NCBI GenBank assembly: GCA_002862085.1
Contig: PKCK01000047.1
Span: 62,001-126,000 of the forward strand
Length of the DNA: 64,000 nt
Reading direction: 5' to 3'
DNA from: Planctomycetota bacterium
GTDB lineage: Bacteria; Planctomycetota; UBA1135; GCA-002686595
Shown: positions 1 through 64,000 of the stretch, one piece after another
How the letters are laid out: every line of letters begins with the position of its first letter
How positions within the stretch are numbered: position 1 is the first letter of the stretch
Program-made: the position numbers and the translations under genes
The notes under the pieces: generated by a model
The model's input: the letters and a program-made list of their open reading frames with translations, nothing else
Told to the model about the DNA's origin: nothing
The model's database searches: none

Positions 1-103
1 CGGAGGATGCGCGCGTCGGCTTCCTCGGCGAGGCCAGCGGAATGGAGCCGCCTTCGCTCCGGCCTCGGCGCCTCCCACGTCCGGGCCGCGGTCGGCGACG
101 CCC

Positions 104-682
104 TCATCGGGGATCCGCGCAGGGCCGTGGGCGCGGCGGTTCCCTGCCGTTACCCTTCCCGGCGGAGCGCCCGTAGCTCAGCTGGATAGAGCATCCGCTT
201 CCTAAGCGGAGGGTCGCAGGTTCGAATCCTGCCGGGCGTGCCATCGCATCTCCCCGCCATCCGGACCTGATCGGCGGCGCTGCTCGTGACCTCCCCAGCC
301 GGGGCGTTGCGGGCGATGACGGCGCAAGCTCGTCCACGAGCTCGTCCATCTGGCGCGCCTCCTGCGCGCGCGAGTCCTCGATCTCCTCCACGCGGTCGCC
401 GTGGATCACGCCCGCGGCGAGCGACGCGTTCGGGTGGAGCTTCGCCGCCTCGAAGAGGCCCTCGAAGGTCGTCTCCTCCTCGATTTGCTCGTGGACGTCG
501 TCCCGCGTGAAGTCGGCCAGCCGGCAGAGGACTTCGAGCAGCTCGCTCCCGGTCCGCCCCTTCTTCTCGACCCCGTTCAGGTCCAGGGGGTCGATCGAGG
601 CGAGGGTCCTGTTCGCGATGCGCTCGCGGGCGGCCTCAGGGGGCACGCCAGCTCCTGCCGGGGGTGGGTCGGAATCCATGGG
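104..682 (-). pseudogene. DUF2200-like ORF, apparently decayed
   Basis: Residues ERIANRTLASIDPLDLNGVEKKGRTGSELLEVL...HPNASLAAGVIHGDRVEEIEDSRAQEARQMDELVDELA resemble DUF2200. The usual WLTGY, ICG and C-terminal K-G-K-P-M-E-K-I-L-R segments are altered or lost, and the frame runs antisense through the tRNA. Confidence 0.45.
167..243 (+). tRNA. tRNA-Arg (anticodon CCU), CCA encoded
   Basis: Cloverleaf read by eye: GCGCCCG...CGGGCGT acceptor stem (one G-U pair), TCCGC-TTCCTAA-GCGGA anticodon arm, GCAGG-TTCGAAT-CCTGC T arm, terminal GCCA. Confidence 0.95.
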
Positions 683-969
683 GCCGCCACAGCAGCCTCG
701 GGCCGGCGCGACATCCTGTCGGATGCGCGGCGTCCGGCGGCATGTGATGCGATCGCGCTGACTGTCTTCCACGCGTCAGGGGGCCGGGCGCTGGACCGGC
801 GGCGCCTGATGCAGCTCGTCGCCCTTCCGTGGCGAGTGGGAGGACGCGCGACTGGCAGTTTCGATCCGAAGGGCGTCCGGAATCGCGGGGTCGCTATGCC
901 GTCGATACGAATTCCTTGAATGGCCGGACGTGGGTCGGCAGAAATAGCCGGGTGACCACTGAATCTGCC

Positions 970-1971
970 ATGCGCGCCCGACGCGTGATCCTGCTCGTCT
1001 ACCCCGAGGTGCGTCTCCTGGACGTCGCGGGGCTGCTCCAGGTCTTCCGTGACGCCCGCGGGCCGGACGGCGCGGCGCCGTTCCGCGTCCAGACGGTCTC
1101 CGCGCGAGGCGGGCCGATCGAGACCGATGCGGGGATCCCGCTGCCCACGTCCGGGCTGCGCCGGCTGCGGCTCGGGCCGTCGGACCTCCTGCTCGTGCCC
1201 GGTGGCCCCGGAGCGCGGGAGGCCGCGGCCGACGAGGCCCTGCTGCGCTGGGTGGCCGAGCACGGTCCGAAGGCCGGCGTGCTCGCGAGCACCTGCACCG
1301 GGGCCTTCGTCCTCGCGGCGGCCGGCCTCCTCGACGGACGCCGGGCCGTGACCCACTGGGAGGAGTGCGGAGAGCTCCAGCGCCTCCACCCCGCGGTCAC
1401 CGTCGACTCCGGACCGATCTTCCTGGAGGACGAGGGCGTCTGGACCTCCGCGGGGATGACCGCTGGCATCGATCTGGCCCTCGCCCTCGTCGAGCGCGAT
1501 CTCGACCGCGACGCGTCGATGGAGCTGGCCCGCAGGCTGGTGGTGCCCGCCGAGCGCCCCGGCGGCCAGGCCCCGTTCGGCCGCCCTCTGGAGGCCACTG
1601 CCGAGGGGGAGGGGGGCCGCTTCGAGGAGCTGCACCGCTGGATCGTCGAGCATCTCACCGACGACCTGCGGGTCGAACACCTCGCGGCGCAGGCCGGGAT
1701 GAGCCCGCGCACCTTCCACCGCGTCTACACGAGGTCGGCGGGCGCGACGCCCGCGCAGGCCGTCGCTCGCCTGCGGGTCGAAGCGGCCCGCAAGCTGCTC
1801 GAGGAGTCCGGGCTCGGCGTGGCAGCGATCGCGCGCAGGTGCGGGTTCAGCGGGGAGGAGCACATGCGGCGCTCCTTCCAGCGGCAGCTCGGGCTCGCGC
1901 CCAGCGCCTACCGGGCCCGCTGGGGGAGGCGCCCAGGTCGTGATGCGGAGGCCACCAGCACGGGATCGTGA
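970..1971 (+). CDS. GlxA-family transcriptional regulator (DJ-1/PfpI domain + AraC-type HTH)
   Basis: N-terminal amidotransferase-like domain with nucleophile-elbow-like LASTCTGAFVLAAAGLLDGRRAVTHW. C-terminal AraC HTH (HLAAQAGMSPRTFHRVYTRSAGATPAQAV...IARRCGFSGEEHMRRSFQRQLGLAPSAYR). Confidence 0.9.
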   Translation: MRARRVILLVYPEVRLLDVAGLLQVFRDARGPDGAAPFRVQTVSARGGPIETDAGIPLPTSGLRRLRLGPSDLLLVPGGPGAREAAADEALLRWVAEHGPKAGVLASTCTGAFVLAAAGLLDGRRAVTHWEECGELQRLHPAVTVDSGPIFLEDEGVWTSAGMTAGIDLALALVERDLDRDASMELARRLVVPAERPGGQAPFGRPLEATAEGEGGRFEELHRWIVEHLTDDLRVEHLAAQAGMSPRTFHRVYTRSAGATPAQAVARLRVEAARKLLEESGLGVAAIARRCGFSGEEHMRRSFQRQLGLAPSAYRARWGRRPGRDAEATSTGS

Positions 1972-2308
1972 GCCAGGGACGTCCCTAGGCCGGGTCACAG
2001 CCTCGATTCTCTTCCACCCTGACCGCGCCATCGTGCGTGCGATCGCTTGGCGCACCTGGCGGTCCGGTGCGCGTGGGCCGTGAGAGCGCGTGTGCACCTG
2101 GCCGCCAAGGAGCCGGTGCTGGCCTTGGTGAGTGCCTGCTGGGGCAGGAGATACGGGCATGGGGTCTTCGGCTGATGACTTTCGTCCGCTCTAGTAATCT
2201 CTCGGCCCGGTGGGCTGCGCCGGAACGGATCTTCCGGCGCTCCACGTGCCTGCGAGACCCGCGCTGCGGCGCGGCTGAGACGCACTCGTATCCCGACAAA
2301 ACAGCCCG

Positions 2309-3850
2309 ATGAACCCCTTCGCTCACATCCGGAGTGACCTCCCGGCCGCGATCGTCGTCTTCTTCGTCGCGGTCCCGCTCTGTCTCGGCATCGCCGTCGC
2401 CAGTGGCGCCCCCGTGGAATCCGGCCTGATCGCCGGCATCGTCGGCGGCATCGTCGTCGGCCTGATCAGCGGGTCGCCTCTCGGCGTCTCGGGCCCGGCG
2501 GCGGGCCTCGCCGTCATCGTCCTGGACGCCATCAACGACTTCGGCGGCGTCGAGGAGGGCTTCCACCTCTTCCTCGCCTCGGTCGTGGTCGCGGGCGCCG
2601 TGCAGATGCTGCTCGGCTTCGCCCGCGGCGGCGTCGTCGGCTACTTCTTCCCGGCGTCCGTCATCAAGGGGATGCTCGCGGGCATCGGCCTGATCATCGT
2701 CCTCAAGATGATCCCCGACGCGTTCGGTCACATCAAAGCCGACGGGGAGACGACCTGGTCGAGCCTCATCGCGATGCTCGAGGACCCCAGCCCGGGGGCG
2801 CTCATCGTGAGCGGCGTCGCGCTCGCGATCCTGATCCTGTGGGAGGTCGTCCTCTCCAAGAAGTCGAAGGTCTTCAAGCTGATCCAGGGACCGCTCGTGG
2901 CCGTCACGTTCGGCATGGGCTACCAGGTCCTCACGAGCCGCTTCGCGCCGGATCTCGCGCTCCAGGGGAAGCAGCTCGTCAGCGTCCCCATCTACGACAG
3001 CATCGCTGAGGTGAAGAACAACCTCAGCCACCCGACCCTCGCCGCCTTCGGGATGACGAAGGTCTGGGTCACGGGGTTCACGATCGCGATCGTCGCGAGC
3101 CTCGAGACGCTGCTCTGCGTCGAGGCGACGGACAAGCTCGACCCCTACAAGCGCACGACGCCGACGAACCGCGAGCTCGTCGCCCAGGGCGCGGGCAACC
3201 TCGCTTCGGGCCTGATCGGCGGCCTCCCCATCACGCAGGTCATCGTCCGCAGCTCCGCGAACATCCAGAGCGGTGGGCGGACCAAGCTGTCCGCGATCAT
3301 GCACGGGTTCTTCATCCTGATCGCGGTCCTCCTGGCGCCGCAGATCCTGAACCTCGTGCCGAGGGCGGCGCTGGCGGCCGTGCTCTTCGTCGTCGGCTAC
3401 AAGCTCGCGAGGCCCGCGACCTTCGCGCAGATGTTCAAGCGGGGCTCGGCGCAGTTCGTTCCCTTCGTCGTGACGGTCGTCGGCATCGTCGGCACCGACC
3501 TCCTGACCGGTATCGCCATCGGCATGGCGGTCGCGATCTTCTTCATCCTCCTCGGCCACTACCGGAACTCCCACTTCCTGCAGATCGAGCAGAGCGGGGG
3601 AGGCTCCGAGCCGCGCCAGGTCCGGATGCGGCTCGCGGAGGAGGTCAGCTTCCTCAACAAGGTCGCGCTCCAGAAGGAACTCGACGCCATCGAGGACGGC
3701 TCCAGCCTGATCCTCGACGCCTCCGCGACGCGGCAGATCGACTACGACGCGCTCGAGATCATCGAGGACTTCGAGGAGAACGCCGGGCGCCGCGGGATCA
3801 CCGTCGAGCGGATCGGGAACTTCTCCCCGAAGGCGCAGCCGCAGCCATGA
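2309..3850 (+). CDS. SulP-family inorganic anion transporter with C-terminal STAS-like region
   Basis: Multi-TM protein starting MNPFAHIRSDLPAAIVVFFVAVPLCLGIAVASGAP. Typical SulP TM core; C-terminal LILDASATRQIDYDALEIIEDF is STAS-like. Confidence 0.9.
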   Translation: MNPFAHIRSDLPAAIVVFFVAVPLCLGIAVASGAPVESGLIAGIVGGIVVGLISGSPLGVSGPAAGLAVIVLDAINDFGGVEEGFHLFLASVVVAGAVQMLLGFARGGVVGYFFPASVIKGMLAGIGLIIVLKMIPDAFGHIKADGETTWSSLIAMLEDPSPGALIVSGVALAILILWEVVLSKKSKVFKLIQGPLVAVTFGMGYQVLTSRFAPDLALQGKQLVSVPIYDSIAEVKNNLSHPTLAAFGMTKVWVTGFTIAIVASLETLLCVEATDKLDPYKRTTPTNRELVAQGAGNLASGLIGGLPITQVIVRSSANIQSGGRTKLSAIMHGFFILIAVLLAPQILNLVPRAALAAVLFVVGYKLARPATFAQMFKRGSAQFVPFVVTVVGIVGTDLLTGIAIGMAVAIFFILLGHYRNSHFLQIEQSGGGSEPRQVRMRLAEEVSFLNKVALQKELDAIEDGSSLILDASATRQIDYDALEIIEDFEENAGRRGITVERIGNFSPKAQPQP

Positions 3851-3958
3851 CGGACGGACGCGCAGGCCTCGCAGCGCTGCGCGTCCAGGCCCCCCTCGGG
3901 CCCCCGCAGTTCACGCCGGAACAGCCGGCCCTCGGCCGACCGGCGGTTCCCTGGAGGC

Positions 3959-4630
3959 TCACCGCGTCGCCGCGGCTTCGTCGTCTCCGACGAGTCGTCG
4001 GAGATCCACGGCGAGCGGCGCCGTGATCACCCGGTCGAAGGGAGCTCCGAGCCGTAGCCGCCACGCATGAAGCGCCTGGCGCGTGTGCAGCCCACAGGGC
4101 GGTTCGACGTACCACTCCTCACCGACCAGCGGATGACCCAGCGCGGCCGCGTGGATCCGCACCTGGTGGGTGCGCCCCGTGTGGAGCGACACCTCCAGCT
4201 CCCAGGCCTCCTTGTCGATCCCCGCGCAGGCGCGACGTCGCCGGAACGTCGTGCGGCTCGCTCGCCCTCCGGGCTTCACCCCCAGACGTCCTGGACCCAC
4301 CTCCCCGAGGGGCGCCGCGCAGCTCACCTCGCTCCATTCGGGCCGCCCTCGCACCAGCGCGAGGTAGCGCTTCTCGACCATCGATCGCTTGAGTGGCTCG
4401 ACCAGAGCGCGCTCGGTCGTGAAGAGGTTGACCCCGCTCGTGTCGGCGTCCAGCTGGTGCACGGCCCAGACCATCCCCCCGGCGCGCTGCATGAGTCGCC
4501 ACTGCAGGCAGTCCGGATCATCGAGCGAGCGACCCGACGTCGGCAGGTCGTGGGGCTTGTCGACGGCGAGCAACCCGCTCTCCTCGAGCAGGACGCGCGC
4601 CTCGGAGAGCTCGTCGGGGCCGGTCGTCAC
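3959..4630 (-). CDS. RluA-family pseudouridine synthase
   Basis: Motifs LLAVDKPHDLPTSG, HQLDADTSGVNLFTTE, KRYLALVRG and LHTGRTHQVRIHAAALGHPLVGEEWY are characteristic of RluA-type pseudouridine synthases. Confidence 0.85.
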   Translation of the reverse strand: MTTGPDELSEARVLLEESGLLAVDKPHDLPTSGRSLDDPDCLQWRLMQRAGGMVWAVHQLDADTSGVNLFTTERALVEPLKRSMVEKRYLALVRGRPEWSEVSCAAPLGEVGPGRLGVKPGGRASRTTFRRRRACAGIDKEAWELEVSLHTGRTHQVRIHAAALGHPLVGEEWYVEPPCGLHTRQALHAWRLRLGAPFDRVITAPLAVDLRRLVGDDEAAATR

Positions 4631-5157
4631 GGCCGCATGTTGCCGCGGTGCCAGCTCGGACGCACGACACGCGTGGCCTCGTCGGGCCGTCGAAGCGCGC
4701 GGCCCTCTTTCCCCAGGCGCTCGGTGTCACCCTGCGGCGCGCCGTCCGTGGGGATCCCCGGGTGAGCGAATCCGACCGCGCTCCACTGCAGGTCGATCGG
4801 CGCGTCCCCTCCCTCGGCGAGACGAGGGGGCCGCTCGAACCCACATCCGTCGGGACCTGGTGCCGGGGTGGCCCGAGGGCCGCGCGGCGAGGTGGAGCCC
4901 GGTTCGTGATTCGCCATCCCCCCCGGGTCGGGCGCGTGGGAGCGGCTCGCCAGGCCCTGCACCCGCGCCAGCGGACCCGCGGGCGGCCTCATCGTCTCGT
5001 CGGCCTGGTCGGTCCGGCGGGTCGATGGAGCCCCCTGAGATCGAAGCGGCTGTCGGGGGGTGGGGGGAGGGGGCTCCACGGATCCTCGGAGCCACATCGC
5101 CAACACTCCGGCCAACCCCGGCTGCCGGTGACCGCGACGCAGCGCTATCGTGATCCG

Positions 5158-6450
5158 ATGCTCCTGACGATCCACCTCGCCATCGCCCTCGCGCCCTGCG
5201 CCGCTCCCCTCGCTCCTCCTGTCGCCGGAACCGCCACCTTGATCGTGGCATCCACCGGCGAGGAGGAAGCCCCCTCCGCGGCGGAGCGAACGGCGGCCAT
5301 CGCGCGAGGCGTCGAGTTCCTCCTGGCCACGCAGGAGGACTACGTGCGGGACCGCGGGATCGGCCGGCTCCCCGACGACGAGCTCGCGGCCTGGCAGGAG
5401 CGTGAGCAGGAGCGTCTCGACGGACTCCAGGGGGGAGACGAGGCCTCCGAGTGGCCCTACGAGGGCGTCTATCGCGACGGCCGTCAGCGCGGCGCGATCC
5501 CCTCCGGCTACCGGGTCGGGGGCACCGCCATCGTCTGCGAGGCGCTGCTGCGCTCGGCGAGCGAGGGGTCCACGCGCGAGGAGATCGAGGTGGCCGTCAA
5601 CAGGTCGCTCGAGTTCATCCTCGACCGGCTCGAGACGGACCCGACGATGGCCATCGGCCCCAAGAAGGGCTACGACGTGCGCGGGTGGGGGCATCTCCAC
5701 GCGCTTCAGTTGATGCTGCTCCTGCGCGGCGAGGACTTCGTGACCAAGGCGCGCCGGAAGGACCTCGACGGCGTCATCGAGGACCTGATCGATCGGCTCG
5801 AGGCCAACACGACCGAGCAGGGCGGCTGGAACTACGCCAACGACAGGACGGTCAGCCCCTTCATGACCGGCTCGACCCTGCTCGTCCTCTTCGACGCGGT
5901 CGAGGCGGGCTTCGAGGTGGACGAGGAGGCCATCTCCGGAGCGCTCGACGCGTTGCAGCAGTGCCGTACCGAGGAGGTGAGCTACGCCTACTCGGGCAAG
6001 GCTCGCCGTGAGGTGGCGATGCCCGGGTCCTCCGCCAGGTCCTCCGTCGCCGAGCTCGCGCTCTACAAGGCCGGACGCAGCGACGTGGACGAGCTGCGGC
6101 GAGCCGTGGACGGGTTCTTCGTGGGCTGGGACGACCTGCTCGTCCGCAAGAGCCAGCAGGGCACCCACGTGGGCCCCTACGGCATCGCTCCCTACTACTT
6201 CTTCTTCGGACACACCTTCGCCGCGCACGCGATCGAGGAGCTCCCGGAGAAGGAGCGCGCCGCGCGTCGCGACGAGCTCGCGGAGGTCCTGTGGCGCACC
6301 CGCGAGGACGACGGCTCGTGGAACGACCGCATCTTCCCGCGGACGGCCTCGTACTCCACCGCCATGGCCATGATGGCCCTGGGCGCGAAGGACCACGGGG
6401 CGTTCGCCGAGTGGGACGCGGCGCCGTCGAAGAAGAAGCGCCGGCGCTGA
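5158..6450 (+). CDS. Secreted prenyltransferase/squalene-oxidase-repeat-like protein
   Basis: Signal-peptide-like N terminus. Alpha/alpha-toroid-type repeats such as QGGWNYANDR...FMTGSTLLVLFDAV and TREDDGSWNDRIFPRTASYSTAMAMMALG. Confidence 0.75.
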   Translation: MLLTIHLAIALAPCAAPLAPPVAGTATLIVASTGEEEAPSAAERTAAIARGVEFLLATQEDYVRDRGIGRLPDDELAAWQEREQERLDGLQGGDEASEWPYEGVYRDGRQRGAIPSGYRVGGTAIVCEALLRSASEGSTREEIEVAVNRSLEFILDRLETDPTMAIGPKKGYDVRGWGHLHALQLMLLLRGEDFVTKARRKDLDGVIEDLIDRLEANTTEQGGWNYANDRTVSPFMTGSTLLVLFDAVEAGFEVDEEAISGALDALQQCRTEEVSYAYSGKARREVAMPGSSARSSVAELALYKAGRSDVDELRRAVDGFFVGWDDLLVRKSQQGTHVGPYGIAPYYFFFGHTFAAHAIEELPEKERAARRDELAEVLWRTREDDGSWNDRIFPRTASYSTAMAMMALGAKDHGAFAEWDAAPSKKKRRR

Positions 6451-6625
6451 GCCCGGTGGGCGAAGCGGGCGCGCCGCCGCCCGAGCGCGGGGGGAGGGGC
6501 GCATCGGCGCGGCGGGGTGTCGCTGCGCCGAGATGCGCTCGTGGGCGGGCGCCGTGGAGAGCGGCGCGCCGCGGCGTGAGGCGGATATCCTCTTGGCCGA
6601 CAACGCCTCCGTGCGAAGCCCTCCC

Positions 6626-9600
6626 ATGACGATTCTCCGCTCCCTCACAGGCGCTGCGGCGCTGACCTTCTCCTCCTTCCTCGTCGCTCCGGCGGCGGCG
6701 CAGGACGCGCCGCAGGACCCCGCTGACTCTCCCTTCGCCGGCCTCTCCTTCCGCTCGATCGGTCCGGCGTTCATGTCGGGCCGCATCTCGGACATCGCGG
6801 TCGACCACGAGGATCCGAGCACCTGGTACGTGGCCGTCGGGAGCGGCGGCGTCTGGAAGACGGAGAACCGGGGGACGACCTGGACCGCCGTGTTCGAGGA
6901 CCAGACGAGCTACTCGATCGGCTGCCTCGCCGTCGATCCGAGCGAGACGAGCACGGTCTGGGTCGGGACCGGTGAGAACGTCAGCGGACGCCACGTGGGC
7001 TTCGGGGACGGCATCTACCGGAGCCTGGACGGCGGACGGACCTGGGAGGCCCGGGGCCTCGAGGCGTCGGAGCACATCGGGAGCATCGTCGTGCACCCCG
7101 AGGACGGCGACACGCTCTGGGTCGCGGCCCAGGGCCCGCTCTGGTCACCCGGCGGCGAGCGCGGCGTCTACAAGACCACCGACGGCGGATCGACCTGGCG
7201 GCAGGTCCTGGCGGCCGGGCCCTTCACGGGCGCGAACGAGGTGATCGCGGACCCGCGCGATCCGGACGTGCTCTACGCCGCGCTGCATCAGAAGCACCGC
7301 ACCGTCGCGGCCCTCATGGACGGCGGCCCGGAGTCGGGCATCTTCAAGTCGACGGACGGTGGCGAGACGTGGACCAAGCTCGCCGGCGGGCTGCCGTCCG
7401 AGAACGTGGGCAAGATCGGCCTCGCGGTCAGCCACTTCGACGCGGGCACCGTCTACGCGACCATCGAGGAGGGGGAGCGCAAGGGCGGCTTCTGGCGGTC
7501 GCTCGACGGCGGCCGCTCCTGGGAGAAGCGCAGCGACTACCTCTCCGGCGGCACCGGCCCCCACTACTACCAGGAGATCTTCGCCTCGCCGCACCAGCCC
7601 GGCCGCGTCTACCAGATGGACGTCCGGCTCCACGTGACGGACGACGGCGGCGCGAACTTCCGTCGCCTCGGCTACGCGGCGAAGCACTCCGACAACCACG
7701 CGATGGTCTTCGATCCCGCCGACCCCGAGCACCTGCTCGTGGGCTGCGATGGCGGCATCTACGAGTCCTACGACCACGGCGCCACGTGGCGCTTCTGCGC
7801 GAACCTGCCCGTCACGCAGTTCTACAAGGTCGCCCTCGACGACGCGGAGCCCTTCTACAACGTCTACGGCGGCACGCAGGACAACAACACGCAGGGCGGG
7901 CCCTCTCGCACGCTCAACGCCCACGGCATCACCAACGCGGACTGGTTCGTGACGCTCTTCGGGGACGGCCACCAGCCGGCCACCGAGCCGGGCAACCCGG
8001 ACATCGTCTACTCGGAGTGGCAGCAGGGGAACCTCGTCCGGCACGACCGCACGACCGGTGAGATCGTCTACATCAAGCCGCAGCCCGGCGCCGACGAGCC
8101 CGAGGAACGCTTCAACTGGGACGCGCCCATCCTCGTCAGCCCGCACGACCCGGCGCGCCTCTACTTCGCGAGCCACAGGGTCTGGCGCAGCGATGATCGC
8201 GGCGACTCCTGGCGCACCGTGAGCGGGGACCTGACCCGGAACATCGACCGCTTCCGGGAGCCGATCATGGGCCGGACGTGGGCCGAGGACGCGGCGTGGG
8301 ACACCTACGCCATGAGCCGCTTCAGCACGATCACTTCGCTCTCCGAGTCCCCCGTCCAGGAGGGGATGCTCTGGGCGGGCACCGACGACGGGCGGGTGCA
8401 CGTCAGCCTCGACGGCGGCGGCGCGTGGCGCTCGGTCGAGGACCGCATGGACGTCCCCGACGGGTTCTTCGTCAACGACGTCCGCGCCGACAGGTTCGAC
8501 GCGCGCACGGCGTACGTGCTCGTCGACAACCACAAACAGGGGGACTACCGGCCCTTCGTCCTCCGCACGAACGACGCGGGGGCGAGCTGGACGAACATCG
8601 GCGCGAACCTGCCCGCGCGCCACCTCTGCTGGCGCATCGTCCAGGACCACGTGGACCGGGCGCTCCTGTTCGTCGGCACGGAGTTCGGCGTCTACTTCAC
8701 GCGCAACGGCGGCGCCGACTGGCACGCCCTCGACGGCGGGATCCCCACGATCCCGGTCCGCGATCTCACGATCCACCCGCGCGAGGACGACCTCGTGTGC
8801 GCCACCTTCGGGCGCGGCTTCTACGTCCTCGACGACATCTCCCCCCTGCGCGGGATCGACGAGCAGACCGTCGCCGCGGAGGCGTCGCTCTTCCCCGTGA
8901 AGGACGCGCTGTGGTACGTGCCCCGCCGTCCGCTGGGCGCCGGCGCCCCCCTCGGCAAGGCGAGCCAGGGAGACGCGTACTTCGTCGCGCCCAACCCCGC
9001 CTTCGGGGCGATCTTCACCGTGCACCTCGGCGAGGCGCCGATGACCGCGCGCGACGCCCGCCGCGAAGCGGAGAAGGGCGCCGCCAACGCGCTCTTCCCC
9101 TCCCTCGACGCACTCACGGCGGAGGAGCGTGAAGAGGCTCCGGCGATCGTCCTGACGATCCGCGACGCGTCGGGCGCGGTCGTACGTCAGCTGGAGGCCG
9201 AGGCCCGCAAGGGCTTTCAGCGCATCGCGTGGAACCTGCGACGGGCGCCGGTGGACGCGTGGGAGCGGAGCGCGAAGGAGGACGAATGGAGCGACGGGTC
9301 GGAGGCCGGCGCGATGGTCGCCCCTGGCGCCTACTCGGTCTCCATGGCGCTTCTCCGCGGCGGCGAGCTGATTCCCTGCGGCGAGGCGCAGAGCTTCGAG
9401 GTGAAGGCCCTCGGCGGCGGCGCCCTCGAAGGCGCGAGCCCTGCGGAGGTGGCGGCCTTCCAGGAGGAGCTCGCGGCGGTCGCGCGCGACGTGTCCGCAC
9501 ACGGCGCGCGTGCGTCGGAGCTCATCGAGCGCTGCGAGGCCATGGCGTCCGTCCTTCGCCGGACACCTCGCGCGGCCGCGGGACTGCGGGCGGAGGTCCA

Positions 9601-9892
9601 CGACCTGCATGGCCGCCTCACGGACCTGCGTCATCGACTCGTCGGCGATCCCCGTCAGGGGACGATGAACGAGCAGGGCCCCGTATCGATCGACGCGCGC
9701 ATGAACCACGCGGATCTGGGCGTGAAGTTCTCGACCTATGGCCCGACGCCCTCGCATCGCGAATCCCTGCGCATCGCGCGCGAGGCGGCCGCCGAGGTCG
9801 GCGCCGCGCTGGCGCAGATCCGCGCGGCGGAGATGCCGAGGCTCGACGCGGCGCTCGAGGCCGCCGGCGCGCCCTGGACGCCGGGGCGCTGA
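6626..9892 (+). CDS. Secreted BNR/sortilin-like beta-propeller repeat protein
   Basis: Signal peptide MTILRSLTGAAALTFSSFLVAPAAA. Multiple S-x-D-x-G-x-x-W BNR repeats (STDGGETWTKL, SLDGGRSWEKR, SDDRGDSWRTV, TNDAGASWTNI). Confidence 0.88.
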   Translation: MTILRSLTGAAALTFSSFLVAPAAAQDAPQDPADSPFAGLSFRSIGPAFMSGRISDIAVDHEDPSTWYVAVGSGGVWKTENRGTTWTAVFEDQTSYSIGCLAVDPSETSTVWVGTGENVSGRHVGFGDGIYRSLDGGRTWEARGLEASEHIGSIVVHPEDGDTLWVAAQGPLWSPGGERGVYKTTDGGSTWRQVLAAGPFTGANEVIADPRDPDVLYAALHQKHRTVAALMDGGPESGIFKSTDGGETWTKLAGGLPSENVGKIGLAVSHFDAGTVYATIEEGERKGGFWRSLDGGRSWEKRSDYLSGGTGPHYYQEIFASPHQPGRVYQMDVRLHVTDDGGANFRRLGYAAKHSDNHAMVFDPADPEHLLVGCDGGIYESYDHGATWRFCANLPVTQFYKVALDDAEPFYNVYGGTQDNNTQGGPSRTLNAHGITNADWFVTLFGDGHQPATEPGNPDIVYSEWQQGNLVRHDRTTGEIVYIKPQPGADEPEERFNWDAPILVSPHDPARLYFASHRVWRSDDRGDSWRTVSGDLTRNIDRFREPIMGRTWAEDAAWDTYAMSRFSTITSLSESPVQEGMLWAGTDDGRVHVSLDGGGAWRSVEDRMDVPDGFFVNDVRADRFDARTAYVLVDNHKQGDYRPFVLRTNDAGASWTNIGANLPARHLCWRIVQDHVDRALLFVGTEFGVYFTRNGGADWHALDGGIPTIPVRDLTIHPREDDLVCATFGRGFYVLDDISPLRGIDEQTVAAEASLFPVKDALWYVPRRPLGAGAPLGKASQGDAYFVAPNPAFGAIFTVHLGEAPMTARDARREAEKGAANALFPSLDALTAEEREEAPAIVLTIRDASGAVVRQLEAEARKGFQRIAWNLRRAPVDAWERSAKEDEWSDGSEAGAMVAPGAYSVSMALLRGGELIPCGEAQSFEVKALGGGALEGASPAEVAAFQEELAAVARDVSAHGARASELIERCEAMASVLRRTPRAAAGLRAEVHDLHGRLTDLRHRLVGDPRQGTMNEQGPVSIDARMNHADLGVKFSTYGPTPSHRESLRIAREAAAEVGAALAQIRAAEMPRLDAALEAAGAPWTPGR

Positions 9893-9924
9893 CGCGCCAC
9901 CGTCGGTCGATCTCGCGAGCGAAG

Positions 9925-9956
9925 AAGGCCCCTGCAGCGCCGGCTGCCGGGGCCTT
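9925..9956. terminator. Hairpin terminator candidate downstream of the BNR-repeat gene
   Basis: aaggcccctgcagc-gccg-gctgccggggcctt: 14-bp stem with one mismatch, starting 33 bp after the stop codon. No clear T tract. Confidence 0.55.
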
Positions 9957-10273
9957 CCTCGCTTCGATCCCAGGCGCTTCCTCCCCGCGGCATCGCCGGC
10001 CCCTGGAGAGCGCCCCGAGGACGCCGGGTCCCCTCGGTGGACCGTTTCTCCCGTCGTCCGGGCCCGTGTCGAGTGCGGTCTCGCCCGGTGAGACGAGGCC
10101 GTTCGCGATGGGACGGGGGCCGAAGACTCGCCCGGCGAGGTCGCGCGCGATCGCCGTGCCGCCGTCCCGGAGTCGAGTCGCCCCTGCGAAGCTCTCGGCG
10201 GGTGGGCTCCACCCGCGCGCGGCTGCGGGGGGACGCCGGCGCGCGTGCCGGGCGGCTCTGGCAACATGCGCCC

Positions 10274-10924
10274 ATGACCCGGCCCGAAATCGCGCGAGGC
10301 AAGCCCGGTGCCGCGGCCCTGCGAGCCCTCGATCGCAGCTGCCCCGCGCTCGCTGCCGCACGCAGGCGCGTCGCGCCCTTCCCGGGATTCCCTGCGGCCG
10401 GAGGTCCCCGCACCCACTTCCACGCGCTCGGGCGAGCGATCGTTCACCAGCAGCTCGCCGGCGCCGCGGCGCGGACCATTCACGACCGGGTCTGCGCTCT
10501 CGCGGCGGGGCGCGGTTTCCCGACCGCGGCCGAGATCCTCGAACTCCCCGACGAGCGCCTGCGCGCCGCGGGACTGTCGGGCAACAAGCTCCTCTCGCTC
10601 CGTGATCTCGCGGAGCGCAGCCTCGACGGCCGGCTCCGCCTGCGCTCCCTCGGCCGCCTCGATGACGAGACGGTCATCGAGGAGCTGATCGCGGTGCGCG
10701 GGATCGGGCGCTGGACCGCGCAGATGTTCCTGATGTTCCGCCTCGGCCGCCTCGACGTCGTGGCGCCCGACGACCTCGGGCTCCAGGAGGGGATGAAGCG
10801 CCTCGATGGTCTGGCCACGCGTCCGCGGCCGAGGGAGCTCGCGGCACGCGCCGAGGACTGGGCGCCCCTGCGCTCCGTGGCTTCCTGGGTCCTGTGGCGC
10901 CTGGCGGACGAGCGGCCGGGTTGA
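10274..10924 (+). CDS. HhH-GPD DNA-3-methyladenine glycosylase (AlkA-like)
   Basis: IVHQQLAGAAARTI, helix-hairpin-helix RGIGRWTAQMFLMF, and catalytic-Asp region APDDLGLQEG. Confidence 0.88.
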   Translation: MTRPEIARGKPGAAALRALDRSCPALAAARRRVAPFPGFPAAGGPRTHFHALGRAIVHQQLAGAAARTIHDRVCALAAGRGFPTAAEILELPDERLRAAGLSGNKLLSLRDLAERSLDGRLRLRSLGRLDDETVIEELIAVRGIGRWTAQMFLMFRLGRLDVVAPDDLGLQEGMKRLDGLATRPRPRELAARAEDWAPLRSVASWVLWRLADERPG

Positions 10925-11014
10925 CGACAGGGGCGGCGGCCACCGGGGCGCGCCGAGGGGCGGCTCCTCGACCGCGGGCGCAGCGTGCGAAGGCTCTTCT
11001 CGAGGGCCGTGGCG

Positions 11015-11497
11015 TCAGAGCTCCTCGTACATGCGGAGGAGCTCGTCCGCGGCGGCGCCTTCGCGGTCGACCCGCCGCCACGCGGGTGCGGCCACCGCGA
11101 GGTGGACCGCCGCGACGACGAGGCACGCCAGCTGGAAGCGGACCGCGAGGTTCGGCTCGCCCAGGGATCCGAGGCTGCTGACCGTCGCGATGGCGAGCAT
11201 GCCCGAAGTGGCAGTGGCGAGGGCCATGGCGACGCGTCGCGGGCCCGGGCGGACGCCTGCGGCGAAGAGCGCGGCGAGGAGACCGGCCGGGACGCCGGGG
11301 AGGAGGGCGGCACGCGGATCACCGCCCGTCCACCGGGAGGCTCCTGTGGCGAGCGCCGCCAGCAGGACGGCCGCGACACCCGTCGCGATCCAGACCGATC
11401 CGAGCGCACGGGCGCGTGCGGCCGCCGGGTCCGGACGCGGGACGCCCTGCCTCGGCCGGGCGTCCCGAGGCGCGTGAAGTCGTCGGGCGGCCTCCAT
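11015..11497 (-). CDS. Small membrane protein of unknown function
   Basis: 160-aa frame with four predicted hydrophobic segments (SVWIATGVAAVLLAALATG, LLPGVPAGLLAALFAAG, VAMALATATSGMLAIATV, FQLACLVVAAVHLAVAA). Sits between two + strand genes. Confidence 0.55.
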   Translation of the reverse strand: MEAARRLHAPRDARPRQGVPRPDPAAARARALGSVWIATGVAAVLLAALATGASRWTGGDPRAALLPGVPAGLLAALFAAGVRPGPRRVAMALATATSGMLAIATVSSLGSLGEPNLAVRFQLACLVVAAVHLAVAAPAWRRVDREGAAADELLRMYEEL

Positions 11498-11722
11498 CCT
11501 TCTTCCTCGGGGTCTCGGCACGGGACACGCGGGTTCGCGCGGGCATCGCCGGCGGATGGCGCAGGGCTCCCGTCCGGAGCCACTGCGCCCGGAATCATGG
11601 GGATGGCCGGCCTGAGAGGCCCTCGGACGGTCGATGGATACCGAGGCCGCGGACCTATCCTGCTCGCCCTTCCGGATGCTCCCGTTTCCCCCTCGTGGAG
11701 CCGCCCGGCCGCCCCGCTCCCC

Positions 11723-14167
11723 ATGTCCACCCCGATCGTCGTCCTGCTGCTCGTCCTGTTGCTCGTGGCCGTGCTCGTGGCCGTGATGCCCCGGCTGGGG
11801 GACATGGCGTCCGACGCGGAGGGGGAGTGGCCCGGCCTCCAGCGCCTCGAGTTCGGGGGCGACGAGGCCCGTGACCTGCCTTCCTCCATCGTGGCGGCGC
11901 CAGGCTCGCGCCCCGGTCTCTGGCGCCTGACCGTCTCCGCGAGCAGCGACCTCGAGGGCGAGTCCTGCGCTCTCGTGGGGACCTTCAACGAGTGGAACGA
12001 GACCGCGCTGCCCATGGAGCGCACGAGCGACGGCCGCTGGCGCGTCGAGGTGGAGCTGGAAGCGGGTGTGCATCGCTACAAGTTCTGCCTGGACAGTGAG
12101 CGCTGGGTGCCCGACCCCGCGAGCGAGGAGGATGAGGACGACGGATTCGGATCGGAGAACTCCGTCATGCGGCTGGGCGCCCTCGGGCGGCCCGAGACCC
12201 TGGAGCGCGTCCTCGCGGGCGGCGCCGTCAACACCGCCGCGCTGGCCCATGATCCGGCGCTGCCCCTCTATCGCCATCGCCTCGCAGATGGCCGCGTACG
12301 CCTCCGCTACCGGACCCTCGACGGCGACGTCGATGCGGTCGCGCTCCTGCGCGAGGGCGTTCCGTCCCTGGAGCTCGCGCCGATCGAATCCCCGTCGCCC
12401 TTCCGCTTCTGGCAAGTGGACCTCGAGGCGCCGGCGGAGGCGGCGCCGACGGGGTACAGCTTCGCCGTGCGCCAAGGCGAATCCGCTTGGCTCGATCCGC
12501 GGGGCCACGTCCTCGACCTCGGGGAGCTCCCCCAGATCCGCACGCCGGACTGGGCGAAGGAGGCGATCTGGTACCAGATCTTCCCCGAGCGCTTCCGCAA
12601 CGGCGACCCTGCCAACGACCCCGAGTTCACCCGGCGCTGGACGTCGGACTGGAACGAGCCCGCCGCGTTCGAGGGCGAAGATGGCCAGACCTTCTGGGAG
12701 TACTACGTCTATCAGCGGATGTACGGGGGGGACCTGAAGGGCATCGCGGACCGCCTCGATCACCTGCAGGAGCTCGGCGTGGATGCGATCTACCTGAACC
12801 CGATCTTCCAGGCCGAGGGGCCGCACAAGTACAACGCGACGGATTTCCGTCACGTGGACACGGCGCTCGGCGCTGGCGAGGACTACGCCACCGCGACGAT
12901 GGAGGAGGAGTTCGCTGACCCCTCCACCTGGACGTGGACGCCGTCGGATCGCGTCTTCCTCGACTTCCTCGCCGAGTGCAAGGCTCGGGGGCTGCGCGTG
13001 ATCCTCGACGCAGTGTTCAACCACGTCGGGGTCATGAACCCCGCCTTCCGTGACGTTCAGGAACGCGGCGAGGAGTCGGCCTTCGCCGACTGGTTCCGGA
13101 TCCGCTCCTGGCAGCCCTTCGAGTACTCGGGGTGGGCTGGCTTCGGGGAGCTGCCCGTCTTCGCCAAGAGCGCCACCGGCTTCGCCTCGGAGGCCGTCAA
13201 GGAGCACATCTTCGCGGTGACCCGGCGCTGGATGGACCCCGACGGCGACGGCGACCCCTCGGACGGGATCGACGGCTGGCGCCTGGACGTACCGGGCGAG
13301 ATCGCGCCGGAGTTCTGGGCGGAGTGGCGTGCGCTGGTGAAGTCGATCAACCCCGACGCCTACATCTCGGGTGAGATCTGGAACCGCGCCGATCGCTGGC
13401 TGGACGGGCGCACGTTCGACGCGGTGATGAACTACCGCTTCGCGGAGCCCGTCGTGGCGTGGGTCGGGAACATCGAGAGGAAGATCAGCGTGACCGAGCT
13501 CGACCGCCAGCTCCTCGAGCTGCGTCTCGCCTACCCGGCGGAGGTGAGCTTCGCGCTGATGAACCTCGTGGACAGCCACGACACCGACCGCATCGCGTCG
13601 ATGCTGCTCAACCCCGATCGGCCCTATGACCGGAGCAACGCGATCCAGCGGGAGGACGACTACGACTCCGGCCGGCCTCACCCGATCCACTTCGCGCGGC
13701 AGCGACTCATCGCCCTCCTGCAGATGACCTACGTGGGCGCGCCGATGATCTACTACGGCGACGAGGTCGGGATGTGGGGGGCCGATGACCCGACCAACCG
13801 TCAGCCCATGGTCTGGCGCGACCTCGAGCCGTACGACCGGCCCGACGAGGTCTTCTTCGACGAGGCGCACTTCGCGGTGTACCGCGAGCTCGTGGCCCTG
13901 CGCCGTGCCCACGTCGCTCTGCGGCTGGGCTCGTTCCGGACCGTGATCGCCGACGAGGCTCAGGACCTGTGGGTCTTCGAGCGGGTGCACGGGGCGGACT
14001 CGGTGCTCGTCGCCGTCACTCCGTCCGAGGCGGGCGCGAGGTTCGAGCTGCCCGCGCCGCCGGCCGGGACGCGCTGGGTGAGCGTGCTCGGAGACGAGGG
14101 CGAGGACGATGGCGTCTCCGTGCGAGTGCCTGGCCTCTTCGGACGCGTCTGGTCGGCGCAGGCCTGA
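11723..14167 (+). CDS. Membrane-anchored GH13 alpha-amylase-family glycosidase with N-terminal CBM48/E-set-like domain
   Basis: N-terminal TM helix IVVLLLVLLLVAVLVAV; E-set-like CALVGTFNEWNETALPM...AGVHRYKFCLD; GH13 motifs DAVFNHVG, GWRLDVPGE, GEIWNRA, NLVDSHDTDR. Confidence 0.92.
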   Translation: MSTPIVVLLLVLLLVAVLVAVMPRLGDMASDAEGEWPGLQRLEFGGDEARDLPSSIVAAPGSRPGLWRLTVSASSDLEGESCALVGTFNEWNETALPMERTSDGRWRVEVELEAGVHRYKFCLDSERWVPDPASEEDEDDGFGSENSVMRLGALGRPETLERVLAGGAVNTAALAHDPALPLYRHRLADGRVRLRYRTLDGDVDAVALLREGVPSLELAPIESPSPFRFWQVDLEAPAEAAPTGYSFAVRQGESAWLDPRGHVLDLGELPQIRTPDWAKEAIWYQIFPERFRNGDPANDPEFTRRWTSDWNEPAAFEGEDGQTFWEYYVYQRMYGGDLKGIADRLDHLQELGVDAIYLNPIFQAEGPHKYNATDFRHVDTALGAGEDYATATMEEEFADPSTWTWTPSDRVFLDFLAECKARGLRVILDAVFNHVGVMNPAFRDVQERGEESAFADWFRIRSWQPFEYSGWAGFGELPVFAKSATGFASEAVKEHIFAVTRRWMDPDGDGDPSDGIDGWRLDVPGEIAPEFWAEWRALVKSINPDAYISGEIWNRADRWLDGRTFDAVMNYRFAEPVVAWVGNIERKISVTELDRQLLELRLAYPAEVSFALMNLVDSHDTDRIASMLLNPDRPYDRSNAIQREDDYDSGRPHPIHFARQRLIALLQMTYVGAPMIYYGDEVGMWGADDPTNRQPMVWRDLEPYDRPDEVFFDEAHFAVYRELVALRRAHVALRLGSFRTVIADEAQDLWVFERVHGADSVLVAVTPSEAGARFELPAPPAGTRWVSVLGDEGEDDGVSVRVPGLFGRVWSAQA

Positions 14168-14248
14168 CGGCGAAGCGGCCTCCGGCAACTTCGTCGAAGG
14201 CCCGGTTGAGGGGCACGGATCGCGGTTCGATTCGGCAAACTCCCGGCC

Positions 14249-15679
14249 ATGCAGACCGGAGGCCGCCAGACGGAGGAGTTCCCGCGGGCCTTCGGGGTCC
14301 TGCTGCCGCTCGCCGGGCTGCCAGGACGCCACGGGATCGGGGACCTCGGACCGGAGTCGGTGCGTTGGCTCGACTGGCTCTCGAGCGCGGGCGTGACGTG
14401 GTGGCAGATGCTGCCGGTGGGACCTCTGGGCCCGGGGAACTCCCCCTACGCCTCGAGCTCGGCCTTCGCTGCCGAGCCCCTCTACATCTCCCTCGAGCTT
14501 CTGCGCGACGACGGCTTGCTCGGGCCTGGCGACATCGAGGGTCCGAAGGAGCTGCGGGCGGGCAACGTGCGCTACAGGCGTGTCCGGCGCTTCAAGGAGG
14601 AGCGGCTCCAGCTCGCCTTCGAGGAATGGCGCGCCTCGAAGGGCGATCTCGCCGCGGAGACCGCCGCCTTCCGGGCAGCCGAGGCGGGATGGCTCGAGCC
14701 CTGGTTGGATCACGCCGCCCGGGAGGGCGGCGACGAGGCCGCCGCGCGGGCGCTCTTCCTCCAGCTCACCTTCCAGCGCCAGTGGTCGGGGCTGCGCGCG
14801 GCCGCTGCCGCGAGGGGCGTCATGCTCATGGGGGACGCACCGATCTTCGTCGGGAAGGACTCCGTCGACGTCGAGGCTCACCCCGAGCTCTTCCGCCTCC
14901 GGAAGAACGGCGCGCCGCAGGTGCTCACCGGTTGCCCTCCGGACGCCATGAATCCCGACGGTCAGAGATGGGGGCACCCGCACTACGCGTGGGACGCCCA
15001 CCGCGCCGAGGACTTCCGCTGGTGGCGGGCGCGGATGCGGCGGCAGCTCGAGCTCTTCGACGCCGTGCGCATCGATCACTTCATCGGCTTCCGTAACGCG
15101 TGGGAGATCCCGGCGAGCGCCTCGACCGCTGCGAAGGGGGAGTGGGTCCGGACGCCGGGGGAGGAGCTGCTCGACGCGATCCGCGACGAGCTCGGGGGGC
15201 TCCCGCTGATCGCGGAGGACCTGGGATCGGTGAACGACGAGGTGCTGGCCCTCCGCGATGAATACGGTCTGCCGGGCATGCGGGTGCTCCAGTGGGGCTT
15301 CGAGCCCGGTTCCTACCACGCGAACTGGGCCGCCTCCGAGAACGCCGTCGTCTACCCCGCGACCCACGACAACGACACCTGCGTCGGCTGGTGGCACGGG
15401 CTCGATCCAGGCTCGCGCATGCGCTTCAAGGCGGCCACCGGAGGCGACGGGAAGACCGTCGCGGCCACCATGGTGCGCGTGGCCTGCGTCAGCCGCGCAC
15501 ACACCGCCATCGTGCAGCTCCAGGATCTCCTGGGGCTCGGACGTGCGACGCGTATGAACACACCGGGCACGCCCACCGGCAACTGGGTGTGGCGCGCGCG
15601 GCGCGCCGACCTCACCGTATCTCGCGCTCGTAGACTGCGCGAGCTCCTGGATGCGACCGATCGCATCCCCGCTTCATGA
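14249..15679 (+). CDS. malQ: 4-alpha-glucanotransferase (GH77)
   Basis: FGVLLPLAGLPGRHGIGDLG, WWQMLPVGPLGPGNSPYASSSAFA, RIDHFIGFRNAWEIP, LIAEDLGSVNDEVLALRDEYGLPGMRVLQWGF, TGNWVWR are GH77 signatures. Confidence 0.95.
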   Translation: MQTGGRQTEEFPRAFGVLLPLAGLPGRHGIGDLGPESVRWLDWLSSAGVTWWQMLPVGPLGPGNSPYASSSAFAAEPLYISLELLRDDGLLGPGDIEGPKELRAGNVRYRRVRRFKEERLQLAFEEWRASKGDLAAETAAFRAAEAGWLEPWLDHAAREGGDEAAARALFLQLTFQRQWSGLRAAAAARGVMLMGDAPIFVGKDSVDVEAHPELFRLRKNGAPQVLTGCPPDAMNPDGQRWGHPHYAWDAHRAEDFRWWRARMRRQLELFDAVRIDHFIGFRNAWEIPASASTAAKGEWVRTPGEELLDAIRDELGGLPLIAEDLGSVNDEVLALRDEYGLPGMRVLQWGFEPGSYHANWAASENAVVYPATHDNDTCVGWWHGLDPGSRMRFKAATGGDGKTVAATMVRVACVSRAHTAIVQLQDLLGLGRATRMNTPGTPTGNWVWRARRADLTVSRARRLRELLDATDRIPAS

Positions 15680-17751
15680 CTGCCAAGACCTTTTCAAAGC
15701 GCCTGCGCGCCCTCGCCTTCGACCTGCGCTGGACGTGGTGTCCGACCACCCAGGCGGCCTTCGCCGCCGTGGATCCCCATGAGTGGGGTGCGACGAACCA
15801 CGCGCCCCTGGAGATGCTGCGGCGCGTCTCCTCAGCGCGTCTCGAGTCCTGTGCCGAGGACCCCGCCTTCGAGAAGCTCCTCAGCGCGGCCGAGCAGGCG
15901 AGCGACGCCTACTACGGAGCGGAGACGTGGTGGGAGCGCAAGAAGGCCGCCAGTGCTCCGCGCGCTCGCGTCGCGTACTTCTGCAGTGAGTTCGCGATCC
16001 ACGAGAGCCTTCAGCAGTACTCGGGTGGCCTCGGCGTGCTCGCGGGAGACCACGTGAAGAGCGCATCGGACCTGGGGGTTCCCTTCGTCGGCGTGGGGCT
16101 CCTCTACCGGCACGGCTACTACATCCAGGAGCTGCGCGCGGATGGGACCACGCGCGTGCTCTATCCGGAGGTCGACTTCGCGGACCTGCCGATCACCGAC
16201 ACGGGCAAGGAGATCCTCTGCCCGGTGGGGGGCAAGGAAGTCCGGGCGAAGATCTGGCGCCAGCAAGTCGGTCGGGTCAGCCTTCTGCTGCTCGACGCGG
16301 ACATCGACGGAGAGCCCAAAGCCCACCGTGAACTGACCCAGGGCCTCTACAAGGGCGCGCCGGATCTGCGACTGCGCCAGCAGGTGCTCCTCGGCGTGGG
16401 AGGCATGCGGGCCCTCGAGGCCATGCGCATGAAGCCGACGGTCGTGCACCTCAACGAGGGCCACGCGGCGTTCGCATCCGTGGAGCGTCTCGTCGGCCTC
16501 GTCCAGAAGGGCAAGAGCCTCGACGCGGCCCTCGAAACCGTGCGCGCTTCCACCGTCTTCACGACGCACACGCCCGTTCCAGCCGGTCACGACCGCTACG
16601 AGCCGGCGGACGTCGCGAAGTACATGAAGGGGCATCTATCGGCGCTGGGCCTTTCGAAGGAGGCCTTCGCGGACATGGCCCGGGAGACGCCCGGCGACGA
16701 GCTCGAGTCCTTCTGTATGACCGTGCTGGGCCTGCGCACCGCGGGCCGCGTGAACGGTGTGGCCGAGCTCCACGGGAAGGTCAGCCGCGAGATGTGGGTG
16801 GGTGCCTACCCCGAGGCCGGGACCCCGGAGGAGGTGCCCATCGGCCACATCACGAACGGGGTGCATACGCGCACGTGGCTCGCGCCCGAGGCGGATGCGC
16901 TCTACACGAAGTACATCAAGCCGCGCTGGAACGCCGCCGATCCGGCGGCCGATCCGTGGGCCCGGGCTGCGAAGATCCCGCTCGCGGACCTGTGGGCGCT
17001 GCGTAACGTGCTGCGGGCGAAGCTCGTGCACTTCGTTCGCGAGCGCATGGCGCGCCAGGCGGAGCGCCGCGGCGAGGACACGCGCGAGGCCTGGTGCACT
17101 TTCGACGAGAACGCCCTGACCCTCGGCTTCGCGCGACGCTTCGCCACCTACAAGCGCGCCCCGCTCATCTTCAAGGAAGCGAAGCGCCTCGCGTCGCTCC
17201 TCTCCGATCCGGAACGGCCCGTTCAGATCGTCTTCGCCGGCAAGGCGCACCCCCGGGACGAGCAGGGGCAAGAGCTCGCGCGGGTCATCCATCAGCACGC
17301 GCGGAAGGCCGGCTTCAAGGGGCGCGTCGCGCTCATCGAGGAGTACGACATGCAGGTCGGCCGCATGCTCACCAGCGGATGCGACGTCTGGCTCAACAAC
17401 CCCGTCCGGCCGAACGAGGCGAGCGGGACGAGCGGCATGAAGCCGCCCCTGCACGGGGGGCTGAACGCCTCGATCCTCGACGGATGGTGGCCCGAGGGAT
17501 TCGACGGGACCAACGGCTGGGCCGTGGGGGACGAGTCGGAGTTCCAGAGCCGAGCGAAGCAGGATCTTCACGACGCGAAGGCGCTCGTGGAGGTGCTCGA
17601 GCGGGAGATCGTGCCGCTCTTCTACGAGCGCGGCCCGGACGGGCTGCCGAAGGGCTGGCTGGAGATGGCCCGCCGGTCCCTGGTCACGGTCCCGGGTCGC
17701 TTCAACACGCACCGCATGGTCGGCCAGTACGTGGACGCGTACCTCGGCTGA
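15676..17751 (+). CDS. glgP: Alpha-glucan (glycogen/maltodextrin) phosphorylase
   Basis: AYFCSEFAIHESLQQYSGGLGVLAGDHVKSASDLGVPFVGVGLLYRHGYYIQ, VHLNEGHAAFASVERL, TTHTPVPAGHDRY, and PLP-site region NPVRPNEASGTSGMKPPLHGGLNASILDGWWPEG. Overlaps malQ stop by 4 bp (ATGA). Confidence 0.95.
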   Translation: MTAKTFSKRLRALAFDLRWTWCPTTQAAFAAVDPHEWGATNHAPLEMLRRVSSARLESCAEDPAFEKLLSAAEQASDAYYGAETWWERKKAASAPRARVAYFCSEFAIHESLQQYSGGLGVLAGDHVKSASDLGVPFVGVGLLYRHGYYIQELRADGTTRVLYPEVDFADLPITDTGKEILCPVGGKEVRAKIWRQQVGRVSLLLLDADIDGEPKAHRELTQGLYKGAPDLRLRQQVLLGVGGMRALEAMRMKPTVVHLNEGHAAFASVERLVGLVQKGKSLDAALETVRASTVFTTHTPVPAGHDRYEPADVAKYMKGHLSALGLSKEAFADMARETPGDELESFCMTVLGLRTAGRVNGVAELHGKVSREMWVGAYPEAGTPEEVPIGHITNGVHTRTWLAPEADALYTKYIKPRWNAADPAADPWARAAKIPLADLWALRNVLRAKLVHFVRERMARQAERRGEDTREAWCTFDENALTLGFARRFATYKRAPLIFKEAKRLASLLSDPERPVQIVFAGKAHPRDEQGQELARVIHQHARKAGFKGRVALIEEYDMQVGRMLTSGCDVWLNNPVRPNEASGTSGMKPPLHGGLNASILDGWWPEGFDGTNGWAVGDESEFQSRAKQDLHDAKALVEVLEREIVPLFYERGPDGLPKGWLEMARRSLVTVPGRFNTHRMVGQYVDAYLG

Positions 17752-17824
17752 CGAGGTCCGCGCTGGTCGCGCGCGTCTCTCGGCCCCGGGCGAGCGATAT
17801 CCCGGGTTCGAGAGCGCGCTGCGC

Positions 17825-19753
17825 TCAGCGGAAGTCGACCCTCAGCGCCGAGGAGAGGTTCGACGTGAGGAAGGGGTTCTGGTCGCGGTACCAGTACTGG
17901 AAGTAATAGCTCTGTCCCGCCTGGACGGCGCCGATCATGGGGATGTTGGAGAGGTCCGGCGCGTAGGAGGCGATGCCGGTCCCACGATCGGAGACGACTC
18001 CGTTGAAGCGGACGAGCGGTGTCCCGAGGCAGAGGATCCCCTGGCTCCCGCTGCCGAGCGGGACGATCCCCGGTGTGTAGGCGACCACGAAGAGGCCGAA
18101 CTGGTTGCGCGGGACGTCCGTGACGTTGAGGACGAGAGCGCGGTCAGCGGCCACTGAGCTGCCGATGGCCTCCAGGAAGGCGCCCACTCCGGTCGAGTTG
18201 GGCGCGCCGAGGCAGGTCGTCGCTCCGACGAAGCCCTCGCAGCCGGGGCCGCAGTGGTAGGGGTCGTACGGGAACGCGCCCATGTCCGCCCTGGTGCCGT
18301 CAGGATCGTTACCTGCGGTGGGCGAGGCGATGTCGATGCACGGTGAGTCAGGGAGCAGGTGCATGTCGACCGGAGCCATGTGGAAACGCGGCGTGGCGTC
18401 GATGTTCCCCATCCCGTTCGCGCCGCCCTCGACGTTCGAGTAGGAGATATCGACAGCTGCAGCCAGACGGGGGATCGGGCCACCCCGTACGATCGAGTTG
18501 CGCAGGGCGCCGGCGCCCTCGACGCTCGTCGCGCCGCCGGTGGCGTCGTTGTCGACGAAGGTGCAGCGGTCGATGAAGGGAGAGCCGAGGATCGCTCCAC
18601 CGCCGCTGGAGAACTGGTCGATCGCCGTGTTGAGCGCGAAGACGCATCCGTTGACCGTGGTCTCCGCCGCCGCCGACACGGCACCTCCGCCGCAGCTCAG
18701 CTGGCCGCCCAGGGCGGCGTTGTGCTCGAAGATCGAGTCTCGGACGGCGCCGATGCCCTCGATCGAGACCGCTCCACCGAACTGCCCCGTGTTGCTCCGG
18801 AAGAGACAGCGCAGAAGAGTGATCGACTGGTTCGCCGCGCCGGGCATGCCTTGGAAGGAGAGGGCGCCGCCGGGATGAGGGTCGTGGCCCGTGTCGTTGG
18901 AGACGAAGCTCGAGTCCCGCACGACGAGCTGGCAGGACTCGGCGAAGATCGCGCCGCCGTCGTCGCCGCTCACGTTGTGCGCGAAGGAGCAATCCTGGAA
19001 GACGTGGGCGCCGCCCTGGATCCAGAGCGCTCCGCCCGATGCGAGGGCGGCGCGGTTCGCGGTGAACTGACAGTCCGTGGCGATCACGACGCTGTCGATC
19101 GCACGGATGGCGCCGCCTTCGCCGCCCGTCGCGCAGCCGTCGAAGACGCACTCCTGCAGCCGGAGGAAGGCCTTGCGCGCCCAGATACCGCCGCCGGAGT
19201 CCGATCTGTTCGCGTCGCCGCAATCCCGGAAGGTGATCCGCTGCATCATCGGGGCGCCACCGTCGAGGAACAACCCGCTGCCGAACTCGGCGAACTCGCC
19301 GCCGGTGATCACGAGGTCGCGCAGGGTGGGGGAGCTCCCGCCAGCGCAGAAGATGCCGCCGCCCACGAAGGGGAGGCCGGGGCCGGGGAGCGGTGAGGGC
19401 TGGCCCTGGACGCCCTCGAGGGTGAAGCCCTCGAGCACGGCGCTGGCGCCTTCTCCGTTCTTGAACGTGACCACGCTGCCGGGCGGGAAGCCCATCGGGG
19501 GCGACTGGAGGGTCGTCACAGCCGAGCCGCCGGTGGAGCGGACCTCGACGTTCTTACCCAGGAAATCGATCCGCTCGCCCGGGTAGTTGCCGGGCGCCAC
19601 GAGGATCGTGTCGCCGCTCTGGGTGCTGGCCGCGGCCACGGCGTAGGAGACGCTCGTGTACGGACTCGACGGGGTCCCGTTGCCAGGGCCAGCGGCGGCC
19701 GCGTCGACGAACCATGTGGATTGCAGGCTGACGGCGAGTATCGGAAGGAGCAT
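17825..19753 (-). CDS. Secreted right-handed parallel beta-helix protein with C-terminal WYRD module
   Basis: Signal peptide, then polymorphic-membrane-protein-type repeats (GGAIRAIDSVVIATDCQFTANRAALASGGAL). Last ~130 aa end in YYFQYWYRDQNPFLTSNLSSALRVDFR, shared with three other proteins here. Confidence 0.85.
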   Translation of the reverse strand: MLLPILAVSLQSTWFVDAAAAGPGNGTPSSPYTSVSYAVAAASTQSGDTILVAPGNYPGERIDFLGKNVEVRSTGGSAVTTLQSPPMGFPPGSVVTFKNGEGASAVLEGFTLEGVQGQPSPLPGPGLPFVGGGIFCAGGSSPTLRDLVITGGEFAEFGSGLFLDGGAPMMQRITFRDCGDANRSDSGGGIWARKAFLRLQECVFDGCATGGEGGAIRAIDSVVIATDCQFTANRAALASGGALWIQGGAHVFQDCSFAHNVSGDDGGAIFAESCQLVVRDSSFVSNDTGHDPHPGGALSFQGMPGAANQSITLLRCLFRSNTGQFGGAVSIEGIGAVRDSIFEHNAALGGQLSCGGGAVSAAAETTVNGCVFALNTAIDQFSSGGGAILGSPFIDRCTFVDNDATGGATSVEGAGALRNSIVRGGPIPRLAAAVDISYSNVEGGANGMGNIDATPRFHMAPVDMHLLPDSPCIDIASPTAGNDPDGTRADMGAFPYDPYHCGPGCEGFVGATTCLGAPNSTGVGAFLEAIGSSVAADRALVLNVTDVPRNQFGLFVVAYTPGIVPLGSGSQGILCLGTPLVRFNGVVSDRGTGIASYAPDLSNIPMIGAVQAGQSYYFQYWYRDQNPFLTSNLSSALRVDFR

Positions 19754-19990
19754 GCGTGCGATGTGGGCAGATTGACTCGGGCGACCGAGCGACTCGAGCA
19801 GTTCTGGCGTGCCGCCCGCAGCCGATGGAGAGGAAGCTGCGACACGTCCGCACAACCCCCCAAATCGAAGCTACCCCGCTCAGCAGGGGGAGGCCAAACG
19901 CGCGTCTCGTGTTGAACATCGACTGCGCGAACCGATTCAACCCGGGACGCACCATGGCTCCCCACGGTCCATAATACGCCGCGACGCCCC

Positions 19991-22792
19991 ATGAACGAGC
20001 CCAGCCGAGCCGCGAGCCCGCGGCGCACCACCTACGTACCCGCCGTCGGTCCCCGGCTCGCCCGGCTGCTCGCGGTGGTGTTCGGCCTCTTCGCGCTCCT
20101 CTCGGTCAACGCGGTGTACCTCATCGTCGTGCGTCTCGCGGGCCGCTGGACCGGACAGAGCTACGAGAACCTCTTCTACCTCTACATGTTCCTCGGGCAC
20201 CTCGTGCTCGGGCTCCTGATCGTCCTCCCGGTGATCCTCTTCGGGGTGATCCACATGGGGAAGGCACGGGGTCGCCGGAACAAGCGGGCCGTGCGCATGG
20301 GCTACGCGCTCTTCACGGCCGCGATCGGGCTGCTCGTCTCGGGCATCGTCCTGACGCGCGTGGAAGGCGTCATCGTCGTCAAGGACCCCACGGCCCGCGG
20401 AGTCGCTTACTGGCTCCACGTCCTCCTGCCGCTGGTCTGCGGCTGGCTCTTCGTCCTCCACCGCCTCGCCGGGAAGAAGATCCGGTGGTCGGTCGGCCTG
20501 CGCTGGGCGGGCGTGTCCGGCGCCTTCGCTGCCGTCGCGCTCACGCTCCAGCTCCAGGATCCGCGCCAGTGGAACGAGGTCGGGAACCCCGACGGCGTCG
20601 AGTACTTCTACCCCTCGCTCGCGCGCACGGTCACCGGCGACTTCATCCCCGAGCACATCCTCCAGAACGACGAGTACTGCAAGCAGTGCCACGAGGACGC
20701 CCACGAGAGCTGGATGGCGAGCGCCCACCATCTCTCGTCCTTCAACAACGAGGTCTACCTGGCGTCGGTGCGCGATACGCGCGCCTTCGCCATGGAGCGC
20801 GACGGGAACGTCAACGCCTCGCGCTTCTGCGCGGGGTGCCACGACGTCGTCCCGTTCTTCAGCGGGAAGTTCAACGACCCCGACTACGACATGCGGAACG
20901 ATCCCACGGCCCACGCCGGGATCACCTGCACGGTCTGCCACGCGATCAGCGCGATCAACAGCCCGCGGGGCAACTCCGACTACACGATCGACACCCCGAT
21001 CCACTACCCCTTCGCGTTCTCGGAGAACCCGACCCTGCGCTGGATCAACGAGCAGCTCGTGAAGGCGAAGCCGGAGTTCCACAAGAAGACCTTCCTCAAG
21101 CCCCTCCACCAGAGCACCGAGTTCTGCGGGACGTGCCACAAGGTGCACCTGCCGGAGGAGCTCAACGACTACAAGTGGCTGCGCGGTCAGGACCACCAGA
21201 CGTCCTTCCAGCTCTCAGGGGTCTCGGGCCACGGCGTCACGAGCTTCTACTACCCGCCGGAAGCCGAGGAGAACTGCAACGGCTGCCACATGCCGCTGAT
21301 CGAATCGGACGACTTCGGCGCGCGCGTGCGTGACGGCAGCGGCGTGACGAAGACCTTCGATCATCTGTTCCCCTCGGCGAACACGGCGGTGCCGCTGCTG
21401 GCGGCGGAGGACGGCCTGGTCACCCAGGAGCAGGCGGACCGCGCCGTGGAGGCGCACCGCCGCTTCAACGAGGGGGTCATGCGCGTCGACATCTTCGGCC
21501 TGCGCGAGGGCGGGGAGATCTCGGGCGAGCTGCACGCGCCCTTGCGGCCCGAGGTCCCGGCCCTCACCCCGGGCGAGCGCTATCTGCTCGAGGTCGTCGT
21601 GCGCACGGTGAGGATGGGGCACCACTTCACCCAGGGCACCTCCGACTCGAACCAGGTCTGGATGGAGCTCACCGCCGAGGACGGACGGGGCGAGACCCTC
21701 GGTCGGAGCGGGTGGATGGATCCGGAGACCGGTCAGGTCGATCCCTGGAGTCACTTCCTCAACTCCTTCGTCCTCGACCGGGAGGGCAACCGGATCGCCC
21801 GCCGGAACGCCCAGGACATCTTCACCGCGCTCTACAACCACCAGATCCCGCCCGGAGCCGGTGAGGCGATCCACTACGCCCTCCAGGTGCCAGAGGACGC
21901 CGTCGGGCCGGTGACCGTCACGGCGCGTCTGCGCTACCGCAAGTTCGACACGGAGATCATGCGGTACGTGCTCGAGGACCCCGACTGGGCCAACGACCTC
22001 CCCGTGATCGAGCTGGCCCAGGACAGCGTGTCGTTCCCGGTGGGGAGCGCGGGGCCAGTCACCGTCGAGGCCCCCGACTTCCCGCTCTGGCAGCGCTGGA
22101 ACGACTACGGCATCGGGCTCCTCCGCAAGCCCGGCGGCGCGCAGCTGCGACAGGCCGAGGAGGCCTTCGAGGAGGTCGAAGCCCTCGGCCGTCCGGACGG
22201 CCCGGTGAACCTGGCGCGCGTCTACCTCGCCGAGGGCCGCGTCGACCGCGACGCGCCGGAGGCCCTGCGGCGGGCCCGCGACTTCGACCCGCCCGCGCGC
22301 GAGTGGTCGGTGCTCTGGTTCACGGGGCTCGTGAACAAGCAGAACGGCAACCTCGACGAGGCCATCGCGAACCTTCAGCAGATCGTGGACGGGGGCTTCG
22401 CCCAGGCGGCCGGCCGCGGTTTCGACTTCTCCAAGGACTGGCGCCTGCGGATCGAGCTCGCGGAGGCGCTCTACGAGCGGGCCCGCCAGGAGCGCGGTGA
22501 CGCGCGCCGGTCCTCCCGCGAGGAGCTGCTTCGCCGCGCGGTGGGCCACCTCGAAGCGGCCTTGGAGCTCGACCCGGAGGTCGCGCGCGCCCACTACATC
22601 ATGGAGCAGGTGCTGATCGACCTCGGGGACGAGGAGGGCGCCGCTGTGCATGCGGGGCTCCACCGGAGTTACAAGATGGACGACAACGCCCGGGACGTCG
22701 CCGTGGCGGCCGCCCGTACCAGGTACCCTGCGGCCGACGTGGCCGCGGAGGCGGTCGTCATCTACGACCTTCATCGCGGGAACGAGCATTGA
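19991..22792 (+). CDS. Membrane multiheme cytochrome c with C-terminal TPR-like region
   Basis: Four N-terminal TM helices; five CxxCH motifs (CKQCH, CAGCH, CTVCH, CGTCH, CNGCH); C-terminal TPR-like helices (NLDEAIANLQQIVDGG, AVGHLEAALELDPEVARAHYIM). Confidence 0.9.
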   Translation: MNEPSRAASPRRTTYVPAVGPRLARLLAVVFGLFALLSVNAVYLIVVRLAGRWTGQSYENLFYLYMFLGHLVLGLLIVLPVILFGVIHMGKARGRRNKRAVRMGYALFTAAIGLLVSGIVLTRVEGVIVVKDPTARGVAYWLHVLLPLVCGWLFVLHRLAGKKIRWSVGLRWAGVSGAFAAVALTLQLQDPRQWNEVGNPDGVEYFYPSLARTVTGDFIPEHILQNDEYCKQCHEDAHESWMASAHHLSSFNNEVYLASVRDTRAFAMERDGNVNASRFCAGCHDVVPFFSGKFNDPDYDMRNDPTAHAGITCTVCHAISAINSPRGNSDYTIDTPIHYPFAFSENPTLRWINEQLVKAKPEFHKKTFLKPLHQSTEFCGTCHKVHLPEELNDYKWLRGQDHQTSFQLSGVSGHGVTSFYYPPEAEENCNGCHMPLIESDDFGARVRDGSGVTKTFDHLFPSANTAVPLLAAEDGLVTQEQADRAVEAHRRFNEGVMRVDIFGLREGGEISGELHAPLRPEVPALTPGERYLLEVVVRTVRMGHHFTQGTSDSNQVWMELTAEDGRGETLGRSGWMDPETGQVDPWSHFLNSFVLDREGNRIARRNAQDIFTALYNHQIPPGAGEAIHYALQVPEDAVGPVTVTARLRYRKFDTEIMRYVLEDPDWANDLPVIELAQDSVSFPVGSAGPVTVEAPDFPLWQRWNDYGIGLLRKPGGAQLRQAEEAFEEVEALGRPDGPVNLARVYLAEGRVDRDAPEALRRARDFDPPAREWSVLWFTGLVNKQNGNLDEAIANLQQIVDGGFAQAAGRGFDFSKDWRLRIELAEALYERARQERGDARRSSREELLRRAVGHLEAALELDPEVARAHYIMEQVLIDLGDEEGAAVHAGLHRSYKMDDNARDVAVAAARTRYPAADVAAEAVVIYDLHRGNEH

Positions 22793-24615
22793 GCGAAGAG
22801 GTGCCGGGCGCGCAGGACGCGCACGACGACGACGAGATCATCGGGGTCGCTTTCCGCAGGTCCCTCGTCGTGATCGCGGGCGTGGGGACGGTGGTCGGGG
22901 TGATCGCCGCCATGGGCGGCGACGAGCCCGAGCCGGAGAAGATCCGGGAGAAGGACGTGGGCGCGATCGAGACCCTCGAGACGGAGGTCGAGTCCCTTCC
23001 GAGCGTGCGCTTCACCGATGTCACCGCCGCCTCGGGCATCGACTTCGTTCACACCACGGGCGCCGCGGGCTCGAAGCTGCTGCCGGAGACGATGGGCGGC
23101 GGCGCGGCGTTCTTCGACCACGACCTCGACGGTGACCAGGACCTGCTCCTCGTCAACGGCCGCGAATGGCCGGAGGACGGCGGCGCGGCGCCGGGGCATC
23201 GGCTGTACGAGAACGACGGAGCCGGTGCCTTCACCGACGTCAGCGAGGCCGTCGGTATCGGCCCCGGGGGCTACGGGATGGGGTGCGCCGTGGGTGACGT
23301 CGACGGCGACGGCGACTTCGACCTCTTCATCACCGGCGTCGGCGGCAACCAGCTCCTGATCCGCGATGGAGAGCGCTACGTGGATCGCACCGCCGCGAGC
23401 GGGCTCGGCGGGAGCCCGGACGCGTGGTCCACGAGCGCGGGCTTCTTCGACATGGACGGCGACGGGGACCTCGACCTCTTCGTGTGCCACTACGTGATGT
23501 GGTCGCGCGCCATCGACGAGGAGCTCGCCTACACCCTCAACGGGGCGGACCGCGCCTACGGGCCGCCCATGAACTATCGCGGCGCCTTCTCGAGCCTGTA
23601 TCGCAACGACGGGGCAGGGGTCTTCGAGGACGTGTCCGAGGCCAGCGGGATCCGCGTGCAGAACCCCGCGACGGGAGAGCCCATGGGCAAGGCCCTCGGG
23701 ATCGCCTTCCTCGACGTCGAGGGCGACGGCGACACCGACGTGTTCGTGGCGAACGACACGGTCCAGAACCACCTCTTCATCAACGACGGCGCGGGTTCGT
23801 TCACCGAGGAGGGCGCGCAGACGGGTTTCGCCTTCGACCGCAACGGAGGAGCCACCGGGGCCATGGGGATCGACGTCGGCGATTTCCGGCAGGACGGCAG
23901 CTACGGCGTCTGCATCGGCAACTTCGCCAAGGAGATGTCGTCGCTGTACGTGAAGGATCCCCGCCGCATGCGCTTCACCGACGACGCCATCGGCGAGGGC
24001 ATCGGCTCACCCAGCCGCAGCCGCCTGTCCTTCGGGCTCTTCTTCTTCGACTACGACCTCGACGGTCGCCTCGACCTGCTCCAGGTCAACGGACACCTCG
24101 AGGAGAGCATCAACGAGGTGCAGCCGAGCCAGACGTACCTGCAGCGCCCCCAGCTCTTCTGGAACCAGGGTCCCGACGCCCGACGCTGCTACACGGAGGT
24201 GCCACCGGAGACCGCCGGCGACCTCGACGTCGAGCTCGCGGGCCGAGGCTCGGCGTTCGCGGACGTCGACGGCGACGGGGATCAGGACGTGCTCATCTGC
24301 CAGGTGGGCCGCGCGCCCGTGCTCCTGCGCAACGACCAGGAGCTCGGGCGCCGGTGGCTCCGGGTGCGGCTGGAGCAGCCGGGCGCCAACCGTCACGGCC
24401 TCGGCGCCACGGTCCAGCTGACCACCGGCGGGGTGAAGCAACAGCGGACGGTGACCGCCACCCGCAGCTACCTCAGCCAGTCCGAGCTGCCCGTGACCTT
24501 CGGGCTCGGCGCGGAGGGCGAGGTCGAGGGGCTGGCCGTCGTGTGGCCCGACGGTGAGCGCGAAGAGCTCGCCCTCCCGATCACGCCCGACCAGGAGCTC
24601 GTCGTCCGTCGCTGA
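22789..24615 (+). CDS. CRTAC1-family protein (FG-GAP/VCBS repeats + ASPIC/UnbV domain)
   Basis: Repeats D-x-D-G-D-x-D-L (FDHDLDGDQDLLLVNG, DVDGDGDFDLFITG) and C-terminal ASPIC/UnbV-like RWLRVRLEQPGANRHGLGATVQLTTGG...YLSQSELPVTFGLG. TTG start overlaps the upstream stop by 4 bp. Confidence 0.9.
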   Translation: MSEEVPGAQDAHDDDEIIGVAFRRSLVVIAGVGTVVGVIAAMGGDEPEPEKIREKDVGAIETLETEVESLPSVRFTDVTAASGIDFVHTTGAAGSKLLPETMGGGAAFFDHDLDGDQDLLLVNGREWPEDGGAAPGHRLYENDGAGAFTDVSEAVGIGPGGYGMGCAVGDVDGDGDFDLFITGVGGNQLLIRDGERYVDRTAASGLGGSPDAWSTSAGFFDMDGDGDLDLFVCHYVMWSRAIDEELAYTLNGADRAYGPPMNYRGAFSSLYRNDGAGVFEDVSEASGIRVQNPATGEPMGKALGIAFLDVEGDGDTDVFVANDTVQNHLFINDGAGSFTEEGAQTGFAFDRNGGATGAMGIDVGDFRQDGSYGVCIGNFAKEMSSLYVKDPRRMRFTDDAIGEGIGSPSRSRLSFGLFFFDYDLDGRLDLLQVNGHLEESINEVQPSQTYLQRPQLFWNQGPDARRCYTEVPPETAGDLDVELAGRGSAFADVDGDGDQDVLICQVGRAPVLLRNDQELGRRWLRVRLEQPGANRHGLGATVQLTTGGVKQQRTVTATRSYLSQSELPVTFGLGAEGEVEGLAVVWPDGEREELALPITPDQELVVRR

Positions 24616-24625
24616 CGAACGAGAG

Positions 24626-24649
24626 CGGGCGGCGCCTGCGGGCCGCCCG
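24626..24649. terminator. Bidirectional hairpin terminator candidate
   Basis: cgggcggc-gcctgcgg-gccgcccg: 8-bp perfect stem between the convergent stops at 24615 and 24658. Confidence 0.65.
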
Positions 24650-24657
24650 TCCGTCTC

Positions 24658-25986
24658 TCAAATGCCGTCGATGGACCAGCCGTCGCGGATCTCGGGGGAG
24701 AGGTGCGGGTCGGCCGCGGGCCGCGCCGGGAAGCGCATGGCCTCGGCGTCGTACTCGAGGGTCTCGTGGGGGAAGCGCAGCGCGACGTTGCCGAGGAGGG
24801 CGATCTCGGTGAGCCGCGCGGAGTAGTCGAAGCTCGCCGAGCATTCGCCCTTGCCGAGGCAGGCGTCGACCCACTGATGCCAGTGGTTCACGTGGCTGAG
24901 CCCGGGGATCTCCACGTCCGCGTAGCGGTCCGCCGGATAGAGCTTCTGCGCGCCGTAGGGGTTCGCGACGAGAGCACCCTCGGTCCCGATGAACAGGCAG
25001 GCGTTCGCCGGCATCTCCTCGCGGCTCGTGCCGAGCTCCTCGAGGGCGTCCACCGGGGGCTTGCGCTTGCCGTCGTGCCACGTGAGCACGAGCGGCCCGC
25101 GCGTGGTTCGCTCGTTGGCGTCGAACTCGTAGCGGACCTGGGACCAGAGGGGATAGGTCTCGCCGTTGGGCGTCGGGCCCTCGGAGCGGATGCGGCGCGG
25201 CAGCCCGAGCTCCAGGAACCAGACCGCGGGGTCCATCAGGTGGCAGGCCATGTCGCCCTGGGCGCCGGTGCCGAAGTCCTCGCGGCCTCGCCACTGGAAC
25301 GGGTGGTAGGCGCCGTTCAGGTACGGCCGCTCCGGCGCGACGCCGAGCCAGAGGTCCCAGTCGAGGTTCGCGGGCACGGCGTCCTCGCCGCCGGCGCGCT
25401 CGACGCCCTGGGCCCACCAGCCCGCCGGGCGATCGGACCAGACGTGGACCGTGTGGATCTCGCCGATCAGGTCGCGATCGAAGAGCTCCTTCGCGGTCCG
25501 CAGCTGGAGGCGCGAGTGGTTCTGGATGCCCATCTGGGTCACCACGCCGCTCTCCTTCGCGCGCTTCGTCATGGCGCGCGCCTCGGCGACGGTGCGGGTC
25601 AGGGGCTTCTGACAGTACACGTGCAGGCCAGCGGCCATCGCGGCCATCGAGATGGCCGCGTGCATGTGATCGGGGGTGGAGACGCTGACCGCGTCGATCT
25701 CCCCCGCGAGCTCCTTCAGCATCACGCGGTAGTCGGCGTAGGTCTTCGCGCCCGGCGCGATCTCCAGCGCCTTGGCGAACATCCCCGAGTCCACGTCGCA
25801 GAGCGCGACGACCTCGACGTCCGGATGGCTCGCGATCTGCGAGAGGTCCGAACGACCCATGCCGCCGCAGCCGATGGCTGCATAGCGAAGCTTCGCGCCG
25901 CGCGGGCGCGCGAAGGACGTGCCGGCGAGAGCGAAGCCGGTGCCGGCGGAGAGGAGCAGGTCGCGACGGTCGAGCGGAGGGGTCAT
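24658..25986 (-). CDS. Gfo/Idh/MocA-family oxidoreductase (exported)
   Basis: LRYAAIGCGGMGRSDL Rossmann motif; AVSVSTPDHMHAAISMAAMAAGLHVYCQKPLTRTVAEARAM; N-terminal RRDLLLSAGTGFALAGTSFA resembles a Tat-type signal with one Arg pair. Confidence 0.92.
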   Translation of the reverse strand: MTPPLDRRDLLLSAGTGFALAGTSFARPRGAKLRYAAIGCGGMGRSDLSQIASHPDVEVVALCDVDSGMFAKALEIAPGAKTYADYRVMLKELAGEIDAVSVSTPDHMHAAISMAAMAAGLHVYCQKPLTRTVAEARAMTKRAKESGVVTQMGIQNHSRLQLRTAKELFDRDLIGEIHTVHVWSDRPAGWWAQGVERAGGEDAVPANLDWDLWLGVAPERPYLNGAYHPFQWRGREDFGTGAQGDMACHLMDPAVWFLELGLPRRIRSEGPTPNGETYPLWSQVRYEFDANERTTRGPLVLTWHDGKRKPPVDALEELGTSREEMPANACLFIGTEGALVANPYGAQKLYPADRYADVEIPGLSHVNHWHQWVDACLGKGECSASFDYSARLTEIALLGNVALRFPHETLEYDAEAMRFPARPAADPHLSPEIRDGWSIDGI

Positions 25987-26268
25987 GCGGTTGTGCTGGG
26001 AGTGGGGGAGAAGAAGCGCCGAGGACGTGTCAGGCGGCCGTGGGCGGACTCCCCCCAGGGTAAGCCGAGCGCGTCCACCTCGCGCCCCGCCCGGCGCGCT
26101 GATGACGATCGCAGCTCACGGCCGGGACCCGTGGGGAGGCGCGCTGCTCGCCGCGCCCGCTGGATCGGGCAGCCCGCGCGTCGAGCGCGCAGGCGCCACC
26201 GGCCGCCGCTCCCCCTCTTCCTTCCGCAGCGCCCGCCCGCCGCATCCTGCGCGATCGGCGCGCCGGGA

Positions 26269-27171
26269 TCAGGAGCTCAGGAAAGCCGCCCGGATCGTCT
26301 CGCCGAGGGCCGCGAACTCCTCATGGCGCGCCGAACTCTTGCGCCACGCGAGTCCGATGCGCCGGGAGGGCCCCCCCTCGTCGAAGGGCCGGAAGACGAC
26401 TCCCTGGTTGCGGGCCGACTCGGCCTCCACCGCCATCTCGGGCACCAGCGTGACGCCGAGGCCCGAGCCCACCATCTGCAAGAGCGTCCCGAGGCTGGTC
26501 GCGCGGAAGTCGGCGTACTCGGTCATGCCCGAGGTCTTGCAGATGGGCAGAGCGTGATCCCTGAGGCAATGCCCCTCCTCGAGGAGGAGCACCGTCTCGC
26601 CGTCGAGGTCGGACTCGGCGAGCGCCTCCTTCCGCGCGAGCGGGTGCTCCGCCGGGCAGGCGAGGACGAAGGGATCGCTGAACAGCTGCATCTCCTCGGC
26701 GCCGCGCAGGTCCACGTCGAGCGCCAGGAGGAGCACGTCGAGCTCTCCGGAGAAGAGCTGGGCCACGATGCGGTCGGTCTGGTCCTCGGTGAGCAGCAGC
26801 ACGAGCTCCTCGTGGGCCCTCCTGGAGGCGTGGACGACCGCGGGCAGCAGGTAGGGGGCGACGGTCGGGATCGCAGCCAGGCGCAGGCGGCCGGTGAGCG
26901 GCTCACCGGCCGCTCGAGCCATGTCGAGCAGGGTGTCTGTCTCGCCCAGGATCCTGGCGGCCTGGTCGGCCAGGGCCGTGCCGGCCGCTGTCGCCACCAC
27001 GCGCCGGGTGTCCCGCTCGAAGAGCTGGACGCCCAGCAGGGCTTCGAGTTGCTGCAGCTGCGTGCTGAGGGCCGGCTGGGTGACGTGGCAAGACTCCGCG
27101 GCCTCGCGGAAGTTGAGGTGCTTGGCCACGGCGACCAGGTACTCGAGCTGGCGGACGGAGGGACGTTCCAT
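26269..27171 (-). CDS. oxyR: OxyR-like LysR-family regulator
   Basis: LysR HTH MERPSVRQLEYLVAVAKHLNFREAAESCHVTQPALSTQLQQLE. Redox segment EEGHCLRDHALPIC has two Cys at the same 9-residue spacing as E. coli OxyR C199/C208. Confidence 0.85.
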   Translation of the reverse strand: MERPSVRQLEYLVAVAKHLNFREAAESCHVTQPALSTQLQQLEALLGVQLFERDTRRVVATAAGTALADQAARILGETDTLLDMARAAGEPLTGRLRLAAIPTVAPYLLPAVVHASRRAHEELVLLLTEDQTDRIVAQLFSGELDVLLLALDVDLRGAEEMQLFSDPFVLACPAEHPLARKEALAESDLDGETVLLLEEGHCLRDHALPICKTSGMTEYADFRATSLGTLLQMVGSGLGVTLVPEMAVEAESARNQGVVFRPFDEGGPSRRIGLAWRKSSARHEEFAALGETIRAAFLSS

Positions 27172-27262
27172 GCGCCGCAAGATCGCACATCGGGGAGTCG
27201 CCGCCCACCGCGGATCACGATCCCTCTGCCGGAGCCGCGGCGGCCACGAGCCCTCGACCGAA

Positions 27263-27320
27263 GGCGCCCCCGGCCCCACCTCGCGACGGCCTCGTCGCGG
27301 CGGCGGCGGCCGGGGGCGCC
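27263..27320. terminator. Nested hairpin terminator candidate
   Basis: Perfect 13-bp outer repeat ggcgcccccggcc/ggccgggggcgcc enclosing a 7-bp hairpin cgcgacg-gcct-cgtcgcg. Lies downstream of the metalloprotease stop and upstream of oxyR. Confidence 0.6.
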
Positions 27321-27377
27321 GGGTGATCCGGTCAGGAGGTGCGCAACTCGCCGCACCCCCTCACCTCTCCGATCGCC

Positions 27378-29342
27378 TCAGGGGCAGAACGTGACCGAGA
27401 TCGCGTTGCTGAAGTTGAAGCCCTGGTTGACGTTGTCGCGATACCAGGTCTGCCAGTTCCAGGTCTCACCGGCGTTGAAGGTGCTGCCGGGCGCGAGGTT
27501 GTTGTAGTCGACCGGGACGTTGAACGAACCGAAGATGTCCGACTGGAAGATCGACAGACGGTAGAGCGTCGGCGAGGTGGCCACGCAGAGGATGCCGTTG
27601 CCGAGCGGGGAGAACGTCTGACCCTGGCCGTAGATCAGGATGCCGAACTGGTTCGCCGGATAGCTGCCGCCGAAGGCGAGGAAGTCGTTGGCGGAGAGGC
27701 TCGTGGAGCCCAGGTTCGTGAGGGTCGCCGTGGAGCCCGTCGAGTTCGGGAAGTTGAAGCAGTAGATCGAGGTCGCGCCGCAGCCCTGGTCGGTGACCGC
27801 GATGTCGTCGACGTACCAGTTCTCGCTGTTGCCGTCGACCTCGGCCACGATGCGGATCTGAGCCTCGTCGTGGTAGGCGTTGTTCGGGACGTCTGCCGAG
27901 TAGACGGTGAAGTCGCTCTCGGAGGAGCCGTTGGAGGTCACCCGAATGATCTCGGCCCAGTCGCCAGCCTGGTTGTAGATGTCGACGCGCAGCGAGTTGC
28001 CCGGGAGCACGCCACGGTTCTGGACCGAGACGAAGACCTCGTAGCCGGACTGGCCGCCGAGCAGGAGCTTGTTCGAGATGATGACGTCGTCGCTCAGCTG
28101 CCCGTTGTTGAGGGCGTTCAGCTGGAGCGAGCGGCTCGGCGAGGGCTCGTTGAGCGCGCTGGTCGAGGACACGACGCCTTGGTTGCTGATCCAGTTGTCG
28201 GTGTTGATCGACGCGGTGTCGATCTCGTCGCGGAACGGAACCGCGAGGGGCGGAGCGAGGTCGAGCAGGCAGGGGCGCCCGATCGCGTAGTTGCGGATGC
28301 CGTTCGCGACCGAGGTGCCGAACCGGCTGAGGTCGCCGTTACAGCCGCCGAGGCCGGAGCACATGATCCGACAGTCGCCGTTGCCGTCGCAGTGGTTCGA
28401 GCTGAAGTTGTGCCCGATCTCGTGGGCGGTGAGGCCGGTCCGCGAGCTGATGTTCGCGGTGAATCGGGACTCCGAGAGTCCGTAGCCGGTGCTCTGGCAA
28501 ACCGCGCCGAGGTAGGCCACGCCGATGGTTCCGCCGTTGATGTTCACCCCGGTGAAGAGGTGAGCGAGGTCGCGGCGCACGCTGGCGAAGTTGCTGTTCC
28601 AGTGAGAGCGGAACTGATCCAGACGGGTGCCCGCATCGTTGGAGGTGTAGGGGTCGCTGGCGGTCGTTCGGACCACCACGCCGGTGATCTGGAAGGTCAC
28701 GTCGACGTCGCGGACGTAGATGGTGTCCGTGCGATTGATGACGCGCTCCATGTCGTCGAGGGTCGCGGCGACGCTGTTGCCGTTGCGACCGAAGAACTCG
28801 AAGTCCGCATCGAGCGCCAGCTCGCAGAGCTGGAGGCCGGTACCGCGGGAGGCGTTGGAGCTGGTGAAGGCCTCTTCCGGCGCCGGCCCTGCGATGTTCG
28901 GCACGCCGCAAATGCCCGCGGGAACGACCAGGTCAGCCTTGTTGGCCACTGAGTAGAAGCCTTCGGGGTATCCCCGCGCGGGCTGGATCTGCCATTCCTC
29001 GTCCGCCTGCTCATCGGCCACGATCGCGGTCAGCCCCTCGTGGTTGATCGACGCGATGACCTGCGCCGAGGGCCAGCCAGGGATCGTTCCGCGGTAGGTG
29101 TTGGGCTCGGGGGCGGGGACCTCGAGCAGAGACCCGTCGGGGCGGGTGACCCAGAGCTTGAAATCGCTCGCGCGCAGCGAATGGCTGTCGAGCACCATCT
29201 CAGCCTTGCGGCCTTCGATGTCCACGGCGATGACGACCGTGCCCGCCGGATCCACGGGGACGTCGAGCTTCTGGATGCTGCCCACGGGATCGACCGCTTG
29301 GGGGGCCGCCGCGAGGGCAAGGGTGGAGAGGAGCGTGTACAT
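27378..29342 (-). CDS. Secreted reprolysin-like zinc metalloprotease with C-terminal WYRD module
   Basis: Signal peptide; zinc site LTAHEIGHNFSSNHCD (HExxHxxxxxH); C-terminal FNAGETWNWQTWYRDNVNQGFNFSNAISVTF. Confidence 0.88.
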   Translation of the reverse strand: MYTLLSTLALAAAPQAVDPVGSIQKLDVPVDPAGTVVIAVDIEGRKAEMVLDSHSLRASDFKLWVTRPDGSLLEVPAPEPNTYRGTIPGWPSAQVIASINHEGLTAIVADEQADEEWQIQPARGYPEGFYSVANKADLVVPAGICGVPNIAGPAPEEAFTSSNASRGTGLQLCELALDADFEFFGRNGNSVAATLDDMERVINRTDTIYVRDVDVTFQITGVVVRTTASDPYTSNDAGTRLDQFRSHWNSNFASVRRDLAHLFTGVNINGGTIGVAYLGAVCQSTGYGLSESRFTANISSRTGLTAHEIGHNFSSNHCDGNGDCRIMCSGLGGCNGDLSRFGTSVANGIRNYAIGRPCLLDLAPPLAVPFRDEIDTASINTDNWISNQGVVSSTSALNEPSPSRSLQLNALNNGQLSDDVIISNKLLLGGQSGYEVFVSVQNRGVLPGNSLRVDIYNQAGDWAEIIRVTSNGSSESDFTVYSADVPNNAYHDEAQIRIVAEVDGNSENWYVDDIAVTDQGCGATSIYCFNFPNSTGSTATLTNLGSTSLSANDFLAFGGSYPANQFGILIYGQGQTFSPLGNGILCVATSPTLYRLSIFQSDIFGSFNVPVDYNNLAPGSTFNAGETWNWQTWYRDNVNQGFNFSNAISVTFCP

Positions 29343-29446
29343 CTGGTCTGGGTCTGGGGTGCGGGCTCGTGGCAGCAAAGCGCCGCCCTGGAGAGGCTCT
29401 ACCGCTCAAGCCTACGCGGCCCTTCGAGCCTGCGTGTGGTCTGGAC

Positions 29447-30319
29447 TCAGGGCTGTCTCAAAAGAGACGCACCGCATTCGGGGCAGGTTCCTCCTTGGTG
29501 AACGTCCTTGGACTCACTCCCGGGAACGCTCTCAGACTTGTCCACACGCTGCCGGGTGGAGCGTTCCCTGCTCAGGGCCTCCCCGAGGCCGCTTGCGAGA
29601 ATTCCCGCGGGCAGCGCGGAGACGCCGACACCCAGGAGGGCCACGAGCGCCCCGAGGACCTTGCCAGGGGGCGTGATCGGGTGCACGTCTCCGGATCCAA
29701 CCGTCGTCGAGGCTGCGACACCCTACCACATAGCCTTGGGGCTCGAGTCGAAGCTCTCGTTGGCGCTCTCTTCGACGTGATACTTCGCCGTCGAGTTCGC
29801 CGCGAGCATCACGAAGGCGACGAAGACTCCCACGAAGAGCTCGTCCCGCTTCTCCGCGATGACGCGCCCGAAGAGGCGCAGCCGCGGGGAGTACCTGCCG
29901 AGCCTGAGGAGGCGCAGGATCCGGAGCGGGCGGAGGTCGAAGTAGACCGGCACGATGAGCACCGCAAGATCGATGAGCATCATCGGCTCGAGCATGAGTC
30001 GCACGCGCCCGCGATACGCTCCTGACTCTGGCGAGCACCAAACGCGCAGGAGGTACTCCAGCCCGAAGATCGCCATCGAGCCCGCCTCAATCCCGTCGAA
30101 GAGCCAGGGGGCAACCTCGTAGAGATGCGATTCGGTCTGCACGACCACGGCCATGACGTTGAGCCCGATCAGCCCGATCAGCCCCTTGTCCACCAGGCGG
30201 CTCAACCGGTCGCCGAAGCGGTCGACCTCGAGGATGAAGTGAACGCTCCGGCGGAGGGTGGGGCGCAGCGGCGGGCCGTCTTCGATGGGCGGGTTCCATG
30301 GGACGATTCTGTCGTCCAT
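29447..30319 (-). pseudogene. Voltage-gated-channel-like ion transporter interrupted by an amber codon
   Basis: Frame reads ...ANESFDSSPKAMW-TAG-GVAASTTVGSGDVHPITPPGKVLGALVALLGVGVSALPAGILASGLGEAL. Both halves are in the same frame. Stop codon at 29723..29725. Confidence 0.8.
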
Positions 30320-30466
30320 GGAGCCTCTGCGCGTGAGCTTCGTGGGCACCGGCCGGCGCGTCGGCGCAATGCCCGCGGCGGCGGCCGGCGCGATGCACCG
30401 ACCGCCGCCGCGGTCTTGAGCGGGCTTCCGGGGACGTGACCCCAGGCGCGCACCGATGACGCTCGC

Positions 30467-33400
30467 TCAGCGCCGGAGGCGAGCGGCGGGGACGAGTTCG
30501 GCGCCTGCCTCCTGGGCCTTCGCCTCGACGTCCTCCAGGAGGATCTCCACGGCCTTCTCGAGCTGTGCGTCCGTACCGTCCGGCGCGTTCCAGTCCGGCG
30601 CGTTCCAGAAGGCGAAGTGGGGCTCGCAGCCGTTGAGCTCCATGTCCTCACCGGTGGAGACGAGGTACCAGCCCCGCGTCGGCATGCGGATGAAGCTTCC
30701 GTCCACCAGGGTCTGTCCGCCGGTCGAGATGACCCCGCCCGCGGTGCGCATGCCCACGAGGCGACCGCGACCGAGCTGCTTGATGGCATGGCTCAGGATC
30801 TCCGCGTTCGAGAAGGAGTGCTCGTTGCACATGAGCACGATCGGCTTGGTCCACGATGCGTAGACCTTGCGGTCCTGGGGGTAGCCCTCGCCGCTGCCCC
30901 GTGACTGCGTGATCGCGTGGACCGGCTGGGTCAGCGCGGTGAGCACGTGATCCGTCGTCGAGCCGCCTCCGTTGAAGCGCACGTCGATGACGATCCCGTC
31001 CTTGCCCACGCCCGCGTGGTAGAGGTCCTCCTCCATCCGGCGGAAGCTGGAGAAGTTCATCCCCTGGATGTGCAGGTAGCCGAGGCGGCCCTTGGAGAGG
31101 CGCTCGACCTCCGAGCGGGTGTGCTCGATCCACTCGGGGTAGAGCAGGCGCGCGACGCTCGGGACCGGGCGCACCGTGACCTCGCGGACCTCGCCGCCGG
31201 CGTCCTTGACCGCGAGGACCACGTCGCGCGCGTCCTCCATCGTGAGCATGCGCTCGACGTCCACGTCTGGACCGACCGCGGCGCCGTCGATCGACATGAT
31301 CCTCTCGCCGGACATCACGTGGGAGCGCTCCTGAGCACAGGGGCTGCCGGGGATGACGCTCTCGACCACCAATCCAGGACCCTCGCCCGCGGCGTCGAAG
31401 CGCAGACCCAGGTGCATGGTGCGTGGCGTCCACTGGTTCTGGGCGTCGAAGTCCGGCAGCGGGTCCGTGCCACCGCGGTGGCCCATGTGGGAGGCGTTGA
31501 GCTCGCCGAGCATCATGTTGCAGAGGTGGCTGAACTCGGCGGCGCCGAGGCAGTCGCCCGCGACGGCGCGGTACTTCGCGCGAACGCGATTCCAATCGCG
31601 GTTGTTGTAGGCCTCGTCGTAGAAACGATCGCGCATGGCGCGCCAGGCCTGGTCGAAGGCGACGCGGCGCAGCTCGCGCCAGTCCTTGGTCACGCGCACC
31701 GACAAGTCGAAGGACTCACGTTTCCCGCCCTTGTCCATCTTCGTGGGCTTGCCGCCAGCGAGGCCCACGAACTCCTTCGCCGAGGGCAGCCAGCGGATCC
31801 CCGAGAAGGCGCGATCCCCGATGCGTTCGGGATCCTCGGGCCGTGGGAAGCTCACCTTGTGGAAGCCCGATCGCCCGTCGACGGTGGCGTTGAAGCCGAG
31901 GGTCGCGCCATCGTCGAACCAGACGAGGTCGGACTCGAAGGAGTCCGGGATCCGGATGCGCGAGATGCGGTCGAGGATCCCGTCGAAGTCGATCGCGATG
32001 GCGTCGTCCTTCTCCTCACTCTCCTCCTTCTCGTCGGCGGATCCGTCCTCGGCCGCGGGCTTCTCGGGCTCCTTCCCGGCGCTCTTCTTGGCGCCGCTGT
32101 CCTTGGGCTTCATGGCCTCGAGGGCCTTCTCCAGCAGCTCGTCGCGTTCGGTCGCCTCGCTGGAGGCCTTGGTCAGCTCGACCCAGTAGATGTCGTACTC
32201 CTCACCGTCGCGCCGGCCGATCCAGGCGACGCGCTTGCCGTCGCCCGACCACACGGGGCTGCGGTCGGAGTCGGGGTGGCGCGAGACGTTGAAGGGCTCG
32301 CGCATCCCGTCGAGCGGGACGATGTAGATGTCGCTGTTGTAGTCGTCGTCCTGGGTCGCGTAGGTGATCCAGCGGCCGTCAGGGGACCAGGAGAAGCTCG
32401 GGGCGGACCACATCGCAGCGACGCGGCGATGGTCGGTCCCGTCGGCGTCCATCACGAAGAGATCCGTGCCCCGGACGAAGGCCACGTGGGTCCCGTTCGG
32501 GCTGAGCTGGAGGCCGCGCTCGACGGCCTCGTCGTCGGTGACGGTCTGGAGTTCGAAGGCGTCCGCCATCCACCAGATGCCGTCCTCTCGGTCGTGGGTG
32601 GCCTGCCAGATCTCGACCTCGCCGGACGCGTCCGATGTGTAGAAGAGACGCTCGCCGTCCTCGGTGAAGACGAGGTCACGCTCGATGTGGATGGTGTTGG
32701 TGACGCGGACCGGCTCCTTGAGGATGCGATCCATGACCCACACGTCGCCTCCGGCCACGAAGGCCATCTGCTTGCCGTCCGCGGTGAAGGCCACGTCCTC
32801 CGCGCGCTCGAGGCGCTGGCGTTCGATCGCGCTGGCGGTGGCGTCACCGGCTGCGTAAAGCTCGATGCCTCGCGACTGACCGGACTTCGTGTCGTGGGCC
32901 ACCAGGTCGAAGCGGCGGCGGTAGACGAGAGTGCGCCCGTCCGCGGACATCGACGGGAACGTCACGCCGTCGTCGCTGCCGTCCGCGTCGCTGACCCGGG
33001 TGACGCGCGAGACCTCGCCGCTCGCGAGGTTCATGGCGTACACGTCGAAGGTGCCGTCCGGGTCGCTCACGAAGTAGACGGTCTCGCCGTCCGGGCCCCA
33101 CATCGGATCCATCGCGGCGACGTTCTGGAAGCGTTCGCGGTCGCTGTCGAGGCGCTTCATCGTGGGCGCGTCCCCGTCGAGGTCGGCGTGCCACAGCTGC
33201 ATGGCCTGGGGGCCCTGGTAGCCCTTGCGGCTCCAGTCGGAGCGTCCGCGGCAGAAGAGGGCCTGCTGGCCGTCGGGCGAGAGCGCGCCGTCGCGCACGC
33301 CCGCGTCGAAGAGCATCCGCTTGGGACCGTCGCCCTCGAGGGTGACGATCATCAGGCGGTCGCGCTCCGAGTAGTGCCAGCCGCGATCGGTGCCCTGGCG

Positions 33401-33799
33401 GATGAGCAGGCCTTTCCCGTCAGCGGTCGCTTCGAGCAGCGTCTTCGGATTCGAGTCGAAGGTGATCTGACGCGCGGCGCCTCCAGCGGCGGGCATCGCG
33501 TGGACCTGGTCTCGCCCGGAGCGGTTGCTCACGAAGTACAGGGTCTTCCCGTCGGGCGAGTACGCCGGGCTCCGGTCCTCGCTCGGATGGATCGTCATCC
33601 GGGTCGCCTCGCCGCCCTCGATCGAGGCGGTCCACAGATCACCGCGCCAGGTGAACGCGAGGCTGTCCCCGTCGGGCGCGACGCGCGGATCCCGGGGGAG
33701 CCGGATGGACACCGCGTCCTCGGGGAGGACCGTGGGAGCGCCGTTGGAGGGGTGGGGGAGCGCCGCGAGGGCGAGGAGGAGGGTCGTGTGGGAGAGCAT
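30467..33799 (-). CDS. Tricorn-protease-like S41-family peptidase (WD40/PDZ/S41)
   Basis: Tandem WD40-type repeats (YSPDGKTLYFVSNRSGRDQVHAMPAAGG); PDZ-like GLVVESVIPGSPCAQERSHVMSGERIMSIDGAAV; S41 core IVIDVRFNGGGSTTDHVL and LMCNEHSFSNAEILSHAIKQLGRGRLVGMRTAGG. Confidence 0.92.
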   Translation of the reverse strand: MLSHTTLLLALAALPHPSNGAPTVLPEDAVSIRLPRDPRVAPDGDSLAFTWRGDLWTASIEGGEATRMTIHPSEDRSPAYSPDGKTLYFVSNRSGRDQVHAMPAAGGAARQITFDSNPKTLLEATADGKGLLIRQGTDRGWHYSERDRLMIVTLEGDGPKRMLFDAGVRDGALSPDGQQALFCRGRSDWSRKGYQGPQAMQLWHADLDGDAPTMKRLDSDRERFQNVAAMDPMWGPDGETVYFVSDPDGTFDVYAMNLASGEVSRVTRVSDADGSDDGVTFPSMSADGRTLVYRRRFDLVAHDTKSGQSRGIELYAAGDATASAIERQRLERAEDVAFTADGKQMAFVAGGDVWVMDRILKEPVRVTNTIHIERDLVFTEDGERLFYTSDASGEVEIWQATHDREDGIWWMADAFELQTVTDDEAVERGLQLSPNGTHVAFVRGTDLFVMDADGTDHRRVAAMWSAPSFSWSPDGRWITYATQDDDYNSDIYIVPLDGMREPFNVSRHPDSDRSPVWSGDGKRVAWIGRRDGEEYDIYWVELTKASSEATERDELLEKALEAMKPKDSGAKKSAGKEPEKPAAEDGSADEKEESEEKDDAIAIDFDGILDRISRIRIPDSFESDLVWFDDGATLGFNATVDGRSGFHKVSFPRPEDPERIGDRAFSGIRWLPSAKEFVGLAGGKPTKMDKGGKRESFDLSVRVTKDWRELRRVAFDQAWRAMRDRFYDEAYNNRDWNRVRAKYRAVAGDCLGAAEFSHLCNMMLGELNASHMGHRGGTDPLPDFDAQNQWTPRTMHLGLRFDAAGEGPGLVVESVIPGSPCAQERSHVMSGERIMSIDGAAVGPDVDVERMLTMEDARDVVLAVKDAGGEVREVTVRPVPSVARLLYPEWIEHTRSEVERLSKGRLGYLHIQGMNFSSFRRMEEDLYHAGVGKDGIVIDVRFNGGGSTTDHVLTALTQPVHAITQSRGSGEGYPQDRKVYASWTKPIVLMCNEHSFSNAEILSHAIKQLGRGRLVGMRTAGGVISTGGQTLVDGSFIRMPTRGWYLVSTGEDMELNGCEPHFAFWNAPDWNAPDGTDAQLEKAVEILLEDVEAKAQEAGAELVPAARLRR

Positions 33800-34046
33800 G
33801 ATGCGGATGGGAGGTCCGGACGTCGGGCTCGCCGCGGCGCGGCGCGCCTGGCAGGAGGGGGAAAACGGTATCCGCCTCCCCGGATCCCTGGATCGGCCAG
33901 ATCGGCCCGTCCCCCAATCGCATCCGTGCTGGAACGGATTCCACACACTTCCTGAACGTGGCGCGACACGGCGCCCTCGGCGCAGAGCAGCGGAGCGGGG
34001 TGGCGCGGGTGGTCACCTCAGGGGCGCTCCGCGGTAGGTTCGACCC

Positions 34047-35192
34047 ATGCTCGCACCGATCACGTCAGTCCTGCTCCTTCTTCCCCCCGGGGGCCCAGCA
34101 CCTTCATGTGGCCCGATGGCTGCCCCGTCGAAGCGCGCTGCGGCCCAGGAGGACGCTCCCGACGAACGAGCGCTCGTCAAGGCGGCGATGGCGACTCTGC
34201 GCGCGAGGCGCGTGACCGACGAGGAGCGCGACGAGGCCATCGAGGCTCTCCTCGGCCTGGGTTCCGAGGGGCCGCGGCTCCTGGCTCAGCACGCTGCGAA
34301 GGCCTGCAAGGCCGCCGCGAAGGACAACGGCAAGCGCATCGACGCGACGCTCGCCGCCTTCGGCAAGGGGGCCGCCGCGGTGCTCAAGGTCCGGCTCGAC
34401 CGCAAGGCGCGCGCGGAGATCGACGAGCACCGAGCGGTGATCCTGGCGGGTGCGCGCGACAAGAGCCTCACCAAGGAGCGCATCAAGTCGAGCTCCGATC
34501 CCGCTCTCGCCCGGCTGCAGGAGCTGCTCACCGTGCGACCGGCTCAGGTCTGGGAGCGCGACGAGGAGCTCGTCGAGCGCTGGGACGCGTGCCTCGCTGG
34601 CCTCGACGCGGAGGCGAAGTGGTATCGGACCTTCGAGCGCGCGCGCGACGCCCTCGAGGCGTCCGGTCCCAAGGGGCCGCGCCAGGCGTCACGCCTCAAG
34701 GCTCCTCCGGCGCCGGCCCGCGACGCGGAGGCGGCCCTCGAGGTCCTGGAGCTGCGCGCTTGGCTCGCGACTCCGATGGGTGAGGCCGACCAGCGCGTCT
34801 TCGCGGCGAACCGCGAGCTCGCGGGAACGCTCGACGACCAGGAGCTCGCGGGCGTCTTCGAGCACAACCGCCGGCGCGTGCTCATCGGGCTCGGCGCGCA
34901 GCGCATCGACGTCAAGCTCTGCGACGCCGGTCGAGGCCACTCGAAGGACATGGAGGAGCGCGGGTTCTTCTCCCACACCTCACCGGTCGAGGGCAAGGAG
35001 AGCTTCGGACAGCGCGCGGCCCTCGCGGGGACCTCGGCCAACGCCGAGAACATCGCGATGGGCCAGCGCTCCGGCCGCGACGCGGTCCTCGGCTGGTGGT
35101 ACAGCCCCGGGCACCACCGCAACATGCTCGGCGGTCAGTCCCGCATCGGCCTCGGCCGGCACGGTGTGCACTGGACCGAGCTCTTCGGCTGA
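34047..35192 (+). CDS. Secreted CAP/SCP-like domain protein
   Basis: C-terminal FEHNRRRVLIGLGAQRIDVKLCDAGRGHSKDMEERGFFSHTSPVEGKESFGQRAALAGTSANAENIAMGQRSGRDAVLGWWYSPGHHRNML matches the CAP superfamily. Confidence 0.88.
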   Translation: MLAPITSVLLLLPPGGPAPSCGPMAAPSKRAAAQEDAPDERALVKAAMATLRARRVTDEERDEAIEALLGLGSEGPRLLAQHAAKACKAAAKDNGKRIDATLAAFGKGAAAVLKVRLDRKARAEIDEHRAVILAGARDKSLTKERIKSSSDPALARLQELLTVRPAQVWERDEELVERWDACLAGLDAEAKWYRTFERARDALEASGPKGPRQASRLKAPPAPARDAEAALEVLELRAWLATPMGEADQRVFAANRELAGTLDDQELAGVFEHNRRRVLIGLGAQRIDVKLCDAGRGHSKDMEERGFFSHTSPVEGKESFGQRAALAGTSANAENIAMGQRSGRDAVLGWWYSPGHHRNMLGGQSRIGLGRHGVHWTELFG

Positions 35193-35215
35193 GCCCGCCC
35201 GCGCGGCTCAGCCGA
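35185..35215. terminator. Bidirectional hairpin embracing both convergent stop codons
   Basis: tcggctgagcc-cgcccgcgc-ggctcagccga: 11-bp perfect stem. TGA of the CAP gene (35190-35192) and of the hydratase gene (35208-35210) lie in opposite arms. Confidence 0.65.
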
Positions 35216-35957
35216 GCTGCCGCGCGACGTAGGCCTCCACCGCCCCGCGCACGGGAGGGCTCGCCCAGAGCTCCTGGATGCGCCGCGCGTCTGCGGCGCC
35301 GTGTGCGTCGAGGGCGGCGCGCACCGGGCGGCGCAGCTGCGCCTTGTTGAAGGCGAAGGCGTCCGCGGGGAACGCTGCGAGGGCGTGCGCTCTCGCCGCG
35401 GCGGTCTCCTCGAGGGAGTCCGCGTCGAGGACCTCGTCCACGAGCCCGCGCTCGAGGCCCTCCTCCGGCGTGTAGACCGCGCCGGAGAAGAGGATCTCCT
35501 GGATGCGATGGGGCGCCGCAGCGAAGCGGACGATCTCGAGGGCGAGGAGGGGGAAGGGGACGCCCACCGCGAGCTCGGGGACCCCGATGCGGCCGCGGCC
35601 GGCCGCGGCGAGCCGCACATCGCAGGACTCCAGCATGATGCAGCCTCCCGCGATGGCGTGACCGTTCGCGGCGCCCACGAGCGGGAGGGGGAGGAAGAAG
35701 AGGGCCTCGAGTGCGCGGGAGAGGGCGGGCATGAACGCGTCGAGGTACGCGTCGCCGCCCTCGACGAGGCGCTTGAGGTCCACGCCCGCCGAGAAGATCG
35801 AGCCGGTCCCCGTCAGGACGAGGGCGCGCGCTCCTGAGGCCTGCGCTTCCTCCAGCGCGGGCGGGATCGCCTCGAGCAGCTCGAGGTCGAGGGCGCTCGC
35901 CTTCCCGTGGGCGAGGCGAAGAGTGGTGACGGGGCCGTCGTCGGTGCGCTCGATCAT
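35208..35957 (-). CDS. Enoyl-CoA hydratase/isomerase family protein
   Basis: ALVLTGTGSIFSAGVDLKRL, LPLVGAANGHAIAGGCIMLESCDVRLAAAGRGRIGVPELAVGVPFP are crotonase-fold signatures. Confidence 0.9.
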   Translation of the reverse strand: MIERTDDGPVTTLRLAHGKASALDLELLEAIPPALEEAQASGARALVLTGTGSIFSAGVDLKRLVEGGDAYLDAFMPALSRALEALFFLPLPLVGAANGHAIAGGCIMLESCDVRLAAAGRGRIGVPELAVGVPFPLLALEIVRFAAAPHRIQEILFSGAVYTPEEGLERGLVDEVLDADSLEETAAARAHALAAFPADAFAFNKAQLRRPVRAALDAHGAADARRIQELWASPPVRGAVEAYVARQLG

Positions 35958-35992
35958 GGCCGCAGCGTAGCAAGCGAGCGGCCGCCTGCCGG

Positions 35993-37132
35993 TCACTCGA
36001 GCTGGCCGTGGCCGCGGGCGGTCACCGCCGCGCGGCCGACGAGTCGCCCGTCCTCCACGAGCACCGCATCGTTCGCGAGGTTGACGGTCGGGCACACATG
36101 GCCGGGGACGAGGCGCAGCAGGGCGCCGCGTTCCGGCCGGTCGTCCTTCGTCTGGAAGACCGTGTGCTCCTCGCTCTGGCCGAGGCAGCGCGCGCTCGGG
36201 ACCTCGAGAGCAGCAGCGATCATGTCCGGCGCCGCCGCTTCGATCGCCTTCGATCCGGCGTCGCAGGTGAAGCGGTCCTCGCCCGGCAGGCTCGCGACGC
36301 GGGTCAGCACCGTGGCGGCGAACTCCGCGGGGAGGTCGGGGTTCTGGGCCGTGGAGCGCAGGTCGTGGTAGACGACCGTGCCGGGTGACACGCGGTGGAT
36401 CGTCCCGGGGAGGGTCGCGAGGCCGGGATGCTCGAGCGCCGCGGGGAAGGCGGGCGTGCCCGCGGTGATCACCTCGGCCACCTCGATCCCGGCGGCGCCC
36501 AGCTCGCCCACGAGGGCCGTGAGCCCGTCGTAGCCCGCGTGGGCGAGGCGACGCCGCTCCCCGGTGTCCACCTCGTGGCGATGGCCGTCGTAGGCGTGGA
36601 GACCCCGCAGCCGCGGTCCCGCGGCGGCGGCGATGGCACGCGCGTCGGCCAGCGGCGCCCCCGTGCGGTGCATCCCGAGGTCGAGGTCCACGAAGAGCCC
36701 GACCTCCGCCGGCACCTTCGCGATCTGCTCCACCGACTCCACGAGGGTGGAGAAGGCCACACCCGGGAGCGCCCGTGCGATCTCCGCCAGCCGCTCGAGC
36801 GCGGGCCCGTGGAGATGGTGTGCGAGGAGCACGTCACCGCCCGCACCGCCCGCGAGCAGGCGGCCCAGGACCTGCGCCTCTCGCAGCGTCGCGCACTTGA
36901 AGCGTCGGATGCCCTCGTCCACGAACAGGGCCATGGTCTCGGGGACCTTCGCCGTCTTCACGTGGGGCCGCCAGCGCCCGGGGCCTGCGGTGCGATCGAG
37001 CACGGCGCGTAGGTTGCGCCGCGCCGCGCCCAGGTCGATGATGAGCGCCGGGGTGACGATCGAAGCCGCCAGACCGTCCTCGAGGGGCGGCGGCGCGTGG
37101 GTCCGGTCGGGTCCTGGCGTCGGGTTCTCCAT
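35993..37132 (-). CDS. D-threonine aldolase/D-serine dehydratase-like PLP enzyme (alanine-racemase-type N-terminal domain)
   Basis: TPALIIDLGAARRNLRAVLDR, RPHVKTAKVPETM (PLP-Lys region), GLFVDLDLGMHRTGAP, and C-terminal LGQSEEHTVFQ...LRLVPGHVCPTVNLAND metal/substrate motif. Confidence 0.85.
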   Translation of the reverse strand: MENPTPGPDRTHAPPPLEDGLAASIVTPALIIDLGAARRNLRAVLDRTAGPGRWRPHVKTAKVPETMALFVDEGIRRFKCATLREAQVLGRLLAGGAGGDVLLAHHLHGPALERLAEIARALPGVAFSTLVESVEQIAKVPAEVGLFVDLDLGMHRTGAPLADARAIAAAAGPRLRGLHAYDGHRHEVDTGERRRLAHAGYDGLTALVGELGAAGIEVAEVITAGTPAFPAALEHPGLATLPGTIHRVSPGTVVYHDLRSTAQNPDLPAEFAATVLTRVASLPGEDRFTCDAGSKAIEAAAPDMIAAALEVPSARCLGQSEEHTVFQTKDDRPERGALLRLVPGHVCPTVNLANDAVLVEDGRLVGRAAVTARGHGQLE

Positions 37133-37226
37133 GCGCGCGTGAGGGTAACGGAGTCTCCGGGCGCTAGTCTCCCTGCGTGGCCCCCAGCGAGAGCGGGGAC
37201 CCGCCGCACTCGCACCGCACGTACAG

Positions 37227-40200
37227 ATGCCGTCCCGCACCGCTCTGCTCCTCATATGCCTCTCCGTCACGGCCTGCAGCGGCGGCGGAGGCGGAGGCGG
37301 CGGAGCCGCTCTGCCGCCGGTGAGCGCGGGGAGCGATCGGACGGTGGCGGCGGGTGCTCGGGTCTACCTGGTCCCGAGCGCCCGGCCCGAGGCGAGCGTC
37401 CAGACCTTCGTCTGGGAGCAGAGAGCGGGCCCCGAGGCGGCGCTCGAGCCCGATCCGTTCGCGAGCCCGGGCGCGCTCGTGCTCCGCGCGCCCGCCTTCG
37501 ACGCCACGCTCCAGTTCGAGGTCACGGGCGTCCGCCTCGACGGGAGCGTCGCGGGGACCGATCGGGTCATCGTCGCCGTCGAGGCGGACCGTGACGAGGC
37601 GAGCGGTACGCCACTCTCGAAGATCGAGGTTCGCGGCGGAGGTCCCGGTCGCGCCCTCGCGAGCGCACTCCACGAGCAGACACAGCGGCTGTTCGTGATC
37701 GACGGCGTCGCGGGAGACGTCCTCTGCTACGACGTGTCGGATCCCGAGGCGCCCGCCTTCGTGGGCGCTCTGCCGATCCCTGACGACGGCCTGGGCTTTC
37801 AGGCGGGCAGCCCGCTCGCCGTCGCCTGCGGGCGCGAAGGGCCGGTCGCGATCACCTGGTCCGGCGAGACGATCAAGTTCCCCGGGCGCATGCAGTTCGT
37901 GGACCCCGTGACGCTCCGGGAGCTGCGTTCGCTCTCGACCGTCGGCGTGCGGCCCGTGGACATCGACGCCAGCGATGACGGCAACCTCTTCGCTGTCGCC
38001 TGCTCGGGGGACCGAGATTTCTTCGACCAGGCGGACGGGCTCGGGTACGTGACGCTCGTCACGGTCCCGCCGGCGGGCGCGGGCTCGATCCAGCTGGATC
38101 TGCACGTCACGCCGATTCCGCTCACCGCGTTCGACGGGGACGAGGCCGCGCTGCTCGCCGCGGGCGTTCGCTTCCCGTCGCCGCGAGCGCAGGCGTCCCT
38201 GTCTCTCGCGCCGCGCGCCATCGCCATCGCACCGGACGCGTCGATCGTCTGGGTCGCCTGCCCCGAGAACGACGCGGTGATCACGATCGATCCCGCGACC
38301 AAGCTCGCCGCGGGGATCACGGCCCTGCCCGACCGCCCGAACGGCGATCTCTCTCAGGGAACAGCGCTCGTGGGGTCGAGGCGCACGTGGACGGAGGCGC
38401 CCACGCTGATGGTGAGCCCCGCCGGTGACGTGATCCGCGCGGGCGGGGTCGCGGGCGTCATGCCCGCCGTCGGCGCGACGGGCTTCCGCTTCGTGAGCGG
38501 GTCGGGCCCGACCCTCGCGCCCGTGGACCTCGACGGCGACGGCGAGCTCGAGCTGCCCTTCGTCGACGCGGACGCGCAGCTCGAGGTCGTCGAGCTGCTC
38601 CACCGCGGGGACGAGGATGCGATCGGCCCGCTGGCCGGGGTGCCGCTCGTCGGCCCCGGCGGCGCGCCCGTGACCGGGGGCCCGGGCCTGCGATCCAGCG
38701 CTCCGGGACTCGCGGGCCATGAGGAGCAGGCCGTGGACCTTTTCGGCGCGCCCGTGCCGCTCACGGATCTCGGGGGCCGCTTCGAGGGGGTCACGGAGAC
38801 CACGGCCGGTGAGATCTGGCTCGCGGACTCGCGCCGCTCCGCGCTCTGGCGCTTCGACGCGTCGGGAGCGCTCGTCGCGCGCTACGTGCCCGAGGGCACT
38901 CCGGGTGCGCTCGGCATCGCTTCCCTCCCGGGGGTCTACGCGCAGCGGCGCGTGAACCTCGACTTCCCGCTGCACCGCCGCTTCGGCGGCTTCGGGGCGA
39001 TCGCGTTCGACGCGACTCGCGGCTCGATCGTCGCGATCCCGCGCATGCCCCTCGACAACCCCGACGGTCCGGAGGATCTGAACTCCGCGGCGTCGCGCAT
39101 CCTGCGCGTGCTCGAGTTCGACGTCGCGACCGAAGCTGCGGTGGGGGAGTACGTCTACGTCCTCGAGGCTGTGGACCACGCGGTGGAGGGCCTCGCGGTC
39201 GGCGACCCCGCGATCTTCGACGGGGGCCTCGGCGTGCTCGAAGCCGGCGCCGGCCCGCGCGGGATGCGCGCGGTCTTCGACGTCGACCTCGACGGCGCGA
39301 CGAACCTCCGTGACCTCTCCATGGCGGACTACGCCGCCGTCAGCCCAGCCCTCGAGACGATTGACCCCGCCGGGCTCGAGGGGCTCGCGGTCCCGATCGT
39401 CCCGGTCCGCAAGCGGCTCGCGATCGATCTCGCGGCGGCAGGATTCGGCGGATCAGCGCGGCCGAGCGGGCTGACGATGTTCGGGGCGCGTGAGATCATC
39501 GTCGGGTTCGACGACGGGTTCGACGGCGTCGCGACCGGCAGCTTCGATCAGCAGTCGGGCGCGATCGCGCGCGGCGCGCGGACGGGGTCGTTCTTCGTCC
39601 GTGGGACCATCGAGCCCCTCCGCTTCGACACCTCGTCCGACGGCCTCCCCGCGCCCGCGGCGAACGGTGTGCCTGCGATCGGGCTGCCCCAGCCGCTGGA
39701 CCTCGTGGCCATCGGCGCGGGGGATCGCATGCGGGTGGTCGCGGCGAACGGCGGCCGGCCGCGCGTCCTGCCTTCCACGGGCGCTGGCCCCGATTCCGAC
39801 GAGCGCGTCCGCGCCGCCAGCCAGGTGCTGGACACGAACGTGTTCCCGGGGGCGTCGCTCTGGCAGCGGGACCCCTTCGGAGGGGATCTGATCGTGAGCG
39901 GTCGCGACGCGGATCTCGACGAGAACGGCCTCGTGGACCGCCTCGCGATCTTCGGGAGCCGCTCGATCTCGGTGCTCGATCCGGGGCGGCGGACGACCTG
40001 GACCTCGTCATCGCTCCTCAACGACGCGGCGCGCGAGGCGCGCCCCGAGGCGGTCGACGCCGCCGCGACCACCTACGGGATCCGGCCCCGGGCCCTCGCG
40101 CGTACGACGATCGGCGGACGCGGCGTGGTGGCCACCGCCTTCGAGTCCGCGGGTCTCGTCGGGCTCCACCTGGTGGACGCCCCGGACGCGCCGCTGTTCG

Positions 40201-40331
40201 CCGGCTTCGTCGCCAGCGGCGGGGCGCCCTGCGACCTGGACCTCGCCGCGGCGGCGGGAGCGTCCAGCGCCCTCATGGCGATCACCGACCGCGACGCAGG
40301 TGCGGTCTCTCTGGTGCGCGTCGAACTCTGA
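37227..40331 (+). CDS. Large lipoprotein of unknown function
   Basis: Lipobox-type N terminus LLLICLSVTACSGGGG. 1034 aa with Ig-like N-terminal region and beta-propeller-like repeats; no confident family assignment. Confidence 0.8.
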   Translation: MPSRTALLLICLSVTACSGGGGGGGGAALPPVSAGSDRTVAAGARVYLVPSARPEASVQTFVWEQRAGPEAALEPDPFASPGALVLRAPAFDATLQFEVTGVRLDGSVAGTDRVIVAVEADRDEASGTPLSKIEVRGGGPGRALASALHEQTQRLFVIDGVAGDVLCYDVSDPEAPAFVGALPIPDDGLGFQAGSPLAVACGREGPVAITWSGETIKFPGRMQFVDPVTLRELRSLSTVGVRPVDIDASDDGNLFAVACSGDRDFFDQADGLGYVTLVTVPPAGAGSIQLDLHVTPIPLTAFDGDEAALLAAGVRFPSPRAQASLSLAPRAIAIAPDASIVWVACPENDAVITIDPATKLAAGITALPDRPNGDLSQGTALVGSRRTWTEAPTLMVSPAGDVIRAGGVAGVMPAVGATGFRFVSGSGPTLAPVDLDGDGELELPFVDADAQLEVVELLHRGDEDAIGPLAGVPLVGPGGAPVTGGPGLRSSAPGLAGHEEQAVDLFGAPVPLTDLGGRFEGVTETTAGEIWLADSRRSALWRFDASGALVARYVPEGTPGALGIASLPGVYAQRRVNLDFPLHRRFGGFGAIAFDATRGSIVAIPRMPLDNPDGPEDLNSAASRILRVLEFDVATEAAVGEYVYVLEAVDHAVEGLAVGDPAIFDGGLGVLEAGAGPRGMRAVFDVDLDGATNLRDLSMADYAAVSPALETIDPAGLEGLAVPIVPVRKRLAIDLAAAGFGGSARPSGLTMFGAREIIVGFDDGFDGVATGSFDQQSGAIARGARTGSFFVRGTIEPLRFDTSSDGLPAPAANGVPAIGLPQPLDLVAIGAGDRMRVVAANGGRPRVLPSTGAGPDSDERVRAASQVLDTNVFPGASLWQRDPFGGDLIVSGRDADLDENGLVDRLAIFGSRSISVLDPGRRTTWTSSSLLNDAAREARPEAVDAAATTYGIRPRALARTTIGGRGVVATAFESAGLVGLHLVDAPDAPLFAGFVASGGAPCDLDLAAAAGASSALMAITDRDAGAVSLVRVEL

Positions 40332-40344
40332 GGGCCCTCAGGGA

Positions 40345-40375
40345 GCGTCCCTCGTCTCGGGCCGGCGAGGGACGC
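40345..40375 (+). terminator. Hairpin terminator candidate after the lipoprotein gene
   Basis: gcgtccctcg-(11 nt)-cgagggacgc: perfect 10-bp stem, 14 bp after the stop. Confidence 0.5.
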
Positions 40376-40605
40376 GCGCCCTGCTGCTTCGCGCGTCGCG
40401 CAGGGAGGTAGGCGGTCTCTAGGGACCGCTCGAGCGTGATCCGAGCTCCTCGCCCCGCGTGCGCGAGGGCAGCGGCGGAGCAGGAGGCCCGCTCATCGGC
40501 CCGGCGCTTTGCTGCGCCTCACGGATCCCGGTTAGCCTGAGCGCGGCCGCCTGCGGCCGCTCTCCGTGAACGCGCGACTCCTTCGCGTCCTCCCGGAGCA
40601 ACGAC

Positions 40606-41199
40606 ATGGCGAAGCTCTACTTCAACTACTCGACGATGAACGCGGGGAAGTCCGCGATCCTGCTCCAGGCGGATCACAACTACCGCGAGCGCGGTATGCG
40701 GACGCTGCTCCTGACAGCGCAGGTGGATGAGCGCGACGGCGTCGGGACGATCGCGAGCCGCATCGGGATCCGCGCCGACGCGCGGATCTACGGCCCCGAG
40801 GCAGATCTCTTCGAGCTCGTCCAGGTCGAGCTCGAGGGCGGGTCGCTGGCCTGCGTTCTGATCGACGAGGCTCAGTTCCTGAGCCCTGCCCAGGTCTGGC
40901 AACTCAGCCGCGTCGCCGACGACCTCAACGTCCCGGTGATGACCTACGGGCTGCGCGTCGACTTCCGCGGGGAGCCCTTCCCCGGTTCGGCGAGCCTGCT
41001 GGCCATCGCGGACGACCTGAGAGAGATCCGGACGATCTGTCACTGCGGGAAGAAGGCCACGATGGTCATCCGGCGGGACGAGGAGGGCCGCGTCGTGACG
41101 GACGGGGACCAGGTGCAGATCGGCGGCGACGAGACCTACGTCTCGCTCTGTCGGACCCACTGGCGCGAGGCCTTCGAGGGCGCTCGGCGCGTCGACTGA
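40606..41199 (+). CDS. tdk: Thymidine kinase
   Basis: AKLYFNYSTMNAGKSAILLQADHNYRERGM (P-loop), LIDEAQFL, MTYGLRVDFRGEPFPGS, zinc-type CHCGKKATM...CRTHW. Confidence 0.95.
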   Translation: MAKLYFNYSTMNAGKSAILLQADHNYRERGMRTLLLTAQVDERDGVGTIASRIGIRADARIYGPEADLFELVQVELEGGSLACVLIDEAQFLSPAQVWQLSRVADDLNVPVMTYGLRVDFRGEPFPGSASLLAIADDLREIRTICHCGKKATMVIRRDEEGRVVTDGDQVQIGGDETYVSLCRTHWREAFEGARRVD

Positions 41200-41217
41200 A
41201 GCGCTGGTCGGAGCCCG

Positions 41218-41257
41218 CACTCCTCGAGCCAGCGCCGGAGCGCTGGCTCGAGGAGTG
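41218..41257. terminator. Strong perfect hairpin between convergent genes
   Basis: cactcctcgagccagcgc-cgga-gcgctggctcgaggagtg: 18-bp perfect stem with 4-nt loop between tdk (stop 41199) and the minus-strand gene ending at 41360. Confidence 0.7.
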
Positions 41258-41359
41258 CCGGTCTCGACTGCCAAGCCGCGCGGGCGACGGCGGCGCTCAC
41301 CGCGAGCCACGCGATGGAGGCGGCGAGCAGGGCGAGGCCGGCCCGGCGGGCCGAGCTCC

Positions 41360-42211
41360 TCAGAGGGCCTCTTCTTCCGTGACCCGGCCCAGGCGCTCGG
41401 CCTCGCTCTCGCGTTCCTCGATCTGTCGCCGCACCTCCGCGATGCTGCGCTCCAGCAAGGAGCGCACCTGCGCGTCGCCGCGGCGCAGCTGGCGCAGCTC
41501 GGCCTCGAGCGTGGCGAACTCCCGGCGGAGCCCTCCCAGCATCGCCCGCGACTCCTCCTCGCGAGCCGCGAGCGCCGGCGCGTTCTCCGCGCCTCGTCGA
41601 TCGGTGGGGGGCCGCGGGATCACGAGCCCCCGCGCCGCGTCGCGAGTCTCCGCGGCGCACGGGGTGGTCACTGCTTCGGCGCGCGGCGGCCCGGAGCGCG
41701 GGATCCAGTCGCGGTCCGCGCTGGCGGCCGTGATCTCCGTCCCGGCGCCGCCTCGTCCGACGAGCTCGTAGAGCTCGCTGTGGACCGCCTCGCCAAGGCC
41801 CGCGTGGCGCGCGATGGCGAGGCCCTCGGCAGCGACCGCGGCGAGCACCTCGATCGGGGCTCCAGGCGCCGCCGAGGAGCTCGCGACCCCGGCGCAGAGA
41901 CCCGACGCGGCCGCGGCGCGGCGCGCGGCGGAGCGGAGGTCGCTCTGTCCTCCGTGCGCGTGCAGGAGCGCCGCAGCCGCGGGCGATCCACCGAAGGAGA
42001 GCAGCGCGACCTCGCAGGAACCGCCTGCGCCTCCGAGCAACGACCGCCGGGCTCGCTCGAGGGACTCCGGCGTCGGGAGCTCGCCGCCCGCGCCGCTGAG
42101 GAGCACAACGTCGAGCGCGCGGCCCTGGCGGAGTGCCAGCGCCGCGCGCTCGAGCGGCCCCTCTCCGCCGGCGGCGGGAGAGACCGGATCGAGGCGCCGA
42201 GCGTCGCTCAT
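41360..42211 (-). CDS. Hypothetical protein, possible degenerate GGDEF-like fold plus coiled coil
   Basis: 283-aa frame. SGLCAGVASSSAAPGAPIEVLAAVAAEGLAIARHAGLGEAVHSELYEL resembles the C-terminal half of GGDEF domains, without a GGDEF motif. C terminus is a predicted coiled coil. Confidence 0.6.
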   Translation of the reverse strand: MSDARRLDPVSPAAGGEGPLERAALALRQGRALDVVLLSGAGGELPTPESLERARRSLLGGAGGSCEVALLSFGGSPAAAALLHAHGGQSDLRSAARRAAAASGLCAGVASSSAAPGAPIEVLAAVAAEGLAIARHAGLGEAVHSELYELVGRGGAGTEITAASADRDWIPRSGPPRAEAVTTPCAAETRDAARGLVIPRPPTDRRGAENAPALAAREEESRAMLGGLRREFATLEAELRQLRRGDAQVRSLLERSIAEVRRQIEERESEAERLGRVTEEEAL

Positions 42212-42239
42212 GACGCCTCGATCCTACGGAGAGGAGACC

Positions 42240-44813
42240 CTACTGGAACAGGATCGAGACCGCGTCCGAGAGGTTCGAGGTCGGCTGACCGAGGAACGTG
42301 TCCCGGTACCAGGCCTGGAAGTTCCAGGTCTGGCCGGCGACGACGCTGACGAAGCTCCCGCCCTCGGGGATCCGGTTCAGGTCGAGAGCGAGGGAGAACT
42401 CGCCCTGGCTACCCGAGTCGACGACGTTGGCGTTGAAGCGCCCGATCGGGCCCGCGATGCAGAGGGTGCCGAGGCCGCCGCCCACGTTCGGGTCGTTGTC
42501 CTGGGCCTGCGACGTCACGAAGAGGCCGAAGACGTTCAGGGGGAGGCCCTCGACGTAGAGGGTGACGTCGTTGTCGGCCGCGGTGCTGGAGCCTTCGGCG
42601 CGGATCGCCGCGGACAGGCCGGCCGAGTTGGTGACCGCGGGGCCGCAGTAGTTCGAGCCCACGCCGCCGCAGTCGATCGACGAGACCGTGAAGCCGTCGA
42701 GGCCGGCTTCGACGATGCTCTGCGGGTCGCCGTCGTTCGCGGTGAAGCGCATGCGCATCGAGTCGCTCAGGGTGATGCCCGCAGCCGTGAAGTCCGCGGC
42801 CACCAGGGTGGCGTTGCGCCACGCGAGGCCGCCGTCGGTGTCGAAGCGCGTGACCTCGGTCCAGGCGCCGCCGTTCGAGCTCGCCTCGACCAGGAGACGG
42901 TCGGTGCCGTCAGCGTTGGTCAGGTAGAGGTAGTAGTCGAAGGAGACCGCCGCGCCGGGAGAGCTCATGTCGAAGGCCGGTGAGGTCAGACGCACCGCGC
43001 CTCCGTCGACGTCGGTGTTGCCCGTCTGGTTCTGGGTCAGGAAGGCCGAGCCGCTGCCGTCACCGTCGCTGGCGGGGTCGTAGGCCCAGCCCCCGTCGTT
43101 CACCGGGACGCCGCGCTCCCACTGGCCGCTGGAGGCGCCGAGGTTCTCGGCGGTCCAGCCCTGGTCGGACTCGAAGTCGTCGGAGAAGGCGATCGTTTCG
43201 ATGCCGCCGACCGCCTCGTAGAGGGTCGTCGGAGCGGCCTGCGGCGCCGTGAAGGTGCCGAGGCCGGTCACGTCGAACTGCATCGAGTACTCGATGATCG
43301 CGCCGCACGGGATGGCCGGGAGATCGCCCAGCCACATCGAGCCCTGCTGGGTCATGACGACCGTGGTCGGGCTGGGATCACCGGTGACCTGGTAGGTCAG
43401 GCTGGCGCTGGTCACGGTGCCGCTCACCGCGTCGAGCATCACGGGCGTGGTCGAGACGTCGGAGGCGACCTCCGGCGCGGTGACGATGACCTCGAAGACG
43501 GCGGGGTTGCACGCGGCGGACGCGCTCGTCATGAGCGAGGCGGCCTCCGGGTGGAACCAGGTCGTGATGTTGGCCGTGCCGCCGCTGCACAGGTGGCAGT
43601 AGCTCATGATCGTGCCCGAGTTCGTGCAGACCTGGCTCGACTGGCAGTTCCCGAAGTAGCCGCTGGGCGCGCACTCGTCGAGCGGCGGGCAGAAGTCGTG
43701 GGTGTGCGGTGACGCGAAGTTGTGGCCCAGCTCGTGGGCGACGACGATGAAGTCCCAGTTCGACGGTTGCTGCACGACCGGGAAGTTGACGGCGCCGGCG
43801 ATGTTGCCGCTGACTCCGAAGTTGAAGCTGTCGTTGCAGAGCACGTCGAGGTAAGCCACCCCGCCGCCGAGGCCCGCGCCGCTCATCATGTGGCCGAGGG
43901 TGGCGTTCATCGGGACGTTGCCCTGCCACGCGGCGACGAACTCGTTGAGCATGTCGATGGAGTTGCCGCCGTTGTCCGGCGAGCTCCACGGATCGTTGGA
44001 GTTCGTGTAGATCTGCAGGTAGGGGAAGGTGAGGACCGTGGAGGTCTGCACCTCGTAGCGGTCGCTGACGAAGCTCAGCAGAGTCGTGAGGTACGTCGCC
44101 GCGGCCGTCTGGTTGTTCCAGATCTGGTAGAACTGGAAATCCGTCTCCATGGCGACCGTGCACTCGCGAAGCGCGATCGACTCGACCGCGCGGAGCTGGC
44201 TCGGGCCGCCCTGGAACTGGCTCGGGACCGGCGGAACGGCCGGGGGCTGAGCCAGGCATTCGGCCTGGTGGGAGATGCCCGCGGCGTTGAGCGCGTCCTC
44301 GTACTGCAGGACGGAAGGGGCGGCGAACCAGCTGCCGTCGGCGGCCACGGTGGGCATGACGTGCAGGAGGCCCTGACGCGTGCGCAGCCAGCCGCGGACG
44401 CCGTAGTTCGAGAAGCCGAGCATCACGTCGCTGAACGGGTCGCCCGCGATCTGGCCCTTCCAGACCGACACCGCGGTTCCGTCGAGGATGTCCGGGGCGG
44501 GCACGCCGTTGACCTGGAAGCCGAAACGGCGGCGCTCGATGTCGATGCGCTCGAGCTCGAGGTCGAAGGTGCGGCCGTCGGGGGCCCGGAGACCGGTCAG
44601 CAGGACCTCGTCGAGGCCCTGGAGCCGCGCGATCGTCCTGAGCTCGGGCTCGAGCTGGGGAGCGCCGAGGCGCAGTTCGGCGCCGGGGATGGGAAGAAGA
44701 GGGAAGGGGACCGACGCGGTCTGGGCGGCGGCGCTGCTGGAGAGGAGCGCGAGGGCGCCGCAGAGGGCGCCTGCCAGCCGGGGGCGGCGGAGGGAGTTGA
44801 GGTTCTCGATCAT
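42240..44813 (-). CDS. Secreted reprolysin-like zinc metalloprotease with C-terminal WYRD module
   Basis: Signal peptide LAGALCGALALLSSSAAAQ; zinc site VVAHELGHNFASPHTHDFCP; C-terminal VAGQTWNFQAWYRDTFLGQPTSNLSDAVSILF. Confidence 0.9.
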   Translation of the reverse strand: MIENLNSLRRPRLAGALCGALALLSSSAAAQTASVPFPLLPIPGAELRLGAPQLEPELRTIARLQGLDEVLLTGLRAPDGRTFDLELERIDIERRRFGFQVNGVPAPDILDGTAVSVWKGQIAGDPFSDVMLGFSNYGVRGWLRTRQGLLHVMPTVAADGSWFAAPSVLQYEDALNAAGISHQAECLAQPPAVPPVPSQFQGGPSQLRAVESIALRECTVAMETDFQFYQIWNNQTAAATYLTTLLSFVSDRYEVQTSTVLTFPYLQIYTNSNDPWSSPDNGGNSIDMLNEFVAAWQGNVPMNATLGHMMSGAGLGGGVAYLDVLCNDSFNFGVSGNIAGAVNFPVVQQPSNWDFIVVAHELGHNFASPHTHDFCPPLDECAPSGYFGNCQSSQVCTNSGTIMSYCHLCSGGTANITTWFHPEAASLMTSASAACNPAVFEVIVTAPEVASDVSTTPVMLDAVSGTVTSASLTYQVTGDPSPTTVVMTQQGSMWLGDLPAIPCGAIIEYSMQFDVTGLGTFTAPQAAPTTLYEAVGGIETIAFSDDFESDQGWTAENLGASSGQWERGVPVNDGGWAYDPASDGDGSGSAFLTQNQTGNTDVDGGAVRLTSPAFDMSSPGAAVSFDYYLYLTNADGTDRLLVEASSNGGAWTEVTRFDTDGGLAWRNATLVAADFTAAGITLSDSMRMRFTANDGDPQSIVEAGLDGFTVSSIDCGGVGSNYCGPAVTNSAGLSAAIRAEGSSTAADNDVTLYVEGLPLNVFGLFVTSQAQDNDPNVGGGLGTLCIAGPIGRFNANVVDSGSQGEFSLALDLNRIPEGGSFVSVVAGQTWNFQAWYRDTFLGQPTSNLSDAVSILFQ

Positions 44814-45056
44814 CGTCCGGGGGCTCATGGGGCCGGCGGGAAGGGAGATGCGTCGCGCGAAGACGCGGCACACTTTCGACGTTGCCCAAGTGTCCAATGT
44901 TCTGTCCATTGGCGCGACCCGGTGATCGGAGCGGATCGGGTGTTTTGGCTACGTGATTACCCCGCGTACCTGGGTCGCAGGCGTGCTCGAAACGAGACGA
45001 ACCGCCTTCCCCGCGGCTGCGGGGCCGGCGGCCCGGTGGAACGGCGCGCGGGGCGG

Positions 45057-45887
45057 CTAGTTGCCCGCGGTTTCCCGCTCGAAGAACTCCAGCAGCTCGG
45101 CGCGGTCCGCGTAGCGCTCCGCCTCCGACCGCGCCTCCCGGCCCCGGGCGGTCTCCTCGGCGGCCTCGCGGATGCTGTCGGCCCTGGCGAGGGCGCCGCG
45201 GTGGTCCGCGCCCTCCTCCAGCGCGGCCTTCGACGCCTCCAGGTTCGCGCGCTGCTCCTCGAGGAACTCGATCTCGACGAGGAGCTCGGTCATCGAGTCG
45301 CGCTTGCCCTTGTAGGTCCGCCAGCGCTCGAGGGCCTCTTCGTCGCGGGCGAGCGCCTCCGCGGTCTCGATACCGAGGGCGTCGACGGCAGCGCGTGCCT
45401 CCGCGGTCGACGTCAAGATCGCGTCCCACGCGGCTCGGGTCTCCTCGAGCTCCTGCGTGACGCGCTCGATCTCCTCGTCGACGCGCGTGATTTCGTCGGA
45501 GACGTCGGTCTCGACGTGCGCCGGGATGATCCGCGCCACCACGGGGCCGGCGATGACGGAGGCCGCGAGGAGGGAGATCACGGCCGCGGTGACGCTGCTT
45601 CCCGAGTGGCTGAAGAGCACGCGGAACACCGGCACGAGGAGGAGGATACCGATCGTGACTCGTGCGCCGGCGACGAGGCCGAAGCCGTCGACCTGCCTGC
45701 CGATGGCGAAGGTCCCGACCGCCGCCGCCACGAACATGAAGCCGCAGCCCATCTGGGCCTTGCCCTCACCCGTGACGAGGGTGCGTGCAGCGAAGATGAC
45801 GAGCAGGATCGCGGACGCGCTCAGGCCCCAGTCGATGGGGCTCATGGAGAGCGCGGCGACGGCCGGATTGGTGGCGGTGATGATCAT
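45057..45887 (-). CDS. Membrane protein with long C-terminal coiled coil, unknown function
   Basis: Four hydrophobic segments followed by a heptad-rich Glu/Ala/Arg region (DEITRVDEEIERVTQELEETRAAWDAIL...). Confidence 0.7.
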   Translation of the reverse strand: MIITATNPAVAALSMSPIDWGLSASAILLVIFAARTLVTGEGKAQMGCGFMFVAAAVGTFAIGRQVDGFGLVAGARVTIGILLLVPVFRVLFSHSGSSVTAAVISLLAASVIAGPVVARIIPAHVETDVSDEITRVDEEIERVTQELEETRAAWDAILTSTAEARAAVDALGIETAEALARDEEALERWRTYKGKRDSMTELLVEIEFLEEQRANLEASKAALEEGADHRGALARADSIREAAEETARGREARSEAERYADRAELLEFFERETAGN

Positions 45888-46081
45888 CGGCTTGGCGCGG
45901 AGCGGTGGTTCCTGGGTCGCCCGGCGAGCGGGGCGCAGGACGCGGAGGGTAACCGCGTCGGGCCCGCCGGACGGGGCTCCGACTGGCCTCCTACGCGCCT
46001 TCGGCGGCGCCATTCACCCTTTTCGCACGGGGAAGCGTGGGGCGACAGGGCCTCGGATGGGCCGTTCGCTTCCCGGCGGAC

Positions 46082-47281
46082 TCAGGCGCTCTGGCCCGCC
46101 AGGTAGGCCTCGAGGCGCCGCGCGGCGAGCCCGGCGTCCTCGAGGACGCCTGCCCGGCTCGCCAGCTCGGCGACGCGCAGGTAGTGGTCCGCGTCGCGGG
46201 CGTTCTCCTCGTGGTTGGCGAGCATCGGGTTGTCCTGCTGGCCGTTGAGCCACGCGAGGAAGGCGATGCCCGACTTGTAGCGCTGGACCGGCGGCTCGAA
46301 GATCGCGCGGCCGAGCTCCTCGCAGGGCTCCATCAGCGCGCGGAAACCCTCGACGTCGCCGCGGCCGAGGCGCTGCAGCGCGAGCGAGGCGGGACGCACG
46401 GTGGCGCCCAGGATCCCGAGCAGCGCGTGGCTGAACGCACCACCGGCGAGAGGCCTGCTGTCGAGGAGCTGCAGCGGCCGCGACTCCTGGCTCTCGCCCT
46501 CCATCAGACGCGCGAAGTTGTAGTCGTCCCCGGTCAGGATGATCTGGCCGCGCGGGCCGATCCGAGCGCGCATCGACCGCTCGTACTCCGCGTCGAGCAG
46601 CGAGAGCTTGATGCCGCGGATCTTCGCCGGGTCGTGGTCGAGGATCCGGTCGACGCTGTTCCCCGGGAAGTAGCCGCGCATCCCCGGGTGGAAGGCCTCG
46701 CCCAGCCAGTGGATCAGGATCTCGGTCGGGGCTCCGTCCGCGATCCGCGTGTACAGGCGCACGAAGTCCTCCTCGCCCATCCCGTTGGCCGGCATCCACG
46801 GCTGGGGGAGGATGATGGGGAGACCGCCCTGCTCGGCGACGAACACGACCTGTTCGAGGATCGCGTCGGCGAGGTCGTCGACGCTCTCGATGCTCTCGCG
46901 GTGATCGCTCGACGCGCCGCCGACGAAGCCGTTCGAGAGGCCGAGCTCGCCGGTCCGCCGCAGGAGCTCCCGCGCGCCGACCCAGCCCAGCTCGAAGCGC
47001 TGAGCCGTGTCCATGGCCTCTGCGACGCCGATCCCCAGCCCGTCCGCGCGCCCGCGGATCGCGAGGGTCGCGTCCCAGTCGATGTGCTCCGCGATCTCCT
47101 CGGACGTGCCCGGGGCGTCGATGGAGTGGGGGACCTCGGCGTAGCTGGAGCGGAGGACGACGTGCGTGGCCGCGTAGCACCGGCGGGGGAGCGAGGGGCT
47201 CTCCGCGAGCTCTCCCCGGTCGAGGACGTCGTCGTCCAGGGTGATGGTGCCGCCGCCGGGCCGCTGGATCTCGTGGCGCAT
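46082..47281 (-). CDS. DUF993 (dihydrodipicolinate-synthase-like) protein
   Basis: TIM-barrel-type protein with ILIHWLGEAFHPGMRGYFPGNSVDRIL and candidate Schiff-base Lys in AKIRGIKLSLLDAEYE. Recalled as DUF993-like. Confidence 0.8.
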   Translation of the reverse strand: MRHEIQRPGGGTITLDDDVLDRGELAESPSLPRRCYAATHVVLRSSYAEVPHSIDAPGTSEEIAEHIDWDATLAIRGRADGLGIGVAEAMDTAQRFELGWVGARELLRRTGELGLSNGFVGGASSDHRESIESVDDLADAILEQVVFVAEQGGLPIILPQPWMPANGMGEEDFVRLYTRIADGAPTEILIHWLGEAFHPGMRGYFPGNSVDRILDHDPAKIRGIKLSLLDAEYERSMRARIGPRGQIILTGDDYNFARLMEGESQESRPLQLLDSRPLAGGAFSHALLGILGATVRPASLALQRLGRGDVEGFRALMEPCEELGRAIFEPPVQRYKSGIAFLAWLNGQQDNPMLANHEENARDADHYLRVAELASRAGVLEDAGLAARRLEAYLAGQSA

Positions 47282-47289
47282 GGCGGGGG

Positions 47290-48609
47290 TCAGGCGAGCT
47301 TGGCCACGATCGTGGCGGTGAGAACGGCCGTGAGGAAGATCGTGGCGAGCGCCATGAGCGCGAGCACGGGCGAGGGCGAGGGGCGCTCCGCTCGCCGCGC
47401 CCAGAGGATCACGCCCACGTAGGTGATGGGCAGGAACAGGCCGCAGATGATGTTGGTCGGCACCGCGAGCCACAGCAGGTCCTGCCAGAAGAGCGGGCCG
47501 AGCACGCCGGGGACCGGCAGGAACGTACCCAGGCGGTAGGCGAGGCTCTCGGGGCCGGCCCCGGTCATCTCGGCCACGGCGAAGCCCGACGCGATCATGT
47601 GCAGCGCGATCGTCGAGAGCGCCATCCCGAGCAGGCCGAGATCGAACACGAGGCGGCCGCCGGTCTCGCCGAGCACGGCGCCGAAGGCCTGGGCCGCCTG
47701 GACCGGCTTGAGCTTCTGCAGCTCCTCGCCGCCCTCCCAGGGGATCGTCGTGGCCGTGGCCACGAGCACGAGGGTCGTCGCCACCGTGTAGGGCACGAGC
47801 ATGCCCGCGAAGAGGTCGAAGCGCGCGCACTCGACGTGCTCCTCGCCCCAGCCCCGCGTTCGCAGCGAGTAGGGGTAGAGCAGGACCATGTTGATGCCGA
47901 CCGCCGCGCCGAGGCCGCTGGCCACGAGGATCCAGGGGTCCTGCCCGCCGCGGGGTGCGGGGATGTGCGGGATGAAGCCGCGGGCCACCGCGCCCCAGTC
48001 GATGTCGCCGGCCGCGTTGATCACCACGAGGCCGAAGCAGGCGATGACCCCCATGATCAGCACCTGGACGAAGAGCTCGTAGGCGCGGGCGAGGCGCGGC
48101 GTGCGGCCGTAGAGAAGCGACGCGGCGACCGCGATCGCCAGCACGGCGAAGGCGCCGCCCACGGGCGTCATGGGGACGACTCCGAGGAGCCGCTCGATGC
48201 CCATCACCTGGCCGACGTCCTCGACCGCGGCGCCCGCGAGAGCGTATTGGGGGAAGTGCCAGATGACGGACGCGATCAGCGCGCCCAGGGCCCAGGCCAC
48301 CGCGACCCACTTGCCCGCGCTCCGTGCCATGGCCGCGTAGGGGCGCTCTGCGTCCTCGAGGGCGAGGCGGGCGAGCACGCCGAGGAGCAGGATGCCGATC
48401 AGCATGCCCACCGGCGCGACCCAGAGGAGCTCGTAGCCGAACATGCGGCCCGCGAAGAGCGAGGAGGCCGCCGTCCCGCCGCCGAGCGTCATCGCGCTCT
48501 GCAGGTAGCCGGGGCCGCCGCGCCGCAGGTAGGCGCCGTACCGCGAGAGGCGGCCGCGTCCCTCGAGGGTCGCGATGAACGCCGCTTCCTCGGGGGACGC
48601 CGCGGTCAC
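47290..48609 (-). CDS. Nramp-superfamily transporter lacking canonical metal motifs
   Basis: 11-12 TM protein starting (GTG) VTAASPEEAAF...RRGGPGYLQSAMTLGGGTAASSLFAGRMFGYELLW. Nramp-like topology, but no DPGN or MPH motif. Confidence 0.8.
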   Translation of the reverse strand: MTAASPEEAAFIATLEGRGRLSRYGAYLRRGGPGYLQSAMTLGGGTAASSLFAGRMFGYELLWVAPVGMLIGILLLGVLARLALEDAERPYAAMARSAGKWVAVAWALGALIASVIWHFPQYALAGAAVEDVGQVMGIERLLGVVPMTPVGGAFAVLAIAVAASLLYGRTPRLARAYELFVQVLIMGVIACFGLVVINAAGDIDWGAVARGFIPHIPAPRGGQDPWILVASGLGAAVGINMVLLYPYSLRTRGWGEEHVECARFDLFAGMLVPYTVATTLVLVATATTIPWEGGEELQKLKPVQAAQAFGAVLGETGGRLVFDLGLLGMALSTIALHMIASGFAVAEMTGAGPESLAYRLGTFLPVPGVLGPLFWQDLLWLAVPTNIICGLFLPITYVGVILWARRAERPSPSPVLALMALATIFLTAVLTATIVAKLA

Positions 48610-50060
48610 GATCGGGCCTCCTCGCGCATGGCCTTCTTGATCCCCTCGAGGTCGTCGCGCTCGGACCGCTCGCGGTAGAGGGGGTCGAGGGGGAAGCAGC
48701 CGCTGACCATGCCGTTGCGCGGCGCGGTCGTGCAGTCGCTGAAGGTCCGGCACACGAGCTTGCGCGCGAGCGGACGCTCCTCGAGGACGTCGCGAGGCAT
48801 CTCGGGATAGCTGAGCACCATGCGACCGAGCCCCACGAGGTCGACGCCGCCGCGCCGCACCTCCGCCTGCGCGACGTGGGGCAGCCAGTCCATCAGGTAG
48901 GTGTAGCCCGTGCCCACGAAGATCATGTCCGGGAAAGCAGCCTTCGCCCGGCGGACCACCTCGAGGTGCCGCTCGACGAAGACCAGCGGGTCCGCGAAGG
49001 GCTGGTAGCCGTCGCTGGGGGGATACGCGGCCGGGCGCTGCAGGTGGGGGTTGTAGTAGGGAGAGCCCAGGGTCACGTTGACCATCCGGATCCCCAGCTC
49101 CGCGAGGTGGCGAAGGAACGCGTCGGGGCCCTCGTCCTCGAAGCGAGTGGGCGCGTCGTGCTCGACCCCGAAGCCGTGGTCCCACCGATCTGCGGCGGGC
49201 TCGCCCCTGCGTCCCTCGGGGCCGGGCCGGTGAGGGACGACGTCGTGGAGCGAGACGCGCACGCCGATCTCCATGCCGGGGATCTCGATCTGGATGGCGC
49301 GCACGATCTCGGTGAAGAGCCGCGCGCGGTCCTCCAGGGACGCGCCGCCGTAGGGGCCCGGGCGGCCCGTCGCGCCCAGGAGCTCGTGGAGCAGGTAGCC
49401 GTGGCAGGCCTTCACGTCGACGAAGTCGAAGCCCGCCGCTGCGGCCGCGCGGGCGGCGACGACGTAGCGATCCGCGATCGCGCGCAGCTCGTCGTCGGTC
49501 AGCAGGGGCTCGTCCCCGCCTGCGCGCGCGTCGAGCAGGGGATCGCGCGTGGCGGGCCGCGGCGCGGGCGGCCCGTCGGGCCGGGACCAGCGGCCCGAGT
49601 GGGTGAGCTGCAGGCCGATCGGGCCGACGTCCTCGGCGGCGCCGATCTCGCGTCGGCCCTCCAGGACCTCCTCGCGCAGCGCCGCGAGGTCCTCGGCGGC
49701 TCGGGCCTCGGCGTCCGGACCGTCGGCGAGGTAGAGCTGGTTCGGGTTGGCGCGCCCGTCGGCGCGGACCGCGAAGGCCTCGCCGCCCCAGACGAGCGCC
49801 GCGCCGCTGCGCCCGAAGCGCCGCCAGCGACGCCGGGTCAGCTCGCTCGGCCGTCCGTCCTCGGTGCCGTCCCACCCCTCCATCGGGTGCACCGCGAAGC
49901 GATTGGCGCAGACGCGGCCGGGGGCCCACTCGATCGGCTGGCCGAGCGGGCCTCGCCCGCCCTCGAGCTCGTCGTCGAGCGTGATGTCGAGGCCGAGCTC
50001 CTCGACGTGAGCGCGCATCGCCTCGGCGGTTCGGTGGGATCCAGGGAGCTTGAACTTCAA
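48606..50060 (-). CDS. NADH:flavin oxidoreductase (Old Yellow Enzyme family)
   Basis: NRFAVHPMEGWDGTEDGRPSELTRRRWRRFGRSGAALVWGGEAFAV, GPIGLQLTHSGRWSRP, FDFVDVKACHGYLLHELL, LVGLGRMVLSYPEMP. TTG start overlaps the upstream stop by 4 bp. Confidence 0.9.
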   Translation of the reverse strand: MKFKLPGSHRTAEAMRAHVEELGLDITLDDELEGGRGPLGQPIEWAPGRVCANRFAVHPMEGWDGTEDGRPSELTRRRWRRFGRSGAALVWGGEAFAVRADGRANPNQLYLADGPDAEARAAEDLAALREEVLEGRREIGAAEDVGPIGLQLTHSGRWSRPDGPPAPRPATRDPLLDARAGGDEPLLTDDELRAIADRYVVAARAAAAAGFDFVDVKACHGYLLHELLGATGRPGPYGGASLEDRARLFTEIVRAIQIEIPGMEIGVRVSLHDVVPHRPGPEGRRGEPAADRWDHGFGVEHDAPTRFEDEGPDAFLRHLAELGIRMVNVTLGSPYYNPHLQRPAAYPPSDGYQPFADPLVFVERHLEVVRRAKAAFPDMIFVGTGYTYLMDWLPHVAQAEVRRGGVDLVGLGRMVLSYPEMPRDVLEERPLARKLVCRTFSDCTTAPRNGMVSGCFPLDPLYRERSERDDLEGIKKAMREEARS

Positions 50061-51421
50061 GGGGCGACGACCTCTGACGCGTCGGGAGCGGGGAGGAGAT
50101 CGGTCCCGAAGCCGTGGCGATCGAGGGAACCCAGCTGGAGTTCGCCGGCCTCGATGCGCAGGTGGGCCTCGGAGGTGAAGAGGTCTGGGTGGCGCTGGAC
50201 GAGCTGCGATCGCTCGGCCGCGGAGAGGTGACCCGCGCCGCGGAAGTAGTGATGCCCGTTGCGCTCCACGTGCGGGAGGCCGAGCGCGGAGACCACGGCG
50301 AGGTCCTGGAGCAGCGGCCAGGGCGGCAGGTTGGTGAGATCCTCGGCGGACTGGAAGCCGCGCCCCGTCACGTCGATCCGCGCGCGCGAGAGGAGGGCGC
50401 GCATGACGCCCTTGCAGGCCTTCATGGAGACGCCTTCGTAGCCGAGGGCCGCGGCGCGTGGGAACGCGTCGAGCGTCGCGTCGGCCTCGTCGATGATGAC
50501 GGGCGCGCGCTCGGCGAGGCGGGCGACGCCGGGGGCGGTCTCGGGATCGAAGGTCCGGACGCGTGACACCGGCTGCTCGATGGAGACGAGGCCGTCGAGG
50601 ATTCGCTCGGCGCCGCCGGCGGCCGCGAGGGCGTCGAGCGCGTCGGCGAGGATGCCAGGATCCGCGTACTGCTCGTTGCCGTCGAGGGTCACCTCGGCGC
50701 CCGGGGGGATGAGCGCTGCGATGCGGCGCAGGCGCGCCTCGTCCGCGTCGCGGTCGCCCGAGACCTTCACCTTGAAGGAGGTCAGGCCGTAGCGCTCGAT
50801 GTCCTCCACGAGGGCGATGGGGTGGCCGTCCGAGCGGTCCGCGCCGGGGCCGAGATCCTCGTCCTCGAGGTCGTCGGCGAGGCCCACGGTGTGCCGCAGC
50901 CGGACGCTGCTCCTGCGAGCGCCGAGGCTCTCGGCGCGCCAGCCGTCGAGGGCGGGGTCCAGCTCGCCGAAGCGCAGGCCGAGATCGTCCGCCGCGAGCG
51001 CCTCCGTGAACGAGCGGCCCGCGGCGCGGCAGACGGCGTCGATGAGCGCGCGCTCCACGAGCGCGACTCCGAACATCGGGACGAGTGGAGGGGAACGGCC
51101 CTCGACCAGCTCCTCCTGGGCAGCGCGCCAGTGACCGAAGACGGTTCCCTCGCCCCGCTCGGAGATGAGCCGCGCTGCGATGCGTGCGCCCTCTGCGAGC
51201 GCGCGGCGATCCTCGTCGTGGGAGGTCTCCGGATCCTTCGAGAACCACTTCGGCACGAGGAGATCGGCCGCGTGTCCGGTGACCTCGCCGGCCTCCGTCC
51301 CGACGCGCGCGGTGGCGACGAGCATCGGCGCCTCGGTCATCGTCGTGATCCCGAAGCGGAAAGGCAGCCGTGTATGACACGGCCGCGCGGCCAGGTCGAA
51401 GGAGAGCAGTCTCGCTCGCAC
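50057..51421 (-). CDS. Enolase-superfamily (mandelate racemase/muconate lactonizing-like) enzyme
   Basis: FKVKVSG (KxK), VTLDGNEQY, VSIEQPV, VIIDEADAT, GVSMKACKG give the expected acid/base and metal-ligand pattern. GTG start inferred from the N-terminal domain match. Confidence 0.85.
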   Translation of the reverse strand: MRARLLSFDLAARPCHTRLPFRFGITTMTEAPMLVATARVGTEAGEVTGHAADLLVPKWFSKDPETSHDEDRRALAEGARIAARLISERGEGTVFGHWRAAQEELVEGRSPPLVPMFGVALVERALIDAVCRAAGRSFTEALAADDLGLRFGELDPALDGWRAESLGARRSSVRLRHTVGLADDLEDEDLGPGADRSDGHPIALVEDIERYGLTSFKVKVSGDRDADEARLRRIAALIPPGAEVTLDGNEQYADPGILADALDALAAAGGAERILDGLVSIEQPVSRVRTFDPETAPGVARLAERAPVIIDEADATLDAFPRAAALGYEGVSMKACKGVMRALLSRARIDVTGRGFQSAEDLTNLPPWPLLQDLAVVSALGLPHVERNGHHYFRGAGHLSAAERSQLVQRHPDLFTSEAHLRIEAGELQLGSLDRHGFGTDLLPAPDASEVVAP

Positions 51422-51662
51422 GTCCCGAGTGTAGGTGGCCGCGGTGAGCGAGCGCGGCCCCGCAGTGGATCCCTGGGGAAGCGCTTGGCACTTCGAGCCT
51501 CGGGCTGCCCGGCCTGCCACGCGATCACCGTGAGCGCCGCATGAGTGGAGGAGGTCACGTCGGTCCGTCCGCCTCCACGAGCGAGCGGGCCCGCCCTCCC
51601 GGAAGGGAGAGCGAGCCCGCCAGCTCTCGGGGAGGGCGCGTCAGCGCGCGCCGCTCACCGGA

Positions 51663-54600
51663 TCAATAGAACGTGACGCGGACGCCGTCCGTGAAGTTGG
51701 ACGTCGCGGTCGGGTTCGCGTCGCGGTACCAGATCTGCCAGAAGCGCGTCTCGCCAGCGGCGACGCTCGCCATGCCGACCGAGGTCGGGGTCATGGTCAG
51801 GTCGAGCGGGATCTGGAAGCTGCCCGTCGCACCCGAGTTCATGATGTTGGCGTTGTAGCGGCCGAGGGAGCCGCCGAGGCAGAGGTTGCCCTGGCTGCCG
51901 CCGGGGTTGGCGACGAAGCCGGGCGCGAGGCTGGTCGCGAGGAGACCGAACGTGTTCAGGGGCATGTCGTAGGCCTCGATCCTCAGGTCGTTGTCGGCGG
52001 CGGTGTCCGTGCCGAGAGCGCGGATCCGGGCCGGGGCGCCCGTCGAGGACGAATTCGCCACGCAGTAGTTCGTGCCGCACTCGTCGCTGACGATGAAGGG
52101 GCCGAAGGTCGCGAAGCTCGACGTCCAGTTACCGGCTTCGTCCACGGTCTTCACCTTCAGGTAGTGCGTGCCCGGAGCGAGCGTGACGGTGTCGGAGGTT
52201 CCCGTCGTGTCGAGGAAGTCCGAAGGCGGAGTGGTCGGGTTCGAGCTCCAGAAGAGCCCGTAGCCAGCCACGCCGGAGTGCAGGTCCGAGGCCGCGCTCC
52301 AATCCACCGTGATGGTGCGCTCGCAGCGCGCCGTCCCGACCGGGTGGGTCGAGCTGGCGAAGGTCGCGAGGCCCGGATCGGTCACGTCGATGAAGTAGGG
52401 TCCCGTGGACTCGTGGTCCGCGTCCCAGTTCCCCGAGCGGTCGACCGAACGAATGTTGAAGTACCTCGGGCTGGTCGAGGACGTCCAGGCGGCGCTCGTG
52501 TAGGTCGAGACCGCCCCGATGTCGAGAATCGGACCAGGGCTGGAGGCGCTGCTCGTCTCGTAGATCCCGTAGCCGTCGATTCCACTCAGGGCGTCGGAGG
52601 CCGGTGACCACGTGTAGGTGATCGTCGGGTCGTTCGACCACTCGTTGACCGTGTGGGAGGTCGAGGTCAGGCCCGAGACGGCGCCCGGCTCGGTTCCGTC
52701 GACGACGATGTCCACGGTCGCGTTCTTGTCGATCATGTTGTCGGAGCGCGCCTCGACCGAAACCGACTTGGTGCCCTCGGTGCTGTACTGGAGGGTCCAG
52801 GTCGCCGCGCGGTCACGGTTGTCCGTGATGTCGCCGAGGGTGAGGTCCGCGCCTCCCGACTCGTTGTCGGTCAGATCGGTCACGATTCCATCAGCCAGAG
52901 TCGATGTCGCGCCTACGAGGGTCGCAGCGCTACCGCTGCGGTCGAGGACGACCGCGGACGCGACGTAGTCGTCCACGTCGACGTTGGCCGTGACGTCGAC
53001 ATCATCACCCGGCTGCACGAAGCTGTCCGAGGCCGTGAGGGTGAGCGTCGCGTCCGGGGTCGTGTCATCGACGACGAAGTACACGGTGACGCCGATCTTC
53101 GTGCTCGAAGTGACGGAGTCGGGGTAGACCTTCCAGCGCCAGGGACCAGACGCCGGGTTCTCGATGATCCGCAGCTCGTTGTTGTCGATGCTGCTCTGCT
53201 GAGCGAAGTAGTCACCGGTGTCGCCTGCCGGGTCGATCGGATCGCGATCGAGGTAGAAGTCCCAGTCGTTGATGAGCGCCTGGGACGCGCCACTCGAGGC
53301 CGAAGTCTCCAGTGCGCTCATCACCGCGACGATGCGTGTGCAGCCCACAGGGACGGTGAAGTCCGCGAAGGTCCAATCGGAGCCGGAGTTCTGCCAGGTC
53401 CACGTGGTCGACGTGTTCCCGCCGAAGTTGTACCGAGCCTTGTAGGCGTTGATCCGTCCCGCACCGTAATTGTCGAGGTGGGTGCTCGTCTCGGTGGTGA
53501 TGATCGTGTTGTCGTCCGTCATGGCCGTTGCCATCAGGAGCGACTGCATCGCCTCTGGCTTGTCGAGGAAGTAAGGACGGGCGTCCATCAGCATCGCCGC
53601 GGCGCTCGCCACGTGGGGCGAGGCCATCGAGGTGCCGCTGTAGCCGGCGTAGCCGCTGTTGTTGTTCGCGAGGCAGCTTCGCACCCGGCGGCCCGGGGCG
53701 GTGACGTTGGGCTTCCAGCGGCCGTCGCCGGTGGGACCTCGCGAGGAACTCGTCCAGAGGTTGCCGGGGTCGCCGACGGTGGAGTCGATGTAGTCGACGA
53801 CGTTGCCGACGACGAAGGAGTTCTTGGCCGCCGACTGGATGCTGATGGTGCTTGCGTTCGGGCCACTGTTGCCCGCGGCCCAGACCCAGAGCTGGTCTTC
53901 GTCGAACGTAGCGTCATCTGCCACGCGAGCCTCGAACTCGGTCCCCACCGGCGCGGAGCCGCTGAAGCTTCCCCATGAGTTGTTGACGATGTGGGGTTTC
54001 CGGGTCGTGTTCCCGTTGGCGTCGGTCACGGAGTTGCTGAACCTGTCGACGACGACATCGCTCCCAACGTCGCAGGGGGTCGGGAATCGGCGGTAGTTGA
54101 AGATGCGGCCGGTGTTCCAAGAGCCGAGGCCAGGCGCGTTGCCCATCTGATCGACCTCCGCGACGCCGCGGCCGAACAGAGTGCCTGCCACGTGCGTGCC
54201 GTGGCCGTTGCCGCCGTTGCTGATGTCGTCCCACGCCGAGGATTCACTGGTGCAATTCCAGCCCCAGCCGAAGATGCCGAGATCGTCGTGGGCGTTCTCG
54301 AGGCCCGAGTCGACGAGACCCATCACGACGGTCTGGGTCGTTCCACCATCACTGGTGAGGCGAAGGCGATCGCTCATGATCATCGCGCGCGTTTCGTCGT
54401 GCGGCGCCGCGGTGAGCTCGGCGTCGAAGACGGGCTCGATGAACTGAACGAAGTCCAGGGCCGTGAGCGTCTCGAGGTGGCTCTCATCGGCCTCGATGAG
54501 GAAGGCCTCCTGGCGCGCGGTGTAGCTGATCACGTTGACGCCCTCTCGCTCGAGCGCACGCTGCATCCAGCCGTTCGAACGAGTCAAGATGCTCCGGGCG

Positions 54601-55376
54601 TCTTCCATCTGCACCTCGCTGCCGTCTGGATCCACCGTCGAAGAGCTGCCGAAGGGGATCTCCTCGGCGGCCGACATGTCGTCGCCCTCGAAGACCGAGA
54701 CGTACAGTCGCGTCCGGCCGCCGTTCCGATCCATGAACTCCTGGGTCGCAGGGTGCAGCTTCTGGGACGCCCGCGCGACGCCGACCCAGCGAACGAACTC
54801 GAGCACCGAGACGTCGCCGATCGCCTTGGCGGGGATGGCGACCTTGAGCGTGTAGTGGGGGTGGAAGCCGAGGATGCGGCAGCCCATGGCGGTGAGGGCG
54901 TCGCGACGCTCCTGGGTGATGCGCTTGGAGAACATCACGAAGCCGTAGGTGACGTCGTCCGGGCGGCCGTCGAGGGTCCCGTTGCTGGCGGCGAGGGCGA
55001 GCTGGGGGTCGAGGATCTCGTTCGCGGGGGGATAGTGCTTGCCGCCGATGAAGCCGAGGAAGTACGGGTCGCCGTTCGCCTCCTCGAGGACGACGTCCTT
55101 GCCGTCGACCATGTCGACGACGGCGTCGACGGGCAGCGGGATGGAGTCGTCGACCTCGACCGGGTAGCCGGTCTCGATGACGAAGGTCCTGGGATCGGAG
55201 ACGTCCCTCGTCGTGGCCTCCCTCTTGGCGGGATTCGCGGAGGGATCGATGGAGGTGACGGGAGTCCGAGCGCGCTCGGTTTCGGTGGTCACCGGCTCCT
55301 GTTGCGCGGAGGTGTACCCGGTGAGTAGCGCGGTCGTCAGGACCAATCCGAAGGGGGTGGCGAGTTCGTGTCGCAT
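51663..55376 (-). CDS. Secreted subtilisin-family (S8) serine protease with C-terminal WYRD module
   Basis: Catalytic blocks VMGLVDSGLENAHDDLG (D), GNGHGTHVAGTLFG (H), YSGTSMASPHVASAAAML (S). C-terminal VAAGETRFWQIWYRDANPTATSNFTDGVRVTFY. Confidence 0.93.
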   Translation of the reverse strand: MRHELATPFGLVLTTALLTGYTSAQQEPVTTETERARTPVTSIDPSANPAKREATTRDVSDPRTFVIETGYPVEVDDSIPLPVDAVVDMVDGKDVVLEEANGDPYFLGFIGGKHYPPANEILDPQLALAASNGTLDGRPDDVTYGFVMFSKRITQERRDALTAMGCRILGFHPHYTLKVAIPAKAIGDVSVLEFVRWVGVARASQKLHPATQEFMDRNGGRTRLYVSVFEGDDMSAAEEIPFGSSSTVDPDGSEVQMEDARSILTRSNGWMQRALEREGVNVISYTARQEAFLIEADESHLETLTALDFVQFIEPVFDAELTAAPHDETRAMIMSDRLRLTSDGGTTQTVVMGLVDSGLENAHDDLGIFGWGWNCTSESSAWDDISNGGNGHGTHVAGTLFGRGVAEVDQMGNAPGLGSWNTGRIFNYRRFPTPCDVGSDVVVDRFSNSVTDANGNTTRKPHIVNNSWGSFSGSAPVGTEFEARVADDATFDEDQLWVWAAGNSGPNASTISIQSAAKNSFVVGNVVDYIDSTVGDPGNLWTSSSRGPTGDGRWKPNVTAPGRRVRSCLANNNSGYAGYSGTSMASPHVASAAAMLMDARPYFLDKPEAMQSLLMATAMTDDNTIITTETSTHLDNYGAGRINAYKARYNFGGNTSTTWTWQNSGSDWTFADFTVPVGCTRIVAVMSALETSASSGASQALINDWDFYLDRDPIDPAGDTGDYFAQQSSIDNNELRIIENPASGPWRWKVYPDSVTSSTKIGVTVYFVVDDTTPDATLTLTASDSFVQPGDDVDVTANVDVDDYVASAVVLDRSGSAATLVGATSTLADGIVTDLTDNESGGADLTLGDITDNRDRAATWTLQYSTEGTKSVSVEARSDNMIDKNATVDIVVDGTEPGAVSGLTSTSHTVNEWSNDPTITYTWSPASDALSGIDGYGIYETSSASSPGPILDIGAVSTYTSAAWTSSTSPRYFNIRSVDRSGNWDADHESTGPYFIDVTDPGLATFASSTHPVGTARCERTITVDWSAASDLHSGVAGYGLFWSSNPTTPPSDFLDTTGTSDTVTLAPGTHYLKVKTVDEAGNWTSSFATFGPFIVSDECGTNYCVANSSSTGAPARIRALGTDTAADNDLRIEAYDMPLNTFGLLATSLAPGFVANPGGSQGNLCLGGSLGRYNANIMNSGATGSFQIPLDLTMTPTSVGMASVAAGETRFWQIWYRDANPTATSNFTDGVRVTFY

Positions 55377-55781
55377 TGCAGGGAGTGAAAGGCGAGGAGC
55401 GAAGAGATGTTGGTGATCTGGGCTCGGGGGCGGTGCCGGTGCACCTCGTCAAGTCTGGTTGGTCCCCGTTGAGAGGCGGCGAATCGCTCCGTTGATGCAG
55501 GCCGCTTCTCGAATGGGGAACTGCTCGTCTCTGTCGAGGATCGGACGGCATCTCGCGTTTTTTTTCGCGGTGGTGACCGCTGGCCCGATCGGTGCGTGCT
55601 TCGAGCCGTTCTGGGACGGAGGGCCCCCGAGCCACGGCTCGACCGCTCGGAAGCGGTCTCGCGCAGCGCACGTGGTGTCGGGCGGCGTGCGGGTCGTGGC
55701 CCGGAGGCCGGAGGGCCGTCCGATGGAGCCGGAGCGGGCTCGTCGGAGCGAGCCGCTCACTGCGTCAGCAGGGCGCGACGC

Positions 55782-55960
55782 CGGCGCCGTCCGTGACCCC
55801 GACGTCGCGGCCGGGTGGGCGTCGCGATACCAGGTCTGCGGTTCGCGAGCCTCGCCTGCGACGACGCTCGTCGAGCCGATCGCGGTCGGTGCCACGGTGA
55901 GATCACGCGGAGCGGGAAGCCCGATCCGGCCGGGCTCCGTCCCGCTCCGGCGGATCGGCG
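55782..55960 (-). pseudogene. Decayed fragment of the C-terminal WYRD module
   Basis: Minus-strand frame reads DLTVAPTAIGSTSVVAGEAREPQTWYRDAHPAATSGSRTA, matching DLTMTPTSVGMASVAAGETRFWQIWYRDANPTATSNFTDG of the adjacent subtilase. No attached protease or other domain. Confidence 0.8.
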
Positions 55961-56027
55961 ATCGCGAGGGGAGCGAGCAGGCCGCCGGGGAGGTTCGAGC
56001 AGGCCTCATCGCCTGCTCTCGCGCGCG

Positions 56028-57413
56028 TCAGCTCCTTCGCGCCGCCGGAAGGGCACCGTGGGCCGCTCGGATGGCGCGGATCGCCTCGCCGAGCGCGGCG
56101 TCCTCACCGCTCCGGGCCAGCCCGCGCCGTGCCCGTGCGCCCCTCGTTCGCAGCCACGCATCGAGGGTGTCCGCGTAGGTTCCGAGCGCGAGGCCCACCA
56201 GCGCGGCGGCGCTGGCCGCGCCCGTCCACCCCTGGACGAGGGCTCCGATGACGACGAGCGCCGGCGCCCAGAGCAGCACCCCGGCGAAGCTGAACATGCA
56301 TCGGAGGCTGACGAGCTTGTCGGGGGTCCTCCTCAGCCACGCGATCTGGCGCGCGAGCAGGAACGGCGGGCCGAGGGCCACCGCGGACACGGCGAGGAGG
56401 GGCAGGATCCAGAGGAGCGGGCCCCAGGCCGCCGCCGCGGAGGGCGGAGCCGCGAGCACGTCGTCCCCGCGGAGCCGCGCGGCCTCGAGGCGCCCGCCCA
56501 GCTGGGTCACCAGTTCCCTGCGGCGCCCGGCGCCCTCTCCCGTGTCCTTGCGCAGGGATCGGAGCGCCGCGACGCGCGCGACCCCCGCGGGCGCACCAGT
56601 GTCGGGGAGCAGCCGCTCCAGGGCGACCGCTGCCTCGTACTCCTCCTCGTCCTCGGCGTGGAGGATGAGGCTGCGCATGCGCTCCGCGATGTCGGCCATG
56701 AGCATGGTGACGGCGCCGCGCTGGCCCTCGCCTTCGGCCCTCGCCCGGCGGAGGACATCGGCGACCTCGATCGGCTCACCGATCAGGACGCTGGCGCGAG
56801 TGCGAAGGCGATCGCGTCGCTCGTAGGTCACGCCGGTCGCGACCACCCTCAGTCCGATGCCGCCCTCCTTCGAGCTCTCCGCGCTGATCGCCATGCGTCC
56901 CACTCCGGTGCGCAGGTCGCGGAGGCCGATGGCATCGAGGCTCTCGCCCTCGGGGAACAGCGCGATGACCGAGCGGTCCTCGCTGAGGGCCCGGTCGATC
57001 GCCTCGAAGGACTTCGTGTTCTGACGCGTGTCGACGCCGTCCTTCTTGCGGTACATGGGCACCGCCTCGGTCGCGCGCAGGACCGACCCGATCAGGGGCG
57101 TGGTCATCAGCTTGTACTTGACGAGGACGCGGATCGGCCGCGCTGTCGAGGCCATCAGCATGTGCGCGTCGACCAGGCCGTTGGTGTGGTTCTGCACCAG
57201 GAGGGTCGGCGGTCCGGCGGCGAACTCCGCCCCGCGCACGTCCACGCGGTAGTACCCGCGCACCAGCCACGACGTCCAGCGGACGATGCCCCGGTAGAGG
57301 GCCGTCGAGAGAGCCGGATCTCCGCCGCTCGCGTCGCGATCGGGCCAGGCGTCGAGAGCCGCCCCGGGGGCGTGGGCGTCGCCTCGTGCGGTGGGGGCGG
57401 TGGCGTCGGGCAT
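56028..57413 (-). CDS. 1-acyl-sn-glycerol-3-phosphate acyltransferase-like (PlsC superfamily)
   Basis: LLVQNHTNGLVDAHMLM, AVPMYRKKDG, VIALFPEGESLDAIGLRDLRTGVGRMA, VVATGVTYERRDRLRTRASVLIGEPI; C-terminal TM segments. Confidence 0.85.
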   Translation of the reverse strand: MPDATAPTARGDAHAPGAALDAWPDRDASGGDPALSTALYRGIVRWTSWLVRGYYRVDVRGAEFAAGPPTLLVQNHTNGLVDAHMLMASTARPIRVLVKYKLMTTPLIGSVLRATEAVPMYRKKDGVDTRQNTKSFEAIDRALSEDRSVIALFPEGESLDAIGLRDLRTGVGRMAISAESSKEGGIGLRVVATGVTYERRDRLRTRASVLIGEPIEVADVLRRARAEGEGQRGAVTMLMADIAERMRSLILHAEDEEEYEAAVALERLLPDTGAPAGVARVAALRSLRKDTGEGAGRRRELVTQLGGRLEAARLRGDDVLAAPPSAAAAWGPLLWILPLLAVSAVALGPPFLLARQIAWLRRTPDKLVSLRCMFSFAGVLLWAPALVVIGALVQGWTGAASAAALVGLALGTYADTLDAWLRTRGARARRGLARSGEDAALGEAIRAIRAAHGALPAARRS

Positions 57414-57516
57414 GGGCCAGAGAGTCTGGAGGGTGCCGCTTCCCCGCGCCAGACGGCATTCCGCCCGGAACCGCATGCGAGAAGCGGAAGCGCCGATCTG
57501 TATGCTCCTCTGCGTC

Positions 57517-59223
57517 ATGAGCAACACCCACGAACTTGGCGAGAAGCGCTGGCACACCCACTACGACGAGGGCGTGCCCACCTCGATCGACTTCGAAGAG
57601 GTCCCCCTGCACCGATTCGTCGCGCGCGCGGCGGAGAAGTGGGGCGATCGGCCCGCGATCTCGTTCCTCAACTGTTCGTTCACCTACTCGCAGCTGGAGG
57701 ACAAGGTCAACCGTTGCGCGACGGCGCTGCGAAACCTCGGAGTCAAGGAGGGCTCGCGGGTCGCGATCCAGCTGCCCAACCTGCCTCAGACGGTCATCGC
57801 CTTCCACGGTGCCATGCGCGCCGGAGCCGAGGTGGTCATGACCAACCCGCTCTACACGCTGCGAGAGATGGAGCACCAGTGGGCGGACTCTGGCTGTGAC
57901 CTCGCCATCGTGGCGGACTTCATCTTCGAGGAGACGATCCAGCCGAACCGCGCCAGGCTGCGGCCGAAGACCTACGTCGTCGCGCACATCCCCGACTACC
58001 TGCGCTTCCCGCTCAACCTGCTCGCGCCGATCAAGCTCGCGAAGGCGTCGCCGAAGCGCTACGCGAAGGTGATGACGGGCGATGGAGTCCACGAGTTCAA
58101 GAAGCTCGTCGAGGGCACCGCCCCGAACCCGCCGGAGATCTCCGTGGGGATGGACGACATCTGCGTGCTCCAGTACACGGGCGGCACGACGGGTCTCTCC
58201 AAGGGCGCAGTCCTGACCCACCGCAATCTCGTCTGCAACGCCCAGCAGATCCACGCCTGGTTCCCGAAGGTCGAGCCCGGCCGCGAGGTCACGCTCAACT
58301 GCCTGCCGATGTTCCACGTCTTCGGGCTGAGCGTCGCGATGAACTGGTCGATCTGGTCCGGCGCCAAGATGGTCGTCGTCCCCAACCCGCGCGACATCCC
58401 CGCGCTCGTGAAGGCGATCACCAAGCACCGCGTCACGCTGTTCCCCGGGGTGCCCGCGCTCTTCAACGCGATCAACAACTTCCCCGGCGTGGAGAACCTG
58501 GACATGACCAGCGTCAAGTCCTGTTTCTCCGGGTCGGCGCCCATCGCCCGGGACGTGCAGGAGCGCTTCGAGAGCCTCACGAACTCCACGATCATCGAGG
58601 GCTTCGGCATGAGCGAGACCTCGCCGGTGACCCACGTGAACCCGCTCTACGGGATGCGCAAGATCGGCTCGATCGGCATCCCCGTGTCCAACACCGACGC
58701 GAAGATCGTGGACGCCGAGGACGACACGAAGGAGCTCGGCGTCGGCGAGGAGGGCGAACTGCTCGTCCGCGGTCCGCAGGTGATGCAGGGCTACTGGAAC
58801 CGCGAGGAGGAGAGCGCCGAGACGCTCAAGGGCGGGTGGATGCACACGGGCGACCTCGCCTCCATGGACGAGGACGGCTACTACCGCATCTGCGGCCGCA
58901 AGAAGGACATGATCAACTGCTCCGGGCTGAAGGTCTTCCCGGACGAGGTGGACGAGGTCCTCATGGCGCACCCCGCGATCCTGGAGGCGGCCACCATCGG
59001 CGTCCCGGACCCCGAGCGCGGCGAGACGGTGAAGTCCTTCATCGTGCTCAACGAGGGCGCGACCCTGACGGAGGAGGAGGTCGAGAGCTACGCGCGCGAG
59101 CAGCTCGCGGCCTACAAGATCCCGCGCCAGGTGCAGTTCATGGACGAGCTGCCGAAGAGCTCGGTCATGAAGATCCTGCGCCGGGAGCTCCGCGACATGG
59201 AGCAGGGTCAGCGAGGCGGCTGA
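57517..59223 (+). CDS. fadD: Long-chain acyl-CoA synthetase (AMP-binding)
   Basis: LQYTGGTTGLSKGAVLTHRNLVCN, EGFGMSETSPVTHVNPL, GWMHTGDLASMDEDGYYRICGRKKDMINCSGLKVFPDEVDEVL. Confidence 0.92.
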   Translation: MSNTHELGEKRWHTHYDEGVPTSIDFEEVPLHRFVARAAEKWGDRPAISFLNCSFTYSQLEDKVNRCATALRNLGVKEGSRVAIQLPNLPQTVIAFHGAMRAGAEVVMTNPLYTLREMEHQWADSGCDLAIVADFIFEETIQPNRARLRPKTYVVAHIPDYLRFPLNLLAPIKLAKASPKRYAKVMTGDGVHEFKKLVEGTAPNPPEISVGMDDICVLQYTGGTTGLSKGAVLTHRNLVCNAQQIHAWFPKVEPGREVTLNCLPMFHVFGLSVAMNWSIWSGAKMVVVPNPRDIPALVKAITKHRVTLFPGVPALFNAINNFPGVENLDMTSVKSCFSGSAPIARDVQERFESLTNSTIIEGFGMSETSPVTHVNPLYGMRKIGSIGIPVSNTDAKIVDAEDDTKELGVGEEGELLVRGPQVMQGYWNREEESAETLKGGWMHTGDLASMDEDGYYRICGRKKDMINCSGLKVFPDEVDEVLMAHPAILEAATIGVPDPERGETVKSFIVLNEGATLTEEEVESYAREQLAAYKIPRQVQFMDELPKSSVMKILRRELRDMEQGQRGG

Positions 59224-59417
59224 GCCAGCCGAAGAGGAGCCGGAGCCGCGCGGCGTCGTTCCCCGAGTGGGGCGGCGCCGCGCTTCGTTCCGCCCGGCGC
59301 GCTGCCTGCGGCTGCCGGTGGGGAGCCGCCGCGGGGCGAATCCTGTCGCCGCGGCGGCCGCAGGCGAGGCGTCGCGCCGATCGCCGTCCGTCGCTCCGAA
59401 GTCGCCACCGACGACGC

Positions 59418-59444
59418 GACCCGGCGCTCGTGGAGCACCGGGTC
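59418..59444. terminator. Hairpin terminator candidate between convergent genes
   Basis: gacccggcgctc-gtg-gagcaccgggtc: 12-bp stem with one wobble position. Confidence 0.55.
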
Positions 59445-59496
59445 GGCGCGGCCTCGTCGGCCCGGCCGGCCGCTCGCGCGACCGGCTCCATCCGGG

Positions 59497-60306
59497 TCAG
59501 AAGACCCAGCTGAGGCCCGCGGTCAGGTAGAGCCCGCTCTCGAGGAGCTCGCCGTCGAAGGTCGAGGGCTGATCCAGGGGCGGGTTGTTCGGGAACGGGT
59601 CGAGCGTGACCGTGTCCGTGGTCGGATCCAGCGCGTACTCGTAGAAGGCGCCGAAGTCGAAGGTCAGATCCTCGCGGATGAGGTACGACGCGCCAGCGAC
59701 GAAGCCGAGAGTGAAGAACGAGTCGCCCTCGAGGCTGATCTCCTCGGTCGTCGCGGGGATACCCAGGGAGGGGATCGCCGCGTAGCTCGCGGTGCCGTCG
59801 GCGCTGATCTCGGGGACGTATCCGAACTGGACGCCGACGAAGGGCCGCAGGCGGCGATTGTTGTCGATCGGCTCCCACTGGTAGCGGGCGTCCAGGATGA
59901 AGTGGTTCGTCCCGAAGTCGTCGATGTCGAGGTCGGCCGCGAGGGGGCGCGTCGATCGCGGATCGAAGATCCGGTGCTCGAAGATGACTCCGACGAGCCA
60001 GTTGTTCGTCAGGTAGTGGAAGTACTTCAGACCCAGGCCGAAGACCGGGTCGAGGTCCGTCGATGAGCTGCCCACGTCGGAGCCACCGAGGATGGGGTCG
60101 GCCAGCGGGCCGGTGCCGTTCTTGAGATCCACGTCGGCCTGCACGAAGGCCCAGCCAGAAGATGCACCCACGAAGCTTCGCCCGGTCATGTCGTCGGGCC
60201 AGCGCAGGTCCTCCGGCACGTTCAGCATCGAGCAGGAGGCGAGGCCGGGGACGAGGAGGGCGAGGGTGCCGAGGGCGCGTGTGACGCGGCTGGGGGTGCT
60301 GGTCAT
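59497..60306 (-). CDS. Outer-membrane beta-barrel-like protein
   Basis: Signal peptide with lipobox-like LVPGLASCS. Alternating aromatic beta strands (FGLGLKYFHYLTNNWLVGVIFEHRIF, RPFVGVQFGYV) ending GLYLTAGLSWVF with a terminal Phe. Confidence 0.75.
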   Translation of the reverse strand: MTSTPSRVTRALGTLALLVPGLASCSMLNVPEDLRWPDDMTGRSFVGASSGWAFVQADVDLKNGTGPLADPILGGSDVGSSSTDLDPVFGLGLKYFHYLTNNWLVGVIFEHRIFDPRSTRPLAADLDIDDFGTNHFILDARYQWEPIDNNRRLRPFVGVQFGYVPEISADGTASYAAIPSLGIPATTEEISLEGDSFFTLGFVAGASYLIREDLTFDFGAFYEYALDPTTDTVTLDPFPNNPPLDQPSTFDGELLESGLYLTAGLSWVF

Positions 60307-60388
60307 GGGGACCTTCGAGAGGACCTGGCCCGGGGCGGGCCGATGGGGGGAGGATGCCCGTACGCGGCGCGGGGGGGGACGACGCGAA

Positions 60389-60418
60389 CGAGCCGCGGAC
60401 CCTGCGGCCCGCGGCTCG
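60389..60418. terminator. Hairpin terminator candidate downstream of fadE
   Basis: cgagccgcgg-(10 nt)-ccgcggctcg: perfect 10-bp stem; no T tract seen. Confidence 0.4.
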
Positions 60419-60507
60419 TGATTGTGGCAAGTCTCCTGTGAGAGCGCGACCGACCGTCAGCCGCCTTCGGGGTTCCCCTCAGGAGGGCTCACGGGGAACG
60501 GATCCCG

Positions 60508-63030
60508 TCAGGCGGCGCTGCTCTTGCCCTGAGAGGGCGCACCATCGGCGTCCGCGTCGACCCCGGGCCCCATGGGCACCGTGGGATCGAGGCCGCGGCG
60601 CGCGTACTCCTCGAGGGTGAAGGAGTCGACCGCGACGACGGCCGCGCGGGCGGCTTCGGCCCGGTCGAGGAGGTCGGCTTCGGCCGTGGAGAGGATCCCG
60701 AGCTTCAGTGCGTCGGCCCTGAGAAGCGCCGGAGCCTTCTTCGTCAGCTTCTTCGTCTTGACCGCCTCGCGGATCCGGCGATGGATCGCGGCGGCCTCGG
60801 TGCACACCACGAGCGCGTGCTCCAGCTCGCCCACGGCCTCGTCCAGGGCGGTCGGGACGTGCATGCCCGAGGTCATGCGCTCGCGCTGCTCGCCCGGCAC
60901 CTGCATGGCCTTCGCGACCTTCTGCATGACCCGGTCCTGCGGGCCTCCCGAGAGGGCGTTGAGTCGGGACCAGAAGGCCACCGGGCCGCGGAAGAACCAG
61001 CCCACGAGCGGAACGTCGAAGTTGCGGAAGATCCCGTCGAAGGCGGTCTGGATCTCGGCCAGGCAGGTCTCCATGGCCCAGTGAAGGTAGGGGAGATCCT
61101 CCTTGCGGCGGCCCTCGGCCTCGAAGCGCCGCAGCACGGCGTTCCCGAGGTACATCCAGGAGAAGACGTCCGCGAAGCGGCCGGTGAGGGCCTCCTTGCG
61201 CTTGAGATCGCCGCCGAGCATGGCCATGGCCATGTCGGCCATCGTGGCGAAGGAGGCGGAGGCCCAGGAGAGCTTGCGGTAGTACGGCGCCGCCGGGCCC
61301 GAGACAGGGGTGGTCCCCAGGGCGCCGCGCGTCAGCGAGAGGACGACGCTGCGCGAGGCATTGCGTACGACGTGCCCGATGTGTCCGAAGAACGCCGCGT
61401 CGAAGCGCGGGACGTCGCCGGCCTCGACGGCCTGGACCTCCTCCCACGCGTAGGGGTGGCAGCGGATGGCGCCCTGGCCGAACACGATCAGCGTTCGCGT
61501 CAGGATGTTCGCGCCCTCGACCGTGATGCTGATGGGCATGGCCATGTAGGCGTGGGCGATGGGGTTGCGCGGCCCCATGGAGATGGCCTTGCCGCCCAGC
61601 ACGTCCATCGTGTCGGTCACGCACTGGCGCGCGAGCTCGGTGAAGCTGTACTTCGCCATGGCGGTCACGACCGCCGGCTTCGCGCCGCCGTCGAGTCCAC
61701 CGCAGGTGACGCGGCGAGCCGCCTCGAGGATGTAGGCCTTGCCGCCCACGCGGGCCATGGCCTCTTCGATGCCCTCGAACTTGCCGATCTCGATGCCGAA
61801 CTGCTTTCGAACCGCTGCGTAGGCGCCGGAGAGACGCGCGGCCATCTTCGCGCCCGCGGTGGCGGACGCAGGGAGCGAGATCCCGCGGCCGGCTGCGAGG
61901 CACTCCATGAGCATCTTCCAACCCTGGCCGACTCCGCCGCGTCCGCCGATGACCACCTCGTCGAGCTTGACCTCGACGTCGTGGCCCTCGGTCGGGCAGT
62001 TGTAGAACGGCACGCCCAGGGGGTCGTGCCGCTTGCCGAGCACGACGCCGTCGGTGCTGGAGGGGATCAGCGCGCAGGTGATGCCGACGTCCTCGCCCTT
62101 GCCGAGCACGTTCCGCGGGTCGCGCAGTTTGAAGGCGAGGCCGAGGACCGTGGAGACGGCGGCCAGCGTGATGTAGCGCTTGTTCCAGTTGAGGCGCACC
62201 CAGATCTCGCCGTCACGCTCGAAGACCTCGCCGCTCGCGGTCATCGCACCGGCGTCGGAGCCCGCGTTCGGCTCGGTCAGCGCGAAGCACGGCATGTCCG
62301 TGCCGTCGGCGAGGCGCGGGAGGTAGTGAGCTTTCTGCTCGTCGGTGCCGTAGTGGGTGAGGAGCTCGGCGGGGCCCAGGGAGTTGGGCACCATCACCGT
62401 GATCGCGAGCGGCCCGGAGCGCGAGGAGAGCTTGGCGACGACCGCGCTGTTCATGGACGCGGAGAACCCCTTGCCCCCGTACTCCTTCGGGATGATGAGC
62501 CCGAAGAACCCCTCGTCCTTCAGGTACTGCCACACGTGCTCCGGCAGGTCGCGCTCCTGGAAGACCTTCCAGTCGTCGGTCATCCGGCAGACCTCCTCGC
62601 AGGGCCCGTCCAGGAAGGCCTGCTCCTCGGGGGTGAGGTCGGGGTACGGCTCGCTGACCAGCCGCTCCCAGTCCGGCTTGCCGCTGAAGAGCTCGCCGTC
62701 GATCCAGACCGTGCCCGCCGTGAGCGCCGTGCGTTCGGTCTCGGAGATGACCGGCAGGAACTTCAGGGCCTTCATGATCCTCATGACCGGGCCCGAGACG
62801 AGCGTCACGCGGAGCGCGGGCACGTTGAACACGGTCATGACCACGAGGTACCCCGCGAGCCAGCTCCACCCGAGGGTGCCCACCACGAGCACGGCCCCGG
62901 CCACGGTCCAGGCCGCGATGGGCGCCGCGGTGAAGCCGAGCGCCAGCGCCAGCGCGATGACGCCGAGGAGCAGCCACGGCCAGGGCATGGCGAGGAGGAA
63001 GCCGGAGAGCGCGGCGAAGGGGAGTGTCAT
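60508..63030 (-). CDS. fadE: FadE-type acyl-CoA dehydrogenase
   Basis: N-terminal membrane helices, then MPCFALTEPNAGSDAGAM, EYGGKGFSASMNSAVVAKLSSRSG, CVTDTMDVLGGKAISMGPRNPIAHAYMAMPISITVEGANILTRTLIVFGQGAIRCHP, as in bacterial FadE. Confidence 0.93.
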   Translation of the reverse strand: MTLPFAALSGFLLAMPWPWLLLGVIALALALGFTAAPIAAWTVAGAVLVVGTLGWSWLAGYLVVMTVFNVPALRVTLVSGPVMRIMKALKFLPVISETERTALTAGTVWIDGELFSGKPDWERLVSEPYPDLTPEEQAFLDGPCEEVCRMTDDWKVFQERDLPEHVWQYLKDEGFFGLIIPKEYGGKGFSASMNSAVVAKLSSRSGPLAITVMVPNSLGPAELLTHYGTDEQKAHYLPRLADGTDMPCFALTEPNAGSDAGAMTASGEVFERDGEIWVRLNWNKRYITLAAVSTVLGLAFKLRDPRNVLGKGEDVGITCALIPSSTDGVVLGKRHDPLGVPFYNCPTEGHDVEVKLDEVVIGGRGGVGQGWKMLMECLAAGRGISLPASATAGAKMAARLSGAYAAVRKQFGIEIGKFEGIEEAMARVGGKAYILEAARRVTCGGLDGGAKPAVVTAMAKYSFTELARQCVTDTMDVLGGKAISMGPRNPIAHAYMAMPISITVEGANILTRTLIVFGQGAIRCHPYAWEEVQAVEAGDVPRFDAAFFGHIGHVVRNASRSVVLSLTRGALGTTPVSGPAAPYYRKLSWASASFATMADMAMAMLGGDLKRKEALTGRFADVFSWMYLGNAVLRRFEAEGRRKEDLPYLHWAMETCLAEIQTAFDGIFRNFDVPLVGWFFRGPVAFWSRLNALSGGPQDRVMQKVAKAMQVPGEQRERMTSGMHVPTALDEAVGELEHALVVCTEAAAIHRRIREAVKTKKLTKKAPALLRADALKLGILSTAEADLLDRAEAARAAVVAVDSFTLEEYARRGLDPTVPMGPGVDADADGAPSQGKSSAA

Positions 63031-63097
63031 GGCGTCGATGGGTACGGGAAGGATGGGTCTTGTCTTCTCGGGCGTGGCCGCGCGTGCAGCGAGCGCG

Positions 63098-63706
63098 TCA
63101 GGAAGCGCCGTCGCCGGAGCGGGGCGCGAAGGTCGCGGCGCAGGCGAAGTGGATCGCTTCTTCGATCAGGGTCTTTCGATCGAGGCTCGCGTCGACCCGC
63201 TGGGCGATCAGGAGGGCGACGAGTCCGTGGAGGGCGGTCATCACGATCGTCGCGCGGCGCAGGCCCTCCGCGGCCGGGACCGAGGCCAGCTCCGCGAAGG
63301 CCTCGAGGCTGCGGCGGGCGCGGCGGTAGGCCTCTGCGGGGTACCGCTCCATGCGCTCCGGCCGCAGGAGGAACATGATCTCGTAGTACGCGGGCCGTTC
63401 GAGTCCGAAGTCGACGAAGGCGCGCGCGCCGCGCTGGAGCCGTTCGAGGCCGGTGCCCTCCGCCGCCACGGCTTCCTCGAGGCGTCCGTTGAGCTCCTCG
63501 AACCCCTCGTCGATCAGAGCGTGGACGAGGGCGTCCTTGCTCTTGAAGTAGAGGTAGATGCTGGTGGCGGTGCAGCCGACCGCCGAGGCGATCTTCCGGG
63601 TCGAGAGGGCCGGATAGCCCTGCTCCACGAGCGTCCTGCGCGCTTCATCGAGGATGGCGCGCTTCAGATCGGCTCCTGTGCCGCGCTGCTGGCTCGTGTC
63701 GGTCAT
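63098..63706 (-). CDS. TetR-family transcriptional regulator
   Basis: N-terminal HTH AILDEARRTLVEQGYPALSTRKIASAVGCTATSIYLYFKSKDALVHALIDEGFEEL; co-oriented upstream of fadE. Confidence 0.92.
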   Translation of the reverse strand: MTDTSQQRGTGADLKRAILDEARRTLVEQGYPALSTRKIASAVGCTATSIYLYFKSKDALVHALIDEGFEELNGRLEEAVAAEGTGLERLQRGARAFVDFGLERPAYYEIMFLLRPERMERYPAEAYRRARRSLEAFAELASVPAAEGLRRATIVMTALHGLVALLIAQRVDASLDRKTLIEEAIHFACAATFAPRSGDGAS

Positions 63707-63884
63707 GGGCGGCGGGCCTCCCCCTGAGGCGATCGCGCGCGGGGAGCCCCGGTCGGACGGCTCCCCGTCGCTATCGACCGCTGGCGGGGTCCGGCACCAA
63801 TCGAGCCTCCGGATTCGCGCCGCGAACGGTCGATCCCGAGGGTCGGCGGGCCTTTCGGCGCGCTTCTCCGCACGAAGCGGGTAG

Positions 63885-63899
63885 GTTGACACTGTAAAC
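63885..63899. promoter_or_regulatory. Candidate TetR operator
   Basis: gttgaca-c-tgtaaac: inverted repeat with 6 of 7 arm positions complementary, about 180 bp upstream of the TetR start codon. Confidence 0.5.
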
Positions 63900-63951
63900 T
63901 GGTGACGGGGAAACCGAAGTCTTTTGCGTCAACAGGCCGCGAAAGCCCTTC

Positions 63952-63977
63952 GCGACCGGGGCGTACGCCCCGGTCGC
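63952..63977. terminator. Perfect 26-bp palindrome, terminator candidate
   Basis: gcgaccggggcgtacgccccggtcgc is fully self-complementary; it lies near the window edge, so the gene it serves is not visible. Confidence 0.45.
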
Positions 63978-64000
63978 CAGTCCCTTTCCGAGACACCGAG

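Follow-up and report, generated by a model that had tools for sequence, protein, structure and literature searches.

Four genes in the window end in the same module

The window, i.e., the whole 64-kb stretch of DNA that was analysed, carries four genes for secreted proteins that end in a common module of about 130 aa, all of them on the minus strand (Table 1). At 17825-18220 the plus strand reads as nonsense, and the module peptide of copy 1 is obtained from the minus strand. The ATG at 19753 is probably the start of the copy 1 gene, and its product consists of a signal peptide (MLLPILAVSLQSTWFVDAAAAG...), right-handed beta-helix/Chlamydia-PMP-type repeats and the module, in that order. The product of the copy 3 gene additionally gives a weak match to a MAM-like domain. 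An earlier note on this DNA had claimed that four secreted proteins share an end module of this size while their N-terminal parts are unrelated, and both claims were borne out: the four copies are homologous, and they follow beta-helix/PMP repeats, two M12B reprolysins and one S8 subtilase.

Copy 1 is matched by the module HMM with E=1.5e-60 and by a profile built solely from other genomes with an i-Evalue of 3.6e-32. Since this other-genome profile recovers all four window copies (i-Evalues 1e-24 to 1e-52) and gives zero module matches in reversed sequences, the similarity of the four copies is not a matter of chance. A fifth, decayed fragment, located immediately 5' of the gene for the S8 subtilase, is probably a pseudogene remnant. 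Adjoining copy 1, at 19991-22792 on the plus strand, the window encodes a membrane protein with several CxxCH-like motifs, resembling a multiheme cytochrome c.

Table 1. Positions of the module copies, the copy 1 gene and the loci with an internal module (window coordinates, except in the last line).
Feature	Position	Strand	Details
Module copy 1, 131 aa	17828..18220	minus	Cys3, Cys64; WYRD at residues 110-113
Gene of copy 1	17825..19753	minus	Stop codon 17825-17827; 642 aa counted from the probable start ATG at 19753
Module copy 2	27381..27770	minus	On M12B reprolysin-like metalloprotease, gene 27378-29342
Module copy 3	42243..42656	minus	On M12B reprolysin-like metalloprotease, gene 42240-44813
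Module copy 4	51666..52073	minus	On S8 subtilase, gene 51663-55376
Fifth module fragment, decayed, 3' half only (DLTVAPTAIGSTSVVAGEAREPQTWYRDAHPAATS)	55800..55910	minus	E=1.5e-4; i-Evalue 6e-7 with the other-genome profile
Signal peptide-module-heme loci	L246-L258, e.g. L249, G006:C1:3955579-3956307		Small secreted protein

The module is predicted to be a beta-sandwich and matches no named domain

With a 93-row alignment as input, AlphaFold2 produced an all-beta model of the module with a pLDDT of 90.8 and a pTM of 0.87, and the module is confidently predicted to be an Ig/FnIII-like beta-sandwich. When this model was used to search the PDB with Foldseek, nothing was retrieved at E <= 0.001, and the nearest folds were FnIII/Ig-like sandwiches at TM 0.4-0.5. 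The module is like such domains (e.g., those of the pectate lyase PelI, 3b4n, and monobodies) in general fold, but it has no sequence similarity to them, and its restriction to the C-terminus is atypical for them.

Searches of 73 modules against Pfam and NCBIfam returned no covering model, only isolated chance matches; comparison with the PDB by sequence gave chance or FnIII/Ig-like similarity alone, and PHROGs gave no match. A match to a known catalytic or binding domain, which the earlier note had named as evidence against its reading, was thus found neither in Pfam, NCBIfam and PDB sequences nor with Foldseek. None of the open-access papers covered by our searches describes the domain. The module is a predicted folded domain of about 130 aa without an earlier name, which in one group of planctomycete bacteria terminates exported proteins that are otherwise unrelated and number from dozens to hundreds.

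In the numbering of copy 1, the near-invariant residues include Cys3, Asn8-Ser9, Gly11, Gly61, Cys64, Arg71, Trp110, Arg112, Asp113 and Asn121. Of 74 copies from the window's own genome, 71 have both cysteines, as do 102 of 104 related copies, most of the apparent exceptions being alignment shifts; in 15 of 18 distant members both are missing. This joint retention or loss of Cys3 and Cys64 is the pattern that a disulfide between them would produce. No conserved cleavage motif was found in the linker, beyond a weakly preserved start of the form I-G-[ST]-x-[YF]-C, and the module sequences end in ...VTF[QN].

Abundance of the module among related genomes

The genome that contains the window (4.39 Mb, 132 contigs) has 78 module matches and belongs, by its taxonomy, to the same genus as Saltatorellus ferox Poly30. 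Scanning of contigs from related genomes, with a profile made from a 6-row module alignment, gave up to at least about 100 scored matches per genome, with as many as 758 candidates at first look. Within the genus, a closed genome of 7.7 Mb has at least 150 matches among 392 candidates, and the match coordinates coincide with those of record CP036434.1, Planctomycetes bacterium Poly30, which we take to be Saltatorellus ferox. In all, the module (hereafter also type 1) was found in 17 genomes and hardly occurs outside its own family, where the few copies seen are divergent; some genomes of the family have merely 0-3 copies.

Nearly all modules are terminal, and their cargo is diverse

In the window's own genome, 72 of the 73 full-length copies stop 0-4 residues short of the stop codon. 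The same holds elsewhere: of 104 complete copies from other genomes, 103 have no more than 5 residues between module and stop and the remaining one has 7, and all 18 divergent modules from other Planctomycetota families are C-terminal, with tails of 1-7 residues. In the loci of other genomes, each ORF has at most a single module. By eye, signal peptides are seen in nearly all module proteins of the own genome, mostly ending in A-x-A-Q; a strict regex, which is a crude test and misses many, found them in 56 of 96 module ORFs as against 23 of 386 control ORFs.

Across 71 module proteins of the own genome, the N-terminal parts matched 56 Pfam families. These include peptidases (S8, M12, M14 and M43) as well as BD-FAE esterase, GH16, amidase_3, endonuclease I, GSDH, FG-GAP, PPC, legume-type lectins and kelch. 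The expectations of the earlier note that the module would occur on signal-peptide proteins and across many N-terminal folds are consequently in agreement with these data, and its expectation that matches would always lie at C-termini holds with the exception of a single family.

In this family, represented by one protein of the own genome and present in 9 of the 9 genus genomes examined, a signal peptide is followed by the module and then by a domain of about 114 aa with a CxxCH c-type heme motif. The heme domain has no Pfam match, and the protein ends in IRDWILAGAPF. The presence of a domain behind the module in a conserved family means that a free C-terminus is not required in every case. 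It is unlikely that the module is a removed signal in these proteins, and its internal position there fits a folded domain that stays on the protein better than a terminal signal that is cleaved off.

The tendency of the module to be single and terminal also bears on the idea that it is a ligand-binding domain, similar to carbohydrate-binding modules (CBMs), which ties proteins to a polysaccharide, either one from the matrix that the cell itself makes or one that it feeds on. Known carbohydrate-binding modules commonly occur at either end of a protein, internally and in tandem. About 99% of the modules described here are single and terminal, unlike these, and among the 73 members searched the only Pfam CBM match was one at E=0.03. 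Nevertheless, the beta-sandwich fold, the invariant W110, R112, D113 and Asn121, the many extracellular hydrolases among the cargos and the one tolerated internal placement would all suit a binding function, which we regard as unlikely on balance.

Comparison with known C-terminal sorting systems

The RgpB CTD, a T9SS domain, has been solved as a beta-sandwich export signal, with the signal residing in its last 22 residues (PMC4804311). The module is like T9SS CTDs in being a C-terminal Ig-like beta-sandwich common to many hydrolases and adhesins that are exported by Sec and whose N-terminal parts are unrelated, and it departs from this trait only in the one internal family. However, it shows no sequence match to T9SS CTDs, is about 130 aa long as compared with the 75 positions of the PF18962 model, and differs in its conserved Cys pair, its planctomycete host and its internal family; an earlier survey had found T9SS in Bacteroidetes only (PMC4793230). 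The Por_Secre_tail profile (PF18962/TIGR04183) matched in 0 of 18 genomes, with a weak control in one Bacteroides, and the SprA profile TIGR04189 matched in 0 of 14, with the control genomes giving no match either. Por_Secre_tail was rejected as kin of the module on the former result and on the lack of Pfam or NCBIfam matches to the 73 modules. The best reading of the comparison is that the module is T9SS-like in role and broad fold and is not a T9SS member.

A stricter version of this likeness would be a secretion signal in the manner of T9SS, where PorU carries out cleavage with surface attachment: an outer-membrane translocon would read the module, or just the last strand of it, and the signal would be removed in the course of export, perhaps as a surface glycan is attached. 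The near-absolute C-terminal position 0-4 residues from the stop, the single copy per protein, the diversity of cargo and the beta-sandwich shared with the RgpB CTD (PMC4804311) speak for such a signal. We nevertheless consider it improbable in light of the heme family, in which the module sits at the N-terminal end in every genus genome examined, the lack of Por_Secre_tail and SprA matches (the latter with controls that were equally silent) and the linker without a conserved cleavage motif.

Like the module, PEP-CTERM/exosortase, GlyGly-CTERM/rhombosortase and LPXTG-type tails are C-terminal homology regions found on many exported proteins per genome. These tails, however, are short and tripartite (a motif, a TM helix and a basic end), whereas the module is a predicted folded domain of 130 aa. 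Membership in PEP-CTERM was rejected, as the module has neither a TM helix nor a basic tail and its own genome has no exosortase, and PEP-CTERM-type processing of module proteins is unlikely. Exosortase (PF09721), which was matched in 2 of 10 module-rich and 6 of 8 module-poor genomes and in none of G000, G002 and G007, was also rejected as a partner, as it does not track the module and is commoner where modules are few. The likeness to Por/T9SS or PEP-CTERM tails proposed in the earlier note can thus be kept for the role and broad fold of T9SS, albeit with no T9SS match, and not for PEP-CTERM.

A remotely homologous tail in module-poor relatives

In module-poor genomes of the own family, several S8 proteases end in a different tail, which we call type 2. 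Type 2 tails (loci L226-L245, alignment A7) occur on many secreted proteins across Planctomycetota, are C-terminal in 21 of 21 cases and, like the module, retrieved no named model or other database name. In profile-profile comparison (hhalign), type 2 aligned with the module over 116 columns with E=6e-10 and a probability of 96.6%, the first seed set having given E=5e-7. An iterated type 2 profile run on the fetched loci also drew in type 1; as this could be profile drift, the claim of homology is based on the profile-profile comparison, which was made separately. For the type 2 tail, AlphaFold modelling from six sequences reached a pLDDT of 43, too poor for use.

The two tails are alike in ending secreted proteins such as S8 proteases and are remote homologues. 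They differ in that type 2 lacks the Cys pair and WxRD of the module, carries IP-x-P...VG...YxQW...D...SNGL instead and is far wider in Planctomycetota, being found in 55 of 296 sampled genomes, including every sampled member of the own order. Judged by these profiles, the module is one branch of a nameless superfamily of C-terminal tails.

The type 2/type 1 counts are 5/78 in the own genome, 42/0 in G022, 36/0 in G290 and 87/3 in G024, and, more broadly, genomes of the family with 0-3 modules carry 7-87 type 2 tails and module-rich genomes 4-8; these counts are biased by type 2 seeds taken in part from module-poor genomes like G022, G290 and G024, yet outgroup families also have 31-144. Together with the homology, the complementary counts suggest that some tail is kept while its version changes.

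A possible docking or sorting domain for surface proteins

We propose that the module may well be a folded docking or sorting domain for export to, or retention at, the cell surface. Under this proposal, Sec would send module proteins into the envelope, where the module would fold independently and be stapled by its disulfide. The folded module would then be recognised by one shared, putative partner, for instance an outer-membrane exporter or a surface or matrix receptor, which would take proteases, esterases, glycosidases and FG-GAP/beta-helix adhesins outside the cell or hold them there. What module proteins have in common would be their location, and the module would stay on the mature protein.

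This docking proposal draws support from the homology of the copies, their large number, their preference for the C-terminus and their limit of one per ORF, from the signal peptides and the variety of cargo, from the confidently predicted beta-sandwich, the coupling of the Cys pair and the homologous tail in module-poor relatives, and from the precedent of the T9SS CTD as a beta-sandwich export signal (PMC4804311). It is weakened by the fact that the surveys of SprA, Por_Secre_tail, exosortase and secretins yielded no partner or machinery and no co-occurring family was identified; secretins number 5-8 per genome, one genome having 4, and their frequency is the same in module-rich and module-poor genomes, so that they do not discriminate between them. 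In addition, one module protein (L042:1946-4708, plus strand) has a lipobox-like signal sequence (LLACSKED) and is possibly a lipoprotein; such a signal would already supply an anchor, which counts against docking or sorting. With regard to the sorting or anchoring tail suggested in the earlier note, the C-terminal bias, signal peptides and 56 Pfam families fit that suggestion, whereas the heme family shows that there is more to the module than a C-terminal signal that can be removed.

In the sea and in soil, much polymer degradation is the work of planctomycetes, and the movement of their large enzymes across the envelope is poorly known. A broader and more tentative possibility is that Planctomycetota have an undescribed general system of surface export or retention, with a C-terminal beta-sandwich superfamily as its tag and a receptor or translocon without a name. 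Such a tag could perhaps exist in two or more lineage-specific versions, each genome having tens to hundreds of clients. If the module is indeed a tag, the external proteome would be predictable directly from sequence, many 'hypothetical' planctomycete proteins could be labelled as surface or secreted, and the module would serve as a handle (bait, reporter or phylogenetic profile) for finding the machinery.

Duplication of module genes

The module could instead have no targeting role and just cap or stabilise the ends of proteins, having spread through shuffling of 3' gene ends. Terminal Ig/FnIII-like domains are often acquired by multi-domain proteins, no particular relative of the fold stands out with confidence, and tandem module paralogues and decayed fragments show that duplication occurs. 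Against this, specific residues are strongly conserved whatever the cargo, and a homologous tail replaces the module in relatives, both of which argue for a shared function and make a mere end cap very doubtful. Runs of two or three adjacent genes, each with a terminal module, lie at three places in the own genome (L076 on C42, L077 on C3 and L031 on C7) and point to local duplication.
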